DNA from: Betaproteobacteria bacterium
GTDB lineage: Bacteria; Pseudomonadota; Gammaproteobacteria; Burkholderiales; SG8-39
DNA length: 64,000 nt
Direction of reading: 5' to 3'
Assembly (NCBI GenBank): GCA_029883975.1
Contig: JAOUIL010000005.1
Span: 1 to 64,000 of the forward strand
Both the position numbers and the translations under genes were made by a program. The notes under the pieces are model-generated. The model was not told the DNA's origin. It worked only from the letters and a program-made list of their open reading frames with translations, and searched no databases. Each line of letters opens with the position of its first letter. Positions within the stretch are counted from its first letter, which is position 1. Shown here piece after piece: positions 1 through 64,000 of the stretch.

Positions 1-20
1 CGGTAACGGGAAAAACCGTT

Positions 21-701
21 CTATTTCCTGTGCTTGCCAGCGCGGCGGGGGGGGCTCGGGGGGCGCCGGTACTGCAGCAGCGCGCCCGTGCTGCGCTCGA
101 AGGGGTCACGGCGCGTGACCTCCTTCAGTTGGCGGCTGCCGACGAGGCGGAAATGGCGCAGCGCGTCCAACGTCTCCGCGACCTCCCAGGCGTGCTTCGC
201 GCCGCTCGACCAGAGCGCGGGATCGGCGCGGCGCAGGTCGTAGGGCACCGAGTACTCGCGCAACGTCTTGTGTTCGCGCCGGTTGCAGTACTCGTGGAAG
301 TAGGACATGGCGAGCTCGCGCAGGCTCCGGTACACGGGGTCGCGCCAGCGCAGGAATACGCCGTTCGTCTTGGAGATCGCCCCCCAGCAGCCGTGGCGGC
401 GAAACAGCGCCACCACGTGGTCGTAGTCGCGCGTCGCGCGCAGGTCGAGCAGCAGCGGCGGCTCGCCGTGCACCCACAGCGCGGCCGCCGCGAGCATCGC
501 CCCCTCGATGCAGTGCGCGCTGCGCGTGCGCAGCACCTCGCGCACCGGGCGGCAGGTGTCGCCGTTGGGCTCGAAGTTCTGCTTCAGGCCGAAGAGGAAG
601 TCCTGGATCTTGCGAGGGGCATCGAGGCGGCGCAGCACCGCGAACTCGGCCCGCGTGAGGCCGAGGTCTTCGCGCCGCGCAAATCGCCGCCGGGTCGCCA
701 T
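21..701 (-). CDS. hypothetical protein, possibly transglutaminase-like
   Basis: 226-aa ORF with LRTRSAHCIEGAMLAAAALW, then HV and D residues resembling a transglutaminase-like Cys-His-Asp arrangement; opposite-strand ORFs are low complexity. Confidence 0.6.
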   Translation of the reverse strand: MATRRRFARREDLGLTRAEFAVLRRLDAPRKIQDFLFGLKQNFEPNGDTCRPVREVLRTRSAHCIEGAMLAAAALWVHGEPPLLLDLRATRDYDHVVALFRRHGCWGAISKTNGVFLRWRDPVYRSLRELAMSYFHEYCNRREHKTLREYSVPYDLRRADPALWSSGAKHAWEVAETLDALRHFRLVGSRQLKEVTRRDPFERSTGALLQYRRPPSPPRRAGKHRK

Positions 702-736
702 GGGAGGCGCATCTTGACACGGCCGCCGCGCCGGGT

Positions 737-764
737 TGATACTTAACCGTATGGTTCAGTATCA
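737..764. promoter_or_regulatory. palindromic operator overlapping the start codon of the ArsR-family gene
   Basis: TGATACTTAACC-GTAT-GGTTCAGTATCA; arms match 11/12; overlaps ATG at 751. Confidence 0.6.
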
Positions 765-1197
765 GGACGCGACCCTCGACCGCGTGTTCGGCGCGCTCGC
801 CGACCCCACGCGGCGCAAGGTGCTGGAGAGCCTCGGGCAGGGCGGCAGCCTCGCGGTGTCGGAGCTCGCCGAGCCGCACGGCATGTCGCTGCCCGGCTTC
901 CTCAAGCACCTGCGGGTGCTCGAGGACGCGGGGCTGATCGCGCGCAACAAGGAAGGCCGCGTGGTGAGCTGCGAGCTGTCGGCCGCGCCGATGAAGGCGG
1001 CCGCGGCCTGGATGCAGCGCTACGAGAAGTTCTGGACCGACAAGCTCGACGCGCTCGCGCGCTACCTGTACCAGCAGGAGGAATTGCAGACATGGAACAA
1101 GCCCGCCTCGCCGAAGAGCCCTCCCTCGTCCTCACGCGCTTCTACCCCGTCGCGCCGGAAAAGGTCTGGCGCGCGTGGACCGACCCGCAGGCGCTGA
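751..1197 (+). CDS. ArsR-family winged-helix transcriptional regulator
   Basis: MVQYQDATLDRVFGALADPTRRKVLESL...SLPGFLKHLRVLEDAGLI; typical ArsR/SdpR-like wHTH without metal-binding Cys. Confidence 0.85.
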   Translation: MVQYQDATLDRVFGALADPTRRKVLESLGQGGSLAVSELAEPHGMSLPGFLKHLRVLEDAGLIARNKEGRVVSCELSAAPMKAAAAWMQRYEKFWTDKLDALARYLYQQEELQTWNKPASPKSPPSSSRASTPSRRKRSGARGPTRRR

Positions 1198-1544
1198 AGC
1201 GCTGGTGGGGGCCGGGCGACGCCGATCCGGTCGCCGTCGCCGACCTGGACCTGCGCAAGGGCGGGCGCTTCCGCATGGTGTTCGGCGGCGCGCAGGGCAC
1301 TGACCACGAGGTGCAGGGCACCTACTGGGAAGTCGAGCCCAGCCGCAGGCTCGTCTTCACGTGGACCTGGCCGCGCACCACGCCTGAGCGCGAGTCGCTG
1401 GTCACCATCGAGCTGAAGAAGGTGCCGCGCGGCACCGAGCTCCACTTCCGCCACGAGCAGCTGTTCGACGAGGCGGTGCGCGACGGCCACCGCCGCGGCT
1501 GGACCGAGTCCTTCATCAAGCTGGAGCAATTCCTTCGCAGCTGA
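1092..1544 (+). CDS. SRPBCC (AHSA1-like) domain protein
   Basis: FYPVAPEKVWRAWTDPQALKRWWGP...; GAGGA upstream of ATG; overlaps ArsR gene. Confidence 0.85.
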   Translation: MEQARLAEEPSLVLTRFYPVAPEKVWRAWTDPQALKRWWGPGDADPVAVADLDLRKGGRFRMVFGGAQGTDHEVQGTYWEVEPSRRLVFTWTWPRTTPERESLVTIELKKVPRGTELHFRHEQLFDEAVRDGHRRGWTESFIKLEQFLRS

Positions 1545-1561
1545 ACGACCGAGGAGAGATC

Positions 1562-1921
1562 ATGGCTTACGTAGACGGTTTCCTGACGCCGGTGCCGAAG
1601 AACAAGCTCGCGGCCTACAAGCGCGTCGCGACGAAGATGGGCCGCATCATGCGCGAGCACGGCGCGCTCGAGTTCCGCGAGTGCGTCGCCGACGACGTGA
1701 AGTGGGGCAAGCGCACCTCGTTTCCGCGCGCCGTCAAGCAGCGCGCCGGCGAGACGGTGTTCTTCTCCTACATCGTGTTCAAGTCGCGCGCGCACCGCGA
1801 CCGCGTGAACGCGCGCGTGATGAAGGACAAGCGCGTGCTGCCGATGATGGACCCGAAGACCTTTCCCTTCGACGGCAAGCGCATGATCTACGGCGGCTTC
1901 CGCGTGCTGGTGGACAAATGA
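1562..1921 (+). CDS. DUF1428 domain protein (YbaA-like)
   Basis: MAYVDGFLTPVPKNKLAAYKRVATKMGRIMREHGALEFRECVADDV...FDGKRMIYGGF. Confidence 0.85.
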   Translation: MAYVDGFLTPVPKNKLAAYKRVATKMGRIMREHGALEFRECVADDVKWGKRTSFPRAVKQRAGETVFFSYIVFKSRAHRDRVNARVMKDKRVLPMMDPKTFPFDGKRMIYGGFRVLVDK

Positions 1922-2412
1922 AGACCGACACCGCCCCGTTCGTGATCACGCGCTCGGTCGGCGCGCCGCGCGCGCGCGTCTGGCAGGCCTGGACCGAAGT
2001 CGAGCACCTCAAGCACTGGTGGGGCCCGAAGGGCTTCGTGGTGGCGCGGTGCACGGTGGACCTGCGCCCCGGCGGGCTGATGCACTACTGCCTGCGCGCG
2101 CCCGACGGCTCCGAGATGTGGGGCCGGTTCCTCTATCGCGAGATCGTCAAGCCCGAAAAGCTCGTCTGGGTGAACTCCTTCTCCGACGAGCAGGGCGGCG
2201 TCACGCGCCACCCGATGGCGCCCGGCTGGCCGCGCGAGCTGCTCACCACGGTGACTTTCGCCGAGCAGGGCAAGGGCACGCTGATCACGGTGAGCTGGGT
2301 GCCGATCAACGCGAGCGACGACGAGCGCTGCATCTTCGACGAGGGCCGCGCCAGCATGAACCAGGGCTGGAGCGGGACCTTCGAGAACCTCGAGCACTTC
2401 CTCGCGCTATGA
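1918..2412 (+). CDS. SRPBCC (AHSA1-like) domain protein
   Basis: MKTDTAPFVITRSVGAPRARVWQAWTEVEHLKHWWGPKGF; ATGA overlap with preceding gene. Confidence 0.85.
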   Translation: MKTDTAPFVITRSVGAPRARVWQAWTEVEHLKHWWGPKGFVVARCTVDLRPGGLMHYCLRAPDGSEMWGRFLYREIVKPEKLVWVNSFSDEQGGVTRHPMAPGWPRELLTTVTFAEQGKGTLITVSWVPINASDDERCIFDEGRASMNQGWSGTFENLEHFLAL

Positions 2413-2888
2413 ATCACACGCCGGCCGCGCCACGGCGCGAATACACCGTCAATGCCGAGCGCGTCTTCGACGCGCCGCGCGAGCGCGTGTTCGCGGCCTG
2501 GACGCGCGCCGAGCACCTCGCGCACTGGTTCGGGCCGCGCGGCTTCACGATCCATTCCTGCGAGGCCGACGCGCGGCCCGGGGGCCTGTTCCGCCTGTGC
2601 ATGCGCTCGCCCGACGGGCAGGACTACTGGGTGCGCGGCAGCTACCGCGAGGTCGCGCCGCCTGCGCGAGTGGTAATTCATTGCTTTGCCGACGACGCGC
2701 GCGGCATGCAGCGGCTGGAAGAAGTGATCACCGTGTCGCTTGCCGAGGAAGACGGCAAGACCCGCCTCTCGCTGCATGCGACCGCGGCCGGGACCGGTCC
2801 CGAGGCCGCGGCGATGCTCGACGGCATGGAGCAGGGCTGGAGCGAGACGCTCGAGCGCCTGCGCGAACGCAGCAGAACCATCAACTGA
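2409..2888 (+). CDS. SRPBCC (AHSA1-like) domain protein
   Basis: YTVNAERVFDAPRERVFAAWTRAEHLAHWFGPRGF; ATGA overlap. Confidence 0.85.
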   Translation: MNHTPAAPRREYTVNAERVFDAPRERVFAAWTRAEHLAHWFGPRGFTIHSCEADARPGGLFRLCMRSPDGQDYWVRGSYREVAPPARVVIHCFADDARGMQRLEEVITVSLAEEDGKTRLSLHATAAGTGPEAAAMLDGMEQGWSETLERLRERSRTIN

Positions 2889-2904
2889 AGAGAGGAAACG
2901 CATC

Positions 2905-3438
2905 ATGCTGGTGAAGGTCCTGATTGGTGTTGCCGTGGTGGTCGTGGCGCTGACGGCGTACGTCGCGACGCGTCCGGGCGAATTCAGCGTTTCGCGCTCG
3001 GCGACGTTTGCCGCGCCCGCGCCCGCCGTGTTCGCGCAGGTCAACGAGCTGCGCAAGTGGAAGGCCTGGTCGCCTTGGGCGAAGAAGGACCCGCAGGCGA
3101 AGGAGAGCTTCGAGGGGCCCGCCGCCGGCACCGGCGCGAGCATGTCCTGGGCCGGCAACCAGGAGGTGGGCGAGGGGCGCATGACGATCGTCGAGAGCCG
3201 CGCGGCGGAGCTGGTGCGCTTCAAGCTCGAGTTCTTCAAGCCGTTCGCCGCCACGAATACGGCGGTGTTCGAATTCAGGCCCGAGGCCCAGGGCACGCGG
3301 GTCACCTGGACCATGAACGGACAGAACAATTTCATCGGCAAGGCCATGTGCCTGTTCTTCGACATGGACAAGATGGTCGGCGGCGATTTCGAGCAGGGCC
3401 TCGCCGGCATCCGCCAGATCGTCGAAGCGAAATCGTGA
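2905..3438 (+). CDS. membrane-anchored SRPBCC/polyketide cyclase-like protein
   Basis: N-terminal TM segment MLVKVLIGVAVVVVALTAYVATRP, then FAAPAPAVFAQVNELRKWKAWSPW. Confidence 0.8.
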   Translation: MLVKVLIGVAVVVVALTAYVATRPGEFSVSRSATFAAPAPAVFAQVNELRKWKAWSPWAKKDPQAKESFEGPAAGTGASMSWAGNQEVGEGRMTIVESRAAELVRFKLEFFKPFAATNTAVFEFRPEAQGTRVTWTMNGQNNFIGKAMCLFFDMDKMVGGDFEQGLAGIRQIVEAKS

Positions 3439-3505
3439 CCACAGCAAGGCAGGGCATCACGCCGTTCCTCTGGTTCGACGCGGCGTGAAAACCCCCCTTG
3501 TGGGC

Positions 3506-3521
3506 ATGTATATGCATACAG
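3506..3521. promoter_or_regulatory. candidate LexA-like (SOS) box upstream of DUF427 gene
   Basis: ATGTATATGCATACAG, one mismatch to CTGT-N8-ACAG; 26 nt before ATG at 3548. Confidence 0.35.
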
Positions 3522-3547
3522 TAACCTGAGGTTGATCTCCGCCCGCC

Positions 3548-3922
3548 ATGGCGAACCCCGCTCCCGGCTTCCAGAAGGTCCCGCGCAGCCACATCGCGAC
3601 GCGCCCCGCAGGCCGGCGCGTGCGCGTGACGCTCGGCGGCGAGGTGCTCGCCGAATCGCGCGAGGCGGTCGAGCTGCTCGAAGGCGGCCACGCCCCCGTC
3701 TATTACCTGCCGCGCAAGGACGTGCGGATGGGGCGGCTCATCGCCTCCCCGCACACGACCTACTGCCCCTACAAGGGCACCGCGTCGTACTTTTCGGTCG
3801 CCGGCGGGCCCGAAAACGCGGCCTGGAGCTACGAGCAACCGTACGACGAGATGCAGGACATCCGCGCGCTGCTCGCGTTCTACCCGAGGAAGGTGGATGC
3901 GATCACGATCTCCGACGACTAG
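3548..3922 (+). CDS. DUF427 domain protein
   Basis: RVTLGGEVLAESREAVELLEGGHAPVYYLPRKDVRM...TYCPYKGTASYFSVAGG. Confidence 0.85.
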   Translation: MANPAPGFQKVPRSHIATRPAGRRVRVTLGGEVLAESREAVELLEGGHAPVYYLPRKDVRMGRLIASPHTTYCPYKGTASYFSVAGGPENAAWSYEQPYDEMQDIRALLAFYPRKVDAITISDD

Positions 3923-4016
3923 GGCGTACCGGATCGGGCGCGAAATGAAACACGGCTGAAACAGCAATTGCGGCAGCGCCGCGTAAAATCGCCCCCTCTC
4001 CAAGGCCCCGATTCTC

Positions 4017-5189
4017 ATGCGCATTGAATTGTCTTTCGTCGTCCTGATCTCCATCGCGCTCGCCGGCTGCGGCCCGTCGAGCGGCAACCAGGGGCACGGT
4101 GGTCCCGGCGGCGGCATGCCGCCGGCGGCCGTGAGCACCATGACGGTGCAGCCGAAGACGGTGCTTGCGCCGTTCGAGTACACGGGCCAGACGGCGGGCT
4201 CGCGCGAAGTCGAGGTGCGAGCGCGCGTGCGCGGCATCCTCGTGTCGCGCAACTTCACCGAGGGCGGCACGGTGAAGAAGGGCCAGTCGCTCTACACGAT
4301 CGACCGCGCGCCGTTCGAGGCCGCGCTGGCCAAGGCGGAAGCCGATCTCGCCGGCGCGCAGGCCCGGCTCGCGCAGGCGCGGCGCAACGTGGCGCGCCTC
4401 GGTCCCCTGCACGCCGAGAGCGCGGTGAGCCAGAAGGACTACGACGACGCGGTGTCCGCCGAAACGATCGGCGCGGCCGACCTCAAGGCGGTGGAGGCAA
4501 GGCTGCTCGAAGCGCGCCTCGACCTCGCGTATGCGCGCGTGGAAGCGCCCGTGTCGGGCATCGCGGGGCGCTCGCTGCCGTCGGAAGGCACCCTGATCTC
4601 GGGGCCGGAAGTCCTGCTCACGCGCATCACGCAGGTGGATCCGATCTGGGTGAACTTCGGCATCCCGGACGCCGATCGGCTGATGATGCGCCGCGAGGCG
4701 GAGGCGGGGCGCCTGGTGCTGCCCAGGGACGGGCGCTTCGAGGTGCGCGTGCAACTCGCCGACGGGCAGGTGTACGGCCGCACCGGCTGGCTCGCGTTCT
4801 CCGACGTGCGCGTGTCGGGCTCGACCGGCACGAGCGACGCGCGCGCGGTGCTGCCCAATGCGGAGGGCAGGCTGCATCCCGGCCAGTTCGTCCGCGTGAC
4901 GCTCTCGGGCGCGACGCGCCCCGGCGCCGTGCTCGTGCCGCAGCGCGCCGTGCTCGAAGGTCCGCAGGGCAAGTTCGTGTACGTGGTGGACGACAAGGGC
5001 ACCGCGCAGCCGCGCCCGGTCGAACTCGGCGAGTGGGCCGGCAGCGACTGGATCGTCACCGGCGGCCTGAAGGGCGGCGAGCGCGTGATCATCGACGGCG
5101 TCATGCGCATCGGGCCGGGGTCGCCGGTGCAGGCCACCGACGTGAACGCCAAGCCGGCGGCGCAGGCGGCACAGGCGGCGAAGCAGTAG
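4017..5189 (+). CDS. RND efflux periplasmic adaptor (membrane fusion protein)
   Basis: lipoprotein-like N-terminus (LAGCGPSS), EYTGQTAGSREVEVRARVRGIL, RLGPLHAESAVSQKDYDDA; precedes RND pump. Confidence 0.92.
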   Translation: MRIELSFVVLISIALAGCGPSSGNQGHGGPGGGMPPAAVSTMTVQPKTVLAPFEYTGQTAGSREVEVRARVRGILVSRNFTEGGTVKKGQSLYTIDRAPFEAALAKAEADLAGAQARLAQARRNVARLGPLHAESAVSQKDYDDAVSAETIGAADLKAVEARLLEARLDLAYARVEAPVSGIAGRSLPSEGTLISGPEVLLTRITQVDPIWVNFGIPDADRLMMRREAEAGRLVLPRDGRFEVRVQLADGQVYGRTGWLAFSDVRVSGSTGTSDARAVLPNAEGRLHPGQFVRVTLSGATRPGAVLVPQRAVLEGPQGKFVYVVDDKGTAQPRPVELGEWAGSDWIVTGGLKGGERVIIDGVMRIGPGSPVQATDVNAKPAAQAAQAAKQ

Positions 5190-5192
5190 CGC

Positions 5193-8100
5193 ATGTTCTC
5201 CCGCTTCTTCATCGACCGCCCGATCTTCGCGGCGGTGCTCTCGATCTTCATCGTCATCGCGGGGCTGGCCGCGATGCGCACGCTGCCGGTCGCCCAGTAC
5301 CCGGAGATCGCGCCGCCGATGGTGACCGTGCAGGCGCTCTACCCCGGGGCTTCCGCGCAGGTTCTCGAGCAGACCGTGGCCGCGCCGCTCGAGAACCAGA
5401 TCAACGGCGTCGAGGACATGCTGTACATGAGCTCGACCTCGAGCTCGAACGGCCAAGTGCAGATCCAGGTGACCTTCGAGATCGGCACCGACATCGACCA
5501 GGCGGCGCTCAACGTCAACAACCGCGTCAAGCAGGCCGAGCCGCGCCTGCCGCTGGAAGTGCGCCGCCAGGGCGTGACGGTGGAGAAGGGCTCCTCGGCC
5601 TTTCTGCAGGTGATCGCCTTCTACTCGCCGGGGCAGCGCTTCGACGACATCTACGTCTCCAACTACGTGACGCTGCAGGTGCTCGACCTGCTGAAGCGCG
5701 TGCCGGGCACTACCGGCGTCGTGAACTGGGGCGCGAAGGACTACGCCATGCGCATCTGGCTGAAGCCCGACCGCATGACGCGCCACGGCGTCGCCGCGTC
5801 GGACGTGGTGCGTGCGCTGAACGAGCAGAACGCGCAGTTCGCCGCCGGCAAGGTCGGCCAGTCGCCGGCGCCGGCCGGCCAGGAGCTGGTCTACACGGTC
5901 ACCACCAGGGGCCGGCTGGCGGATCCCGCGGAGTTCGGCGAGGTCATCCTGCGCGCGGGCGCCGATGGCTCCGCGCTGCGCCTGAAGGACGTGGCGCGCG
6001 TCGAGCTGGCGGCGCGCGACTACGAGTTCATCGGCCGCATCAATGGCCAGCCGGCGACGCTGGTCGGCATCTTCCTGCAGCCCGGCGCCAACGCGCTCGA
6101 GGTGGCGGCGGAGGTCAAGCGCACCGTGGCGCGCGCCGCCGAGCGCTTCCCCGAGGGCCTCGAGTACTCGATCCCCTACGACACCACGCGCTTCGTCGAG
6201 GTGTCGATCCGCGAGGTGGTGAAGACGCTCGGCGAGGCGATGCTGCTCGTCTTTCTCGTCGTGTACCTCTTCCTGCAGAGCTGGCGCGCGACGCTCATCC
6301 CGTTCGCCGCGGTACCGGTGTCGCTGATCGGCACCTTCGCCGGGCTGTACCTGCTCGGCTACTCCATCAACACGCTGACCTTGTTCGGCATGGTGCTGGC
6401 GATCGGCATCGTGGTGGACGACGCGATCGTCGTGCTGGAGAACGTCGAGCGCATCATGCACGAGGAGGGGCTCGCGCCGCGCGAGGCGGCGATCAAGGCG
6501 ATGCGCGAGGTGACCAGCCCGATCATCGCCATCGTGCTCGTGCTGTGCGCGGTGTTCGTGCCGATCGCCTTCATCGGCGGGCTCGCCGGCGAGCTGTACC
6601 GCCAGTTCGCGGTCACCATCTCCATCGCGGTGGTGATCTCCGGCATGGTGGCGCTCACGCTCACGCCGGCGCTGTGCGTTACCGTGCTGAAGAGCGGCAC
6701 GCGCGCCGAGCGCGGCCTGTTCGCCGGCTTCAACCGCTTCTTCGCCCGGCTCACCGACCGCTACGAGGACGGCGTGGCGTGGATGATCCGGCGCGGCGCG
6801 ATCGGCCTCGCGCTGTTCGCCGGCATGGTGGCGCTCGCCGCGGGGCTTTGGCGCATCACGCCCGGGAGCCTCGTGCCCGACGAGGACCAGGGCTTCTACA
6901 TCGCCGCGGCGGTGCTGCCCGACGGCGCGACGATCGAGCGCACCGACCGCGTGGTGGGCGAGGTGGTGAAGGCGATCCGCTCCAACCGGGACAACCTCGA
7001 CGTGGTCGCCTTCAGCGGCTTCGACCTGCTGGCCGGGGGCTTTCGCAACAACGCCGCCACCATCTTCGTCACGCAGAAGCACTGGGACGAGCGCGACACG
7101 GCCACGCCGCAGCTGGTGATGGACTTCTTCATGAAGACCGCGCACATCCAGGAGGGCCTGGTGTTCGCCTTCGGGCCGCCGGCGATCTTCGGCCTGGGCA
7201 CCGCGGGCGGCTTCGAGCTGTACCTGCAGAACCGCGGCGAAGGCGGGCCGCAGCGCCTGGCGCAGGTGATGCAGCAGTTCATGGGCGCGGCGTCGCAGGA
7301 CCCGCAGCTCGGCATGGTGCAGACGCCCTGGCGCGCCGCCGTGCCGCAGCTCTCGGTGGACGTGGATCGCGAGAAAGCCAAGGCGCTCGGCGTGTCGCTG
7401 GAAGAGCTGTACGGCACGCTGGCCGCCACCATGGGCACCTACTACGTGAACGACTTCAACAAGTACGGCCGCACCTGGCAGGTGCTGATGTCGGCCGAGC
7501 CCGCGTACCGCAACCGCCCCGACGACATCGGCAAGGTGTATGTGAAGAGCGCCGGCGGCGAGATGGTGCCGCTTGCCGCGCTGGCGCGCGTGCGCTACTC
7601 CGCCGGCCCGGATGCGCTCGACCGCTTCAACAACCTGCCCGCGGTGAAGATCTTCGGCCAGGGCCGCCCCGGGGTGTCCACCGGCCAGGCGCTCGAGGCG
7701 GTCGAGCGGGTGGCCGACAAGGTGCTGCCGGCGGACTTCAGCCTCGATTGGGCGGGCGCCTCGTTCCAGGAGAAGCGCTCGGCGGGCACCTCGGGCGTCG
7801 CGCTCGGCCTCGCGGTGGTCATGGTGTTCCTCATCCTCGCCGCGCAGTACGAGAAATGGTCGCTGCCGCTCTCGGTGCTGCTCGCCATGCCCTTCGGCAC
7901 CTTCGGCGCGCTCGCCGCGGTGTGGCTGCGCGGCCTTTCCAACGACGTGTACTTCCAGATCGGCCTGGTGACGCTGCTCGGCCTGGCGGCGAAGAACGCC
8001 ATCCTGATCGTCGAGTACGCCTCGCTCAAGCACCACGAGGGCCTGTCGGCCTCGGCGGCGGCGGTGGAAGCCGCGCGCCTCAGGTTCCGCCCGATCCTGA

Positions 8101-8390
8101 TGACCTCGCTCGCCTTCATCTTCGGCGTGCTGCCGCTCGCCCTGTCCGCCGGCGCGGGGGCGGGCGCGCGCCATTCGGTGGGCACGGGGGTGGTGGGCGG
8201 CATGCTCGCCGCGACCTTCCTCGCGATATTCTTCGTGCCGATGTTCTTCAAGCTGTTCAGCGACCGGCACCTCACCGAGCCGCGCTCCACTGCGCAGATC
8301 AAGGACGAGGCGGCGCAGGCGCGCGCCATCACGCACAAGGCGACGCCGGCGCCGCACCACGCGCCGCACCCGGGGCCCGGCAGTGCGTAG
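5193..8390 (+). CDS. RND efflux inner-membrane pump (AcrB/MexB HAE1 family)
   Basis: MFSRFFIDRPIFAAVLSIFIVIAGLAAMRTLPVAQYPEIAPP; GIVVDDAIVVLENVERIM; 1065 aa. Confidence 0.95.
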   Translation: MFSRFFIDRPIFAAVLSIFIVIAGLAAMRTLPVAQYPEIAPPMVTVQALYPGASAQVLEQTVAAPLENQINGVEDMLYMSSTSSSNGQVQIQVTFEIGTDIDQAALNVNNRVKQAEPRLPLEVRRQGVTVEKGSSAFLQVIAFYSPGQRFDDIYVSNYVTLQVLDLLKRVPGTTGVVNWGAKDYAMRIWLKPDRMTRHGVAASDVVRALNEQNAQFAAGKVGQSPAPAGQELVYTVTTRGRLADPAEFGEVILRAGADGSALRLKDVARVELAARDYEFIGRINGQPATLVGIFLQPGANALEVAAEVKRTVARAAERFPEGLEYSIPYDTTRFVEVSIREVVKTLGEAMLLVFLVVYLFLQSWRATLIPFAAVPVSLIGTFAGLYLLGYSINTLTLFGMVLAIGIVVDDAIVVLENVERIMHEEGLAPREAAIKAMREVTSPIIAIVLVLCAVFVPIAFIGGLAGELYRQFAVTISIAVVISGMVALTLTPALCVTVLKSGTRAERGLFAGFNRFFARLTDRYEDGVAWMIRRGAIGLALFAGMVALAAGLWRITPGSLVPDEDQGFYIAAAVLPDGATIERTDRVVGEVVKAIRSNRDNLDVVAFSGFDLLAGGFRNNAATIFVTQKHWDERDTATPQLVMDFFMKTAHIQEGLVFAFGPPAIFGLGTAGGFELYLQNRGEGGPQRLAQVMQQFMGAASQDPQLGMVQTPWRAAVPQLSVDVDREKAKALGVSLEELYGTLAATMGTYYVNDFNKYGRTWQVLMSAEPAYRNRPDDIGKVYVKSAGGEMVPLAALARVRYSAGPDALDRFNNLPAVKIFGQGRPGVSTGQALEAVERVADKVLPADFSLDWAGASFQEKRSAGTSGVALGLAVVMVFLILAAQYEKWSLPLSVLLAMPFGTFGALAAVWLRGLSNDVYFQIGLVTLLGLAAKNAILIVEYASLKHHEGLSASAAAVEAARLRFRPILMTSLAFIFGVLPLALSAGAGAGARHSVGTGVVGGMLAATFLAIFFVPMFFKLFSDRHLTEPRSTAQIKDEAAQARAITHKATPAPHHAPHPGPGSA

Positions 8391-9759
8391 CGCCGCCGCC
8401 TTGCTGCTGCTGCTCGTCGCCGGCTGTGCGGTGCGGCCCGACTACCAGCGTCCGGAACTCGAGCTGCCGCAGGCCTGGAAGGAATCCGCGCCGCGGCCGG
8501 AGCCCGCCGATCCCTGGTGGCGCGTGTATGGCGATCCCGTGCTCGACCGGCTGATCGAGGAAGCGCTGGCGGGCAACACCGACGTGCTGATGGCGGCGGC
8601 GCGCGTCGACGAGGCGCGCGCGCTGCTCGGCGAGGTCGACGCGGCGCGCAATCCGCAGGTGAGCGCCAACGCCTCGGCGGGGCGCTCGCAGTTCTCGACG
8701 GCCACCGGCCTGCTGCCACCGGGCGCGCCGCGCGAGCTCTCCGAGTATCGCGCCACGCTCGGCGTGTCCTACGAGATCGACATCTTCGGGCGCCTCAGGG
8801 CGGCGAGCGACGCGGCGCGCGCCGAGCTTGCGGCGAGCGAGGCGGTGCGCGAGGCCGTGCGCCTGGCGCTGACGGCGCGCGTGGCCGCGAGCTACTATGG
8901 CCTTATCGCGCTCGACGCGCAGGTGGACCTGACGCGCCGCGCGATCGCCATCCGCGAGGAGGCGCTCGGGCTGCAGCGCCGGCGCCGCGAGGCGGGCATC
9001 ATCTCGGACTACGACCTGCGCCAGCTCGAGGCCGACACCGCGACGCTGCGCGCGCAGCTGCCACCGCTCGAGCGCGACCGCGAGATCGAGGAAGCCGCGC
9101 TCTCCGCGCTGCTCGGTCGCTCGCCGCGCGCGGTGTTCGACGATGCGCTCGCGCGCGCCGCGCCGGCGGGCGAGACGGTCGCCGTGGCGGTGCCGGACGG
9201 CCTGCCCTCGGAGCTGCTGCTGCGCCGCCCGGACCTGCTCGAGGCCGAGCAGCGGCTGGTGGCGTCGAACGCGCGCGTCGCGGAGGCGCGCGCGGCCTAC
9301 TTTCCCTCCATTCGCCTCACGGGCTTTCTCGGCGGCGCAAGCGCCGAGCTGGGCGACTTGTTCACCGGGCCCGCGGGCATATGGAACGTCACGGCCGCCC
9401 TCGCGCAGCCCGTGTACGCGGGGGGCAGGCTGGACGCGCAGCGCGACGCCGCCCTGGCGCGCGAGCGCGCGCTGCACGCGCAGTACCAGGGGGCGGTGCG
9501 CAATGCCTTCCGCGAGGTGCGCCAGGCCCTCGCGGCACAGGCGCGCGCCCGCGAGAGTTTCGATGCGCAGTCGGCGCGCGTAAACGCGCTGCGCGACACG
9601 CTGCGCCTGGCGCGGCTGCGCTACGCGAGCGGCCTCGCCAGCCAGCTCGAAGTGCTCGACACCGAGCGCAACCTGGTCGATGCGCACGCCGCGCGCATCG
9701 AGGCGCTGCGCCAGCAGCGCGCGGCGGTCGCCGACCTGTACCGGGCGCTCGGCGGCTAG
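8383..9759 (+). CDS. outer membrane efflux lipoprotein, NodT/OprM family
   Basis: GTG start, LLVAGCAVRPDYQRPELELPQAW, SYEIDIFGRLRAASDAARAEL; overlaps end of RND pump. Confidence 0.92.
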   Translation: MRSAAALLLLLVAGCAVRPDYQRPELELPQAWKESAPRPEPADPWWRVYGDPVLDRLIEEALAGNTDVLMAAARVDEARALLGEVDAARNPQVSANASAGRSQFSTATGLLPPGAPRELSEYRATLGVSYEIDIFGRLRAASDAARAELAASEAVREAVRLALTARVAASYYGLIALDAQVDLTRRAIAIREEALGLQRRRREAGIISDYDLRQLEADTATLRAQLPPLERDREIEEAALSALLGRSPRAVFDDALARAAPAGETVAVAVPDGLPSELLLRRPDLLEAEQRLVASNARVAEARAAYFPSIRLTGFLGGASAELGDLFTGPAGIWNVTAALAQPVYAGGRLDAQRDAALARERALHAQYQGAVRNAFREVRQALAAQARARESFDAQSARVNALRDTLRLARLRYASGLASQLEVLDTERNLVDAHAARIEALRQQRAAVADLYRALGG

Positions 9760-10550
9760 GCCGGCGGCGCGAAGAGGTAGGCGTCCATCGCCAGCACGCC
9801 GCCCTCCACGTGCGCGATCAGGCGCTCGGACTGGTAGTCCGGCGCGGCGGCGCCGAGCGCGACGAACAGCGGCAGGAAGTGCTCCTCGGTCGGGTGCGCG
9901 CGCGCACCGCCCTCCGACAGCCGCCGGTAGCCGCACAGGCGATCCAGGTCGTGCGTCCCGATGCACTCGCGCACCCATTCCTGGAACTCGTCGACGTAGG
10001 GCTCGGCCGGGCCGACGCCCGTCTCGCGCACGCTGCGCAGCTCGCGCAGGTTGTGCGTGAGGTGGCCCGAGCCGACGATCAGCACGTCCTCGCGCGCGAG
10101 CGGCGCAAGCGCGCGGCCGAGCGCCAGATGATGGCGCGGACCGCGCGCGGGCTGCACCGAGACCTGCACCACCGGCACGTCGGCCTGCGGCCAGGCGTAG
10201 AGCAGCGGCGCCCAGGCGCCGTGGTCCAGCCCGCGCGCCTCGTCGATCTCCACGTCGATGCGATTCTCCTCGAGCAGCGCGCGCGCGCGCCGCGCGACCT
10301 CGGGCGCGCCGGGCGCCGGATAGCGGATCTCGTACAGCGCTTGCGGAAAGCCGTAGAAGTCGTGGATCGTCGCCGGTTGCGCCGCGCCCCCCAGCGTCGG
10401 TCGCGCGGTTTCCCAGTGCGCCGAGGCGATGAGCAGCGCGCGCGGGCGGCCGAGGCGCCGGCCGAGCGCCGCCCAGGCGGCGCCGGCCGCGCCCGCCTCG
10501 AGCGCGTGCATCGGTGAGCCGTGCGACAGGAAGACGACCGGCAGCGGCAT
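9756..10550 (-). CDS. ygiD: class III extradiol dioxygenase (DODA/YgiD-like)
   Basis: VVFLSHGSPMHALEAG...LLIASAHWET...HDFYGFPQALYEIRYPAPG...GLDHGAWAPL...GSGHLTHNLRELR. Confidence 0.88.
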   Translation of the reverse strand: MPLPVVFLSHGSPMHALEAGAAGAAWAALGRRLGRPRALLIASAHWETARPTLGGAAQPATIHDFYGFPQALYEIRYPAPGAPEVARRARALLEENRIDVEIDEARGLDHGAWAPLLYAWPQADVPVVQVSVQPARGPRHHLALGRALAPLAREDVLIVGSGHLTHNLRELRSVRETGVGPAEPYVDEFQEWVRECIGTHDLDRLCGYRRLSEGGARAHPTEEHFLPLFVALGAAAPDYQSERLIAHVEGGVLAMDAYLFAPPA

Positions 10551-10572
10551 CGTGCCTGGGGTGCCGCCGCGC

Positions 10573-11082
10573 TCAGGTGGTGCGCGGCCGCCAGGTGTAG
10601 GGCACGGGACCCGCGGCGCGCAGCACGCGGATCATGCGCAGCGCGGACTCGCGCCCGCGGTAGTAGCCGGGCACGACGATGGTCTCGTCGAATCCCATGG
10701 CGCGGTAGAAGGCGCGCGCCGCCTCGTTGCCGGAGCGCAGCTCGAGGTGCAGGCTGGCGATGCCGGCGGTGCGCGCGGACTCCACCAGCCAGTCGACCAG
10801 CCGCCGCCCGACGCCCGTGCGCCGCTGCGCCGGGCGCACAGCGAGGAGCACGAGGTGCGCGCGTTCGTCGCCGAACTCCATCAGCGAGAAGCCGGCGATG
10901 CGGCCGCGCTCGCAGGCGACCGGCGCGAGGGTGTCGGGATCGCGGATCGCCCGCAGCACGCGCGCCGCGTCGTACTTCCAGCCCAGGCCGGACTCGACCA
11001 GGTCGCGCGACATGAGCGCGATCGCCTGCGCGTCGCGCGGGTCGGCGAGGCGGATGGTGATGGCGTGCGCGGTCACGCGCAA
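10573..11082 (-). CDS. GNAT-family N-acetyltransferase
   Basis: RLADPRDAQAIALMSRDLVE...LAVRPAQRRTGVGRRLVDWLVESA...EAARAFYRAMGF. Confidence 0.88.
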   Translation of the reverse strand: MRVTAHAITIRLADPRDAQAIALMSRDLVESGLGWKYDAARVLRAIRDPDTLAPVACERGRIAGFSLMEFGDERAHLVLLAVRPAQRRTGVGRRLVDWLVESARTAGIASLHLELRSGNEAARAFYRAMGFDETIVVPGYYRGRESALRMIRVLRAAGPVPYTWRPRTT

Positions 11083-11122
11083 AGTCTAAACGCAATCGCG
11101 CTGCGTTGTCATCGTCCCGCGG

Positions 11123-13684
11123 CTACAATGCGGCGTAGCGCTCGCGGATGCGCACCGTGCGCTGCAGCCCGTCCGCGGCCTCGAGCACCTTGAGGCGCAG
11201 GTCGTCGTCCAGGCCGCCCTGCAGGAAGCGCTGCGCCACGGCGAGCGCGTCGGGCTCCGTCTGCCCGGCAAGGAACGCCCCCAGCCAGTTGTCGACGAAG
11301 AAGATCTTGTGCCGGCGCTTGAGCGCCGGCAGCTGCGCGAGCGCCTGCTCGAGCAGCGGCGCGGTGAGCCCGGCGTGCTCGGGCGCGTTGAAGGCTGCGA
11401 GCGCCTCCTCGATCCAGCCCTCGGGCAGCCCCTTGTCACGCAGGAAGCGGTCGAACATCGCGCGCTTGGCCGCGGCGTCGGGCAGCGCGGCCGACGCCGC
11501 GAAAGCGTAGCGGCGCGCGTTGTCGCCGCGTTCGGCGGCCGCCGCCTCCGCCAGCATGCGCGGCCCGTCCGGATAGCCGCGCAGCACCAGGCGGGCGATG
11601 GCGCGGAAGCGGTCGCGCTCGCCGAGCGTCACGCCGGGCACGGCCAGGCTGCCCTCGGCCATGCGCTTCAGCTCGGCGAGCGCGCTCTCCGTCCAGGCAA
11701 GCCCGATGTAGGCGCGCAGCATCAGCAGGCGGCGGCTTTCCGCGCTCTCGCCGAGCGCGGCGGAAAGCAGCGTGCGCTCGATGCGCGTGGCGAGGCGCGC
11801 GCGCTGCGCCTCGGACAGGTAGCGGCGGAACGCTGTTTCGATGCGCGCCAGCAGCCCGGCGAGGATCACGTCGTCGCCTTCCTCGGCCGCCAGCGCCAGC
11901 GCGAACTCGATGAACTCGGCCGGCGCGAGCTCGGCGTCGCGTACGCTTTCCCACAATGCCTCGACGAGCTGCGCGCGCAACAGGCCGTCGGGCAGCGCGA
12001 GCGGCTCGGCGAGCAGTGCGGCGCGGCTGCCCGCGTCGAGCAGGAAGCGGCCGTAGCCGAAATCGCCGGCGTTCGGGTAGCGCCAGCGCACCGGACGCTG
12101 CGCGGCGGGGCCGGCAACGGGCGCCGACGCCTGCTCCAGGCGCACTTCCGACGTGACGATGCTGCCGTCCGGAGCGGCCGCTGCGACCACGAGCTTCTGC
12201 GGCCAGCGGCCGCCCTCGCCGAGCGCGTCTTCCTGGACGAGCTGCACGCCCGCCGCGCTTTCCTCGACCCGCACGGCCGGCAGCCCGCGGCGGTTGACCC
12301 AGGTGTCGGCCCACGCTGCCAGGTCGCGCTTCGACGCGCGCTCGAACGCGCGCACCAGGTCGCTCCAGTCCGCGGCGCCGAACGCGTGGCGTTGCAGGAA
12401 ATCGCGCACCGCGCGCTTGAAGGCCGGCTCGGCCAGGTAGAACTCCGCCTGCCGCAGCAGCGCGGGGCCCTTGGCGTAGACGATGGCGCCGTAGGCCGAC
12501 TTCGCCGCCGACAGGTTGGCGAGCGGTCGCCGCAGCGGCGTGGTGCCCGCGCTCGCGTCGGTGCGCACCGCGCCGGTCTTGAGGGCATGGAAGGCGCTCC
12601 ACGGATCGAGCTCCGGGACGATGCCCGCCGCCGCCTTGGCGGCCATGAAATTGGCGAAGCCCTCCTTGAGCCAAAGGTCGTCGAACCAGCGCATGGTGAC
12701 CAGGTTGCCGAACCACTGGTGCGAGGCCTCGTGGAAGACGAGCTGCGCGCGGCGCAGCAGGTCCGGGCCGCTCGGCGGATACGGGAACACGACCGCCTGC
12801 TCGTTGAGGAACGACGCGCCGGCGTGCTCCATGCCGCCGTACGGCAGCTCGGGAACGAGCACCAGGTCGTACTTGGCGAACGGATAGGGACGCGCGAACT
12901 CGGCCTCGAAGTACGCCAGCGCGCTGCGGTTCAGCCGCAGCACCTCGGCCGCGTGCGCGGCGGCGCGCGCGGCCTGCGAGCGGCGCACGAACAGGCGCAC
13001 CGGCTCACCGGGCGCGGTGAGTACCTGGAACGGCCCGGCCGCGAAAGCGAACAGGTAGGTGGAGATCGGCTCGGTGGGCGCGAAGCGCACGCGGCCCGGC
13101 GCTTCCTCGAGCGCGGGCGCGTTGGACACGGCGCGCCAGCCCCTGGGCAGCTGCAGCGTGAGCGAGAAGCGCGCCTTCAGGTCGGGCTGGTCGAAGCAGG
13201 GAAACACCGAGCTCGCGTCCGCCGGCACGAACAGCGAGTACACGTAGCTCGCGCGGTCCTCGCGGTCGCGATACAGCGTCAACGCCTTGCCCTGCACCGC
13301 GATCGGCGCCGCGACCTGCATTGCGATGCGGTTCTCGCCGCGGCGCAGCGCCGCGCGCGGGATGACGAGGTGCTCGCGCACGCGGCGCGCCTGGGCCGGC
13401 TTGCCGTTGACGCGCAGGTTGCGCGGCGCGCCGCCGCGCCAATCGAGCACCAGGTCGACGCGGCGCACGAGCACCACGTCGATCTCCACCTGCCCGCTCG
13501 CGCGCCGGCGCCGCTCGTCGAGCCGCAGCGTGAGCGAGTAGCGCGCGTCGCGGTAGTGCGCCGCGCGCCAGCGCGCCAGCTCGTGCGACACGCCGGGCAC
13601 GAGCGGCGGCGCCTGCGCGGGCGCTGGCGGCGCGACCGCCGCGAGCAGGATCAGCGCCGCCCCGGCGCGCATGAGACGTGGCAA
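11123..13684 (-). CDS. M1-family zinc aminopeptidase (signal peptide predicted)
   Basis: VFHEASHQWFGNLVTMRWFDDLWLKEGFANF (HExxH-E); PYGGMEHAG; YVYSLFVPADASSVFPCFDQPDLKARFSL. Confidence 0.93.
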   Translation of the reverse strand: MPRLMRAGAALILLAAVAPPAPAQAPPLVPGVSHELARWRAAHYRDARYSLTLRLDERRRRASGQVEIDVVLVRRVDLVLDWRGGAPRNLRVNGKPAQARRVREHLVIPRAALRRGENRIAMQVAAPIAVQGKALTLYRDREDRASYVYSLFVPADASSVFPCFDQPDLKARFSLTLQLPRGWRAVSNAPALEEAPGRVRFAPTEPISTYLFAFAAGPFQVLTAPGEPVRLFVRRSQAARAAAHAAEVLRLNRSALAYFEAEFARPYPFAKYDLVLVPELPYGGMEHAGASFLNEQAVVFPYPPSGPDLLRRAQLVFHEASHQWFGNLVTMRWFDDLWLKEGFANFMAAKAAAGIVPELDPWSAFHALKTGAVRTDASAGTTPLRRPLANLSAAKSAYGAIVYAKGPALLRQAEFYLAEPAFKRAVRDFLQRHAFGAADWSDLVRAFERASKRDLAAWADTWVNRRGLPAVRVEESAAGVQLVQEDALGEGGRWPQKLVVAAAAPDGSIVTSEVRLEQASAPVAGPAAQRPVRWRYPNAGDFGYGRFLLDAGSRAALLAEPLALPDGLLRAQLVEALWESVRDAELAPAEFIEFALALAAEEGDDVILAGLLARIETAFRRYLSEAQRARLATRIERTLLSAALGESAESRRLLMLRAYIGLAWTESALAELKRMAEGSLAVPGVTLGERDRFRAIARLVLRGYPDGPRMLAEAAAAERGDNARRYAFAASAALPDAAAKRAMFDRFLRDKGLPEGWIEEALAAFNAPEHAGLTAPLLEQALAQLPALKRRHKIFFVDNWLGAFLAGQTEPDALAVAQRFLQGGLDDDLRLKVLEAADGLQRTVRIRERYAAL

Positions 13685-13718
13685 GGCAAGGGTCGCCGGC
13701 GAAGCGCGCGCGTGCCGC

Positions 13719-14276
13719 CTAGCGGTCCAGCCGCGCGAACGCGATCGGCGCGGCGGCGAGCACGACGAGCAGCGGGATACCGATCAGCGGGGTCATGCGC
13801 AGCAGCACGACGAACGGCAGGCCGACGAACAGGGTGGCGAGCAGCCACGGCACGCGCGGCAGGCGGCCGAGGTCCGCGCGCAGCTTCTTGCGGATCCAGC
13901 GCGCCGCCTTGTGCTCGCGTGACGTGCGGTGGCCCAGGCTGCGCGCCAGCGAGCGCTCCTCCAGCCAGGAGAAGAACACCAGCAGCAGCACGAACAGGCT
14001 GCCGACCAGCGCCACCGGCGCGAGCAGCAGCCCGAGGAGCGCGGCGAACGCTTGCGTGCCGACCAGCGCCATGACCGGCGCCAGCCCGCAGGCGATGGCG
14101 GTCACGCCGATCAGCGCGCAGGCGGGCACCACCAGGCGCAGGCGCGCGGCGACGTAGTCGCGGAAGGCGTCGAGCTCGCGGTAGCGGCGCGCGAGGCCCA
14201 TCGCATCGTCCACGGGGACGAGGAGCTGCTGGCCGAGCTTGTGCTGCAGCGTGGACTGCCACGGGATGCCAGCCAT
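13719..14276 (-). CDS. multi-TM membrane protein of unknown function
   Basis: MAGIPWQSTLQHKLGQQLLVPVDDAMGLARRYRELDAFRDYVAARL then several hydrophobic helices. Confidence 0.6.
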   Translation of the reverse strand: MAGIPWQSTLQHKLGQQLLVPVDDAMGLARRYRELDAFRDYVAARLRLVVPACALIGVTAIACGLAPVMALVGTQAFAALLGLLLAPVALVGSLFVLLLVFFSWLEERSLARSLGHRTSREHKAARWIRKKLRADLGRLPRVPWLLATLFVGLPFVVLLRMTPLIGIPLLVVLAAAPIAFARLDR

Positions 14277-14385
14277 CGACGTGCCTCCTTCCTGTCCGAG
14301 CCTGCCCGGCGAGCATACGGAACCGGGGGCCGAAAAGCCGGGAAGAATTCCGCACTCCCCGCCCGGTCGCTTAGACTTCCCGCCC

Positions 14386-15765
14386 ATGAAACCCAACTTC
14401 ATTGTGATCCTGATCGACGATCTGCGCTACGACGAGTTCGGCGCCGGCGGCCATCCCTACATGCGCACCCCGCACATCGACCGCCTGGCGGCGGAAGGCG
14501 TGCTGTTCGAGCGCGCCTTCCACACCACGCCGATCTGCTCGCCCAACCGCGCCTCGATCGTCACCGGTCAGTACGCCAGCCGGCACGGCATCATCGACAA
14601 CGTGGCGCGCGACGCCATGAGCCACCGCCTGCCCAACTACCACCTGGCGCTGCAGAAGCTCGGCTACCAGACGGCGCACGTGGGCAAGTGGCACATGGGC
14701 AACGACGGCATGCCGCGCCCCGGCTACCACCACTGGGTGAGCTTCGACGGGCACGGCAGCCTCGTCGACCCGCAGCTGAACGTCAACGGCGCCTACGAGA
14801 AGCGCTCGGGCTACATGACGGACCTGCTCAACCAGGAGGCGCTCGCTTTCGTCGAGCGCCGGCACAGCAGGCCCTTCGCCCTGTTCTTCGCGCACAAGGC
14901 CGTGCATCCGGACGCGCACCAGGCCGCCGACGGCACGCTCGACATGAGCCGATTCGGCGGCTACATCCCGGCCGAGCGCCATCGCCGCCTCTACGCGGGC
15001 GCCGTGTTTCCGCAGACGCCCAACATGCGCCCGGCGCGCGAGCTGCTGAAGCAGGCGCCCGCCTGGACCGACGCGTTCGCGCTGAAGGGCAGCGCGCGCT
15101 CGCGCGCGCTGCTCGATGCGATCCAGGCGGGCTCGCAGGAGGAGATCCGCCAGCGCGCGCGCATGATGGCCGCGGTGGACGAGGGCGTGGGCATGCTGCT
15201 CGAGGCGCTCGCGCGGCAGCGCAAGCTCGACGACACGCTGATCCTGTTTCTCGGCGACAACGGCTATTTCTTCGGCGAGCACGGCCTCGGCCCCGAGCGG
15301 CGCTTCGCCTACGAGGAGGGCATCCGCGCCCCGTTCGTGCTGCGCTATCCGCGGCGCGCGCGGCCCGGCACGCGCGAGCGCGGCCTGGTGATCTGCCAGG
15401 ACATCGCGCCGACGCTGATCGAGCTCGCCGGCGGCAAGCCCGGGCCGCAAGTGCAGGGACGCTCGCTCGCGCCGTTGCTCGCCGGCCGGCGCCGCGGCTG
15501 GCGCAAGTCGTTCCTCGTCGAGTACTGGGCCGAGCAGGCCATGCCGTGGCTGGTCGGCATGACGTACAAGGCGGTGCGCACCGACCGCCACAAGCTGATC
15601 CACTGGGTAAACCGCGACGCCGCCGGAGAGCTGGACGAGCTCTACGACCTGGAGCGCGATCCCTGGGAGCTGAAGAACCTGGCGCGCAGCGCCGGCCACG
15701 CGGCGGTACGCGCGCGGCTGCGCCGTACGCTGCGCACGCTGGTCGCGGACGCGGCCGGCCTGTAG
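14386..15765 (+). CDS. sulfatase (alkaline phosphatase superfamily)
   Basis: MKPNFIVILIDDLRYDEFG; ICSPNRASIVTGQYASRHGI (C-x-P-x-R type); LGDNGYFFGEHGL. Confidence 0.92.
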   Translation: MKPNFIVILIDDLRYDEFGAGGHPYMRTPHIDRLAAEGVLFERAFHTTPICSPNRASIVTGQYASRHGIIDNVARDAMSHRLPNYHLALQKLGYQTAHVGKWHMGNDGMPRPGYHHWVSFDGHGSLVDPQLNVNGAYEKRSGYMTDLLNQEALAFVERRHSRPFALFFAHKAVHPDAHQAADGTLDMSRFGGYIPAERHRRLYAGAVFPQTPNMRPARELLKQAPAWTDAFALKGSARSRALLDAIQAGSQEEIRQRARMMAAVDEGVGMLLEALARQRKLDDTLILFLGDNGYFFGEHGLGPERRFAYEEGIRAPFVLRYPRRARPGTRERGLVICQDIAPTLIELAGGKPGPQVQGRSLAPLLAGRRRGWRKSFLVEYWAEQAMPWLVGMTYKAVRTDRHKLIHWVNRDAAGELDELYDLERDPWELKNLARSAGHAAVRARLRRTLRTLVADAAGL

Positions 15766-15789
15766 CCGGGCGCACAAGGGGAGAACGCA

Positions 15790-17013
15790 GTGGAACCGAT
15801 CGATCGTCCCACCATCCAGCGCTCGGCCGTCGACCTGGTCGAGGACGTGAAGCTGCGCGCGCCGCGCGGCGCGGCGGAAAAGCTCGCGCACTACGGCGGC
15901 GCCGAGGTCGCGGCCGCGCTGCTCAAGCTCTCGCCCGGCTTCGCGCAGGATGTGCTCGCGCTGCTGCCGGTGGACTCGCGCGAGCGCGCGCTGGCGGCCG
16001 CGCCGCCCGAGATCGCGCGCCAGTGGCAGACGAACGCGCTGTACGAGGACGGCGCCATCGGCCGCATGATGGAGCCGGTGTACGCGGCCTTTGCGCCGCA
16101 GGCCACGGTCGGCGAGGTGGTCGAGGCGCTGCACGAGATGGTGCGCAACGCCTTCATCACTTATGTCTACGTCGTGGACGCGAACGAGCGCCTGCTCGGC
16201 ATCGTCACCATGCGCGACCTGCTGCTCAGCGAGCGCGGCAAGGCGCTGCGCGACGTCATGCTCACCGAGGTGTTCGCGCTGCGCGCCCCCACGCCGCTCG
16301 ACGAGGCGATGAAGCAGGTGCTCGACCGGCACTACCCCGTCTATCCGGTGGTGGACGCCGAGAACCGCATCCGCGGCCTGGTGCGCGGCCAGAGCATGTT
16401 CGAGGCGCGCGCCTTCGAGATCGCGGCGCAACCCGGCAGCATGGTCGGCGTGGAAAAGGAAGAGCGCATGGGCACGCCCTGGCAGCGCAGCCTCACGATG
16501 CGCCATCCGTGGCTGCAGCTGAACCTGCTGACCGCGTTCCTCGCCGCAGCGGTGGTCGGCATCTTCCAGGACACCATCGACCGCGTGGTGATCCTGGCGC
16601 TCTTCCTGCCGGTGCTCGCCGGGCAGTCCGGCAACACCGGCTGCCAGGCGCTGGCGGTCACCCTGCGCGGCATGACCATCGGCGAGCTCAAGCCCGGCGC
16701 GGAGCGCGCGCTCGTCACCAAGGAAGCGGGCCTCGGCGCCCTCAACGGCGCGGGCGTGGGACTCATCGCGGCGATCGGCATGTACATCACCGCGAGCGGG
16801 CAGGGCTCGCCGCACGCCTTCCTGCTGTCGTTCGTGGTGTTCGTCGCCATGATCGGCTCCTGCGTGGCGAGCGGGCTGTCCGGCGCCATGGTGCCGCTGA
16901 CGCTCAAGCGCCTCGGCTTCGATCCGGCGACCGCCTCGAGCATCTTCCTCACCACCGCGACGGACGTGGTCAGCATGGGGATGCTGCTCGGGCTGGCCGC
17001 GATGCTGGTTTGA
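15790..17013 (+). CDS. mgtE: MgtE-type magnesium transporter
   Basis: tandem CBS region then RHPWLQLNLLTAFLAAAVVGIFQDTIDRVVILALFLPVLAGQSGNTGCQALAVTLRG. Confidence 0.9.
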   Translation: MEPIDRPTIQRSAVDLVEDVKLRAPRGAAEKLAHYGGAEVAAALLKLSPGFAQDVLALLPVDSRERALAAAPPEIARQWQTNALYEDGAIGRMMEPVYAAFAPQATVGEVVEALHEMVRNAFITYVYVVDANERLLGIVTMRDLLLSERGKALRDVMLTEVFALRAPTPLDEAMKQVLDRHYPVYPVVDAENRIRGLVRGQSMFEARAFEIAAQPGSMVGVEKEERMGTPWQRSLTMRHPWLQLNLLTAFLAAAVVGIFQDTIDRVVILALFLPVLAGQSGNTGCQALAVTLRGMTIGELKPGAERALVTKEAGLGALNGAGVGLIAAIGMYITASGQGSPHAFLLSFVVFVAMIGSCVASGLSGAMVPLTLKRLGFDPATASSIFLTTATDVVSMGMLLGLAAMLV

Positions 17014-17058
17014 GGGGGGGCGCGTCCGGGCGCGGTGCCTCCGGTGGCAGAGCTATGG

Positions 17059-17101
17059 TCTCGTGACTTTGCCCGGAGATTCACCGGGCAAAGTCACGAG
17101 A
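17059..17101. repeat. perfect 18-bp inverted repeat with 7-nt loop
   Basis: TCTCGTGACTTTGCCCGG-AGATTCA-CCGGGCAAAGTCACGAGA; no T-run follows. Confidence 0.9.
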
Positions 17102-17212
17102 TCTGAGAAGGGCCAAACCGGCGATACCCTTGAAGGACGGCAGACGGGGCCTGTCCGCATCCTTGCGTTTGGACTACCATCGGCCGGCGGACGCGACCAC
17201 CGGGAGGCCGGC

Positions 17213-17647
17213 ATGCAAGTCAAGGAGATCCTGCGGGTCAAGGGCAACCGGCTGCTGACGATCGAGCCGGCGGGCCGCGCGGCGGACGCGGCGCGCACCA
17301 TGTCGGAGCAGAACCTGGGGTCGCTCATCGTGGTGGACCAGGAGCGCCTGGTGGGCGTGCTCACCTTCCGCGAGATTCTGCAGGCGCTCGCGCAGCGCGG
17401 CGACACGCTCGGCGACGTGCGCGTCGGCGACATCATGGTGCGCGACCCGGTGACCGCCGAGCCCGGCATGGAGGTGAACGACCTGCGCCGCGCGATGCTC
17501 GATTCGGGCGCGCGCTACCTGCCGGTGGTGCAGGACGGCAAGCTGCTCGGCGTCATCTCCTTCCGCGACGTCGCCAAGGCGGTGCTCGAGGAGCAGGACT
17601 TCGAGAACAAGATGCTGAAGGGCTACATCAAGAACTGGCCCGCGTAG
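17213..17647 (+). CDS. CBS-domain-pair protein
   Basis: MQVKEILRVKGNRLLTIEPAGRAADAARTMSEQNLGSLIVVDQERLVGVLTFREIL...DGKLLGVISFRDVAKAVL. Confidence 0.88.
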   Translation: MQVKEILRVKGNRLLTIEPAGRAADAARTMSEQNLGSLIVVDQERLVGVLTFREILQALAQRGDTLGDVRVGDIMVRDPVTAEPGMEVNDLRRAMLDSGARYLPVVQDGKLLGVISFRDVAKAVLEEQDFENKMLKGYIKNWPA

Positions 17648-17698
17648 CGGGCGCGGCCCGGCGGCGGCGCGCGCAAGGCGCCGTGTAGAATCGTTCGC

Positions 17699-18784
17699 AT
17701 GTCCGGCAACACCTTCGGCGTCCTCTATTGCGTCACGTCGTTCGGCGAGTCGCACGGGCCCGCGTACGGCGGCGTGGTGGACGGCTGCCCGCCGGGCCTC
17801 GAGCTGTCTGCCGCCGACCTGCAGAAGGAGCTCGACCGGCGCAAGCCCGGCAGCTCGCGCCACGTCACGCAGCGCCGCGAGACCGACACGGTCGAGATCC
17901 TCTCGGGCGTGCATGAAGGCAAGACCACCGGCACGCCCATCGGCTTCCTGGTGCGCAACGAGGACGCGCGCTCCAAGGACTACGCCGAGATCGCGCGCAA
18001 GTTCCGCCCCGGGCATGCGGACTACACCTACTGGCAGAAGTACGGGGTGCGCGACCCGCGCGGCGGCGGGCGCGCCTCGGCGCGCGAGACGCTGGTGCGC
18101 GTCGCCGCCGGCGCGATCGCGAAGAAGTGGCTGGCGGCGCGCTACGGCGTGCAGGTGCGCGGCTACCTCGCGCAGCTCGGGCCGCACCGCATCGCCTTGC
18201 GCGACTGGGCGGCGGTGGACGCGAATCCGTTCTTCGCACCCGACGCCGGCGCGGTGGCCGCGCTGGAGGAGTTCATGGACGCGCTGCGCGCGAGCGGCGA
18301 TTCGTGCGGCGCGCGCGTCAACGTCGTCGCCAGCGGCGTGCCGGTCGGCTGGGGCGAGCCGGTGTACGGGCGGCTCGATGCCGACATCGCCGCGGCCATG
18401 ATGTCGATCAACGCGGTGAAGGGCGTAGAGATCGGCGCCGGCTTCGCCGCGGTGGAGCAGAAGGGCAGCGAGCACGGCGACGAGATGACGCCGCAGGGCT
18501 TCGCAGCCAATAACAACGGCGGCGTGCTCGGCGGCATCTCCACCGGCCAGCAGGTCACGGTGTCGATCGCGCTCAAGCCGACCTCCAGCATCCGCCTGCC
18601 GCGGCGCACGATCGACGTCGACGGCCGGCCCGCGATCGTCGAGACCACCGGCCGTCACGACCCCTGCGTCGGCATCCGCGCCACGCCGATCGCCGAGGCG
18701 ATGCTCGCCTGCGTGCTGATGGATCACGCGCTCCGGCACCGGGCGCAGTGCGGCGACGTCGCGCCGCCGACGCCTCCGGTATAG
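17699..18784 (+). CDS. aroC: chorismate synthase
   Basis: [34 protein letters not shown]...[11 protein letters not shown]...[14 protein letters not shown]. Confidence 0.97.
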
Positions 18785-18843
18785 AAAACCCCTGTGGATT
18801 CAATTAGAGTAGCGAATCACCGCACGCGAGTGAGGCCAATAAC

Positions 18844-19083
18844 ATGAGCACCAAGGGGCAGCTGCTACAAGACCCGTTCCTGAACACCCTGCGCAAGGAA
18901 CACGTTCCCGTGTCGATCTATCTGGTGAACGGCATCAAGCTCCAGGGCCAGATCGAGTCGTTCGACCAGTACGTGGTGCTGCTGCGCAATTCCGTGACGC
19001 AGATGGTGTACAAGCACGCCATTTCCACCGTCGTGCCCGCGCGCGCCATCAGCCTCGGCGGCGCAGAAGACAAGGACGCTTGA
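18844..19083 (+). CDS. hfq: RNA chaperone Hfq
   Basis: [62 protein letters not shown]. Confidence 0.98.
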
Positions 19084-20213
19084 GCGCGACGGCGGCGCCC
19101 GACACTCAGGCGGCGGTGCTCGTCAGCCTGGACTTCGGCGATCCCGGTTACCAGGAGGGGGCCGAGGAGCTGGTGCGGCTCGTGGAGAGCGCGGGCGTGG
19201 CGCGGCACGCCGCGGTGCGCGGGCGTCGCGCGCGGCCGGACCCGAAATTCTACGTCGGCAGCGGCAAGGTCGCGGAGATCGCGCGCGCGGCCGCGGGCCT
19301 GAACGCCGCCTCGGTCATCTTCAACCACGAGCTCTCGCCCGGGCAGCAGAGGAACCTCGAGCGCGAGCTCGGGCGCCGCGTGCTCGACCGTACCGAGCTG
19401 ATCCTGGAGATCTTCGCGCAGCGCGCGCGCACCAGCGAGGGCAAGCTGCAGGTGGAGCTCGCGCAGCTCGAGCACCTGGCGACGCGCCTGGTGCGCGGCT
19501 GGACGCACCTCGAGCGCCAGCGCGGCGGGCTGGGCAAGACCGGCGGCCCCGGCGAGAAGCAGATCGAGCTGGATCGCCGTTACATTGCACGTCGGGTACG
19601 CGTGTTGCGCGAGAAGCTCGAGACCCTGCGCAGGCAGCGACACGTGCAGCGGCGTGCGCGCGCGCGACGCGACGTGTTCTCGGCCTCGCTGGTCGGCTAC
19701 ACCAATGCCGGCAAGACGACGCTGTTCAATGCGCTGACGCGCGCGGGCGCCTACGAGGCCGACCAGCTGTTCGCCACGCTCGACACCACGTCGCGGCGCA
19801 TTTGGCTGCCGCAGGGCGGCGCAGCCGTGCTGTCGGACACGGTCGGCTTCATCCGCGACCTGCCGCACGGCCTGGTGGCGGCGTTCCGCGCGACGCTGGA
19901 GGAGACCGTGCACGCCGATCTTCTGCTGCACGTGGTGGACGCGTCCTCCGCCGCGCGCGACGAGCAGGCGGCGCAGGTGGACCAGGTGCTCGGCGAGATC
20001 GGCGCCGGCGCCATCCCGCAACTGCTGGTCTGGAACAAGATCGACGTTGCCGGGCTCGCGCCGGGAATCGAGCGCGACGAGTATGGTACGATTCGCCGCG
20101 TGTTCGTGAGCGCGCGCAGCGGTGCCGGCCTCGCCGATCTGCGGGGCGCGATCACCGAGGCCGCCAAACCGCGGCAGGCCCGCACGCCAGTTCCGGAACC
20201 TCTCTCTCTGTAA
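19080..20213 (+). CDS. hflX: ribosome-associated GTPase HflX
   Basis: [76 protein letters not shown]. Confidence 0.96.
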
Positions 20214-21415
20214 TGTCTCTGAACGATCCAAATTGGGGGCGCCAGGGCGGCCCGCGCGGCCCCGGCGGCAACCAGGGCCCGCCCGACCTGGACGAGCTGT
20301 GGCGCAACTTCAACCGCAAGCTGAACAGCCTGTTCGGCGCGCGGCGTGGCGGCGGCAGTGACCTGCCGCCCGCGCCGCCCTCCGGGCGCATGATCGGCGG
20401 TGGCGCCGGGGTGCTGATCGCGCTGGTGGTCGTCGTGTGGCTGGCGAGCGGCTTCTACGTGGTGGACGCGGCCTCGCGCGGCGTGGTGCTGACGTTCGGC
20501 CGCTATACGGAGCAGACCGACCCTGGCCTGCGCTGGCGCATGCCCTTTCCGATCCAGTCGCACGAGATCGTCAACATGGCGCAGGTGCGCACGCTCGAGG
20601 TCGGCTACCGCAACAACGTCAAGACCAAGGTGCTGAAAGAGTCGCTGATGCTGACCGACGACGAGAACATCGTCGATCTGCAGTTCGCGGTGCAATACGT
20701 GGTCACCGACGCGCAGGCCTGGCTGTTCAACAACCGGCGGCCGGAGGAAGTGGCCATGCAGACCGCCGAAGCGTCCATGCGCGAGATCATCGGCAAGAGC
20801 AAGATGGACGCCATCCTGTACGAGGGCCAGGACAACATCGCCAACCAGGCGCAGGTGCTGATGCAGCAGATCCTCGACAACTACAAGACCGGGATCAACC
20901 TCAGCCGCGTGACCATCCAGAACGCGCAGCCGCCCGAGCAGGTGCAGGCGGCTTTCGACGACGCGGTCAAGGCGGGCCAGGACCGCGAGCGGCAGAAGAA
21001 CGAGGGCCAGGCCTACGCCAACGACGTCATCCCGAAAGCGCGCGGCACGGCCTCGCGCCTGCAGGCCGAGTCCGAAGGCTACCGGGCGCGCGTCATCGCC
21101 AATGCCGAGGGCGAAGCCTCGCGCTTCCGGCAGGTGCTGGCCGAGTACGCGAAGGCGCCGGCCATCACGCGCGAGCGCATCTACCTCGAAACGATCCAGC
21201 AGGTGCTGTCGTCGACCTCGAAGGTCCTGCTGGACTACAAGGGCGGCGGCAACCTCCTCTACCTGCCGCTCGACAAGCTGATGCAGCAGGGCGGTGCGGC
21301 GTCGCTGTCGGAGTCGCAGGCGTCGCAGCGCAGCCTGCCTGATCCGCTGGCGGCGGGCGACGCCGGCCCGCGCTCGCGCGACGGCCTGCGCAGCCGCGAG
21401 CGGGGAGAACGCTGA
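20213..21415 (+). CDS. hflK: FtsH protease modulator HflK
   Basis: [37 protein letters not shown]; prohibitin/SPFH domain; start overlaps hflX stop. Confidence 0.95.
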   Translation: MSLNDPNWGRQGGPRGPGGNQGPPDLDELWRNFNRKLNSLFGARRGGGSDLPPAPPSGRMIGGGAGVLIALVVVVWLASGFYVVDAASRGVVLTFGRYTEQTDPGLRWRMPFPIQSHEIVNMAQVRTLEVGYRNNVKTKVLKESLMLTDDENIVDLQFAVQYVVTDAQAWLFNNRRPEEVAMQTAEASMREIIGKSKMDAILYEGQDNIANQAQVLMQQILDNYKTGINLSRVTIQNAQPPEQVQAAFDDAVKAGQDRERQKNEGQAYANDVIPKARGTASRLQAESEGYRARVIANAEGEASRFRQVLAEYAKAPAITRERIYLETIQQVLSSTSKVLLDYKGGGNLLYLPLDKLMQQGGAASLSESQASQRSLPDPLAAGDAGPRSRDGLRSRERGER

Positions 21416-21416
21416 C

Positions 21417-22301
21417 ATGCGTGCGCTCGGACCCGTTCTCGCCGTCCTGGTGGCCCTGGTGCTCGTCGGCTCGAGCATGCTGTTCACCGTCGACCAGCGC
21501 CAGAACGCCATCGTGTTCCAGTTCGGCGAAGTGAAAGAGGTGATCAAGGAGCCGGGGCTGAAGTTCAAGTGGCCCATGATCCAGAACGTGCGCCTGTTCG
21601 ACATGCGCATCCTCGCCTACGACGACGCCGAGCCGCTGCGCTTCCTGACCTCCGGCAACCGCCCGGTGCTGGTCGATTCGTTCATCCGCTGGCGCATCGT
21701 CGACGTGCGCCAGTACTTCGTCTCGGTGCAGGGCACCGAGGCCGAGGCGACGCGGCGCCTGCGCCAGACCATCTCCGGCGCGCTGCGCGACGAGTTCGGC
21801 GCGCGTACGGTGCACGAGGTGGTCTCGGGCGAGCGGGATTCGGTCATGGGACGCGTGCGCGAGAAGGCCGACCAGGACCTGCGCCGCATCGGCGTCGAGA
21901 TCGTGGACGTGCGCCTGAAGCGCGTCGACCTGCCCCAGGAAGTGAGCGAGTCGGTGTACCGGCGCATGGAGGCCGAGAGGAAGCGGATCGCCAACGAGCA
22001 GCGCTCCACCGGTGCGGCGGAGTCCGAGCGCATCCGCGCGGATGCCGACCGCCAGCGCGAGGTGATCCTCGCCGAGGCTTATCGCGATGCGCAGCGCATC
22101 AAGGGCGAGGGCGACGCGCGCTCGGCGGCGATCTACGCGCAGGCGTTCCGGCAGGATCCGGAGTTCTATTCCTTCTACCGCAGCATGGAGGCCTACCGTT
22201 CGACGTTCCGCGGACGCAACGACCTGTTGCTGCTTCAGCCGGATTCGGATTTCTTCCGCTATCTGCGGGATCCTGGCGGCAAGGGCGGCGGCCGGAAATG
22301 A
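21417..22301 (+). CDS. hflC: FtsH protease modulator HflC
   Basis: FTVDQRQNAIVFQFGEVKEVIKEPGLKFKWPMIQNVRLFDMRI...EFYSFYRSMEAYRSTF. Confidence 0.95.
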   Translation: MRALGPVLAVLVALVLVGSSMLFTVDQRQNAIVFQFGEVKEVIKEPGLKFKWPMIQNVRLFDMRILAYDDAEPLRFLTSGNRPVLVDSFIRWRIVDVRQYFVSVQGTEAEATRRLRQTISGALRDEFGARTVHEVVSGERDSVMGRVREKADQDLRRIGVEIVDVRLKRVDLPQEVSESVYRRMEAERKRIANEQRSTGAAESERIRADADRQREVILAEAYRDAQRIKGEGDARSAAIYAQAFRQDPEFYSFYRSMEAYRSTFRGRNDLLLLQPDSDFFRYLRDPGGKGGGRK

Positions 22302-22307
22302 CGCCCC

Positions 22308-22493
22308 ATGGCGAGCACATTACTCCTGGCCTTCGCCCTCATGCTGATCATCGAGGGGCTCCTCCCCTTCCTCGCGCCTAGCCTCTGGCGCGACGCGTTT
22401 CGCCGCATCACGCAGCTCACGGACGGCCAGATCCGCTTCTTCGGCCTGACCTCGATGCTGATCGGGCTGCTGTTGCTCGCGCTGGCCACCTGA
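22308..22493 (+). CDS. DUF2065 small membrane protein
   Basis: 61 aa: [55 protein letters not shown]. Confidence 0.88.
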
Positions 22494-24761
<2,268 letters not shown>

Positions 24762-24764
24762 GCC

Positions 24765-24851
<87 letters not shown>

Positions 24852-24884
24852 CGGGGAGGCGAATTCTAGTGTCTGAGGTATTTC

Positions 24885-26825
24885 GTGTCAAAGAAACGAC
24901 AGTCTGAGCGAGGCCGCAGTCGCGGCCGCGATGGGGCGCGCGCGCCGGCGACTACGTTCGGCAAATTCACCGGCCGGGTGGAAGGCCATCCCGATGGCCA
25001 CGGCTTCCTCGTGCCCGATGGCGGCGAGGCGCGCGTGTTCCTGTCCGCCGCCGAGATGCGCCAGGTGCTGCACGGCGATCGCGCGCTAGTGCGCGTCACC
25101 GGCGTCGACCAGCGCGAGCGGCCGGCGGGCGAAGTGCTCGAGGTGCTCGAGCGCGTCAATCGCCGCATCGTCGGCCGCCTGCATAGCGAGCGCGGCGTGC
25201 TGTTCCTCGTGCCGGAAGACCGTCGCATCGCGCAGGACATCCTCGTGCCGCCGGCGGACGCCAGCGGCGCGAAGGCGGGCCAGGTGGTCACCGTAGAGCT
25301 GGTGGTGCAGCCCTCGAAGCAGTCGCAGCCGGTGGGCCGCGTCGTCGAGGTGCTGGGCAACTACGCCGACCCCGGCATGGAAATCGAGATTGCGCTGAGG
25401 AAGTTCGACCTGCCGCACGAGTTCTCCAGGCGCGCCGAGGCGCAGGCGCTCGCCCTGCCGGACGCGGTGCGCGAGGAAGATGCCAAGGGCCGCCGCGACC
25501 TGCGCGCGCTGCACTTCGTGACCATCGACGGCGAGACGGCGAGGGATTTCGACGACGCGGTCTGCGCGCAGCGCGAAGGCAAGGGCTGGCGCCTGTGGGT
25601 GGCGATCGCCGACGTTAGCCATTACGTGCGCCACGGCGACGCGCTCGACCACGACGCGCGCGCGCGCGGCACCTCGGTGTACTTTCCGCGCCGCGTGCTG
25701 CCCATGCTGCCGGAGAAGCTCTCCAACGGCCTGTGCTCGCTCAACCCGCAGGTGGACCGCCTGGCGATGGTGTGCGAGATGGCACTCACGCCGAAGGGCG
25801 CGGTAGCGCGCTACGATTTCTACCCGGCGGTGATCCGCTCGCACGCGCGCCTCACCTACACCGAGGTGTGGGCCCAGCTCTCGGCAGGGCGCGCGCCCGC
25901 GCACCTCGCCACGCTGTACGAGCTGTTCAAGGCGCTGCACGCGGCGCGCGGCCTGCGCGGCGCCATCGACTTCGAGACCGTCGAGACGAGGATGGAGTTC
26001 GACGCGCACGGCAAGATCCGGCGCATCGTCGCCGAGCCGCGCAACGACGCCCACCGGCTGATCGAGGAATGCATGCTGGCGGCCAACGTCTGCGCGGGCG
26101 ACTTCCTCGCGGCGCGCGGCCAGCCGGCGCTGTACCGCGTGCACGAGGTGCCGGCCGAGGAGAAGGTGCGCGCGCTGCGCGAGTTCCTCGCCGAGCTCGG
26201 CCAGCAACTCGGCGGCGGCGATGCGCCCAAGCCAAAGGACTACGCGCAACTGCTCGAGCGCATCAAGGCGCGGCCGGACTTCGCCTTGCTGCAGACGATC
26301 CTGCTGCGCTCGCTCAAGCAGGCCGTGTACACCCCGGAGAACGTCGGCCACTTCGGCCTCGCGTTCGACGCGTACGTGCATTTCACCTCGCCGATCCGGC
26401 GCTACCCGGACCTGCTCACGCATCGCGGCATCAAGGCGGCGCTCGCCAGCCGCCGCTACGACGGCATGGACTGGGACGAGCTGGGGCGCCACTGCTCGGA
26501 GACCGAGCGCCGCGCGGACGACGCGAGCCGCGATGTCGAGAGCTGGCTCAAGTGCCACTACATGCAGGAGCACGTCGGTGGCGCGTTCGAGGGGGCGATC
26601 ACCGGCGTCACGCCCTTCGGCCTGTTCGTCACGCTGGACAACTACTTCGTCGACGGCCTGGTGCACATCTCGGAGCTGGGGCGCGACTACTACGAATTCG
26701 ACGCCGCGCGCCACATGCTGCTCGGCAGCCGCACGAAGAAGCGCTACCGGCTCGCAGACCGCATGAAGGTGAAGCTGGTGCGCGTGGACCTCGATTCGCG
26801 CAAGATCGACTTCGTGCCGGCGTGA
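24885..26825 (+). CDS. rnr: ribonuclease R
   Basis: [27 protein letters not shown] (RNB), [17 protein letters not shown]-terminal S1 domain; GTG start. Confidence 0.95.
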
Positions 26826-27574
26826 AGCGCGAACGCGAGCCGCGAGTGGTGTTCGGCTTCCACGCCGTGCTCGCGCGCCTGCGCGCCGATCCCGCCTCGG
26901 TGCTCGAGCTGTACGTCGACGAGTCGCGCCACGATGCGCGCATCCGCGACGTCGCGGCGCAGGCGGAGAAGGCGGGGGTGAAGGTGCTGCGGGTGCCCAC
27001 GAAGCGCCTCGACGGCTTCTACGGCGGCGGCCGGCACCAGGGCGTGGTGGCGCGCGTGGCCGTGAAGGACCTCGGCCACAGCCTGGACGAGATCCTCGAG
27101 CAGGTGCAGGGGCCGCCGCTGCTGTTGTTATTGGATGGGGTGACGGACCCCCACAACCTGGGCGCCTGCCTGCGCGTGGCGAATGCGGCGGGTGTGCACG
27201 CGGTCGTCGCGCCGAAGGACCGCGCTGCGGGCATCAGCGCAGCAGTGTCGAAGGTGGCGAGCGGGGCGGCCGAGGCGACGCCGTACCTGATGGTGACCAA
27301 CCTTGCGCGCACCATCGATGAGCTGAAGGAGCGCGAGATCTGGGTGGTCGGGACCGACGAGCGCGCGGAGCAGTCGCTTTACCAGGCCAATTTGCCGGAG
27401 GCGATTGCGTGGGTGCTGGGCGCGGAAGGCGAGGGTATGCGGCGGCTGACGCGCCAGAAGTGCGACCTGCTGGTCAGGATTCCGATGACGGGGGAGGTGG
27501 GGAGCCTCAACGTCTCGGTGGCCGCCGGCGTGTGCCTGTTCGAATCGGTGCGCCGCAGGCTGCCCAAGCCCTAG
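26822..27574 (+). CDS. rlmB: 23S rRNA (guanosine-2'-O-)-methyltransferase RlmB (SpoU family)
   Basis: [33 protein letters not shown]...[31 protein letters not shown]...[21 protein letters not shown] start. Confidence 0.94.
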
Positions 27575-27603
27575 ATTTTGCTGTAGAATTCGCCCCCTTC
27601 CTT

Positions 27604-27631
27604 GCCATACCACCCCGCATGAGTGGATGGC
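27604..27631 (+). promoter_or_regulatory. hairpin in rpsF 5' leader, candidate S6:S18 autoregulatory element
   Basis: GCCAT-A-CCAC-CCCGCATGA-GTGG-ATGGC: 9 bp with single-A bulge and CCG in loop, 23 nt before rpsF ATG. Confidence 0.4.
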
Positions 27632-27654
27632 TTACCCATAAGGAGAATCCGAAC

Positions 27655-28035
27655 ATGCGGCATTACGAAATCTGCTTCATCGTGCATCCGGACCAGAGCG
27701 AGCAGGTACCGGCGATGATCGAGCGCTACAAGGGCGTCATCGCCCAGCGCAACGGCATCGTCCACCGCCTCGAAGACTGGGGCCGGCGCCAGCTGACCTA
27801 CCCGATCCAGAAGGTGCACAAGGCGCACTACGTGCTCATGAACATCGAGTGCGACCAGGAGACGGTCAACGAGCTGGAGCACTCCTTCAAGTTCAGCGAC
27901 GCGGTGCTGCGCCATCTGATCCTCAAGATGACGAAGGCTGTGACCGCGCCCTCGCCGATGATGAAGGAGGAGAAGTCCAAGTCCATGATGGATCGCGCGC
28001 CCGAGGCGAAGCCCGCCGAGGCGCCCGCGGCCTGA
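27655..28035 (+). CDS. rpsF: 30S ribosomal protein S6
   Basis: [53 protein letters not shown]. Confidence 0.97.
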
Positions 28036-28331
28036 ATCAGGTCCGGATCCGCGGCCGGCTGATCGAGCTGGGCGCGCTGCGGCACACGCCCGCAGGCGTT
28101 CCGGCGATCGAGTTCAGGCTGCGCCACGAATCCGAGCTGCACGAAGCCGGAGCACAACGAAAAGTGAACGCCGAGATTCCCGCCATCGCCTTCGATGCCC
28201 AGGCGCGGCTCCTCGCCGGCACGCCGCTGGAGCGCGGCCTGCAGGTCGAGGGGTTCCTGAGCGCGAAGAGCCGACGCTCGAGGAAGCTCGTGCTGCACGC
28301 CACCCGAATTGAATTCTTGCAAGGAGAGTAA
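28032..28331 (+). CDS. priB: primosomal replication protein N (PriB)
   Basis: [57 protein letters not shown] start overlapping rpsF stop; lies between rpsF and rpsR. Confidence 0.85.
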
Positions 28332-28333
28332 GC

Positions 28334-28621
28334 ATGCCCCCGCCGCGCAGAGGCAAAGGAAAAGGCAAGTTCTCGAAGGACAAGAAGGACCGCGGACAGC
28401 GGGCCCTGTTCCGCCGCCGCAAGTTCTGCCGCTTCACCGCCGACAAGGTCGAGTGGATCGACTACAAGGACATCGAGGTGCTGAAGGACTTCGTCAACGA
28501 GACCGGCAAGATCATCCCGGCGCGCATCACCGGCACCTCGGCCGGCTACCAGCGCCAGCTCTCGGCGGCCATCAAGCGGGCGCGATTCCTCGCGCTGCTG
28601 CCCTACACCGACCTGCACTGA
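28334..28621 (+). CDS. rpsR: 30S ribosomal protein S18
   Basis: [67 protein letters not shown]. Confidence 0.97.
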
Positions 28622-28631
28622 GGCGCGCGCC

Positions 28632-29081
28632 ATGCAAGTGATACTGATGGAGAAGGTGACCAACCTGGGGAACCTGGGGGACGTGGTCAAGGTGAAGGAC
28701 GGCTTCGCGCGCAACTTCCTGATTCCGCAGGGCAAGGCGAAGCGCGCGACCGAGGCCAACCTGAAGGCCTTCGAGGCGCGGCGCGCCGATCTGGAGAAGG
28801 CCCAGGCCGAGCAGCTGGCCAAGGCGCAGGAGCGCGGCGGCAAGCTCGACGGCCTCACGCTGCAGATCGCGCAGAAGGCGGGCGTCGACGGGCGGCTGTT
28901 CGGCTCGGTCACCAACTACGACATCGTCGAGGCGCTGGCCAAGCAGGGCCACGAGGTCGAGCGCTCGCAGGTGCGCATGCCCGCGGGCCCGCTCAAGCAG
29001 GTGGGCGAGTACTCGATCCAGGTACAGCTGCACGCCGACGTGGTGGTGACGGTCACTGTGTCGGTGCTCGGCGAGAGCTGA
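28632..29081 (+). CDS. rplI: 50S ribosomal protein L9
   Basis: [40 protein letters not shown]. Confidence 0.97.
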
Positions 29082-29127
29082 CAGCCTGCGCACAAGATAG
29101 CAACAGCTTAATCACAAGTTCTGCACA

Positions 29128-29150
29128 GGGCCGCGCGCGGCCCTTTGCTT
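29128..29150 (+). terminator. candidate terminator between rplI and dnaB
   Basis: GGGCCGCGCGCGGCCC palindrome followed by TTTGCTT. Confidence 0.45.
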
Positions 29151-29177
29151 TGCCGGCAATTGCGGTACATTGCACCC

Positions 29178-30587
29178 ATGGCACTTTCGCAACCGGCGGC
29201 GCGCATCGACAGCAGCGATCCGCAACTCGTCGCGCTGCGCGTTCCCCCGCATTCCCTGGAGGCCGAGCAGTCCGTGCTCGGCGGCCTGCTGCTCGACAAC
29301 CAGGCGTTCGACCGCATCGGCGACATCGTCTCGGGCGCCGATTTCTACCGCGACGACCACCGGCGCATCTGGCGGCACGTCGCCAAGCTGATCGAGGCGG
29401 GCAAGCCCGCTGACGTGGTCACCGTCTCCGAGTCGATCGAGGCGAGCGAGGACAAGGACAAGACCGGCGGCGCCGCCTACCTGGGCGCGCTGGCGCAGAA
29501 CACGCCCAGCGCGCTCAACATCCGGCGCTACGCGGAACTGGTGCGCGAGCGCGCGGTGCAGCGGCGCCTTGCCCAGGTGGCCACGGAGATCGCCGAGAAC
29601 GCGCTCAGCCCCTCGGGCAAGGACGTGTCGCAGATCCTCGACGAGGCCGAGTCGAGGATCCTGGAGATCGGCGAGACGGGCTCGCGCCACGGGCAGGGGC
29701 TGGAAGAGATCAAGCCGGTGCTGGCGCGCGTGCTGGAGCGCATCGACCACCTGTACCATCGCGACAACCCGTCCGACGTCACCGGCGTCCCGACCGGGTT
29801 CAACGACCTCGACAGCAAGACCGCCGGCCTGCAGCCCGGCGAGCTGATCATCGTCGCCGGCCGCCCGTCGATGGGCAAGACCGCTTTCGCGCTCAACATC
29901 GCCGAGCACGTGGCGCTGCATGCGCTGCTGCCGGTCGCGGTGTTCAGCATGGAAATGAGCGGCACGCAGCTCGCCACGCGCCTGCTCGGCTCGATCGCGC
30001 GCGTCGACCAGCACAAGATGCGCACCGGGCGCCTGTCGGACGCGGAGTGGCACGACCTGTCCGAGGCCATGGGCCGGCTGCACGACGCGCCGATCTTCAT
30101 CGACGAGACGGCGGCGCTCAACGCGCTGGAGGTGCGCTCGCGCGCGCGGCGCCTGTGGCGCCAGTTCGGCGGCAAGCTCGGCCTGGTGGTGGTCGACTAC
30201 CTGCAGCTCATGAGCTCGAGCAACCCGAAGGCGGGCGAGAATCGCGCCACCGAGCTCTCGGAGATCTCGCGCTCCATGAAGGCGCTGGCCAAGGAGCTGA
30301 GCGTGCCGGTGATCGCGCTGTCGCAGCTGTCGCGCGCGGTCGAGACCCGCAACGACAAGCGCCCGATGATGTCCGACCTGCGCGAGTCGGGCGCCATCGA
30401 GCAGGACGCCGACGTGATCCTGTTCATCTACCGCGACGAGGTCTACTACCCGGAGAAGCCCGAGGCCAAGGGCCGCGCCGAAGTGATCATCGGCAAGCAG
30501 AGGAACGGCCCGATCGGCAAGGTCGAGCTCACCTTCCTCGGCCAGCATACGCGCTTCGCCAATTTCGCCGACCCCGGCACCTTCTGA
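29178..30587 (+). CDS. dnaB: replicative DNA helicase DnaB
   Basis: VPPHSLEAEQSVLGGLLLDNQAFDRI; IIVAGRPSMGKTAFALNIAEH; MSDLRESGAIEQDADVILFIYRDE. Confidence 0.97.
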   Translation: MALSQPAARIDSSDPQLVALRVPPHSLEAEQSVLGGLLLDNQAFDRIGDIVSGADFYRDDHRRIWRHVAKLIEAGKPADVVTVSESIEASEDKDKTGGAAYLGALAQNTPSALNIRRYAELVRERAVQRRLAQVATEIAENALSPSGKDVSQILDEAESRILEIGETGSRHGQGLEEIKPVLARVLERIDHLYHRDNPSDVTGVPTGFNDLDSKTAGLQPGELIIVAGRPSMGKTAFALNIAEHVALHALLPVAVFSMEMSGTQLATRLLGSIARVDQHKMRTGRLSDAEWHDLSEAMGRLHDAPIFIDETAALNALEVRSRARRLWRQFGGKLGLVVVDYLQLMSSSNPKAGENRATELSEISRSMKALAKELSVPVIALSQLSRAVETRNDKRPMMSDLRESGAIEQDADVILFIYRDEVYYPEKPEAKGRAEVIIGKQRNGPIGKVELTFLGQHTRFANFADPGTF

Positions 30588-30622
30588 GACAATCGGCGCC
30601 TCGCGACCGACCGGAGGCTGAC

Positions 30623-30862
30623 ATGGCCGAGCCGCTGATTCCGCAGAAATCTCCCTACGCGGTGGAGCTCGCGCCCGGGGACTACTGGTGGTGCGCCTGC
30701 GGGCAATCCAAGCGCCAGCCGTTCTGCGACGGCTCGCACAAGGGCGGGCCGTTCACGCCGGTCAAGTTCTCGGTGGCGGAGGCGCAGAAGGTCTGGCTGT
30801 GCGGCTGCAAGCACACCGCCAAGCAGCCGTTCTGCGACGGCACGCACCAGAAGATCACGTAA
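30623..30862 (+). CDS. CDGSH iron-sulfur domain protein (two CDGSH motifs)
   Basis: CACGQSKRQPFCDGSHKG and CGCKHTAKQPFCDGTHQ. Confidence 0.93.
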   Translation: MAEPLIPQKSPYAVELAPGDYWWCACGQSKRQPFCDGSHKGGPFTPVKFSVAEAQKVWLCGCKHTAKQPFCDGTHQKIT

Positions 30863-30908
30863 GAGCGGCGCCCGCGCGTTCCGCGCGAGCAAGATTGCGG
30901 AACGGGAG

Positions 30909-31760
30909 TTACTTCTTCGTCGCGCTCCAGCGGCCCTCGATGCCGCCGTCGCCGCGGAACGCGCCTTCCATGCGCGCGCCGCTCACGCGCCCCTGCAGCT
31001 CGCGGCGCACGCCGCGGTTGTCCACGTAGGCGAAGGCGATCTCGAAGCCGCGCAGCCGCGGCTCGCGCAGCCCGCCCAGCATGTTGCCCAGGGCGACCGT
31101 GCCCTCGAGCTTCTGGTAGCGCTGCTCGAGGGTCATCTCCAGCTTCTCGCTGGCGCCGCCGCCGGTGACCTCCAGTATCCAGGTGCCGGCGACGCTGGCC
31201 GGCACGACCCAGAAATAGGCGCGCCGCCCGTCGAGGCTCGAGACCTCGTCGGCCTCCCAGTCGTCCATGCTGAACGAGTGCGACACCACGCGCGTGCCGG
31301 GGCGCATGGCGAGGAGCTGCGGCCTGAGCTTCAGGTTGAGCGCCGGCAGCAGGTACATCGTGACCACGGTCGCCTGCGAGAACTCGGTGACGAAGATGTC
31401 GCCCTGCACGATGCGCGCCTTGCCCGCGACGCCCGCCTTCTCGACGTTGCGCTGGGCGTGCTTGGCCATCTCCGGGTTGTACTCGATGCCCATGGCGCGC
31501 GCGCCGAATTTCCTGGCCGCGGCGATGGCGATCTTGCCGTCGCCCGCGCCCAGGTCGACGACGTAGTCGTTGGCCGTGACCTGCGCCATGCGCAGCATGC
31601 GGTCGACCACGTCGTCGGGCGTCGGCACCCAGATGACGTCCTTGCCCGCCTGTCCGACGTGCGGCTCGTAGTCCTTGTTCTTCTGCGCGGCGGCGGGCAG
31701 GCAGAGGAGGAACGCGGCCAGCGCCGCGGCGGCGGGGCGAAGCAATTGCACGGTGGGCAC
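30909..31760 (-). CDS. exported/anchored SAM-dependent methyltransferase-like protein
   Basis: signal peptide LLRPAAAALAAFLLCLPAAAQ; YVPTPDDVVDRML-like motif, VVDLGAGDGKIAIAAARKFGARAMGIEYNPE; GTG start. Confidence 0.8.
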   Translation of the reverse strand: MPTVQLLRPAAAALAAFLLCLPAAAQKNKDYEPHVGQAGKDVIWVPTPDDVVDRMLRMAQVTANDYVVDLGAGDGKIAIAAARKFGARAMGIEYNPEMAKHAQRNVEKAGVAGKARIVQGDIFVTEFSQATVVTMYLLPALNLKLRPQLLAMRPGTRVVSHSFSMDDWEADEVSSLDGRRAYFWVVPASVAGTWILEVTGGGASEKLEMTLEQRYQKLEGTVALGNMLGGLREPRLRGFEIAFAYVDNRGVRRELQGRVSGARMEGAFRGDGGIEGRWSATKK

Positions 31761-31786
31761 TCCTGCGATGAACGGAAAGGCGGAGT

Positions 31787-33208
31787 TTACAGCGCCGTGG
31801 CCGCGTGGTCCGCGAGGCGCGAGCGCTCGCCGCGGGCGAGCGTCACGTGGCCGGCGTGCGGCCACCCCTTCATGCGGTCGACCACGTAGGTCAGGCCCGA
31901 GGAGCCCTCCGTCAGGTACGGCGTGTCGATCTGCGCGATGTTGCCCAGGCACACCACCTTGGTGCCCGGCCCGGCGCGCGTCACCAGGGTCTTCATCTGC
32001 TTGGGCGTGAGGTTCTGCGCTTCGTCGATGATCAGCCATTTGTTGACGAACGTGCGGCCGCGCATGAAGTTGAGCGACTTCACCTTGATGCGCGAGCGCA
32101 CCAGGTCGCGGGTGGCGGCGCGGCCCCATTCGCCGCCGGACTCGTCCGAGGCGTTGAGCACGTCGAGGTTGTCCTCGAGCGCGCCCATCCACGGCAGCAT
32201 CTTCTCCTCCTCGGTGCCGGGCAGAAAGCCGATGTCCTCGCCGAGCGGCACGGTGACGCGCGTCATGATGATCTCGCTGTAGCGCTTCTGGTCCAGCACC
32301 TGCGTCAGGGCCGCCGCCAGCGCGAGGATGGTCTTGCCCGTGCCCGCCTGCCCGAGCAGCGTCACGAAGTCGATCGCCGGGTTCATCAGCAGGTTGAGGG
32401 CGAAGTTCTGCTCGCGGTTGCGCGCCGTGATCCCCCAGACGGCGTTCTTGGCGTGCGTGTAGTCGCGCACCGTTTCCAGCACCGCGGAGCGCCCGGCGGC
32501 CTCCTTCACCATGGCGTACAGCGGCCGCTCGCCGCTGTCGTCGTACACGAACTCGTTCAGCTGCAGCTTGGGCACCAGCGGACCGCGCACGCGGTAGTAC
32601 GTATGGCCGTCCTTCTTCCAGGACTCCATGTCGCGGCCGTGCGTGTCCCAGAAGTCCGCCGGCAGCGCGCGCACCCCGGCGTACAGGACGTCGGTGTCCT
32701 CGAGCACCTTGTCGTTGAAGTAGTCCTCGGCCGCCAGCCCGAGCGCGCGCGCCTTGACGCGCATGTTGATGTCCTTGGACACGAGGATCACCTGGCGCTG
32801 CGGCTGCTCGCGCTGCAGGTGGCGCACCACCTGCAGGATCTGGTTGTCGGTCTTGCCGGCCGCGAACGTGGCCGGCAGGTCGCCGTTGATGGCCTGGGTC
32901 TGCAGGTACAGGCGCCCGCCGGCCGCGGCGCCGGCGCGCGTGCGGATGGCGAGGCCGGCCCGGATGTCGGCGACCGAGTCGGACACGATCTCGTCCAGGA
33001 AGCGGCTCGCCTGGCGCGCGTTGCGCGCCACGTCCGACAGGCCCTTCTTGTGGTTGTCGAGCTCCTCGAGCGTGCCGATCGGCAGGTAGACGTCGTGCTC
33101 CTCGAAGCGGAACAGGCTCGTCGGGTCGTGCATCAGCACGTTGGTGTCGAGGACGAAGAGCTTGGTGACGCGCGGCTTCTTCTGCCTGGAGCGGGGCTTG
33201 TTCGCCAT
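31787..33208 (-). CDS. PIN-PhoH family ATPase
   Basis: KLFVLDTNVLMHDPTSLFRFEEHDVYLP (PIN), LLGQAGTGKTILALAAAL (Walker A), FVNKWLIIDEAQNLTPKQMKTLVTRAGPGTK. Confidence 0.92.
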   Translation of the reverse strand: MANKPRSRQKKPRVTKLFVLDTNVLMHDPTSLFRFEEHDVYLPIGTLEELDNHKKGLSDVARNARQASRFLDEIVSDSVADIRAGLAIRTRAGAAAGGRLYLQTQAINGDLPATFAAGKTDNQILQVVRHLQREQPQRQVILVSKDINMRVKARALGLAAEDYFNDKVLEDTDVLYAGVRALPADFWDTHGRDMESWKKDGHTYYRVRGPLVPKLQLNEFVYDDSGERPLYAMVKEAAGRSAVLETVRDYTHAKNAVWGITARNREQNFALNLLMNPAIDFVTLLGQAGTGKTILALAAALTQVLDQKRYSEIIMTRVTVPLGEDIGFLPGTEEEKMLPWMGALEDNLDVLNASDESGGEWGRAATRDLVRSRIKVKSLNFMRGRTFVNKWLIIDEAQNLTPKQMKTLVTRAGPGTKVVCLGNIAQIDTPYLTEGSSGLTYVVDRMKGWPHAGHVTLARGERSRLADHAATAL

Positions 33209-33272
33209 GTCGGTGGAGGGTGCGGCGGGTTCTGCGATCCGGTCTTGTTCGAAAGGCTGGTCGACCGGTGAA

Positions 33273-33728
33273 TCAGAGGGTCTTAACAAAGTCGAGTACC
33301 TCCTGTGCGTGGCCGGGAACCTTCACGCCGCGCCATTCGCGCGCCAGGCGCCCTTCGCCGTCGATGACGAAGGTGCTGCGCTCGATGCCGCGGACCTTCT
33401 TGCCGTACATGCTCTTCAACTTGATGACGCCGAACTGCGCGCAGGCCTTTTCCTCGGCGTCGGACAGCAGCTCGAACGGAAAGTGCATCTTCGCCTTGAA
33501 GTTCTCGTGCGACTTGAGCGAGTCGCGCGAGATGCCGAACACTTCGCAGCCCGCGCGGCGGAAGTTCATGTGCAGGTCGCGGAACTGCATGCCCTCGGTG
33601 GTGCAGCCGGGAGTGTTGTCCTTCGGGTAGAAATAGAGCACCAGCTTCTTGCCGCGGTGCTCGGAGAGCCGGAACGTGCCTGCGCCGGTGGAGGGCAGGG
33701 AAAAGTCCGGAACGGATCTTCCTGGCAT
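33273..33728 (-). CDS. bcp: peroxiredoxin (Bcp/PrxQ family)
   Basis: VPDFSLPSTGAGTFRLSEHRGKKLVLYFYPKDNTPGCTTEGMQFRDL. Confidence 0.93.
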   Translation of the reverse strand: MPGRSVPDFSLPSTGAGTFRLSEHRGKKLVLYFYPKDNTPGCTTEGMQFRDLHMNFRRAGCEVFGISRDSLKSHENFKAKMHFPFELLSDAEEKACAQFGVIKLKSMYGKKVRGIERSTFVIDGEGRLAREWRGVKVPGHAQEVLDFVKTL

Positions 33729-33853
33729 CCAGGCGCAGTCTTAAGCCGCGTTCTCAGGTATGAGCTGCAACATTTTCATTGGACACGTTTTTCGTTACGG
33801 CCGCAAGCGGCGCGCAGGGGCCTGAAATCAAAGACCTTTTTTGTCGGGCCACG

Positions 33854-34798
33854 CTAGAGCTCGTAGCGCGAGCCCTCGGCGCCAGTGACCGCCGGCTCGA
33901 CGATCGAGCGGGGCAGGTGGGGCACGAAGGACTCGATGAAATCGTAGGCGTAGCGCCGCAGATAGGCGCCGCGCTTGATCCCCAGGCGCGTGGTGCTCGA
34001 TTCGAACAGGTGCGAGGCGTCGAGCGCCTTGAGGCCGCGGTCGCGCTTCGCGTCGAACGCCATGCTCGCCATGATACCCACGCCGAGGCCGAGCTCGACG
34101 TAGGTCTTGATCACGTCGGCGTCCAGCGCGGTCAGCACCACCTTCGGCGCGAGGCCGCGCTGCTCGAAGGCCTTTTCGACCAGCGAGCGGTTGGCGAACG
34201 CGAAGTCGTACGTGACGACCGGGTAACGGGCCACTGCCTCGAGCGTCAGCGGCTTTACGCGCGCCAGCGGGTGGCCCGCCGGCACCACCACGCAGCGGTT
34301 CCACCGGTAGCAGGGCAGGGAGACGAGCCCGGCAACCTCGGCAATCTGCTCGGTGGCGATGGCGAAGTCGGCTTCGCCCTGCAGCACCATCTCGCAGATC
34401 TGGGTCGGATTGCCCTGGTGGATGACGAGCTGCACGTCTGGGTAGCTGCGCTTGAAGGCGGCCACTGCCTTCGGCAGCGCGTAGCGCGCCTGCGTGTGCG
34501 TGGTGGCGATGATGAGGGAGCCCAGCTTCCCGTGAGCGAACTCCTCGCCCGCGCGCTTCAAGTTGGCCGCCTCGGCGAGGATGCGCTCGGCGATCGCCAG
34601 CACCGCGCGCCCGGGCTCGGTGACGGCGGTCAGGCGCTTGCCGTGGCGCACGAAGATCTCCACGCCCAGCTCGTCCTCGAGATCCTTGATCTGGCGCGAG
34701 ACGCCCGGCTGCGAGGTGTGCAGGGCGTCGGCGGCCGCGGAGACGCTCAGTTCGCGCCGCGCAACCTCGGCCAGGTAACGGAGCTGCTGCAATTTCAT
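33854..34798 (-). CDS. cysB: LysR-type regulator CysB/Cbl
   Basis: MKLQQLRYLAEVARRELSVSAAADALHTSQPGVSRQIKDLEDELGVEIFVRHGKRL; IATTHTQARYALP; divergent from sulfite reductase. Confidence 0.92.
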   Translation of the reverse strand: MKLQQLRYLAEVARRELSVSAAADALHTSQPGVSRQIKDLEDELGVEIFVRHGKRLTAVTEPGRAVLAIAERILAEAANLKRAGEEFAHGKLGSLIIATTHTQARYALPKAVAAFKRSYPDVQLVIHQGNPTQICEMVLQGEADFAIATEQIAEVAGLVSLPCYRWNRCVVVPAGHPLARVKPLTLEAVARYPVVTYDFAFANRSLVEKAFEQRGLAPKVVLTALDADVIKTYVELGLGVGIMASMAFDAKRDRGLKALDASHLFESSTTRLGIKRGAYLRRYAYDFIESFVPHLPRSIVEPAVTGAEGSRYEL

Positions 34799-34871
34799 AA
34801 GGACAATTTGATATAACAAATGAATTTCTTAGTCTTTGAAAGCATATCACGGGCCGGTAGCATCTGCGCCC

Positions 34872-36545
34872 ATGTACCGCTATGACGACATCGACCAGCG
34901 GATCGTCGACGAGCGCGTCGCGCAATTCCGCGAGCAGACGCGGCGCCACCTCGCCGGGCAGCTCCCGGACGACGACTTCAAGCCGCTGCGGCTGCAGAAC
35001 GGCCTCTATCTGCAGCGCTACGCGCCGATGCTGCGCGTCGCCATTCCCTACGGCATCCTTTCTGCGCGGCAGCTGCGCATGCTCGCGCACATCGCGCGCG
35101 CCTACGACCGCGGCTACGGCCATTTCTCCACGCGCCAGAACCTGCAGTTCAACTGGCCGCGGCTCGAAGACGTGCCCGACATCCTGGAGCACCTGGCGAG
35201 CGTGCAGATGCACGCCATCCAGACCTCCGGCAACTGCATCCGCAACATCACCGCCGATCATCTGGCCGGCGTGGCGCGCGACGAGATCGTCGATTCGTTC
35301 GTCTGGTGCGAGATCCTGCGCCAGTGGTCCGCCTTGCACCCCGAGTTCGCCTTCCTGCCGCGCAAGTTCAAGATGGCGGTGAACGGCGCGCGCACCGATC
35401 GCGCGGCGACGTTCCTGCACGACATCGGGCTGCACGCGTTGCGCGCGCGCGACGGGGAGATCGGCTTTCGCGTCATCGTCGGCGGCGGCATGGGCCGCAC
35501 GCCGATCGTCGGCCAGGTGATCCGCGAGTTCCTGCACTGGCCGCACTTGCTGACCTACGTCGAGGCGGTCCTGCGCGTCTACAACCGGCACGGACGGCGC
35601 GACAACCCGTACAAGGCGCGCATCAAGATCCTGGTGAAGGCGCGCGGCATCGAGGCGCTCCGCGACGAGGTCGAGGCGGAGTGGCTGCACCTGAAGGACG
35701 GCCCGTCCACGCTCACCGAGGTGGAGGTGCGCCGCGTCGCGGGCCGCTTCACGCGACCGGCCTACGAGATGCTGCAGGATATCGAGCTGCCGCAGGACGG
35801 ACCCTTCGGTGCCTGGCGCAGGCGCAACGTGCACCCGCACAAGCGGGCCGGCTATGCGGCGCTCACGCTTTCCCTGAAGAAGACCGGGGTGCCCCCCGGG
35901 GACGTGACCGGAGCGCAGATGGACGCGGTCGCCGACCTGGCCGAGCGCTACAGCTTCGGCGAGCTGCGCGTCACGCACGAGCAGAACCTCGTGTTCGCCG
36001 ACGTGCGCCAGGACCGGCTGGAGGCGCTGTGGCGCGAGCTGCGCGCGCTCGGCCTGGCCACGCCCAACATCGGGCTGCTCACCAACATCATCGCCTGCCC
36101 GGGCGGCGACTTCTGCTCGCTGGCGAACGCCAAGTCGATCCCGGTCGCCGAAGCCATCCAGCGGCTGTTCGACGACCTCGACTACCTGCACGACATCGGC
36201 GAGCTCGACCTCAACATCTCCGGCTGCATGAACTCCTGCGGCCACCACCATGTCGGCCACATCGGCATCCTCGGCGTCGACAAGAACGGCGAGGAGTGGT
36301 ACCAGGTCACCATTGGCGGCAGCCAGTCGCCCGCCGCGCTCGGCAGGGTCATCGGCCCGTCCTTCGCGCAGCACGAGGTCCCCTGGGTGGTCGAGCGGCT
36401 GATCGAGGTCTACCTTGCCGGGCGCGACAGCGACGCCGAGCGCTTCGTCGACACGGTGCGGCGCATCGGCATCGAGCCCTTCCAGGAGCACGTCTATGCC
36501 CACGCTCATTCGCCGCGGCGCCATCGAGAGTCCGCCGTCGCCTGA
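34872..36545 (+). CDS. cysI: nitrite/sulfite reductase hemoprotein (assimilatory, CysI-like)
   Basis: FSTRQNLQFNWPRLEDVPDIL; ACPGGDFCSLANAKSIP and NISGCMNSCGHHHVGHIGILGVDK (siroheme/4Fe-4S ligands). Confidence 0.9.
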   Translation: MYRYDDIDQRIVDERVAQFREQTRRHLAGQLPDDDFKPLRLQNGLYLQRYAPMLRVAIPYGILSARQLRMLAHIARAYDRGYGHFSTRQNLQFNWPRLEDVPDILEHLASVQMHAIQTSGNCIRNITADHLAGVARDEIVDSFVWCEILRQWSALHPEFAFLPRKFKMAVNGARTDRAATFLHDIGLHALRARDGEIGFRVIVGGGMGRTPIVGQVIREFLHWPHLLTYVEAVLRVYNRHGRRDNPYKARIKILVKARGIEALRDEVEAEWLHLKDGPSTLTEVEVRRVAGRFTRPAYEMLQDIELPQDGPFGAWRRRNVHPHKRAGYAALTLSLKKTGVPPGDVTGAQMDAVADLAERYSFGELRVTHEQNLVFADVRQDRLEALWRELRALGLATPNIGLLTNIIACPGGDFCSLANAKSIPVAEAIQRLFDDLDYLHDIGELDLNISGCMNSCGHHHVGHIGILGVDKNGEEWYQVTIGGSQSPAALGRVIGPSFAQHEVPWVVERLIEVYLAGRDSDAERFVDTVRRIGIEPFQEHVYAHAHSPRRHRESAVA

Positions 36546-36906
36546 GCCGGGCGCGGCGCTGCGCGTCGAGCCGCACGAGGACCCCGCCGCAGTGGCGGAC
36601 CGGCTCGGCAGCGCGGCACGCGTCGAGGTGCATTTCCCGAAGTTCACCGACGGGCGGGGCTACTCGATCGCGCGCCTGCTGCGCGAGCGCTTCGGCTACC
36701 GGGGCGAGTTGCGCGCGGTGGGCGACGTGCCGCGCGACCAGCTGCATTACCTCGCGCGCTGCGGCTTCGACGCCTTCCTGCTGCGCGACGGCGAGGATGC
36801 GAAAGGCGCGCTGGCGGCGCTCGCCGGCTTCTCCGAAGCCTATCAGTCGTCGGTGGACAGGCCGCTGCCGCTGTTCCGCAGGCGGGGTGCTTCGAGCAGC
36901 GCGTGA
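36496..36906 (+). CDS. DUF934 domain protein (sulfite reductase-associated)
   Basis: HFPKFTDGRGYSIARLLRERFGYRGELRAVGDVPRDQLHYLARCGFDAFLL; overlaps cysI end. Confidence 0.9.
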   Translation: MPTLIRRGAIESPPSPEPGAALRVEPHEDPAAVADRLGSAARVEVHFPKFTDGRGYSIARLLRERFGYRGELRAVGDVPRDQLHYLARCGFDAFLLRDGEDAKGALAALAGFSEAYQSSVDRPLPLFRRRGASSSA

Positions 36907-37247
36907 ATCGCGTCGCATAGCTCGCGCACCGACAGGCGCTTCTGCAGCACGCGCGCGACGCCGGCCTCGGCGGCGAGCGCCCGCAGCTCGTCGCTGACGT
37001 GCCCGGACACCAGGATCACCTCGAGGTCGGCGCGGATCGCGCGCAGCGCGCGCGCCAGGTCGATCCCAGTGGCGCCCGGCATGGCGTGATCGGTGACGAT
37101 GGCGTCGAACGCTTGCGGCGCGGCGCGCAGGGCCCGCTCGGCTTCCTGCGGCGAGGCGAAGGACGTTGTGCGCCAGCCATGGCGCTGCAGGCCCTGCTCC
37201 ATCAGAAAGCGCGTTGCGCGGTCGTCCTCGACGATGGCCACGTGCAT
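36843..37247 (-). CDS. stand-alone response-regulator receiver domain protein (CheY-like)
   Basis: MHVAIVEDDRATRFLMEQGLQRHGW...DAIVTDHAMPGATGIDLARALR...ILVSGHV...VLQKRLSV; no output domain. Confidence 0.88.
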   Translation of the reverse strand: MHVAIVEDDRATRFLMEQGLQRHGWRTTSFASPQEAERALRAAPQAFDAIVTDHAMPGATGIDLARALRAIRADLEVILVSGHVSDELRALAAEAGVARVLQKRLSVRELCDAIHALLEAPRLRNSGSGLSTDD

Positions 37248-37258
37248 GCCCCGGGTCC

Positions 37259-38164
37259 TCAGCGGGCGGCGCGCCCCTGCAGCGCGAGCGTTCCCGAGCG
37301 ACCGGCGACCGCTCCATGGACGACGTCGTGCACCGGCAGCGAGCGCGCATCGCGCGTCGCCGCCAGCTCGCCCAGCGGGCAAATGACGTAGCCCTGGGCC
37401 GCCCACCCGTCGAGCAGGGCCTGCAGCGCGGGCAGGAGCTTCGCGCCCTCGAGCTCGGCGTGCGCCGTGAACACGTGCACCGGCTCGCGCCGCGCCGCCG
37501 TGCGCGCCAGAATGTCGCGCACCGCGTCCGACGGCGTGCCGCCGTCCACGCCCACCAGCTCGTCGAGCGTCGGCAGGGTGGTCGGCCACTGCGCGCAGGC
37601 GAACACCTCGCCGGCCATGCGCGGCCGGAAGGGGCCATCGCCGCGGGTGTCGGAGGCGCAGGCGAAGCCGCGCCGGTCGAGGAAGCGCAGGGCATGCACG
37701 TTGGTCTGCCAGCCGGCGGCGCCATGCAGGCGCGCTGCGCCGCCGAACACCGTCGCGAAGCGCGCGCTCGCCCGCTCGAGCTCCGCCTCGGTCCAGGACG
37801 CATCCGCGCCGGCGACGCCGTCCTGCCAGCGCACGTGGTCCCAGCAGTGGATGCCGACCTCGAATCCCGCGTCGCGCGCGGCGCGCATCTCGCCCGCGCA
37901 GCGCCGGCCGATGTCCGGGCCGGGCAGCAGAGTGCCGTACAGGAGCGTGCGCAACCCGTAGTGCTCGAGCACCGAGGTACGCGCGACCTTGCCGACGAAC
38001 CCGCGCCGGAAGACTCGCCGCACCGCGCGGCCCGTATGATCGGGGCCGAGCGAGAAGAGGAACGTGGCGCCGGCACGCCGGGCGCGCAGCGCCTCCGCCA
38101 GCCGCGGCACGCCCTCGCGCGTGCCGCGAAACGTGTCGACGTCGATCTTCAGCGCGAGCTTCAC
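37259..38164 (-). CDS. arnD: polysaccharide deacetylase, ArnD-like deformylase
   Basis: VKLALKIDVDTFRGTREGVPRLAEALRARRAGATFLFSLGPDHTGRAVRRVF...FEVGIHCWDHVRWQDGV; GTG start, arn context. Confidence 0.9.
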   Translation of the reverse strand: MKLALKIDVDTFRGTREGVPRLAEALRARRAGATFLFSLGPDHTGRAVRRVFRRGFVGKVARTSVLEHYGLRTLLYGTLLPGPDIGRRCAGEMRAARDAGFEVGIHCWDHVRWQDGVAGADASWTEAELERASARFATVFGGAARLHGAAGWQTNVHALRFLDRRGFACASDTRGDGPFRPRMAGEVFACAQWPTTLPTLDELVGVDGGTPSDAVRDILARTAARREPVHVFTAHAELEGAKLLPALQALLDGWAAQGYVICPLGELAATRDARSLPVHDVVHGAVAGRSGTLALQGRAAR

Positions 38165-39204
38165 TCCACCAGGCTGCGCGCGTCGGCGACGTGCTCGCGG
38201 TAGCTTTCGAGGATGCGCGTGAGCGCGTCGCGCAGGCCCACGCGCGGCGCCCAGCCGAGGTCGGCGCGCGTGCCGTCGATGTTGGGCGTGCGGTTCTGCA
38301 CGTCCTGGTAGCCCGCCCCGTAGTAAGTGCCCGAGCTGGTCTCCACCAGCTTCACGCGGCCCGCGGCCTCGCGGTACTCGGCGAAGCCCGCGGCGAGCTC
38401 GAGCATCGTCTGCGCCAGCTCCTTCACCGAGCAGTTGTTCACCGGGTTGCCGATGTTGTAGATCTTGCCGTCGGCGATGCCGCCCGGGTTGTCGAGGATC
38501 TTCTGTAGCGCGTCGATGCCGTCGTCGATGAAGGTGAACGCGCGGCGCTGCGCGCCGCCGTCCACCAGCTTGATCTCCTCGCCGCGCACGATGTGGCCGA
38601 GGAACTGCGTGACCACGCGCGAGCTGCCCTCCTTGGGCGTGTTGATCGAGTCGAGGCCTGCGCCGATCCAGTTGAACGGCCGGAACAGCGTGAAGCGCAG
38701 CCCCTGCTGCTGGCCGTAGGCCCAGATGACGCGGTCCATCAATTGCTTCGCGCAGGAATAGATCCAGCGCGTCTTGTCGATCGGCCCCAGCACCAGCTCG
38801 CTCCTGTAGGGGTGGAACTCGGCGTCGCGGCTCATGCCATAGACCTCCGAGGTGGAGGGGAACACCAGCCGCTTGCCGTGCTTCACGCAGCTGCGCACGA
38901 TCGGCAGGTTGGCCTCGAAATCGAGCTCGAAGACGCGCAGCGGGTCCTTGACGTAGGTCGCGGGCGTGGCGATCGCCACCAGCGGCACCACGGTGTCGCA
39001 CTTGCGGATGTGGTACTCGATCCACTCCTTGTTGATGGTGATGTCGCCCTCGAAGAAGCGGAAGCGCTTCTCGCCGAGCAGCTCCTCGACGCGCTCGGTC
39101 TGCATGTCCATGCCGTAGACCTCCCAATCGGTCGTGGCCAGGATGCGGTGCGACAGGTGATGGCCGATGAAGCCGTTCACGCCGAGGATGAGGACGCGTT
39201 TCAT
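38161..39204 (-). CDS. UDP-glucuronate decarboxylase (ArnA C-terminal-domain equivalent)
   Basis: MKRVLILGVNGFIGHHLSHRILATTDWEVYGMDMQ; FPSTSEVYGM; FRPFNWIGAGLDSI. Confidence 0.92.
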   Translation of the reverse strand: MKRVLILGVNGFIGHHLSHRILATTDWEVYGMDMQTERVEELLGEKRFRFFEGDITINKEWIEYHIRKCDTVVPLVAIATPATYVKDPLRVFELDFEANLPIVRSCVKHGKRLVFPSTSEVYGMSRDAEFHPYRSELVLGPIDKTRWIYSCAKQLMDRVIWAYGQQQGLRFTLFRPFNWIGAGLDSINTPKEGSSRVVTQFLGHIVRGEEIKLVDGGAQRRAFTFIDDGIDALQKILDNPGGIADGKIYNIGNPVNNCSVKELAQTMLELAAGFAEYREAAGRVKLVETSSGTYYGAGYQDVQNRTPNIDGTRADLGWAPRVGLRDALTRILESYREHVADARSLVE

Positions 39205-40058
39205 GCGGGGGGGTCGACCTCCAGGAGGGCGAGCACTCTACCATCGCCGCAGTCGGCGAACCACGCGCCGCCCTCGCGGTAGGGCCCGGGCGGCCCGCCG
39301 CGCGCGCGCCGCGCCGGCTCCAGCCGCGTGCGCAGGACGCGCCGGCGCCGGCCGCGCTCCTCGGTGAAGGCGCCGGGGTAGGGCGGCGCGACCGCGCGCA
39401 CCAGATTGTGGATCTCGGCAGCGCTCCTCGACCAGTCGATGCGCCCGTCCTCGGGCCGGCGGCCACCGTGATAGCTGCCGCGCCCGAGGTCCTGCGCGCG
39501 CAGCTGTGCGGTGCCGTCCAGCAGGCGCGGCAGGCTGCGCCGCAAGACCGCTTCCGCGGCATCCGTCACGCGGCGGAACACGTCGAGCGCCGTGTCGTCC
39601 GGGCCGATGGGCACCGCCTGCTGGTCGACGATGCGGCCGGCGTCGGGCTTGTCCACCATTTCGTGCAGCGTCGCGCCGGTCTCGGTATCGCCGAGCAGCA
39701 CCGCCCAGTTCACCGGCGCGCGCCCGCGATGCCGGGGCAACAGCGAGCCGTGCATGTTGTAGGCGCCGCGCGCGGCGCGCGCGAGGATCGCCGGCGGCAG
39801 CATGCGGCGGTAGTAGAAGGAAAAGATGAAATCCGGCGCCGCGGCGCGCACCCGGCGGCCGAGCTCGTCGGCCGGCGGGTCGAGCAGCACCTCGAGCCCG
39901 CGCGCGCGCGCCAGCTGCTCTACGCTTGCGAACCAGATGCGCTCGGCGGGATCGTCGCGGTGCGTCACCACCAGGCGGACGTCGATTCGCTGGTCCAGCA
40001 GCACCTGCAGGCAGCGCGCGCCCACGTCGTGGTAGGCGAACGCCACCGCCGAGCTCAA
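39201..40058 (-). CDS. formyltransferase (ArnA N-terminal-domain equivalent)
   Basis: YNMHGSLLPRHRGRAPVNWAVLLGDTETGATLHEMVDKPDAGRIVDQ; TTG start overlapping arnC stop. Confidence 0.88.
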   Translation of the reverse strand: MSSAVAFAYHDVGARCLQVLLDQRIDVRLVVTHRDDPAERIWFASVEQLARARGLEVLLDPPADELGRRVRAAAPDFIFSFYYRRMLPPAILARAARGAYNMHGSLLPRHRGRAPVNWAVLLGDTETGATLHEMVDKPDAGRIVDQQAVPIGPDDTALDVFRRVTDAAEAVLRRSLPRLLDGTAQLRAQDLGRGSYHGGRRPEDGRIDWSRSAAEIHNLVRAVAPPYPGAFTEERGRRRRVLRTRLEPARRARGGPPGPYREGGAWFADCGDGRVLALLEVDPPA

Positions 40059-41005
40059 TCGCGCTTCTCCAGCACCGCGCCCACCAGGTAGCGCGGACGC
40101 CCGCGCACCTGCTCGTGGATGCGGCCGACGTATTCGCCCACCAGCCCGATGCCGAACAGGGTGAGGCCCATCAGGAAGAATTCCAGGACGTCGCGATCCC
40201 AAAGCGCCTCGTAGAACGACGACCAGGAGCCGCCCGCGAGCAGTCGCACGCTCAGGACCACCACATACAGCACGATCGAGCCGATCGCCACCAGCATGCC
40301 GAGCAAGGAAAACAGCTGCAGCGGCACGAGCGAGAAGCTGGTCACCAGGTCGAAATTCAGGCGCACCAGCCGGTAGAGCGAGTACTTGGTGGCGCCGGCG
40401 GCGCGCGGCTCGTGCGCCACCTCGATCTCCGTGGCGCGGCGCGCGTACAAGTGGGCGAGCGCCGGGATGAACGTGCTGTGCTCGTTCGAGTGCAGGATGG
40501 CGTCGACGACCGGGCGCCCGTAGGCGCGCAGCATGCAGCCCTGGTCGGTCATGCGGATGCTGGTGATGCGCTCGCGCAGCCGGTTCATCGTGCGCGAGGC
40601 GATGCGCCGGAAGGCGCTGTCCTCGCGCGTGCGCCGGTAGGTGCCGACGTAGTCGTGCCCCTCGTCCATCTTGTCGAGCAGGCGCGCGATCTCCTCCGGC
40701 GGGTTCTGCAGGTCGGCGTCCAGGGTGACCACGATCTCGCCGCGCGCGCGCTCGAAGCCCGCCACGATCGCCATGTGCTGGCCGAAGTTCGCGGCGAGGT
40801 ACACCACGCGCGTCACGTCCGGCCGGCGCTCGAACTGCTCGCGCAGCAGCGACGCCGAGCGATCGCGGCTGCCGTCGTCGATGAAGATCAGCTCGTAGGG
40901 CTGGCCCAGCGCGTCGAGCGCCGGGTACAGCCGCGCGAACAGCGCCGGCAGGCCCTGCTCCTCGTCGTAGACCGGGACGACGACCGAGACGCGCGGCGCG
41001 CTCAT
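40055..41005 (-). CDS. arnC: undecaprenyl-phosphate L-Ara4FN transferase-like glycosyltransferase (GT2)
   Basis: MSAPRVSVVVPVYDEEQGLPALFARLYPAL...VVTLDADLQNPPEEI...two C-terminal TM helices. Confidence 0.92.
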   Translation of the reverse strand: MSAPRVSVVVPVYDEEQGLPALFARLYPALDALGQPYELIFIDDGSRDRSASLLREQFERRPDVTRVVYLAANFGQHMAIVAGFERARGEIVVTLDADLQNPPEEIARLLDKMDEGHDYVGTYRRTREDSAFRRIASRTMNRLRERITSIRMTDQGCMLRAYGRPVVDAILHSNEHSTFIPALAHLYARRATEIEVAHEPRAAGATKYSLYRLVRLNFDLVTSFSLVPLQLFSLLGMLVAIGSIVLYVVVLSVRLLAGGSWSSFYEALWDRDVLEFFLMGLTLFGIGLVGEYVGRIHEQVRGRPRYLVGAVLEKRD

Positions 41006-42105
41006 GCGAGCGCCTGCCGGGCCGCCGCGCAGACGCGCTCGACGTCGTCGTCGTGCATCGCGGGAAAAAGAGGCAGCGTGACGATGGCGCGGCCGATGCG
41101 CTCGGCATGCGGGAACTGGCCTTCGCGCCAGCCGCGCGCCCGATACAGGGCGAACAGGTGCATCGCGGGGTAGTGTACCCCGACCGCGATGCCGAGTTCG
41201 CGCATGCGGGCGATGAAGCGGGCGCGCGACGCGTGCGGCGGCAGCACCACCTGGAACATGTGCCAGTTCGCGTTCTCGAAGTCCTCGACCGGCAGCTCGC
41301 AGCCGAGCGCGCGATCCCAGCATTGGAAATACAGGCGCGCAAGGGCGCGCCGGCGAGCGGTGAACTCGGCCAGCCGCTCGAGCTGTCCCAGGCCGATGCG
41401 CGCCGCGATGTCGGTCAGGTTCCACTTGCCGCCGAGGACGTCCACTTCCATGCCGTCCTCGCCGCTGCGCGCCACGCCCTGCAGGCGCAGCTTCTCGCAG
41501 GCCGGCGCGAGCGCCGGGTCCGGCAGCACGAGCGCGCCGCCTTCGCCGGTGGTGATGTTCTTGTTGGCATGGAAGCTGAACGCGACGAAGTCGCCGCTCG
41601 CGCCGATCGGGCGGCCGCGCCAGCGCGCGCCGAAGGACTGCGCGGCGTCCTCGACCACGCGCAGGCCGCGGCGGCGCGCGAGCTCGTCCAGCGCGTCGCG
41701 GTCCACGGGCAGGCCCGCGAGATCCACGGGGATGAGCGCGCGCGTGACGGGCGTCACCGCCGCATCCGCCAGCGCGAGGTCGATGTTGCGCGTGCGCGGA
41801 TCGACGTCCACGAACACTGGGCGCGCGCCGACTTCGAGCACGACGTTGGCAGTCGCCACCCAGGAAAGCGGCGTGGTGATCACCTCGTCTCCCGCGCCGA
41901 TGCCGGCGAGTCGCAGGCCCACTTCCAGCGCCGCGGTGCCCGAGCAGAAGGCGCGCACCTCGCGCCCGCCGCAGTGGCGCGAAAGCGCCGCTTCGAAGGC
42001 CTTCACCTGGGGCCCGGACGTGATCCAGCCCGAGCGCAGCACCTCTGCCACGCCCGCGATCGTCGCCTCGTCGATCGACGGTCGGGTGAAGGGCAGCAAG
42101 GCCAT
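41002..42105 (-). CDS. arnB: UDP-4-amino-4-deoxy-L-arabinose aminotransferase (DegT/ArnB)
   Basis: MALLPFTRPSIDEATIAGVAEVLRSGWITSGPQVKAFEAALSRHCG...FSFHANKNITTGEGGALV. Confidence 0.93.
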   Translation of the reverse strand: MALLPFTRPSIDEATIAGVAEVLRSGWITSGPQVKAFEAALSRHCGGREVRAFCSGTAALEVGLRLAGIGAGDEVITTPLSWVATANVVLEVGARPVFVDVDPRTRNIDLALADAAVTPVTRALIPVDLAGLPVDRDALDELARRRGLRVVEDAAQSFGARWRGRPIGASGDFVAFSFHANKNITTGEGGALVLPDPALAPACEKLRLQGVARSGEDGMEVDVLGGKWNLTDIAARIGLGQLERLAEFTARRRALARLYFQCWDRALGCELPVEDFENANWHMFQVVLPPHASRARFIARMRELGIAVGVHYPAMHLFALYRARGWREGQFPHAERIGRAIVTLPLFPAMHDDDVERVCAAARQALA

Positions 42106-42476
42106 CAACTGCGCGCGACGAGGAACACGCCCACGACGATGAAGCCGATGCCGGCCGCGCGCAGCGCGGTGACCGATTCGCCGAACAGGTACCAGGCGGC
42201 GACAGCGTTGACCACGTAGCCGATCGAGAGCATGGGATAGGCGACGCTCACCTCGACGCGCGACAGCGCCATGATCCACACCACCAGGCTCACCACGTAG
42301 CAGGCCACGCCGGAAACGATGTGCGGCTCGAGCGCGAGGCGAAGGCCCACCGGCACGAGGTTGCCGGCGGAGAACTCGAAGTGTCCCACGGCGTTGGTGC
42401 CCGCCTTGAGCAGCAGCTGCGCCGCGGCATTGAGCAGCACGCCGGCGAGAATCAGGGCGAAGCTGAGCGCGCTCAC
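42105..42476 (-). CDS. SMR/EamA-like 4-TM transporter (ArnE/F-like)
   Basis: MSALSFALILAGVLLNAAAQLLLKAGTNAVG...VSVAYPMLSIGYVVNAVAAWYLFGE; between arnB and arnT. Confidence 0.82.
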   Translation of the reverse strand: MSALSFALILAGVLLNAAAQLLLKAGTNAVGHFEFSAGNLVPVGLRLALEPHIVSGVACYVVSLVVWIMALSRVEVSVAYPMLSIGYVVNAVAAWYLFGESVTALRAAGIGFIVVGVFLVARS

Positions 42477-44098
42477 GGCTTGCAGGCAATCAGGTAGCGC
42501 GGGCTCTCGGCCAGCACGCGCGCCTCCAGCCCGTGGGCGGCGCGGAGCGCCGCGAACTCGGCGGGCTCGAAGGCGGCGCAGGCGGCGCGCTCGCGGCGCC
42601 AGGCGGCGGCGAAGTCCTCGAGCCGGGCGATGGCCTTGTCGGGCTCCCAGCCGATCGCCGCGCCCAGCTCGTCGGTGATGCCCACCATGGTCACGGTCCT
42701 ACCCAGATAGAACGGCAACGAGTGATCGTAATGGCGGACGGCGTAGAAGGGCGCATCGACGCTGAGCCCGGGCCGAGCCTGCTCGACCGCATGATACGCG
42801 GAATACTGCGGCGACAGGCTGCCGTGGCCGAGCAGCCCGAGCTGGGCAAAGGCGAGGCCGCTCGCGGCGAGCACGAGCACCGAGGCGAGCGCGCGGCCGC
42901 GCCAAGCAAGCCACGTCGCGGTGAGCGCGAGCGCGGCGAGCGCCGCGCCGGCGGCGATCAGCCAGGGCCGGTACGGCGCGGGCAGGGCGGAGACCGCGCC
43001 CGCGGCCAGCGCGGCGAGCACGCCCGCGCCGAGCAGCGCGGCGAGAGCGCCCTGCGCGACGAGCAGGCGGCGCGAGGCGCGTGCCAGGTGCGCCGCGATC
43101 AGCACCGCCAGCGCGGGGAACACCGGCAGGATGTAGGGCGGCAGCTTGGAGCCGGAGGCCGAGAAGAACAGGAAGACCACGCCGCACCAGGCGAGCAGGA
43201 AGCGCAGCGGCTTGAAGCGCGCAGGCTCCGCGCGGCGCGCCGCCTGCCAGAGCGCGGCGGGCAGCGACAACGCCCAGGGCATCGCGCCCGCGACCAGGAC
43301 CGGCACGAAGTACCAAAGCGGCCCCGCGCGCCCGTGCTGCGTGCTGAGGAAGCGGTCAAGGTGCTCGTGCACGAAGAAGTAGCGCGCGAATTCGGCGTTG
43401 GCCGCGGACACCGCGATGAACCACGGCGCGGCGATGGCGAGGAACAGCGCCATGCCTGGCAGCACATGCAGGCGGCGCAGCAACGCCGCGTCGCGCTGCC
43501 AGGCGGCGTAGCCGAGGACAGCGGCCGCGGGCAGCACGATGCCGATCATGCCCTTGGACAGCAGCGCGCAGGCCATCGCCGCCCAGGCCACCAGCATCCA
43601 GCGGCGCCGATCACGCCCGGGCGTGTCGTCGAGCTGCGCAAAGACGAACGCGCACACGGCGAGCCAGAGGAACAGCGACACGCCCATGTCCAGGGTCAGC
43701 ACTTGGCCGCAGAGCGCGTAGAGGACGCTGCCCGCCAGCACCGCCGCGGCGTACAGGCCGCCCGTGCCGCCCAGCAGCCGCCGGCCCGTGTAGTACGCAA
43801 GCAGCACGCCGAGGAACCCGGTCAGCGCCGTCCACAGGCGCGCGCTCCACTCGGTGACGCCGAGCGCGGCATAGGTGGCGGCCGTTGCCCAGTACTGCAG
43901 CGGCGGCTTCTCGAAGTACTTGAATCCGTTCAGGCGCGGCGTCAGCCAGTCGCCGCTCGCCACCATCTCCCGCGGGATTTCCGCGTAGCGGCCCTCGTCG
44001 GCCTTGATGATTCTGCGCTCGCCGAGCAGCCCGAACCAGGCGACGGCGAACGCCAGCGCCAGCGCGAGCAGGGCGCCGCGCCGCGGCGCGCCGGTCAA
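42473..44098 (-). CDS. arnT: GT39-family glycosyltransferase, ArnT-like lipid A Ara4N transferase
   Basis: LLGERRIIKADEGRYAEIPREMVASGDWLTPRLNGFKYFEKPPLQYWATA; multi-TM. Confidence 0.9.
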   Translation of the reverse strand: MTGAPRRGALLALALAFAVAWFGLLGERRIIKADEGRYAEIPREMVASGDWLTPRLNGFKYFEKPPLQYWATAATYAALGVTEWSARLWTALTGFLGVLLAYYTGRRLLGGTGGLYAAAVLAGSVLYALCGQVLTLDMGVSLFLWLAVCAFVFAQLDDTPGRDRRRWMLVAWAAMACALLSKGMIGIVLPAAAVLGYAAWQRDAALLRRLHVLPGMALFLAIAAPWFIAVSAANAEFARYFFVHEHLDRFLSTQHGRAGPLWYFVPVLVAGAMPWALSLPAALWQAARRAEPARFKPLRFLLAWCGVVFLFFSASGSKLPPYILPVFPALAVLIAAHLARASRRLLVAQGALAALLGAGVLAALAAGAVSALPAPYRPWLIAAGAALAALALTATWLAWRGRALASVLVLAASGLAFAQLGLLGHGSLSPQYSAYHAVEQARPGLSVDAPFYAVRHYDHSLPFYLGRTVTMVGITDELGAAIGWEPDKAIARLEDFAAAWRRERAACAAFEPAEFAALRAAHGLEARVLAESPRYLIACKP

Positions 44099-44463
44099 CC
44101 GAGCACCAGCGCGGCGGCCACCACGCGCTCTTCGGCGACCAGGATGTTGTAGGTGCGGCAGGCCGCCTGCGTATCCATGGCCTCCAGGCCGATGCCCGCG
44201 GCGGTGAGCGCAGCGGTGATCGACGCATGCGGAAAGCGCAGCCGCGCGCCGGTGCCGAGCAGCACCACCTCGGGCCGCAGCGCGGCGAGCGACGCGAAGT
44301 GCTCCGCGGCCAGCGCCTCGAAGCGGGGGACCGGCCAGGCCAGGATGCGCTCGGCGAGCACGATCAGGCTCGCCTCGTGGCGCACGGCGTTCACCATCAC
44401 GTAGCCCTCGCCGTAGCCGGTGAAGGCGTTGCGCCGCGAGGGGGCGGAGGCGTGGAGTTTCAC
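44095..44463 (-). CDS. Mth938/DUF498-like domain protein
   Basis: [35 protein letters not shown]...[15 protein letters not shown]...[35 protein letters not shown] start. Confidence 0.85.
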
Positions 44464-44482
44464 TGCTAGAATTCTATCCACA

Positions 44483-45679
44483 ATGCGAGAGTTCGCGAGG
44501 ATCCAGCGCCTCCCGCCGTACGTCTTCAACATCACCAACGAGCTGAAGATGGCGGCCCGCCGCCGCGGCGAGGACATCATCGACCTGTCGATGGGCAACC
44601 CCGACGGGCCGACGCCCCGGCACATCGTCGACAAGCTGGTCGAGGCCGCGCAGCGCCAGGACACCCACGGCTACTCGGTGTCCAAGGGCATCCCGCGACT
44701 GAGAAAGGCGGTCTGCGACTGGTACCAGCGGCGCTACGCGGTCGAGTTCGACCCGGAGCGCGAGGCCATCGTCACCATCGGCTCGAAGGAAGGCCTCGCG
44801 CACCTGATGCTCGCCACGCTCGATCGCGGCGACACGGTGCTGGTGCCCAATCCCTCGTACCCGATCCACATCTACGGCGCGATCATCGCCGGCGCCGACA
44901 TCCGCTCGGTGCGCATGACCCCGGGCGTGGACTTCATCGCCGAGGTGGAGCGCGCGATCCGCGAGCTCTTTCCCAAGCCGAAGATGCTGATCCTGGGATT
45001 CCCGTCGAACCCCACGGCCAAGTGCGTCGAGCTCGAGTTCTTCGAGCGCGTGGTGGCGCTGGCGCGCGAGCACGACATCATGGTGGTGCACGACCTCGCC
45101 TACGCCGACATCGTGTTCGACGGCTGGAAGGCGCCGTCGATCATGCAGGTGCCGGGCGCGCGCGACGTGGCGGTCGAGTTCTTCACCATGTCCAAGAGCT
45201 ACAACATGGCCGGCTGGCGCATCGGCTTCATGGTCGGCAACCGGGACCTGGTGCACGCGCTGGCGCGCATCAAGAGCTACCACGACTACGGCACGTTCAC
45301 GCCGATCCAGGTGGCCTCGATCGTCGCGCTCGAGGGGCCGCAGGACTGCGTGGAAGAGGTGCGCGCCACCTACCAGCGGCGGCGCGACGTGATGGTGAAG
45401 GGGCTGCACGACATCGGCTGGATGGTGGAGAACCCGAAGGCCTCGATGTACGTCTGGGCGAAGATCCCGGACTACTACGCGAAGATGGGCTCGATCGAGT
45501 TCACCCGGCACCTGCTCGAGCAGGCCAAGATCGCGGTGGCGCCGGGCGTCGGCTTCGGCGACTACGGCGACGACCACGTGAGGATCGCGCTCATCGAGAA
45601 CGAGAACCGCCTGCGCCAGGCGCTGCGCGGCGTGCGCGACATGTTGAAGAAGGACGGGTTGTTGCGCGGAGCGGCGTGA
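44483..45679 (+). CDS. alaC: alanine/glutamate-type aminotransferase, class I/II (AlaC-like)
   Basis: [55 protein letters not shown]...[18 protein letters not shown]. Confidence 0.9.
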
Positions 45680-46989
45680 TGCGCGCGATTCGCGTTGGAC
45701 TGCTCGGCATCGGCACGGTCGGCGGCGGCACCTGGGACGTCCTCAACCGCAACGCCGGCGAGATCCGGCGCCGCGCCGGGCGCGCCATCCGCATCGCGCG
45801 CGTGGCCGACAAGGACGTGAACAAGGCGCGGCGCCTGGTGGACGGCAAGGCGGTCCTGCACAAGGACGCCTGGGAAGTGGTGCGCGCGCCCGACATCGAC
45901 ATCGTCATCGAGCTGATCGGCGGCACCGGCATCGCCAGGGACCTGGTGCTCGAGGCGATCGCCCAAGGCAAGCACGTGGTGACCGCCAACAAGGCGCTGC
46001 TGGCCAAGCACGGCAACCGCATCTTCGCCGCCGCGCAGAAGAAGGACGTGATGGTGGCGTTCGAGGCCTCGGTGGGCGGCGGCATCCCGATCATCAAAGC
46101 GCTGCGCGAGGGCCTGGCGGCCAACCGCATCGAGTGGATCGCCGGCATCATCAACGGCACCTCCAACTTCATCCTCTCGGAGATGCGCGACAAGGGGCTG
46201 TCGTTCGCGCAGGTGCTGGCCGAGGCGCAGGCGCGCGGCTACGCCGAGGCCGACCCGACGTTCGACATCGAGGGCGTGGACGCCGCGCACAAGCTCACCA
46301 TCCTCTCGGCGCTCGCGTTCGGCATCCCGATGCAGTTCGGCAAGGCCTACACCGAGGGCATCTCGAAGCTCACGCAGGCCGACATCGGCTATGCCGAGGA
46401 GCTCGGCTACCGCATCAAGCTGCTCGGCATCACGCGCCGCGCGCCGCGCGGCATCGAGCTGCGCGTGCACCCGACGCTCGTGCCGGCGCGGCGCCTGATC
46501 GCCAACGTCGAGGGGGTGATGAACGCGATCCTCGTCAAGGGCGACGCGGTGGGCGCGACCCTGTACTACGGCGCGGGCGCCGGCAGCCAGCCGACGGCGA
46601 GCGCGGTGGTCGCCGACCTGGTGGACGTGACGCGCCTGATCACCGCGGACCCGGAGCACCGCGTGCCGCACCTCGCCTTCCAGCCCGACCAGCTCTCGGC
46701 GACGCCGATCCTGCCGATGGGCGAGGTCGAGACCTGCTGCTACCTGCGCATGCGCGTGCTGGACAAGCCCGGCGTGCTGGCGCGCATCACGCGCATCCTC
46801 GCCGACTCGCGCATCTCGATCGACGCCATGGTGCAGAAGGAGCCCGGCGAGGGCGAGCAGCGCGTGGACATCGTCATGCTCACGCACCTCGCGCTGGAGA
46901 AGAACGTGGACAAGGCGATCGCGCGCATCGAGCGCCTGCCGACCGTGGTCGGCAAGGTGACGCGCATCCGGCTGGAGGCCCTGCTGTGA
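45679..46989 (+). CDS. hom: homoserine dehydrogenase
   Basis: [56 protein letters not shown]-terminal ACT domain. Confidence 0.96.
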   Translation: MRAIRVGLLGIGTVGGGTWDVLNRNAGEIRRRAGRAIRIARVADKDVNKARRLVDGKAVLHKDAWEVVRAPDIDIVIELIGGTGIARDLVLEAIAQGKHVVTANKALLAKHGNRIFAAAQKKDVMVAFEASVGGGIPIIKALREGLAANRIEWIAGIINGTSNFILSEMRDKGLSFAQVLAEAQARGYAEADPTFDIEGVDAAHKLTILSALAFGIPMQFGKAYTEGISKLTQADIGYAEELGYRIKLLGITRRAPRGIELRVHPTLVPARRLIANVEGVMNAILVKGDAVGATLYYGAGAGSQPTASAVVADLVDVTRLITADPEHRVPHLAFQPDQLSATPILPMGEVETCCYLRMRVLDKPGVLARITRILADSRISIDAMVQKEPGEGEQRVDIVMLTHLALEKNVDKAIARIERLPTVVGKVTRIRLEALL

Positions 46990-47183
46990 CGAGGGCGCTC
47001 GCGCTGCTGCTGGCGCTCGCGCTAGCGCCCGCCTGGGCGCAGGCGCCCGCGCAGAAGAAGCCCAAGGCCGCCCCGCCGAAGGCACACAAGGCGAAGCCGG
47101 CGCACAAGGCGCATGCCAAGCCGAGCCCGGAGCAGATCCGGCAGTTCAACGACCTGCAGAAGAAGCAGGGCGCGACGCCTTAG
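46986..47183 (+). CDS. small secreted Lys/Ala/Pro/His-rich protein, hypothetical
   Basis: 65 aa, GTG start overlapping hom stop; TRALALLLALALAPAWAQAPAQ signal peptide then KKPKAAPPKAHKAKPAHKAHAKPSPEQIRQFNDLQKKQ. Confidence 0.6.
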   Translation: MTRALALLLALALAPAWAQAPAQKKPKAAPPKAHKAKPAHKAHAKPSPEQIRQFNDLQKKQGATP

Positions 47184-47187
47184 CCGC

Positions 47188-48561
47188 TTGCGATACCTCA
47201 GCACCCGCGGCGGCGCCACGCCGCAGCGCTTTACCGACATCCTGCTGGAAGGCCTCGCGCCCGACGGCGGGCTGTACGTGCCCGAGCGCTATCCGCGCGC
47301 CGACCTCGCCGCCTGGCGCGCGCTCTCGTACCCGCGGCTCGCGGCCGCGGTGCTCGCGCCGTTCATGGACGACGTGCCGGGGCTCGACGCGCTGGTCGCG
47401 CGCACCTACACCCGCGCCGCGTTCGGCAGCGAAGAGATCGTGCCGCTGAAGACGCTGGAGCCGGGCCTGCACCTGCTCGGCCTTTCCCAGGGACCGACGC
47501 TCGCCTTCAAGGACCTCGCGCTGCAGCTGCTCGGCGAGCTGTTCGAGCAGGTGCTCGCTGCGCGCGGGGCGACGCTCAACATCCTCGGCGCGACCTCGGG
47601 CGACACCGGCTCGGCCGCCGAGCACGCCATGCGCGCCCGCCGGCGCATCGCGGTGTTCATGCTCTCGCCGCACGGCCGCATGAGCGCCTTCCAGGCGGCG
47701 CAGATGTACGCGCTGCGGGACGCGAACATCCACAACCTGGCGGTGCGCGGCACGTTCGACGACTGCCAGGACCTGGTCAAGCTGGTGAACGCCGACGCCG
47801 CCTTCAAGGCGCGCTGGCGCATCGGCGCGGTGAACTCCATCAACTGGGCGCGCGTCGCCGCGCAGGTGGTGTACTACTTCTGCGGTTACTTCCGCGCGAC
47901 GCGAAGCGACGCCGAGCGCGTGGCCTTCGCGGTGCCCTCCGGCAATTTCGGCAACATCCTCGCCGGCTACGTCGCGCGCGAGATGGGCCTGCCGGTCGAG
48001 CGGCTGATCCTCGCCACCAACGAGAACGACGTGCTCGACGAGTACTTCCGCACCGGGTGCTACCGCGTGCGCCGCGCGGCGCGGGCGACCTCCAGCCCGT
48101 CGATGGACATCTCCAAGGCCTCCAACTTCGAGCGCTACGCCTTCGATCTCGCCGGGCGCGATGCCGCGCGCGTGCGCGCGCTGTGGGCCGAGCTGGAGGA
48201 GACGGGCGAGTTCCGCCTGCCGCCCGGGCCGGGCTTCGCCTCGGGCCTGTCCACGCACGCCGACCGGCTGGCGACCATCCGCATGGTGCATGCGAAGTAC
48301 GGCGTCACCATCGACCCGCACACCGCCGACGGCGTGAAGGTGGGGCTCGCGCACCGCCCGCCCGGGGTGCCGCTGATCTGCATGGAGACCGCGCTGCCGG
48401 CCAAGTTCGCCGCCACGATCCGCGAGGCGCTCGGCCGGGAGCCGGCGCGGCCCGCCGGGTTCGAGGACCTGGAAAAGCGCCCGCAGCGGGTCGAGGTGAT
48501 CGACCCGGATGCCGAAGAGGTCCGGCGCGCCATCGAGCGGTACGGCGTGGCTCAGGCGTAG
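47188..48561 (+). CDS. thrC: threonine synthase
   Basis: LRYLSTRGGATPQRFTDILLEGLAPDGGLYVPERYP; LAFKDLALQLLG; ILGATSGDTGSAAEHA; TTG start. Confidence 0.95.
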   Translation: MRYLSTRGGATPQRFTDILLEGLAPDGGLYVPERYPRADLAAWRALSYPRLAAAVLAPFMDDVPGLDALVARTYTRAAFGSEEIVPLKTLEPGLHLLGLSQGPTLAFKDLALQLLGELFEQVLAARGATLNILGATSGDTGSAAEHAMRARRRIAVFMLSPHGRMSAFQAAQMYALRDANIHNLAVRGTFDDCQDLVKLVNADAAFKARWRIGAVNSINWARVAAQVVYYFCGYFRATRSDAERVAFAVPSGNFGNILAGYVAREMGLPVERLILATNENDVLDEYFRTGCYRVRRAARATSSPSMDISKASNFERYAFDLAGRDAARVRALWAELEETGEFRLPPGPGFASGLSTHADRLATIRMVHAKYGVTIDPHTADGVKVGLAHRPPGVPLICMETALPAKFAATIREALGREPARPAGFEDLEKRPQRVEVIDPDAEEVRRAIERYGVAQA

Positions 48562-50195
48562 CGCGGGTAGGCCGGCTCGTACATCTGCGAGCGGATGTAA
48601 GCGAGCACGTTCGCCGGCTTGCGCCGCGCGGTGAGACGGCGCGCGTAGGCCACGCCGGCCACGGCGGCCGCGATGTGCGCCGAGACGGGTCGGATGCGCG
48701 CAAGCGCCGGATACAGGCTGCCCTGCTCGAGGTCTGCTTTGGTCGTCTGGCGCGCGAGCGCGCGCGCCGCGGCGAGGAACATCTCGTCGGTGACGTGCCG
48801 GGCTCGGCTGGCAATCACGCCCAGGCCGACGCCGGGAAAGATGTAGGAGTTGTTGCCCTGGCGCGGCACGAACACGCGGCCCTCGAGCGTCACCGGGTCG
48901 AACGGGCTGCCGCAGGCAAAGAGCGCGCGGCCGCCCGACCAGCGGTACGCCTGCTCGGCGGTGCATTCCGACTTCGAGGTGGGATTCGACAGCGCGAACA
49001 CGATCGGCCGCGGGTGGTGGCGCGCCATCGCCTCGACGACAGCCTGGGTGAAGGTGCCGCCGACTGCCGCCACGCCGATGATCGCGGTGGGCTTGAGTGC
49101 CTCCACCGCGGCGGCGAAGTCGGCGACGCCAGCGTGCTCGTGCGCATAAGGCCGCTTGTGACCGGCCAGATCGGCACGGCCCGCGACCACCAGGCCGCGC
49201 GAGTCGAACAGCCAGCAGCGGCGTCGCGCCTCGCTTGCGGCCAGGCCGTCCTCCGCGAGCGCGGCCACCACCAGGTCGCAGATCCCGGTCGCCGCCTCGC
49301 CCGCGCCGAGGCACAGGATGCGCTGCTCGCCGAGCGCGCCGCCCGTGACGCGCAGCGCGGACATCAGGCCGGCCAGCACCACCGACGCGGTGCCCTGGAT
49401 GTCGTCGTTGAAGGTGCAGATGCGCTCGCGGTACCGTTGCAGCAGGCGGAAGGCGTTGGTGTTGGCGAAATCCTCGAACTGGATCAGCGCGCCCGGGAAC
49501 ACCTTCTGCACCGCCATGACGAATTCCTCGACCAGCGCATCGTAGCGCGCGCCGCGCAGGCGCTTCTGCCGCAGGCCGATGTAGAACGGGTCCTTGCGCA
49601 AGGCCTCGTTGTCCGTGCCGACGTCGAGCACCACGGGCAGGCAGCGCCGCGGATGCACCCCGGCGCAGCCGGTATAGAGGGAAAGCTTGCCCACCGGGAT
49701 GCCCATGCCGTTCGCGCCCAGGTCGCCCAGGCCGAGGATGCGCTCGCCGTCGGTGACCACGATGATGCCGATGTCGCGGTGCGGCCAGTTGCCGAGCACC
49801 CTGGCGATGCGGCCGCGGTCGTTGGCGCCGATGAACAGGCCGCGCGGCCGCTGGAAGATGTTGCCGAACTCCTGGCAGGCGAGGCCGACGGTCGGCGTGT
49901 AGATGAGCGGCATGATCTCGTCGGGGTGCTCGCCGACGACGCGGAAGAACAGCGCCTCGTTGCGGTCGTGCAGCGCGTTGAGGTCGATGAACTTCTCCAG
50001 CGGGCTCGGCAGGCCGCGCAGGTGCGCGAGGCTGCGCTGCATCTGCTCCTGCTGCGTATGCACGTGCGCCGGCAGCAGCCCGCGCAGGCCGAGCCGGTCG
50101 CGCTCGCGCTGCGTGAAGGCTGTGCCCTTGTTGTAGAGCGGGTCGCGCAGCAGCGCGATGCCGCGTCGGCCGGCCGGCAGCGAGGCTTTCTTCAT
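48552..50195 (-). CDS. maeA: NAD-type malic enzyme
   Basis: LLRDPLYNKGTAFTQRERDRLGLRGLLP; MPLIYTPTVGLACQEFG; FNDDIQGTASVVLAGL. Confidence 0.95.
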   Translation of the reverse strand: MKKASLPAGRRGIALLRDPLYNKGTAFTQRERDRLGLRGLLPAHVHTQQEQMQRSLAHLRGLPSPLEKFIDLNALHDRNEALFFRVVGEHPDEIMPLIYTPTVGLACQEFGNIFQRPRGLFIGANDRGRIARVLGNWPHRDIGIIVVTDGERILGLGDLGANGMGIPVGKLSLYTGCAGVHPRRCLPVVLDVGTDNEALRKDPFYIGLRQKRLRGARYDALVEEFVMAVQKVFPGALIQFEDFANTNAFRLLQRYRERICTFNDDIQGTASVVLAGLMSALRVTGGALGEQRILCLGAGEAATGICDLVVAALAEDGLAASEARRRCWLFDSRGLVVAGRADLAGHKRPYAHEHAGVADFAAAVEALKPTAIIGVAAVGGTFTQAVVEAMARHHPRPIVFALSNPTSKSECTAEQAYRWSGGRALFACGSPFDPVTLEGRVFVPRQGNNSYIFPGVGLGVIASRARHVTDEMFLAAARALARQTTKADLEQGSLYPALARIRPVSAHIAAAVAGVAYARRLTARRKPANVLAYIRSQMYEPAYPRYA

Positions 50196-51817
50196 ATCTC
50201 CTCGGGGATCATCTTGATCGCGCCGCAGGGGCATTCGGCGACGCAGATGCCGCAGCCCTTGCAATAGTCGTAGTTGAACTGGAAGCGCTTGCCCGGTCCC
50301 AGCTTGATCACGGCGTTGTCCGGGCACACGCCGTAGCAGTTGTCGCACTCGAAGCAGTTGCCGCAGGACAGGCAGCGGCGCGCCTCATACAGCGCGTTGG
50401 TCTCGTCCAGGCCGTTCACCACCTCGTCGAAGGTGGATTGCCGCCGCACGACGTCGAGCACCGGGCGCACCGTCTTCGGCGCGTCCGCGTAGTACCAGGG
50501 GTTGAGCCGCTCGAAGGTCGCCGGCTCGTGCCTGGGCGGCGGGGCGTAGCGCGCGCCGCGCAGCCAGGCGTCGATGTGGCGCGCCGCCTTCTTGCCGTGG
50601 CCGACGGCCACGGTGACCGTGCGCTCGGCGGGCACCATGTCGCCGCCGGCGAAGATCCCCGCGCTGCCGGTCATCATGTCAGGGCCGACACGCACCACGC
50701 CGTCTTTCACCTCCAGCCCCGGCACGCCGTCAATCAGGGAAAGGTCGACGTCCTGGCCGAGCGCGAGCACCACCGAGTCGGCGGCGAGCGTCTCGAACTC
50801 GCCCGTCGGCTGCGGGCTGCCGTCGGCATCGAGCACCATCTTCTCCACCGTGATCGAGGACGCGGCGGCCTGCCTGATGGTCGAGAGCCACCTGATCAGC
50901 ACGCCTTCCTGCAGCGCTTCCTCGACCTCGAAGTCGTGCGCGGGCATCTTCTCGCGCGTGCGCCGGTAGACGATGATCGCTTCCTCGGCGCCGAGGCGCT
51001 TGGCGGTGCGCGCCACGTCGATCGCGGTGTTGCCCCCGCCGTACACCACCACGCGGCGACCGAGCAGCGGCTTGTCGGCGCCCTCCATCGAGCGCAGCAC
51101 CGACAGCGCATCGAGGATCTTCGCCGCGCTGCCGGCGGGGATGTAGGCGCGCTTGGCGATGTGCGCGCCGACCGCGAGGAATGCGGCGTCGAACGCGCCC
51201 GCGCGCATCGTCTCGCGGATGTCCGAGACCTTGGCGTTGAGCCGCAGCTCGACGCCGAGGCCGACAATGCGCCGCACCTCGGCTTCGAGCACCTCGCGCG
51301 GCAGGCGGTACTTCGGGATGCCGAAGCGCATCATGCCGCCGGCCACCGGGCCCGCCTCGTGGATGGACACCGCGTGGCCGAGGCGGGCGAGATGGTAGGC
51401 GGCCGACAGGCCGGAGGGGCCGGCGCCGACCACCAGCACGCGCTTGCCCGATGCCGGGGCCGGCGCGGTGAGTCGCCAGCCGTGGCGGATCGCCTCGTCG
51501 CCGAGGAAGCGCTCGACCGAGTTGATGCCCACAGCGGCATCGAGGTGCGCGCGGTTGCACGAGGTCTCGCACGGGTGGTAGCAGACGCGCCCCATGACCG
51601 CGGGCAGCGGGTTGTCCTGCGTGAGCAGCCGCCAGGCCGCCTCGTAGTCCCCCGATTCGGCGTGATACAGCCAGCCCTGGATGTTCTCGCCGGCGGGGCA
51701 GGCGTGGTTGCATGGCGGCAGCCGGTCGACGTACACGGGGCGCGAGGTGCGCCAGGTGCCGGTGTGGTTGGCGAGGCTCGAGCCGGGATCGAGCGTGATG
51801 GCGAAAGGCTTGCGCAT
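50192..51817 (-). CDS. FAD/NAD(P)-dependent oxidoreductase (GltD-like) with C-terminal 2x[4Fe-4S] ferredoxin domain; KOR-associated subunit
   Basis: PPCNHACPAGENIQGWLYHAESGDYEAAW; VLVVGAGPSGLSAAYHLARLGH; CLSCGNCFECDNCYGVCPDNAV...DYCKGCGICVAECPCGAIKM. Confidence 0.92.
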   Translation of the reverse strand: MRKPFAITLDPGSSLANHTGTWRTSRPVYVDRLPPCNHACPAGENIQGWLYHAESGDYEAAWRLLTQDNPLPAVMGRVCYHPCETSCNRAHLDAAVGINSVERFLGDEAIRHGWRLTAPAPASGKRVLVVGAGPSGLSAAYHLARLGHAVSIHEAGPVAGGMMRFGIPKYRLPREVLEAEVRRIVGLGVELRLNAKVSDIRETMRAGAFDAAFLAVGAHIAKRAYIPAGSAAKILDALSVLRSMEGADKPLLGRRVVVYGGGNTAIDVARTAKRLGAEEAIIVYRRTREKMPAHDFEVEEALQEGVLIRWLSTIRQAAASSITVEKMVLDADGSPQPTGEFETLAADSVVLALGQDVDLSLIDGVPGLEVKDGVVRVGPDMMTGSAGIFAGGDMVPAERTVTVAVGHGKKAARHIDAWLRGARYAPPPRHEPATFERLNPWYYADAPKTVRPVLDVVRRQSTFDEVVNGLDETNALYEARRCLSCGNCFECDNCYGVCPDNAVIKLGPGKRFQFNYDYCKGCGICVAECPCGAIKMIPEEI

Positions 51818-51820
51818 CGT

Positions 51821-52813
51821 TCAGCCGTCCACGAGCCCGTAGCGCCGGATGTTGCGGTCGGCGATTTCCTGGATGCGCGCGATCAGGTCGGCGCGCGGCG
51901 CCTTGCCGAACAGGTGCGCGAAGCGCTTCTGCGGCCTCAGGTACTCCTCGACCGGCAGCTGCCGGCGGATCTTCGACACCGAAACCACCTCGCCGCGCTC
52001 GGCCTCGAACACCGGGAACACCCCGGTTTCCTTCGCCAGACGCGCGATGCGGATCGTGTCGTGCGCCGCGTGCCCCCAGCCCAGCGGGCAGGGCACGAAG
52101 ATGTGCAGGTAGCGCGCGCCGCGGAACTCCATCGCGCGCCGCACCTTGGCCTCCAGGTCGCGCAGCTCGGCGACGGTCGCCGTCGCCACGTACGGGATGC
52201 CGTGCGCCATGGCGATCGCCGGCAGGTCCTTGCCTTGCCCGAACACGTTGCCCGGCGGCTCGCCGACCGCCATCGTCGTCGCCGTGCGCGCTGCCGCGGG
52301 CGTGGCCGAGGAGCGCTGCACGCCGGTGTTCATGTAGGCGCCGTTGTCGTAGCACAGGTAGAGCACGTCGTCGTTGCGCTCGAACATGCCCGACAGGCAG
52401 CCGAAGCCGATGTCGGTGGTGCCGCCGTCGCCGCCCTGCGCGACGACGCGAATGTCGCTGCGGCCCTTGACGCGCATCGCGGCAGCGATGCCGGTGGCCA
52501 CCGCGGCGGTGTTGCCGAACAGCGAGTGTATCCACGGCACCTGCCACGAGGTCTCCGGATAGGGAGTGGAAAACACCTCCAGGCAGCCGGTGGCATTGGC
52601 GGCGATCAGGCGCTTGCCGGTGGCTTCCATCGCGGCGTCGATCGCGTAGCGCGCGCCGAGCGCCTCGCCGCAGCCCTGGCAGGCGCGGTGCCCGGAGTTG
52701 ATCGAGTTGGTGCGCCGCATGTTCGCCTGCACCGAGCGCTCCTCGGCGGCCAGCAGGCGGTTGCCGACCGTGAAGGTGCCCGTCTGGTAGAACTTGACCG
52801 GCTGAAAGCTCAT
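51821..52813 (-). CDS. 2-oxoacid:acceptor oxidoreductase beta (TPP-binding) subunit
   Basis: SGHRACQGCGEALGARYAIDAAMEATGKRLIAANATGCLEVFSTPYPETSWQVPWIHSLFGNTAAVATGI. Confidence 0.92.
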   Translation of the reverse strand: MSFQPVKFYQTGTFTVGNRLLAAEERSVQANMRRTNSINSGHRACQGCGEALGARYAIDAAMEATGKRLIAANATGCLEVFSTPYPETSWQVPWIHSLFGNTAAVATGIAAAMRVKGRSDIRVVAQGGDGGTTDIGFGCLSGMFERNDDVLYLCYDNGAYMNTGVQRSSATPAAARTATTMAVGEPPGNVFGQGKDLPAIAMAHGIPYVATATVAELRDLEAKVRRAMEFRGARYLHIFVPCPLGWGHAAHDTIRIARLAKETGVFPVFEAERGEVVSVSKIRRQLPVEEYLRPQKRFAHLFGKAPRADLIARIQEIADRNIRRYGLVDG

Positions 52814-52829
52814 CGCGCGCGCCTTGCGT

Positions 52830-54080
52830 CTAGATGCGCGCGGCGACCACGCCGAGGTCGCGCAGCATGCCTTCGGCGATCGGGCCCGAGCGCCGCTGCT
52901 CGCGCTCGCGCGCAAGCGCGCGCTCGACCAGCGCGCCGTCGAGGTCGAGGAAGCTGAGCGGCTCGAGCGTGCCGGCGAGCGCGGCGGCGAACACGCGCGC
53001 CAGCGACGCGCGCGTGATGGAGCGCCCGCCGAGGCCGGCGATCACCGCGTGCACCGCATCCGCGCTGCCGCCGTACGACGTGCGCACGTTGGAGGTGACG
53101 ATGCCGCCCAGGCCCACCGCCAGGCTCTTCTCGATCACCACGACGCGCGTGGCGTGCGCCAGCGCCGCGCGCACCGCGGCGAGCGGCCAGGGCCGGAAGC
53201 AGGTGATGCCGAGCACGCCGATCTTCACGCCGTCGCGGCGCATCTCGTCGATCGTGTCCTTGATCGTGCCGAGCACCGAGCCCAGCGCGACGACGATCGT
53301 GTCGGCATCCTCGGTGCGGTAGCTGTGCAGCAGGCCGCCGCTGTCGCGCCCGAAGGCGCGCCGGAACTCGTCCGCCCAGCCCGGGATCAGCTCGAGCGCG
53401 CGCATCTGCTTGGCGTGCGCCAGGTAGCGCACCTCCATGAAGGCCTCGGGGCCGACCATCGCGCCGATCGACACCGGCTCGGCGGGATCGAGCACCTGCC
53501 GTGGCTCGAACGGCGGCAGCCAGGCGTCCACCTGTTCCTGCGTCGGCAGGTCCACGCGCTCGTAGGCGTGCGTGAGGATGAAGCCGTCCATGCATACCAT
53601 CACCGGCAGCGACAGCTCCTCGCCGAGGCGGAACGCCTGGATGTGCAGGTCGAGGGCCTCCTGGTTGTTCTCCGCGAACAGCTGGATCCAGCCGCAGTCG
53701 CGCTGGCTCATGGCGTCGGTGTGGTCATTCCAGATGTTGATCGGCGCGCCGATCGCGCGGTTGGCGACCGTCATCACGATCGGCAACCCCAGGCCGGAGG
53801 CGTTGAATACCGCCTCGGCCATGTACAGCAGCCCCTGGCTCGCGGTGGCGGTGTAGGCGCGCGCCCCGGCGGCCGCGGCCCCGATCGCGACCGACATGGC
53901 GGCGAACTCGGACTCGACGTTGATGAACTCGCAGCGCGCGAGCGCGCCCGACTTCACCATCTCGCCCAGCCCTTCGACGATGTGCGTCTGCGGGGAGATC
54001 GGGTACGCGCAGATCACCTCCGGGCGGCACAGGGCGACGGCCTGCGCGACGGCTTGCGAGCCTTCAATCTGCTTGAGCAT
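52830..54080 (-). CDS. 2-oxoacid:acceptor oxidoreductase alpha subunit
   Basis: MLKQIEGSQAVAQAVALCRPEVICAYPISPQTHIVEGLGEMVKSG...TATASQGLLYMAEAVFNASGLGLPIVMTVANRAIG. Confidence 0.93.
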   Translation of the reverse strand: MLKQIEGSQAVAQAVALCRPEVICAYPISPQTHIVEGLGEMVKSGALARCEFINVESEFAAMSVAIGAAAAGARAYTATASQGLLYMAEAVFNASGLGLPIVMTVANRAIGAPINIWNDHTDAMSQRDCGWIQLFAENNQEALDLHIQAFRLGEELSLPVMVCMDGFILTHAYERVDLPTQEQVDAWLPPFEPRQVLDPAEPVSIGAMVGPEAFMEVRYLAHAKQMRALELIPGWADEFRRAFGRDSGGLLHSYRTEDADTIVVALGSVLGTIKDTIDEMRRDGVKIGVLGITCFRPWPLAAVRAALAHATRVVVIEKSLAVGLGGIVTSNVRTSYGGSADAVHAVIAGLGGRSITRASLARVFAAALAGTLEPLSFLDLDGALVERALAREREQRRSGPIAEGMLRDLGVVAARI

Positions 54081-54654
54081 GGCTGGCCTCGCGCATTTCG
54101 TTGCGCACGTATTCGTAGGCGGCACGCGCGGCCGCCACGTTGCCCTCGGCAACGTCGCCCCCGAACTTCTCGCGGACTGCCGCCGCCACCGAATCGAGCG
54201 AGATGCGGCCCGACACCGCGGCGAATCCCCCCAGCAGCGCGACGTTCGGCACGGGCCTGCCCACGTGCTGCAGCGCAAGCTCGGTCGCCGGCACGGTGCA
54301 CAGGCGCTCGGCGCGCAGCGTGCGCGCGAGCTCGCCCACGCCGATCGCCTCGAAGGTGCGCGAGGTGTTGATCAGCACATAGCCGTCGCGCGCCAGGCCG
54401 CCGAACACGTCAACCTGGTGCAGCAGCGTCGGGTCCTGGATGATCAGGGCGTCGGGCTCGCGCACCGGCTCGCGCAGGCGGATCTCCTTGTCGTCGATGC
54501 GGCAGAAGGCCACTACCGGCGCGCCGGTGCGCTCGGAGCCGAAGCTGGGAAAGGCCTGCGCGTGCCGGCCCTCGAGGAACGCGGCGATGGAGAGCATCTC
54601 CGCCGCCGTCACGACACCCTGTCCGCCGCGGCCGTGGATGCGCACCTGGAACAT
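54064..54654 (-). CDS. 2-oxoacid:acceptor oxidoreductase gamma subunit
   Basis: MFQVRIHGRGGQGVVTAAEMLSIAAFLEGRHAQAFPSFGSERTGAPVVAFCRI. Confidence 0.94.
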   Translation of the reverse strand: MFQVRIHGRGGQGVVTAAEMLSIAAFLEGRHAQAFPSFGSERTGAPVVAFCRIDDKEIRLREPVREPDALIIQDPTLLHQVDVFGGLARDGYVLINTSRTFEAIGVGELARTLRAERLCTVPATELALQHVGRPVPNVALLGGFAAVSGRISLDSVAAAVREKFGGDVAEGNVAAARAAYEYVRNEMREASHAQAD

Positions 54655-54687
54655 GGGGGGATTCTGGCGAAACCGGCGGGACGTCCG

Positions 54688-54701
54688 TTGACATGCATCA
54701 A
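54688..54701. promoter_or_regulatory. FNR/CRP-family box between 2-oxoacid oxidoreductase operon and DUF2237 gene
   Basis: TTGACATGCATCAA (TTGAC-N4-ATCAA). Confidence 0.55.
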
Positions 54702-54758
54702 ATCGGCGCGTGCGCAGGCCGCAGGAGGGGGATTCGGCTATATTGCGGCGCACAGACG

Positions 54759-55130
54759 ATGAGCGAGGAAAAGAACGTCCTCGGCGGCGCGCTGATGGCC
54801 TGCAGCTACGCGCCGCTCACCGGGTACTTCCGCGACGGCAGCTGCGCCACGCACGGCGAGCAGGGCGTGGCGCACCTGGTGTGCGTCCGCGCGACGCGCG
54901 AATTCCTCGAGTTCAGCGCGGCGCGCGGCAACGATCTCGTCACGCCGCGCCCCGAGTTGCGCTTCCGCGGCCTGGCGCCCGGGGACCGCTGGTGCCTGCA
55001 CGTGCTGCGCTGGGTGGAGGCTTGGCGCGCTGGCGCCGCGCCGCAGGTGGTGCTCGAGGCGACGCACGAGGGCGTGCTGGATTACGTGCCGCTCGCCGCG
55101 CTCAAGGAGCGCGCGCTCGACCTGAACTAG
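54759..55130 (+). CDS. DUF2237 family protein
   Basis: KNVLGGALMACSYAPLTGYFRDGSCATHGEQGVAHLVCVRATREFLEFSAARGNDLVTPRPELRFRGLAPGDRWCLH. Confidence 0.88.
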   Translation: MSEEKNVLGGALMACSYAPLTGYFRDGSCATHGEQGVAHLVCVRATREFLEFSAARGNDLVTPRPELRFRGLAPGDRWCLHVLRWVEAWRAGAAPQVVLEATHEGVLDYVPLAALKERALDLN

Positions 55131-55864
55131 GCGCGCCCGCCGGCGAGCGCAGCGAGGCCGGCGCGATCCAGGATCGCAATCTGCGGGCCCGCGACTTCCA
55201 CCAGGCCGCGCGACGTGAGCTCGCGCAGCAGGCGCGACATGGTCTCCTTCTTGACGCCCAGGCGCGCCGCGATGGTCGATTTCGTGGCCGGCAGGCGCAC
55301 CACCCAGGCGCCGTTGCCGTCGGCCTGCGCCGCGCGCGAGTCCAGGTAGCAGGCGAGGCGCTGCAGGCTGCTGTGCTGCGCGCTCGCCTCGAGCTCGCCC
55401 ACCAGCAGCAGCACGCGCTCGGCAAGCGTGCGCGCCAGCGCGACGGCGAAGCCGGCATTGCGCCCCATGAGCTGCCGCACGGGCAGCGAGGGAATCGTCG
55501 CCACCACGCAGTTCGACAATGCGACGAGGTCGACCGGGCAATCGCGCTCGAGCAGCACGGCGGCAAACCCGAAGGAATCGCCCGCTTCGAGGAGGCGCGC
55601 GATCCTCTCCTCGCCGTTGTTGCTCCGCAGCGTCAGTTTTGCCGAGCCTTCGACGAGCGCGACCACTCCGGGCAGGGGCTCTCCGCGCGCGGCGATCGTC
55701 GCGCCACGGCGATACACGCGCAACTGCGAATAGCCCGCAAGTTCATCGACTTCGGGGCGCGCCAGCTGATCGAATGCCGGCAGCCGCGTGATCAGGGCCT
55801 CGAGGATCCTGCGGTCCCTGAAGGGGCGAATGGCAGTCGGGGCGCTCCGGATGCCTTGTTGCAT
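55127..55864 (-). CDS. Crp/Fnr-family transcriptional regulator without an evident N-terminal Fe-S Cys cluster
   Basis: cNMP-like sensor YSQLRVYRRGATIAARGEPLPGVVALVEGSAKL; HTH TKSTIAARLGVKKETMSRLLRELTSRGLVEV; alternative upstream start at 55906. Confidence 0.9.
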   Translation of the reverse strand: MQQGIRSAPTAIRPFRDRRILEALITRLPAFDQLARPEVDELAGYSQLRVYRRGATIAARGEPLPGVVALVEGSAKLTLRSNNGEERIARLLEAGDSFGFAAVLLERDCPVDLVALSNCVVATIPSLPVRQLMGRNAGFAVALARTLAERVLLLVGELEASAQHSSLQRLACYLDSRAAQADGNGAWVVRLPATKSTIAARLGVKKETMSRLLRELTSRGLVEVAGPQIAILDRAGLAALAGGRA

Positions 55865-55897
55865 TGCATCATGCTGACACTGTGACGGTGGAGGATG

Positions 55898-55911
55898 TTG
55901 ACGCATGTCAA
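55898..55911. promoter_or_regulatory. FNR-like box 1 in divergent regulator/cytochrome intergenic region
   Basis: TTGACGCATGTCAA. Confidence 0.55.
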
Positions 55912-55928
55912 CCGGGACCCCAGAATCG

Positions 55929-55960
55929 GGCGCGCGTTTGATCCAGGTCAAACGCGCGCC
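55929..55960. promoter_or_regulatory. FNR-like box 2 embedded in a larger perfect inverted repeat
   Basis: GGCGCGCGTTTGA-TCCAGG-TCAAACGCGCGCC (13-bp perfect arms) containing TTGATCCAGGTCAA (55938-55951). Confidence 0.65.
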
Positions 55961-56059
55961 GGCGCGTTCGAAGAATCGCGCGGGGCGCACCTTGCCATGA
56001 CCCCGCGCGCCGGGGTAGCGTTCGGCAACAAGAGCAAGACCACAGAGGAGGCCGTACCG

Positions 56060-56401
56060 ATGAAGCGCTCCGTTTCCGTCTGGTCGATGGCAGGCGTCCT
56101 GGTTGCGGGCATCTGGTCAGCGCAGGCGCTGGCGGCCCCGGACGTCGCGAAGGCCGAGTCGCTGATGAAGAAGAGCGGCTGCAACAAGTGCCATGCGCTG
56201 TCGGCCAAGAAGGAAGGCCCGCCCTACAAGGAGACCGCCGCCAAGTACAAGGGCAAGGCGGACGCCGAGCAGAAGCTCTTCACGCACCTCACGACCAATC
56301 CGAAGGTCAAGGTCGAGGGCAAGGAAGAGTTGCACGATTCGCTGAAGACCAAGAACGACGCGGACGTCAAGAACGTCGTCGAGTACATCCTGACGCGCTG
56401 A
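56060..56401 (+). CDS. monoheme class I c-type cytochrome (MtoD-like position)
   Basis: signal peptide; one CxxCH (MKKSGCNKCHALS); 113 aa. Confidence 0.9.
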   Translation: MKRSVSVWSMAGVLVAGIWSAQALAAPDVAKAESLMKKSGCNKCHALSAKKEGPPYKETAAKYKGKADAEQKLFTHLTTNPKVKVEGKEELHDSLKTKNDADVKNVVEYILTR

Positions 56402-56408
56402 CCAGGAC

Positions 56409-57008
56409 ATGCTCGGGCGCTTCTGGGGCTACCTCACCACCAAGTGCCAGACGTGCTCGCGCATCCGGCTGGGCATCGGCGTCGCGGTGGTGGCGGTGCT
56501 GGTGGCGGGCGTGCTGATGGCGGCCGGCGCCGCGGGCCTCGCCTGGACCAACACCGAGGGCTTCTGCATCGGCTGCCACGAGATGCGCGACAACGTGTAC
56601 GCCGAGTTCAAGGACACGATCCACGACAAGAACCGCTCGGGCGTGCGCGCCGTGTGCTCCGATTGCCACGTGCCGCGCGAGCCGGTGGCGATGCTCAAGC
56701 GCAAGATGGCCGCGACCTTCGAGATCTGGGGAAAGATCACCGGCGTGATCGACACCAAGGAGAAGTTCGAGAAGATGCGCCACACGATGGCGGTGCGCGA
56801 GTGGACGCGCATGAAGAAGAACAACTCGCAGGAGTGCCGCAACTGCCATCACTTCGAGGCGATGGATCCGGACAAGCAGACAGAGAAGGCCAAGGCGCGG
56901 CACGAGAAGGCGCGCGCCGAGGGCGTCACGTGCATCGACTGCCATTTCGGCATCGCGCACAACGAGCCCGACGGGCCGGGGCCGCAGGAACTGAAGCTGG
57001 CGAAGTAA
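56409..57008 (+). CDS. NapC/NirT/CymA-family tetraheme membrane c-type cytochrome (quinol dehydrogenase)
   Basis: N-terminal TM; four CxxCH: CIGCH, CSDCH, CRNCH, CIDCH; GFCIGCHEMRDNVYAEFKDTIH. Confidence 0.93.
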   Translation: MLGRFWGYLTTKCQTCSRIRLGIGVAVVAVLVAGVLMAAGAAGLAWTNTEGFCIGCHEMRDNVYAEFKDTIHDKNRSGVRAVCSDCHVPREPVAMLKRKMAATFEIWGKITGVIDTKEKFEKMRHTMAVREWTRMKKNNSQECRNCHHFEAMDPDKQTEKAKARHEKARAEGVTCIDCHFGIAHNEPDGPGPQELKLAK

Positions 57009-57028
57009 ACGGAGAGGGGAGTCGCACG

Positions 57029-57967
57029 ATGAAAAGATCGATCCTGGCGTACGCAGTGGTGCTGGTCGGATTGATGATTGCGCTCCCTGCGCAGGCGCAG
57101 GCGCCGCGCACCGACAAGGTGCTGAAGGGCGACGCGGCGTGCACGCGCTGCCACGACGAGACCGAGGAGTATCCGGTGCTCGCCATCGGCAAGACCAAGC
57201 ACGGCACCGTCGCCGACGGGCGCACGCCCACCTGCACGAACTGCCACGGCGAGAGCGATACGCACGCCAACAAGCCGGCGGATGCCAAGGAGCGGCCGAA
57301 GCCGGAGCGCATGTTCGGCAAGGCCTCGACGACGCCGATCGAGGCGCGCACCGGCGCCTGCCTTACCTGCCACCAGGGCGGCAAGCGCATTCACTGGCAG
57401 CGCAGCGAGCACGCGGCCGCCGATGTGACCTGCGCTTCCTGCCACCAGGTCCATGCGGCGCACGACGCGGCGCGCGACAAGGTAACGCAGACCGAGGTGT
57501 GCTTCACCTGCCACAAGGAGCAGCGCGCGCAGCTGCGCTGGCCGTCGCGCCACCCGATCGCCGAAGGCAAGGTGGCCTGCTCCGATTGCCACAACCCGCA
57601 CGGCTCGGCCGGCCCGAAGAACCTGGTGCGCGACACGGTGAACGACACCTGCTTCGCCTGCCACATGGAGAAGCGCGGCCCGTTCGTGCGCTCGCACGAG
57701 CCGGTGGCGGAGGACTGCACCATCTGCCACAACCCGCACGGCAGCAGCACGCCGAGCCTGCTCAAGGTGCGCGCGCCGTTCCTGTGCCAGTCGTGCCACC
57801 AGCCTTCGTCGCACCACGCGACCGTGCCCGCGGACAACGCGGTCGGGGGCGCCAATCCGAGCACCGCGCAGGCCGTCATCATGGCGCGCGGGTGCCTGAA
57901 CTGCCACACGCAGATCCACGGCAGCAACAACGCGGCCGACGGCAGCGGCCGCGGGTTCCGTCGCTGA
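57029..57967 (+). CDS. periplasmic decaheme c-type cytochrome, MtrA/DmsE/MtoA/PioA family
   Basis: ten CxxCH motifs: CTRCH CTNCH CLTCH CASCH CFTCH CSDCH CFACH CTICH CQSCH CLNCH; signal peptide; 312 aa. Confidence 0.95.
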   Translation: MKRSILAYAVVLVGLMIALPAQAQAPRTDKVLKGDAACTRCHDETEEYPVLAIGKTKHGTVADGRTPTCTNCHGESDTHANKPADAKERPKPERMFGKASTTPIEARTGACLTCHQGGKRIHWQRSEHAAADVTCASCHQVHAAHDAARDKVTQTEVCFTCHKEQRAQLRWPSRHPIAEGKVACSDCHNPHGSAGPKNLVRDTVNDTCFACHMEKRGPFVRSHEPVAEDCTICHNPHGSSTPSLLKVRAPFLCQSCHQPSSHHATVPADNAVGGANPSTAQAVIMARGCLNCHTQIHGSNNAADGSGRGFRR

Positions 57968-57979
57968 ATGGGGGACAAG

Positions 57980-60067
57980 ATGAAACCGTGCCTTGCAAAG
58001 TCCTATCCGCTCTCCGCCCTCGCGGCCGCGCTGTGCTGCGCGTTCGGGCCCGCCCTCGCGCAGGATGCCGAGGACATCGCGAGCCTGACCAAGCCCTCGA
58101 GCAATCTCGAGATCGGCATCGGCTACGTATCCGACGACAACCAGCGCTTCGGCCAGTACACCGGCCTCACCGACAAGGGCGGCTACGGTCTCCTTGACAT
58201 CGACATCAACCGCCGCGACGCGCTGACTGGCACCTGGATGCGGCTCACGGGCCGCAACCTCGGCTTCGAGAACCGCGAGATCCGCTTCGAGCACGAGCGC
58301 CAGGGCGACTGGGGCTATTTCCTCGAGTTCAGCCAGACGCCGCGCTTCGATCCGTTCACGGTGACCACGCAGCTGACGGGCATCGGCACCACAGCGCAGG
58401 CCATCACCGGCAGCGCGACGCCGCGCGAATACCACCTCAAGACCGAGCGCGATGCGGTCACCGTGGGATTCGACAAGATGATTGCCAAGGGATTCGGGCT
58501 GCAGGTGAGCTTGCGCAACGAGGAAAAGACGGGTGAGCGCCTGTGGGGCCAGGGCACCTTCGGCACCTGGCGCTTCCTGACCGACCCGATCGACCAGACC
58601 AGCCGGCAACTGGAGGCGAAGCTAAACTACTCTACCGATGCCCTGCAGCTCTCCGGGGGCTACTATGGCACGACGTTCGAGAACAAGAACAACCGTCTCG
58701 ACGTCACCGGCCCGGCCTTGTTCGCGGGCTCGAACGAGATCGCGCTGCCGCCGGACAACGAGTCGCACCAGTTCTACCTCGCGGGCGGCTACAACTTCAG
58801 CAGGGACACGCGCGCCAACTTCAAGCTGTCCTACGGGCGCATCACGCAGAACGAGCTGTTCCCGAACACGCCTGTGGCCGGGGCGCCGACGAGCCTCGAC
58901 GGCCGCATCGACACGACGCTCCTCCAGGGCGGGCTGACGACGCGCGTGACGCCCAAGCTCTCGCTGCGCGCCGACCTGCGCTATGAGGATCGCGACGACA
59001 AGACGCCGATTTTCCGCTACTTCCCGAGCCAGAACACGGCGACCTCCACCAACGACGGCACGAACGAGGCGCGCGACATCCAGACCACTTCGGGCAAGAT
59101 CGAAGCCAAGTACCGGCTGCCGAACAACTTCAACCTGACCGGCGGGCTCGACTACGTCGAGAAGAAGCGCAACAGCCCGCCCGTGCGCTCCGTCGACTTC
59201 CGCGAGACGACCGACGAGACCGCGGTGCGCGCCGAGCTGCGCCGCACGATCTCGGAGACACTGAGCGGCGCGGTATCTGCCATCGTCAGCCAGCGCCGGG
59301 GCTCGGACTGGCTGCCCAACTTGAACAACGGGGGCACGGCCACCACGGGCGACCTGATCGCGCCGCTCCACCTCATTGATCGCGACCGCAACACGATGCG
59401 CTTGACGATGAACTGGATGCCGACGGAGCCGCTGTCGGTGGGTTTCCGCCTCGACTATTCGGACGACGACTACAAGGGACGCAACCTCGTGCCCAACGAC
59501 CTCGGGCCGCGTGAAGGCACTGCGCAGTTCCTGTCGCTGGACGCGGCCTATCGGTTCAGCGACACGGTACAGGGCACCGCCTGGGGCTCGCGCGGGGAGA
59601 ACACTTTCAAGAACGCGCTGTGCCAGTCGGCGGCCGTGCCTAACGCCAACACCTGCACTGCGAGCAACGCCAGCCCGGTCTGGGGCGCCGACCTGAAGAA
59701 CATCAGCGATGCGTTCGGGCTTGGCCTCGTCGCGAAGATCACGGCGAAGATCGACCTCACGGCGGACCTGGCCTACAGCAAGGTCAAGGACGAGATGGGC
59801 CTGCAGTCCATCGATCCGGCCAACTCCACCGCCGTCACCGTGCTGCCCGACACCAGCACCAAGATCACGACGCTCAAGCTCTCGGCGAAGTACGCGCTGC
59901 AGCGCAATTCCGCGGTCCGGCTGATCTATGTCTACGACCGGTACGAGACCGACGACTGGACCTGGGCGAACTGGAACTACTCGCCGGCCGACGGCGGCAC
60001 GACGGTACGGCAGGACCCGGACCAGAAGGTCAACTTCCTGGGCGTGTCCTACTACTACAGCTTCTAG
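57980..60067 (+). CDS. MtrB/PioB/MtoB-family decaheme-associated outer membrane beta-barrel
   Basis: signal peptide; alternating amphipathic strands (GYVSDDNQRFGQYTGLTDKGGYGLLDIDI...); C-terminal ...GVSYYYSF; immediately after decaheme gene; SD GGGGGA; alternative start 57968. Confidence 0.93.
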   Translation: MKPCLAKSYPLSALAAALCCAFGPALAQDAEDIASLTKPSSNLEIGIGYVSDDNQRFGQYTGLTDKGGYGLLDIDINRRDALTGTWMRLTGRNLGFENREIRFEHERQGDWGYFLEFSQTPRFDPFTVTTQLTGIGTTAQAITGSATPREYHLKTERDAVTVGFDKMIAKGFGLQVSLRNEEKTGERLWGQGTFGTWRFLTDPIDQTSRQLEAKLNYSTDALQLSGGYYGTTFENKNNRLDVTGPALFAGSNEIALPPDNESHQFYLAGGYNFSRDTRANFKLSYGRITQNELFPNTPVAGAPTSLDGRIDTTLLQGGLTTRVTPKLSLRADLRYEDRDDKTPIFRYFPSQNTATSTNDGTNEARDIQTTSGKIEAKYRLPNNFNLTGGLDYVEKKRNSPPVRSVDFRETTDETAVRAELRRTISETLSGAVSAIVSQRRGSDWLPNLNNGGTATTGDLIAPLHLIDRDRNTMRLTMNWMPTEPLSVGFRLDYSDDDYKGRNLVPNDLGPREGTAQFLSLDAAYRFSDTVQGTAWGSRGENTFKNALCQSAAVPNANTCTASNASPVWGADLKNISDAFGLGLVAKITAKIDLTADLAYSKVKDEMGLQSIDPANSTAVTVLPDTSTKITTLKLSAKYALQRNSAVRLIYVYDRYETDDWTWANWNYSPADGGTTVRQDPDQKVNFLGVSYYYSF

Positions 60068-60104
60068 CGCAGGCCCGGTCCGTTGCAGTCGCGCGGCGCA
60101 TGCC

Positions 60105-60134
60105 GCAGGCGCGCGCCGCGCCTGCATTTCCTTT
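60105..60134 (+). terminator. rho-independent-like hairpin after MtrB-like gene and before ccmA
   Basis: GCAGGCGCG-CGC-CGCGCCTGC (9-bp perfect stem) then ATTTCCTTT. Confidence 0.6.
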
Positions 60135-60149
60135 CTGCAACAATAGCGG

Positions 60150-60764
60150 GTGCTCGAAGCTTCCGACCTGCACTGCCGGCGCGGCACGCGCACCCTGTAC
60201 AGCGGGCTGTCCTTCGCGCTCGGCGCGGGCGAGCTGCTGCGCGTCGCGGGCGAGAACGGCAGCGGCAAGACCACGCTGCTCAAGATCCTCTGCGGGCTGC
60301 TCGACCCCGACGCGGGCGAGGTGCGCTGGCGCGGCGAGCCGATCCGGCGCCTGCGCGAGGAGTTCCACCGGCAGCTCGTGTTCCTCGGCCATGCGCCCGC
60401 CGTCAAGGACGAACTCACTGCGGCGGAGAACCTCGCCATCGCCTGCACGCTCGCCGGCCGGCCCGCGTCGATGCAGGACGTGCGCGAGGCGCTGGCGCGC
60501 TACGGCCTGCGCGAAGATTCCGCGCCGGTGCGGCGCCTGTCGCAGGGCCAGCGGCGCCGGGCGGCCCTTGCGCGCCTGATGCTGAGCGCCGATGCGCCGC
60601 TCTGGCTGCTCGACGAGCCGTTCGCCGCGCTCGACGCGGCTGCCGCGCGGCTCACCGAGGAGCTGATCGCGCGCCACGTGGCCGTGGGCGGCGCGGTGGC
60701 CTACACCACGCACCAGGAAGCGAACATCGACGCTGCCTCGCAGCGCGTGCTCGAGCTGGCATGA
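60150..60764 (+). CDS. ccmA: heme exporter ATP-binding protein CcmA
   Basis: LRVAGENGSGKTTLLKILCGLLDPDAGEVRWRG; LSQGQRRRAALARLML; GTG start; ccm order. Confidence 0.93.
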   Translation: MLEASDLHCRRGTRTLYSGLSFALGAGELLRVAGENGSGKTTLLKILCGLLDPDAGEVRWRGEPIRRLREEFHRQLVFLGHAPAVKDELTAAENLAIACTLAGRPASMQDVREALARYGLREDSAPVRRLSQGQRRRAALARLMLSADAPLWLLDEPFAALDAAAARLTEELIARHVAVGGAVAYTTHQEANIDAASQRVLELA

Positions 60765-61429
60765 TTGCGGCGGCGCGCACCATCCTCGCGCGCGACCTGC
60801 GCATCGTGCTGCGCCGGCCGGGCGACGCGGCCACGGCGCTGCTTTTCTTCGTCATCGTGGCGAGCCTGTTTCCGCTCGGCGTGGGCGCCGAGCCGAACCT
60901 GCTGCGCGCGGTGGCGCCGGGCGTCATCTGGGTGGCGGCGCTGCTCGCCTCGATGCTGTCGCTCGCGCGCCTGTTCGCCGCCGACCACGCCGACGGGACC
61001 CTGGAGCAGCTGCTGCTTGGCTCCGCGCCGCTCGGCGTCGTGTCCGCCGCCAAGGTGCTCGCCCACTGGCTGGTTTCCGGCCTGCCGCTGGTGGCCATCG
61101 CGCCGCTGATCGCCTTGCAGTACGATCTCGCGCCCGAGCTGTACGGCACGCTTGCCTTATCATTGCTGCTGGGCACGCCGGTGCTCGGCTTCATCGGCGC
61201 GATCGGCGCGGCGCTGACGCTGGGCTTGCGCGGCGCGGGCGTGCTGCTCGCGCTGCTGGTGCTGCCGCTGTACGTGCCGGTGCTGATCCTCGGCGCGGGC
61301 AGCGTCGAGATGGTATCCGCGGGCCTGGCGCCGGACGGCCAGCTGCTGCTGCTCGCGGCGCTGCTGGTGGTTTCTGCGGCCTTCGCCCCCTGGGCGATCG
61401 CCGCGGCCTTACGGATTTCTACGGAATGA
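60761..61429 (+). CDS. ccmB: heme exporter protein CcmB
   Basis: RDLRIVLRRPGDAATALLFFVIVASLFPLGVGAEPNLLRAVAPGVIWVAALLASMLSLARLF. Confidence 0.95.
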   Translation: MIAAARTILARDLRIVLRRPGDAATALLFFVIVASLFPLGVGAEPNLLRAVAPGVIWVAALLASMLSLARLFAADHADGTLEQLLLGSAPLGVVSAAKVLAHWLVSGLPLVAIAPLIALQYDLAPELYGTLALSLLLGTPVLGFIGAIGAALTLGLRGAGVLLALLVLPLYVPVLILGAGSVEMVSAGLAPDGQLLLLAALLVVSAAFAPWAIAAALRISTE

Positions 61430-62130
61430 GCACAGCCATCCGCTGGTTCTGGTTCGCCTCCCCGCAGACGTTCTATCCGCTCGCGGGCGCGATCGCGCGC
61501 GTGAGCGCGGTGGGCGCCGCGTTGCTCGTGGCCGCCGGGCTGTACGTCGGCTTCTTCGTCGCGCCGACGGACGCGCAGCAGGGAGAGGTCTACCGCGTGA
61601 TCTTCATTCACGTGCCCGCCGCCTGGATGTCCATGTTCCTATACGTGGTGATGGCGTTCTGGGCGGCCATCGGCCTCGCGTTCAACACGCGCCTGTCGGC
61701 CATGATGGCGAGCGCCATCGCGCCCACCGGGGCGCTGTTCACCTTCGTCGCGCTGTGGACCGGCGCGCTGTGGGGGCGGCCGACCTGGGGCACCTACTGG
61801 GTGTGGGACGCGCGGCTCACCTCGGAACTTATCCTGCTGTTCCTGTATCTAGGGTTCATGGCGCTGCAGGCGGCGATCGACGACGCGCGCCGCGCCGACC
61901 GGGCGGGCGCGGTGCTGGCGATCGTCGGCGTGGTCAACGTGCCGATCATCTACTATTCGGTGCAATGGTGGAACACGCTGCACCAGGGGGCCTCCGTCAG
62001 CCTGACGCGCGCGCCGAGCATGGCGAGCACCATGCTCGCCGGCATGCTGCTGATGGCGCTGGCGTTCTGGCTGTACAGCATCGCCGCGACGCTCGCGCGC
62101 GTGCGTTGCATCATCCGGGAGCGTGCATGA
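61426..62130 (+). CDS. ccmC: heme exporter/lyase component CcmC
   Basis: DAQQGEVYRVIFIHVPAAWMSMFLYVVMAFWA; LWGRPTWGTYWVWDARLTSELILLFLY. Confidence 0.96.
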   Translation: MSTAIRWFWFASPQTFYPLAGAIARVSAVGAALLVAAGLYVGFFVAPTDAQQGEVYRVIFIHVPAAWMSMFLYVVMAFWAAIGLAFNTRLSAMMASAIAPTGALFTFVALWTGALWGRPTWGTYWVWDARLTSELILLFLYLGFMALQAAIDDARRADRAGAVLAIVGVVNVPIIYYSVQWWNTLHQGASVSLTRAPSMASTMLAGMLLMALAFWLYSIAATLARVRCIIRERA

Positions 62131-62267
62131 GCTGGGGAAGCTGGGGCGAGTTCTGGGCGATGGGCGGCAAGGGCTTCTTCGTGTGGGGCTCGTACGCCGT
62201 GACCTTCGCCTGCCTGGCGCTCGAGGTCTATTTCCTGCGGAGACGATCCCGTGAAGCCAAGACATAA
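62127..62267 (+). CDS. ccmD: heme exporter protein CcmD
   Basis: 46 aa: [43 protein letters not shown]. Confidence 0.9.
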
Positions 62268-62700
62268 GCGCCTGGCGGCGATCGCCGTGGGCCTGGCCGC
62301 GCTCGGCGCGGCCGCCGCGCTGGTGCTGTCCGCGATGCGGGAGAACCTGGTGTTCTTCTTCACGCCCTCGCAGGTGGCGGCCAGCGAGGCGCCGCAGGGC
62401 CGCACCTTCCGCATCGGCGGCATGGTGGAGAAGGGCAGCGTGCAGCGCTCCGGCGTCGAGGTGCGCTTCCTGGTCACCGACACCGCGAAGGCAATCCCCG
62501 TGGTCTACAGCGGCGCGCTGCCCGACCTGTTCCGCGAGGGCAAGGGCGTGGTGGCGCAAGGGCAGCTCGGGCCGGACGGCGTGTTCCGCGCGCGCGAGGT
62601 GCTCGCCAAGCACGACGAGAACTACATGCCGCCCGAGGCGGCCGAAGCCGTGAAGCGCGCGCACGAGACAGCCGAGCGCGCGGCGAAGACGCTCAAATGA
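62251..62700 (+). CDS. ccmE: cytochrome c maturation heme chaperone CcmE
   Basis: [53 protein letters not shown] heme-attachment motif; GTG start. Confidence 0.96.
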
Positions 62701-64000
62701 TCCCCGAGCTCGGGCAACTCGCGCTGTCGCTCGCGCTCGTGGTGGCGCTCGTGCAGGGCATCCTGCCGCTCGCCGGCGCCGAGCGCGGCGACGCGGCCTG
62801 GATGGGCGTCGCGCGCCCCGCGGCGCACGTGCAGGCGCTGCTGGTCGCCTTCGCCTTCGGCTGCCTGGTGCATTCGTTCGTCGTCAACGATTTCAGCGTG
62901 CTGTACGTGGCGCAGAACTCCAATTCGGCGCTGCCGCTGCAGTACCGCATCGCCGGCGCCTGGGGCGGGCACGAGGGCTCGCTGCTGCTCTGGGTCCTGA
63001 TGCTCGGCCTGTGGATGTCGGCCGTGGCGCTGTTCAGCGCGCACCTGCCCGAGTCGATGACGGCGCGCGTGCTGGGCGTGCTCGGCCTGGTGAGCGCGGG
63101 CTTTCTCGCCTTCATGCTGTTCACCTCCAACCCCTTCGAGCGCCTCTTCCCGGTGCCCGCCGACGGCCGCGACCTGAACCCGTTGCTGCAGGACCCCGGC
63201 ATGGTCATCCACCCGCCGATGCTCTACATGGGCTACGTGGGCTTCTCGGTGGCCTACGCGTTCTCGGTGGCGGCGCTGCTCTCGGGCAGGCTGGACGCCG
63301 CGTGGGCGCGCTGGTCGCGGCCCTGGACGACGGTCGCCTGGGTGTTCCTCACGCTCGGCATCGCGCTCGGCAGCGCCTGGGCGTACTACGAGCTCGGCTG
63401 GGGCGGCTGGTGGTTCTGGGACCCGGTGGAGAACGCCTCCTTCATGCCCTGGCTGGTGGGCACAGCGCTCATCCACTCGCTCGCCGTCACCGAAAAGCGC
63501 GGCGCGTTCCGCAGCTGGACCGTGCTGCTCGCCATCGTCGCCTTCGGCCTGTCGCTGCTCGGCACGTTCCTGGTGCGCTCGGGCGTGCTCACCTCGGTGC
63601 ACGCCTTCGCCGTCGACCCGAAGCGCGGCGTGTTCATCCTCGCGCTCTTCGTCCTGACGATCGGCGGCGCGCTCGCGCTGTACGCCTGGCGCACCGCGCG
63701 CATCGGCCTGGGCGGCTCGTTCGCGCCGCTGTCGCGCGAGTCGCTGCTGCTCGCCAACAACGTGCTGCTCGCCGCGGCGGCCGGCTCGGTGATGCTCGGC
63801 ACGCTCTACCCGCTGGTGCTCGACGCGGTGGGCGGCGGCAAGATCTCGGTCGGGCCGCCGTACTTCGAGGCGACGTTCGCGCCGCTCATGGCGCCGGCGC
63901 TCTTCCTCATGGGCGTGGGGCCGCTCGCGCGCTGGAAGCGGGCGAGCCTGCCCGAGCTCGCGGTGCTGCTGCGCTGGGCGCTCGCCGCCAGCCTCGCCGT
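62697..64000 (+). CDS. ccmF: cytochrome c heme lyase subunit CcmF, 3' truncated by window edge
   Basis: [76 protein letters not shown] (WWD motif). Confidence 0.95.

Follow-up and report, generated by a model that had tools for sequence, protein, structure and literature searches.

Mto systems are known for microaerophilic Fe(II) oxidation. In Sideroxydans lithotrophicus ES-1 the cluster reads mtoD-mtoA-mtoB-cymA/imoA-pmcA; in this organism no interaction of MtoD with MtoA or ImoA was found, whereas PmcA did interact (PMC13390432). ImoA is capable of quinol oxidation (PMC9600427, PMC13390432) and, in Shewanella, sustains the production of current (PMC13390432). In Rhodopseudomonas palustris the pioABC promoter contains two TTGA-N6-TCAA (FixK) boxes and is activated by FixK (PMC3050613), and many of the mtrCAB-ccmA-I clusters of Group 4 betaproteobacteria include mtoD (Baker et al. 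2022, PMC8805035). Clusters similar to the one described here, also with ccm genes downstream, are already known from betaproteobacteria.

The present locus lies in a stretch of 64,000 nucleotides, analysed as a whole and referred to as the window, which belongs to a 98% complete genome of an uncultured betaproteobacterial family. Its gene set is supported as an Mto system (MtoD-CymA/ImoA-MtoA-MtoB), an extracellular electron conduit that probably serves chiefly for electron uptake by the cell.

The conduit proteins and their relatives

As had been claimed in an earlier note on this DNA, cytochromes with one, four and ten hemes and an MtrB-like barrel are encoded consecutively and in the same direction, in the order monoheme-CymA-MtoA-MtoB (Table 1). 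The intergenic gaps measure only 7, 20 and 0 (or 12) nt, and the four genes are therefore regarded as one operon. None of the four frames is interrupted, and GC3 is 0.87-0.96 where computed. Judged by the matches given below and in Table 1, the homologies of all four products are strong and chance is excluded.

Table 1. Features of the mto locus and its surroundings in the window.
Feature	Position	Strand	Evidence
FNR/FixK-type box TTGACATGCATCAA (third box)	54688..54701	.	Exact-site scan
Crp/Fnr-family regulator, divergent from mtoD	55127..55990, likely start 55864 or 55906	-	PF00027 + PF13545
FNR/FixK-type palindrome TTGACGCATGTCAA	55898..55911	.	Exact-site scan of window
FNR/FixK-type palindrome TTGATCCAGGTCAA, centre ~115 nt before mtoD ATG	55938..55951	.	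Exact-site scan
mtoD, monoheme class I cytochrome c with Sec signal, 113 aa	56060..56401	+	1 CxxCH; PF00034 9.4e-8
cymA/imoA-like, membrane-anchored tetraheme NapC/NirT quinol/quinone oxidoreductase, 199 aa	56409..57008	+	4 CxxCH; PF03264 3.8e-64
mtoA, periplasmic/outer-membrane decaheme cytochrome c, 312 aa	57029..57967	+	10 CxxCH; TIGR03508; 6r2q_A; tree
mtoB, MtrB/PioB-family 26-strand outer-membrane barrel	57968..60067, likely start 57980 (in-frame ATG)	+	PF11854; AF2; Foldseek
System I cytochrome c maturation genes	60150..63998	+	ccmA equivalog; relatives' ccm clusters
ccmA	60150-60764	+	Equivalog match
ccmB	between ccmA and ccmC	+	
ccmC	61426-62130	+	Relatives' ccm clusters
ccmE	62251-62700	+	Relatives' ccm clusters
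ccmF	62697 onward	+	Relatives' ccm clusters

The best PDB match of the monoheme protein is Sideroxydans MtoD (4XXL, 1.4e-20). No methionine follows its CxxCH motif and His92 is aligned with His95 of 4XXL, so that the protein bears the distal-histidine signature of Sideroxydans MtoD and is predicted to be a soluble carrier of the bis-His instead of the His-Met type. The tetraheme protein contains a CxxCHxM motif (M59) as well as K99 and E105. The M59/E105 spacing of 46 equals that of M61/E107 in Sideroxydans CymA, and K99 corresponds by position to Lys101 of ImoA; at the level of sequence, the protein thus carries the quinone-site residues of Sideroxydans ImoA. Reference positions for the distal histidine and the quinone site were taken from PMC4412085, PMC10654088 and PMC13390432.

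The decaheme protein matches TIGR03508 with 280.5 bits (1.3e-83, cut-off 192.2) and MtrA (6r2q_A) with 6.8e-67. Outside the CxxCH motifs exactly ten histidines are invariant or nearly so in the alignment, namely H58, H79, H128, H142, H175, H191, H223, H237, H262 and H297, which is the number needed by ten bis-His hemes. Its AF2 model is poor (pLDDT 56) and was set aside as evidence. The barrel protein, the sole PF11854 gene of the genome (1.3e-142; TIGR03509 361 bits, cut-off 240), was modelled by AF2 at a pLDDT of 85 with 26 long strands, and Foldseek superposes this model on MtrB (6r2q_B) with a TMt of 0.88. Taken together, MtoA with 10 CxxCH motifs and 10 further histidines and MtoB with its predicted 26-strand barrel display the features of an MtrA-in-MtrB wire.

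In a maximum-likelihood tree, a check proposed in the earlier note, the decaheme protein is placed on the MtoA side (70 rows), separated with a support of 98/96 from 18 rows comprising Shewanella/Vibrio MtrA, PioA-like proteins and DmsE, the latter defined by context, i.e. by an adjoining Pfam-confirmed molybdopterin enzyme. In the tree, ES-1 MtoA is represented by its nearest stand-in, the copy of a genome (G274) with an MtoD that shares 73% identity with 4XXL. Within the MtoA side, the 54-row subclade containing the window's protein also holds mtrC-bearing clusters and heterotrophs, e.g. Zoogloea and Aromatoleum. This placement, the MtoD match and the barrel model, which depicts a full-length MtrB-family protein, uphold the Mto component set that the note had proposed; neither of the two outcomes named there as refuting it, a non-EET clade for the decaheme protein or a barrel lacking MtrB-family similarity, was observed. 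The absence of an MtrC/OmcA-like gene from the window stands as well: its gene list holds no further multiheme open reading frame, and in the genome PF22113 (the MtrC-type family) matches only a 17-heme protein of a different, PCC3-type conduit.

MtoA and MtoB are closest to a copy in a genome of another order (G581; 68% and 62-65%, respectively), whereas the matches of MtoD and CymA lie within the family to which the organism belongs. This suggests modular exchange, with the outer-membrane wire MtoAB as the exchangeable module. A genome of the same genus (G003) carries a different mto copy, and no mto copy close to that of the window was found on plasmids. An MtrB-family barrel is present in 47 of the 98 sampled genomes of the family, and many of its members may thus exchange electrons with minerals. 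No 16S gene was found, and the organism is placed no more closely than in this uncultured family, which shares its order with named betaproteobacteria. One family member (G088/G484) is labelled as a 'Bordetella parapertussis' metagenome-assembled genome, a label that looks wrong.

Maturation genes, regulator and FNR/FixK-type boxes

Absent from the earlier note were the linkage to ccm genes, the regulator with FNR-type boxes and the genome-level support from a cbb operon and a PCC3-type conduit. According to the window gene list, no small extra gene separates the barrel gene from ccmA. Past the window end the maturation operon continues with the rest of ccmF, ccmG, ccmH and ccmI (continuation read, L140).

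The regulator encoded divergently from mtoD has DNR (3dkw, 6.9e-18) among its best PDB matches; its recognition helix reads KKETMSR and an N-terminal cysteine cluster is absent. Three exact FNR/FixK-type sites are observed in the 64 kb against 0.02 expected, and two of them, of the form TTGA-N6-TCAA, lie between the regulator and mtoD. The third stands upstream of a 2-oxoacid:ferredoxin oxidoreductase gamma gene (PF01558), 34 nt from its ATG at 54654, and hemN is also among the box-bearing genes. Boxes of this type show a general enrichment in front of mto/mtr clusters (32/193 versus 17/397 controls), a comparison in which the controls are of higher GC content (61% versus 54%) and in which relatedness among sequences violates independence. 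No enrichment resulted when decoy palindromes or altered spacings were tested in place of the boxes. Mapped on the tree, the 34 positive rows imply no fewer than 26 changes of the box state.

The operon may be used at low oxygen; the boxes could also serve a Crp/Fnr protein other than the adjacent one. As a tentative and rather doubtful extension, betaproteobacterial Mto clusters outside the Gallionellaceae might widely be members of a Crp/Fnr-type (DNR/FixK-like) low-oxygen regulon, like R. palustris pioABC; in this uncultured family, mtoD-cymA-mtoA-mtoB, along with PCC3 and the form I Calvin cycle, would then serve CO2 fixation that depends on Fe(II) and is anaerobic or linked to nitrate, and not microaerophilic Fe(II) oxidation.

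Genome context and direction of electron flow

Elsewhere the genome, which was covered by targeted searches and the reading of individual stretches, contains a complete form I cbb operon (LysR, cbbL, cbbS, AAA ATPase, FBPase, PRK, FBA, TKT, PGK) and, on G000:C87, a second conduit of the PCC3 type. PCC3 is defined by an inner-membrane protein with two WX3HX13H motifs and SGXXG, together with a barrel and large multiheme cytochromes in the periplasm and outside the cell. In the G000:C87 cluster, WFALH-x13-H, WHVLH-x13-H and SGIVG are found (L219) beside 24- and 17-heme proteins and a protein of 798 aa whose C-terminal half resembles a barrel, in agreement with this definition, the barrel and the protein locations being predicted. 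A PCC3-type cluster is also present in ES-1. The form I Calvin-cycle operon and the second conduit are as expected of a lithoautotroph, and one genome of an uncultured family thereby combines a complete conduit of the Mto type with one of the PCC3 type and with the Calvin cycle.

Under inward flow, Fe(II) or another extracellular donor would reduce MtoA at the cell surface and electrons would pass along the MtoA hemes to the periplasm, where MtoD and/or CymA would hand them to a terminal acceptor or the quinone pool; reverse transport would then feed NADH, and form I RuBisCO would fix CO2. Control would lie with the neighbouring Crp/Fnr protein or a different member of its family, which would act through the two boxes upstream of mtoD to activate the operon under low oxygen (or with NO/nitrate). 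As the earlier note had held, direction is not encoded in the sequence, because published trees show no functional separation of MtoA from MtrA (PMC10734462, PMC8805035), ImoA is capable of oxidising quinol, and the 54-row subclade is of mixed composition.

An outward conduit for anaerobic respiration, in which CymA would oxidise quinol and MtoD and MtoA would carry the electrons out to Fe(III), humics or further acceptors outside the cell, is weighed as an unlikely alternative. The quinol-oxidase type of the CymA residues, the mtrC-bearing and heterotrophic members of the MtoA subclade and the current production supported by ImoA (PMC13390432) would suit it, and anaerobic use is in keeping with the FNR-type boxes and with the 2-oxoacid:ferredoxin oxidoreductase operon nearby. 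Against this, the complete Calvin cycle and PCC3 speak for a lithoautotrophic organism, and MtoD is a carrier known from an Fe(II) oxidiser. Moreover, solid acceptors usually need mtrC, which is absent from the cluster, the PF22113 match in the genome being of the PCC3 type only.

Given the same low weight, a bidirectional conduit would take up electrons from Fe(II) at low oxygen and dump excess electrons in carbon-rich anoxia. Mtr/Mto wires have been published as reversible (PMC10734462, PMC8805035), and carbon-oxidising genes (2-oxoacid oxidoreductase, acetate-CoA ligase) share the genome with the autotrophic ones, but this explanation overlaps that of mainly inward flow and is hard to separate from it by sequence. 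Very improbably, the cluster is a horizontally gained relic or silent acquisition: the foreign affinity of MtoAB and the different copy in the same genus would allow for this, whereas the intact frames with their GC3 values, the tight operon spacing, the regulatory boxes and the full adjoining maturation operon speak against it. Least probable is a DmsEF-like outlet with DMSO, iodate or another soluble acceptor reduced by a molybdoenzyme at the cell surface, since, although the NCBIfam decaheme family is named after DmsE, the molybdopterin oxidoreductase DmsA and the Fe-S protein DmsB are absent from the window cluster and the context-defined DmsE rows sit with Shewanella MtrA across the 98/96 split.

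Comparison with known conduits

Shewanella/Vibrio MtrCAB shares homologous MtrA and MtrB, the window's barrel model superposing on the latter; the window differs by the lack of MtrC, by a decaheme protein on the other side of the split and by MtoD and CymA as extra members of the operon. With R. palustris PioABC it has in common a decaheme-barrel conduit and two TTGA-N6-TCAA boxes (PMC3050613), but the decaheme protein, at 312 aa, lacks the N-terminal PioA extension (the PioA-like frame of L231 has 555 aa), and a HiPIP PioC is not seen in the cluster. As in the Group 4 clusters (PMC8805035), the ccm operon adjoins the conduit genes, whereas mtrC is missing and no frdABCD is seen beside the window's cluster.

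ES-1 Mto comprises the same MtoD (predicted bis-His), MtoA, MtoB and NapC/NirT tetraheme protein, and both clusters are devoid of mtrC. The window deviates in its gene order and in having ccm directly downstream, no PmcA-like gene was noticed in its mto cluster, and its MtoA falls into a different subclade than the Gallionellales-type sequences. The gene order of the window recurs in the betaproteobacterial clusters L059/L142, L061, L067, L072, L073, L086 and L143, with ccm likewise downstream in L073, L086 and L143. Their MtoA is 55-67% and their MtoB 29-48% identical to the window's proteins, to which the MtoAB pair of G581 is nearer than that of any of these clusters.

Composition of the mto operon

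The four co-directional genes that the earlier note had read as a monoheme, a tetraheme and a decaheme cytochrome c followed by an MtrB-like barrel are all confirmed on the + strand at 56060-60067, and the short intergenic gaps of 7, 20 and 0 (or 12) nt indicate a single operon. In profile searches the barrel scores 477 bits with PF11854 (cut-off 23) and 361 with TIGR03509 (cut-off 240), and the decaheme 280.5 with TIGR03508 (cut-off 192.2). No PF11854 gene other than mtoB occurs in the genome (3.44 Mb, 175 contigs, 98% completeness; the 64-kb window opens an 85-kb contig).

Features of the mto region and of related loci in the same genome
Feature	Position	Strand	Remarks
2-Oxoacid:ferredoxin oxidoreductase operon	50192-54753	-	gamma, alpha, beta, then glutamate-synthase-small-subunit-like Fe-S protein
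Putative FNR-type box	54688-54701		34 nt 5' of oxidoreductase operon start
Putative FNR/FixK-type boxes	55898-55911, 55938-55951		TTGAYNNNNRTCAA match; between regulator and mtoD
mtoD	56060-56401	+	monoheme cytochrome c, 113 aa
cymA	56409-57008	+	NapC/NirT tetraheme, 199 aa
mtoA	57029-57967	+	decaheme, 312 aa
mtoB	57968-60067	+	MtrB/PioB-family barrel
Form I RuBisCO/Calvin-cycle operon, complete	contig C67, L267:5176-16974		divergent LysR regulator
PCC3-type porin-cytochrome cluster	contig C87, L219:6473-13093	-	second candidate electron conduit

The best match of the monoheme protein among all PDB chains is 4XXL (1.4e-20), MtoD of Sideroxydans lithotrophicus (PMC4412085). Its His92 aligns with the distal His95 of MtoD and no methionine follows the CxxCH motif, leaving the protein without the usual distal Met. 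The tetraheme carries a CxxCHxM motif with M59 placed 46 residues from E105, a spacing identical to that of Met61/Glu107 in Sideroxydans CymA (PMC10654088), while K99 is the positional counterpart of ImoA Lys101 (PMC13390432). Within the decaheme alignment exactly ten histidines outside the CxxCH motifs are invariant or nearly so, which would suffice for ten bis-His hemes. The predicted structure of MtoB (pLDDT 85) contains 26 long strands and matches MtrB (6r2q_B) with a TM score of 0.88 by target length at 22% identity, the runner-up in the PDB reaching only 0.44; MtrB-family similarity is thus present in fold as well as in profile. As every feature of an Mto system that can be tested by sequence was found, the assignment to the Mto family is well supported.

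Directly 3' of mtoB lie ccmA to ccmF, with ccmG, ccmH and ccmI beyond the window end. The order mtoD-cymA-mtoA-mtoB-ccm recurs in one locus of the same family (L143) and in L073 and L086. This linkage is not new, since ccm adjoining mtrCAB has been published for Group 4 betaproteobacteria (PMC8805035). A nonaheme gene beside mtoAB in many loci, probably the published MtoC (PMC5566968), is absent from the window.

Phylogeny and modular exchange

The decaheme set comprised 192 distinct sequences, taken from genomes sampled at ranks between genus and phylum and from 80 named loci, with MtrA references defined by an adjacent MtrC (PF22113/PF22112), DmsE references by an adjacent Pfam-confirmed molybdopterin enzyme and the PioA-like reference by its 555-aa frame. 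FastTree and an 88-row maximum-likelihood tree with a mixture model are concordant. In the latter the window decaheme falls within the 70-row MtoA side, outside the DmsE-containing group, opposite 18 MtrA/DmsE/PioA-like rows (split 98/96), and in a mostly betaproteobacterial subclade of 54 rows (100/100). Its sister (100/98) is the copy of G581, which belongs to another order and is a complete genome of 2.9 Mb, followed by a lake MAG (97/96).

The MtoB tree likewise joins the window and G581 (support 100), while the nearest relatives of MtoD and CymA are found in G088, of the same family, and other Burkholderiales-type genomes. From this we infer that MtoA and MtoB may have been swapped as a module. 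MtoAB of the same-genus genome G003 differs from that of the window (47%/45% identity). The G581 locus, the closest MtoAB relative (68%/62-65% identity), has mtoD and a nonaheme MtoC-like gene in front of it; roughly 10 kb away G581 encodes an MtrC-like protein, and the genome also possesses two RuBisCO genes. Other genera of the window's family, for example G021 (L156), carry MtrC-MtrC-MtrA-MtrB clusters in place of Mto, so that this one family contains more than one type of conduit.

A public MAG titled Bordetella parapertussis (L059/G484, CAMAXP010000007.1) is seemingly the same genome as G088, and its name looks mislabelled. RpoB residues ~407-485 of the window's genome (contig C167, L139) are also present in G088 and in the Mn-enrichment genome G499 and are unaligned in most other genomes searched.

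A putative low-oxygen regulon

Divergent from mtoD lies a Crp/Fnr-family gene whose product has DNR among its best PDB matches (6.9e-18), the recognition helix KKETMSR and no N-terminal Cys cluster. The 64-kb window contains three matches to the strict palindrome TTGAYNNNNRTCAA (0.02 expected) and the whole genome 53, versus 2 for the reversed control; one putative box lies 42 nt 5' of hemN, a gene classically controlled by regulators of this family. The 2-oxoacid:ferredoxin oxidoreductase operon is possibly co-regulated with mto. Further putative boxes are located 3' of ccm between a hemerythrin and a cysteine-rich Fe-S protein gene (L140:4171-6175; C106, 68171-70175), and at contig position 77113, where a UspA gene and an Hsp20 gene diverge.

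Among 193 distinct mto/mtr clusters, 32 carry the palindrome in the 400 bp 5' of the cluster, compared with 17 among 397 control gene starts (Fisher 1.5e-6), the control regions being higher in GC and the clusters being related sequences. Most of the clusters lack the strict box; each of seven decoy palindromes occurs in 0 or 1 cluster. With 34 positive rows, the box state changes at least 26 times on the tree, which implies more than one inherited event. The photoferrotrophic homologue pioABC of R. palustris has two FixK boxes and is activated by FixK (PMC3050613); among the papers searched, none placed mtoA under FNR control. The proposed low-oxygen regulon is the part worth testing.

Direction of electron flow and comparison with known systems

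MtoA threaded through MtoB would form a heme wire, with MtoD as putative periplasmic carrier and CymA/ImoA as the presumed link to quinones. In strain ES-1 MtoD bound neither MtoA nor ImoA, while PmcA did bind (PMC13390432). No PmcA-like gene was noticed in the window's mto cluster, so the carrier's task may fall to MtoD or another cytochrome.

The earlier caution that the direction of electron flow is unreadable from sequence holds: the decaheme tree is silent, because published trees lack a clean functional split between MtoA and MtrA (PMC10734462, PMC8805035) and mtrC-bearing clusters are nested inside the window's subclade. Outward or two-way use of the conduit are serious rivals. Inward flow is most likely, given the Calvin cycle, PCC3 and the lack of MtrC. 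The Calvin-cycle operon comprises LysR, cbbL, cbbS, AAA ATPase, phosphatase, FBPase, PRK, FBA, transketolase and PGK genes. The PCC3-type cluster, by the motif definition of PMC5566968, encodes an inner-membrane protein bearing SGXXG and two copies of WX3HX13H, 24-heme and 17-heme cytochromes and a 798-aa protein whose C-terminal half resembles a barrel. Together they favour, and do not prove, a lithoautotroph taking up electrons. Sideroxydans ES-1 likewise possesses both Mto and PCC3 (PMC5566968), and the window cluster is a new example of the already known Mto-type system.
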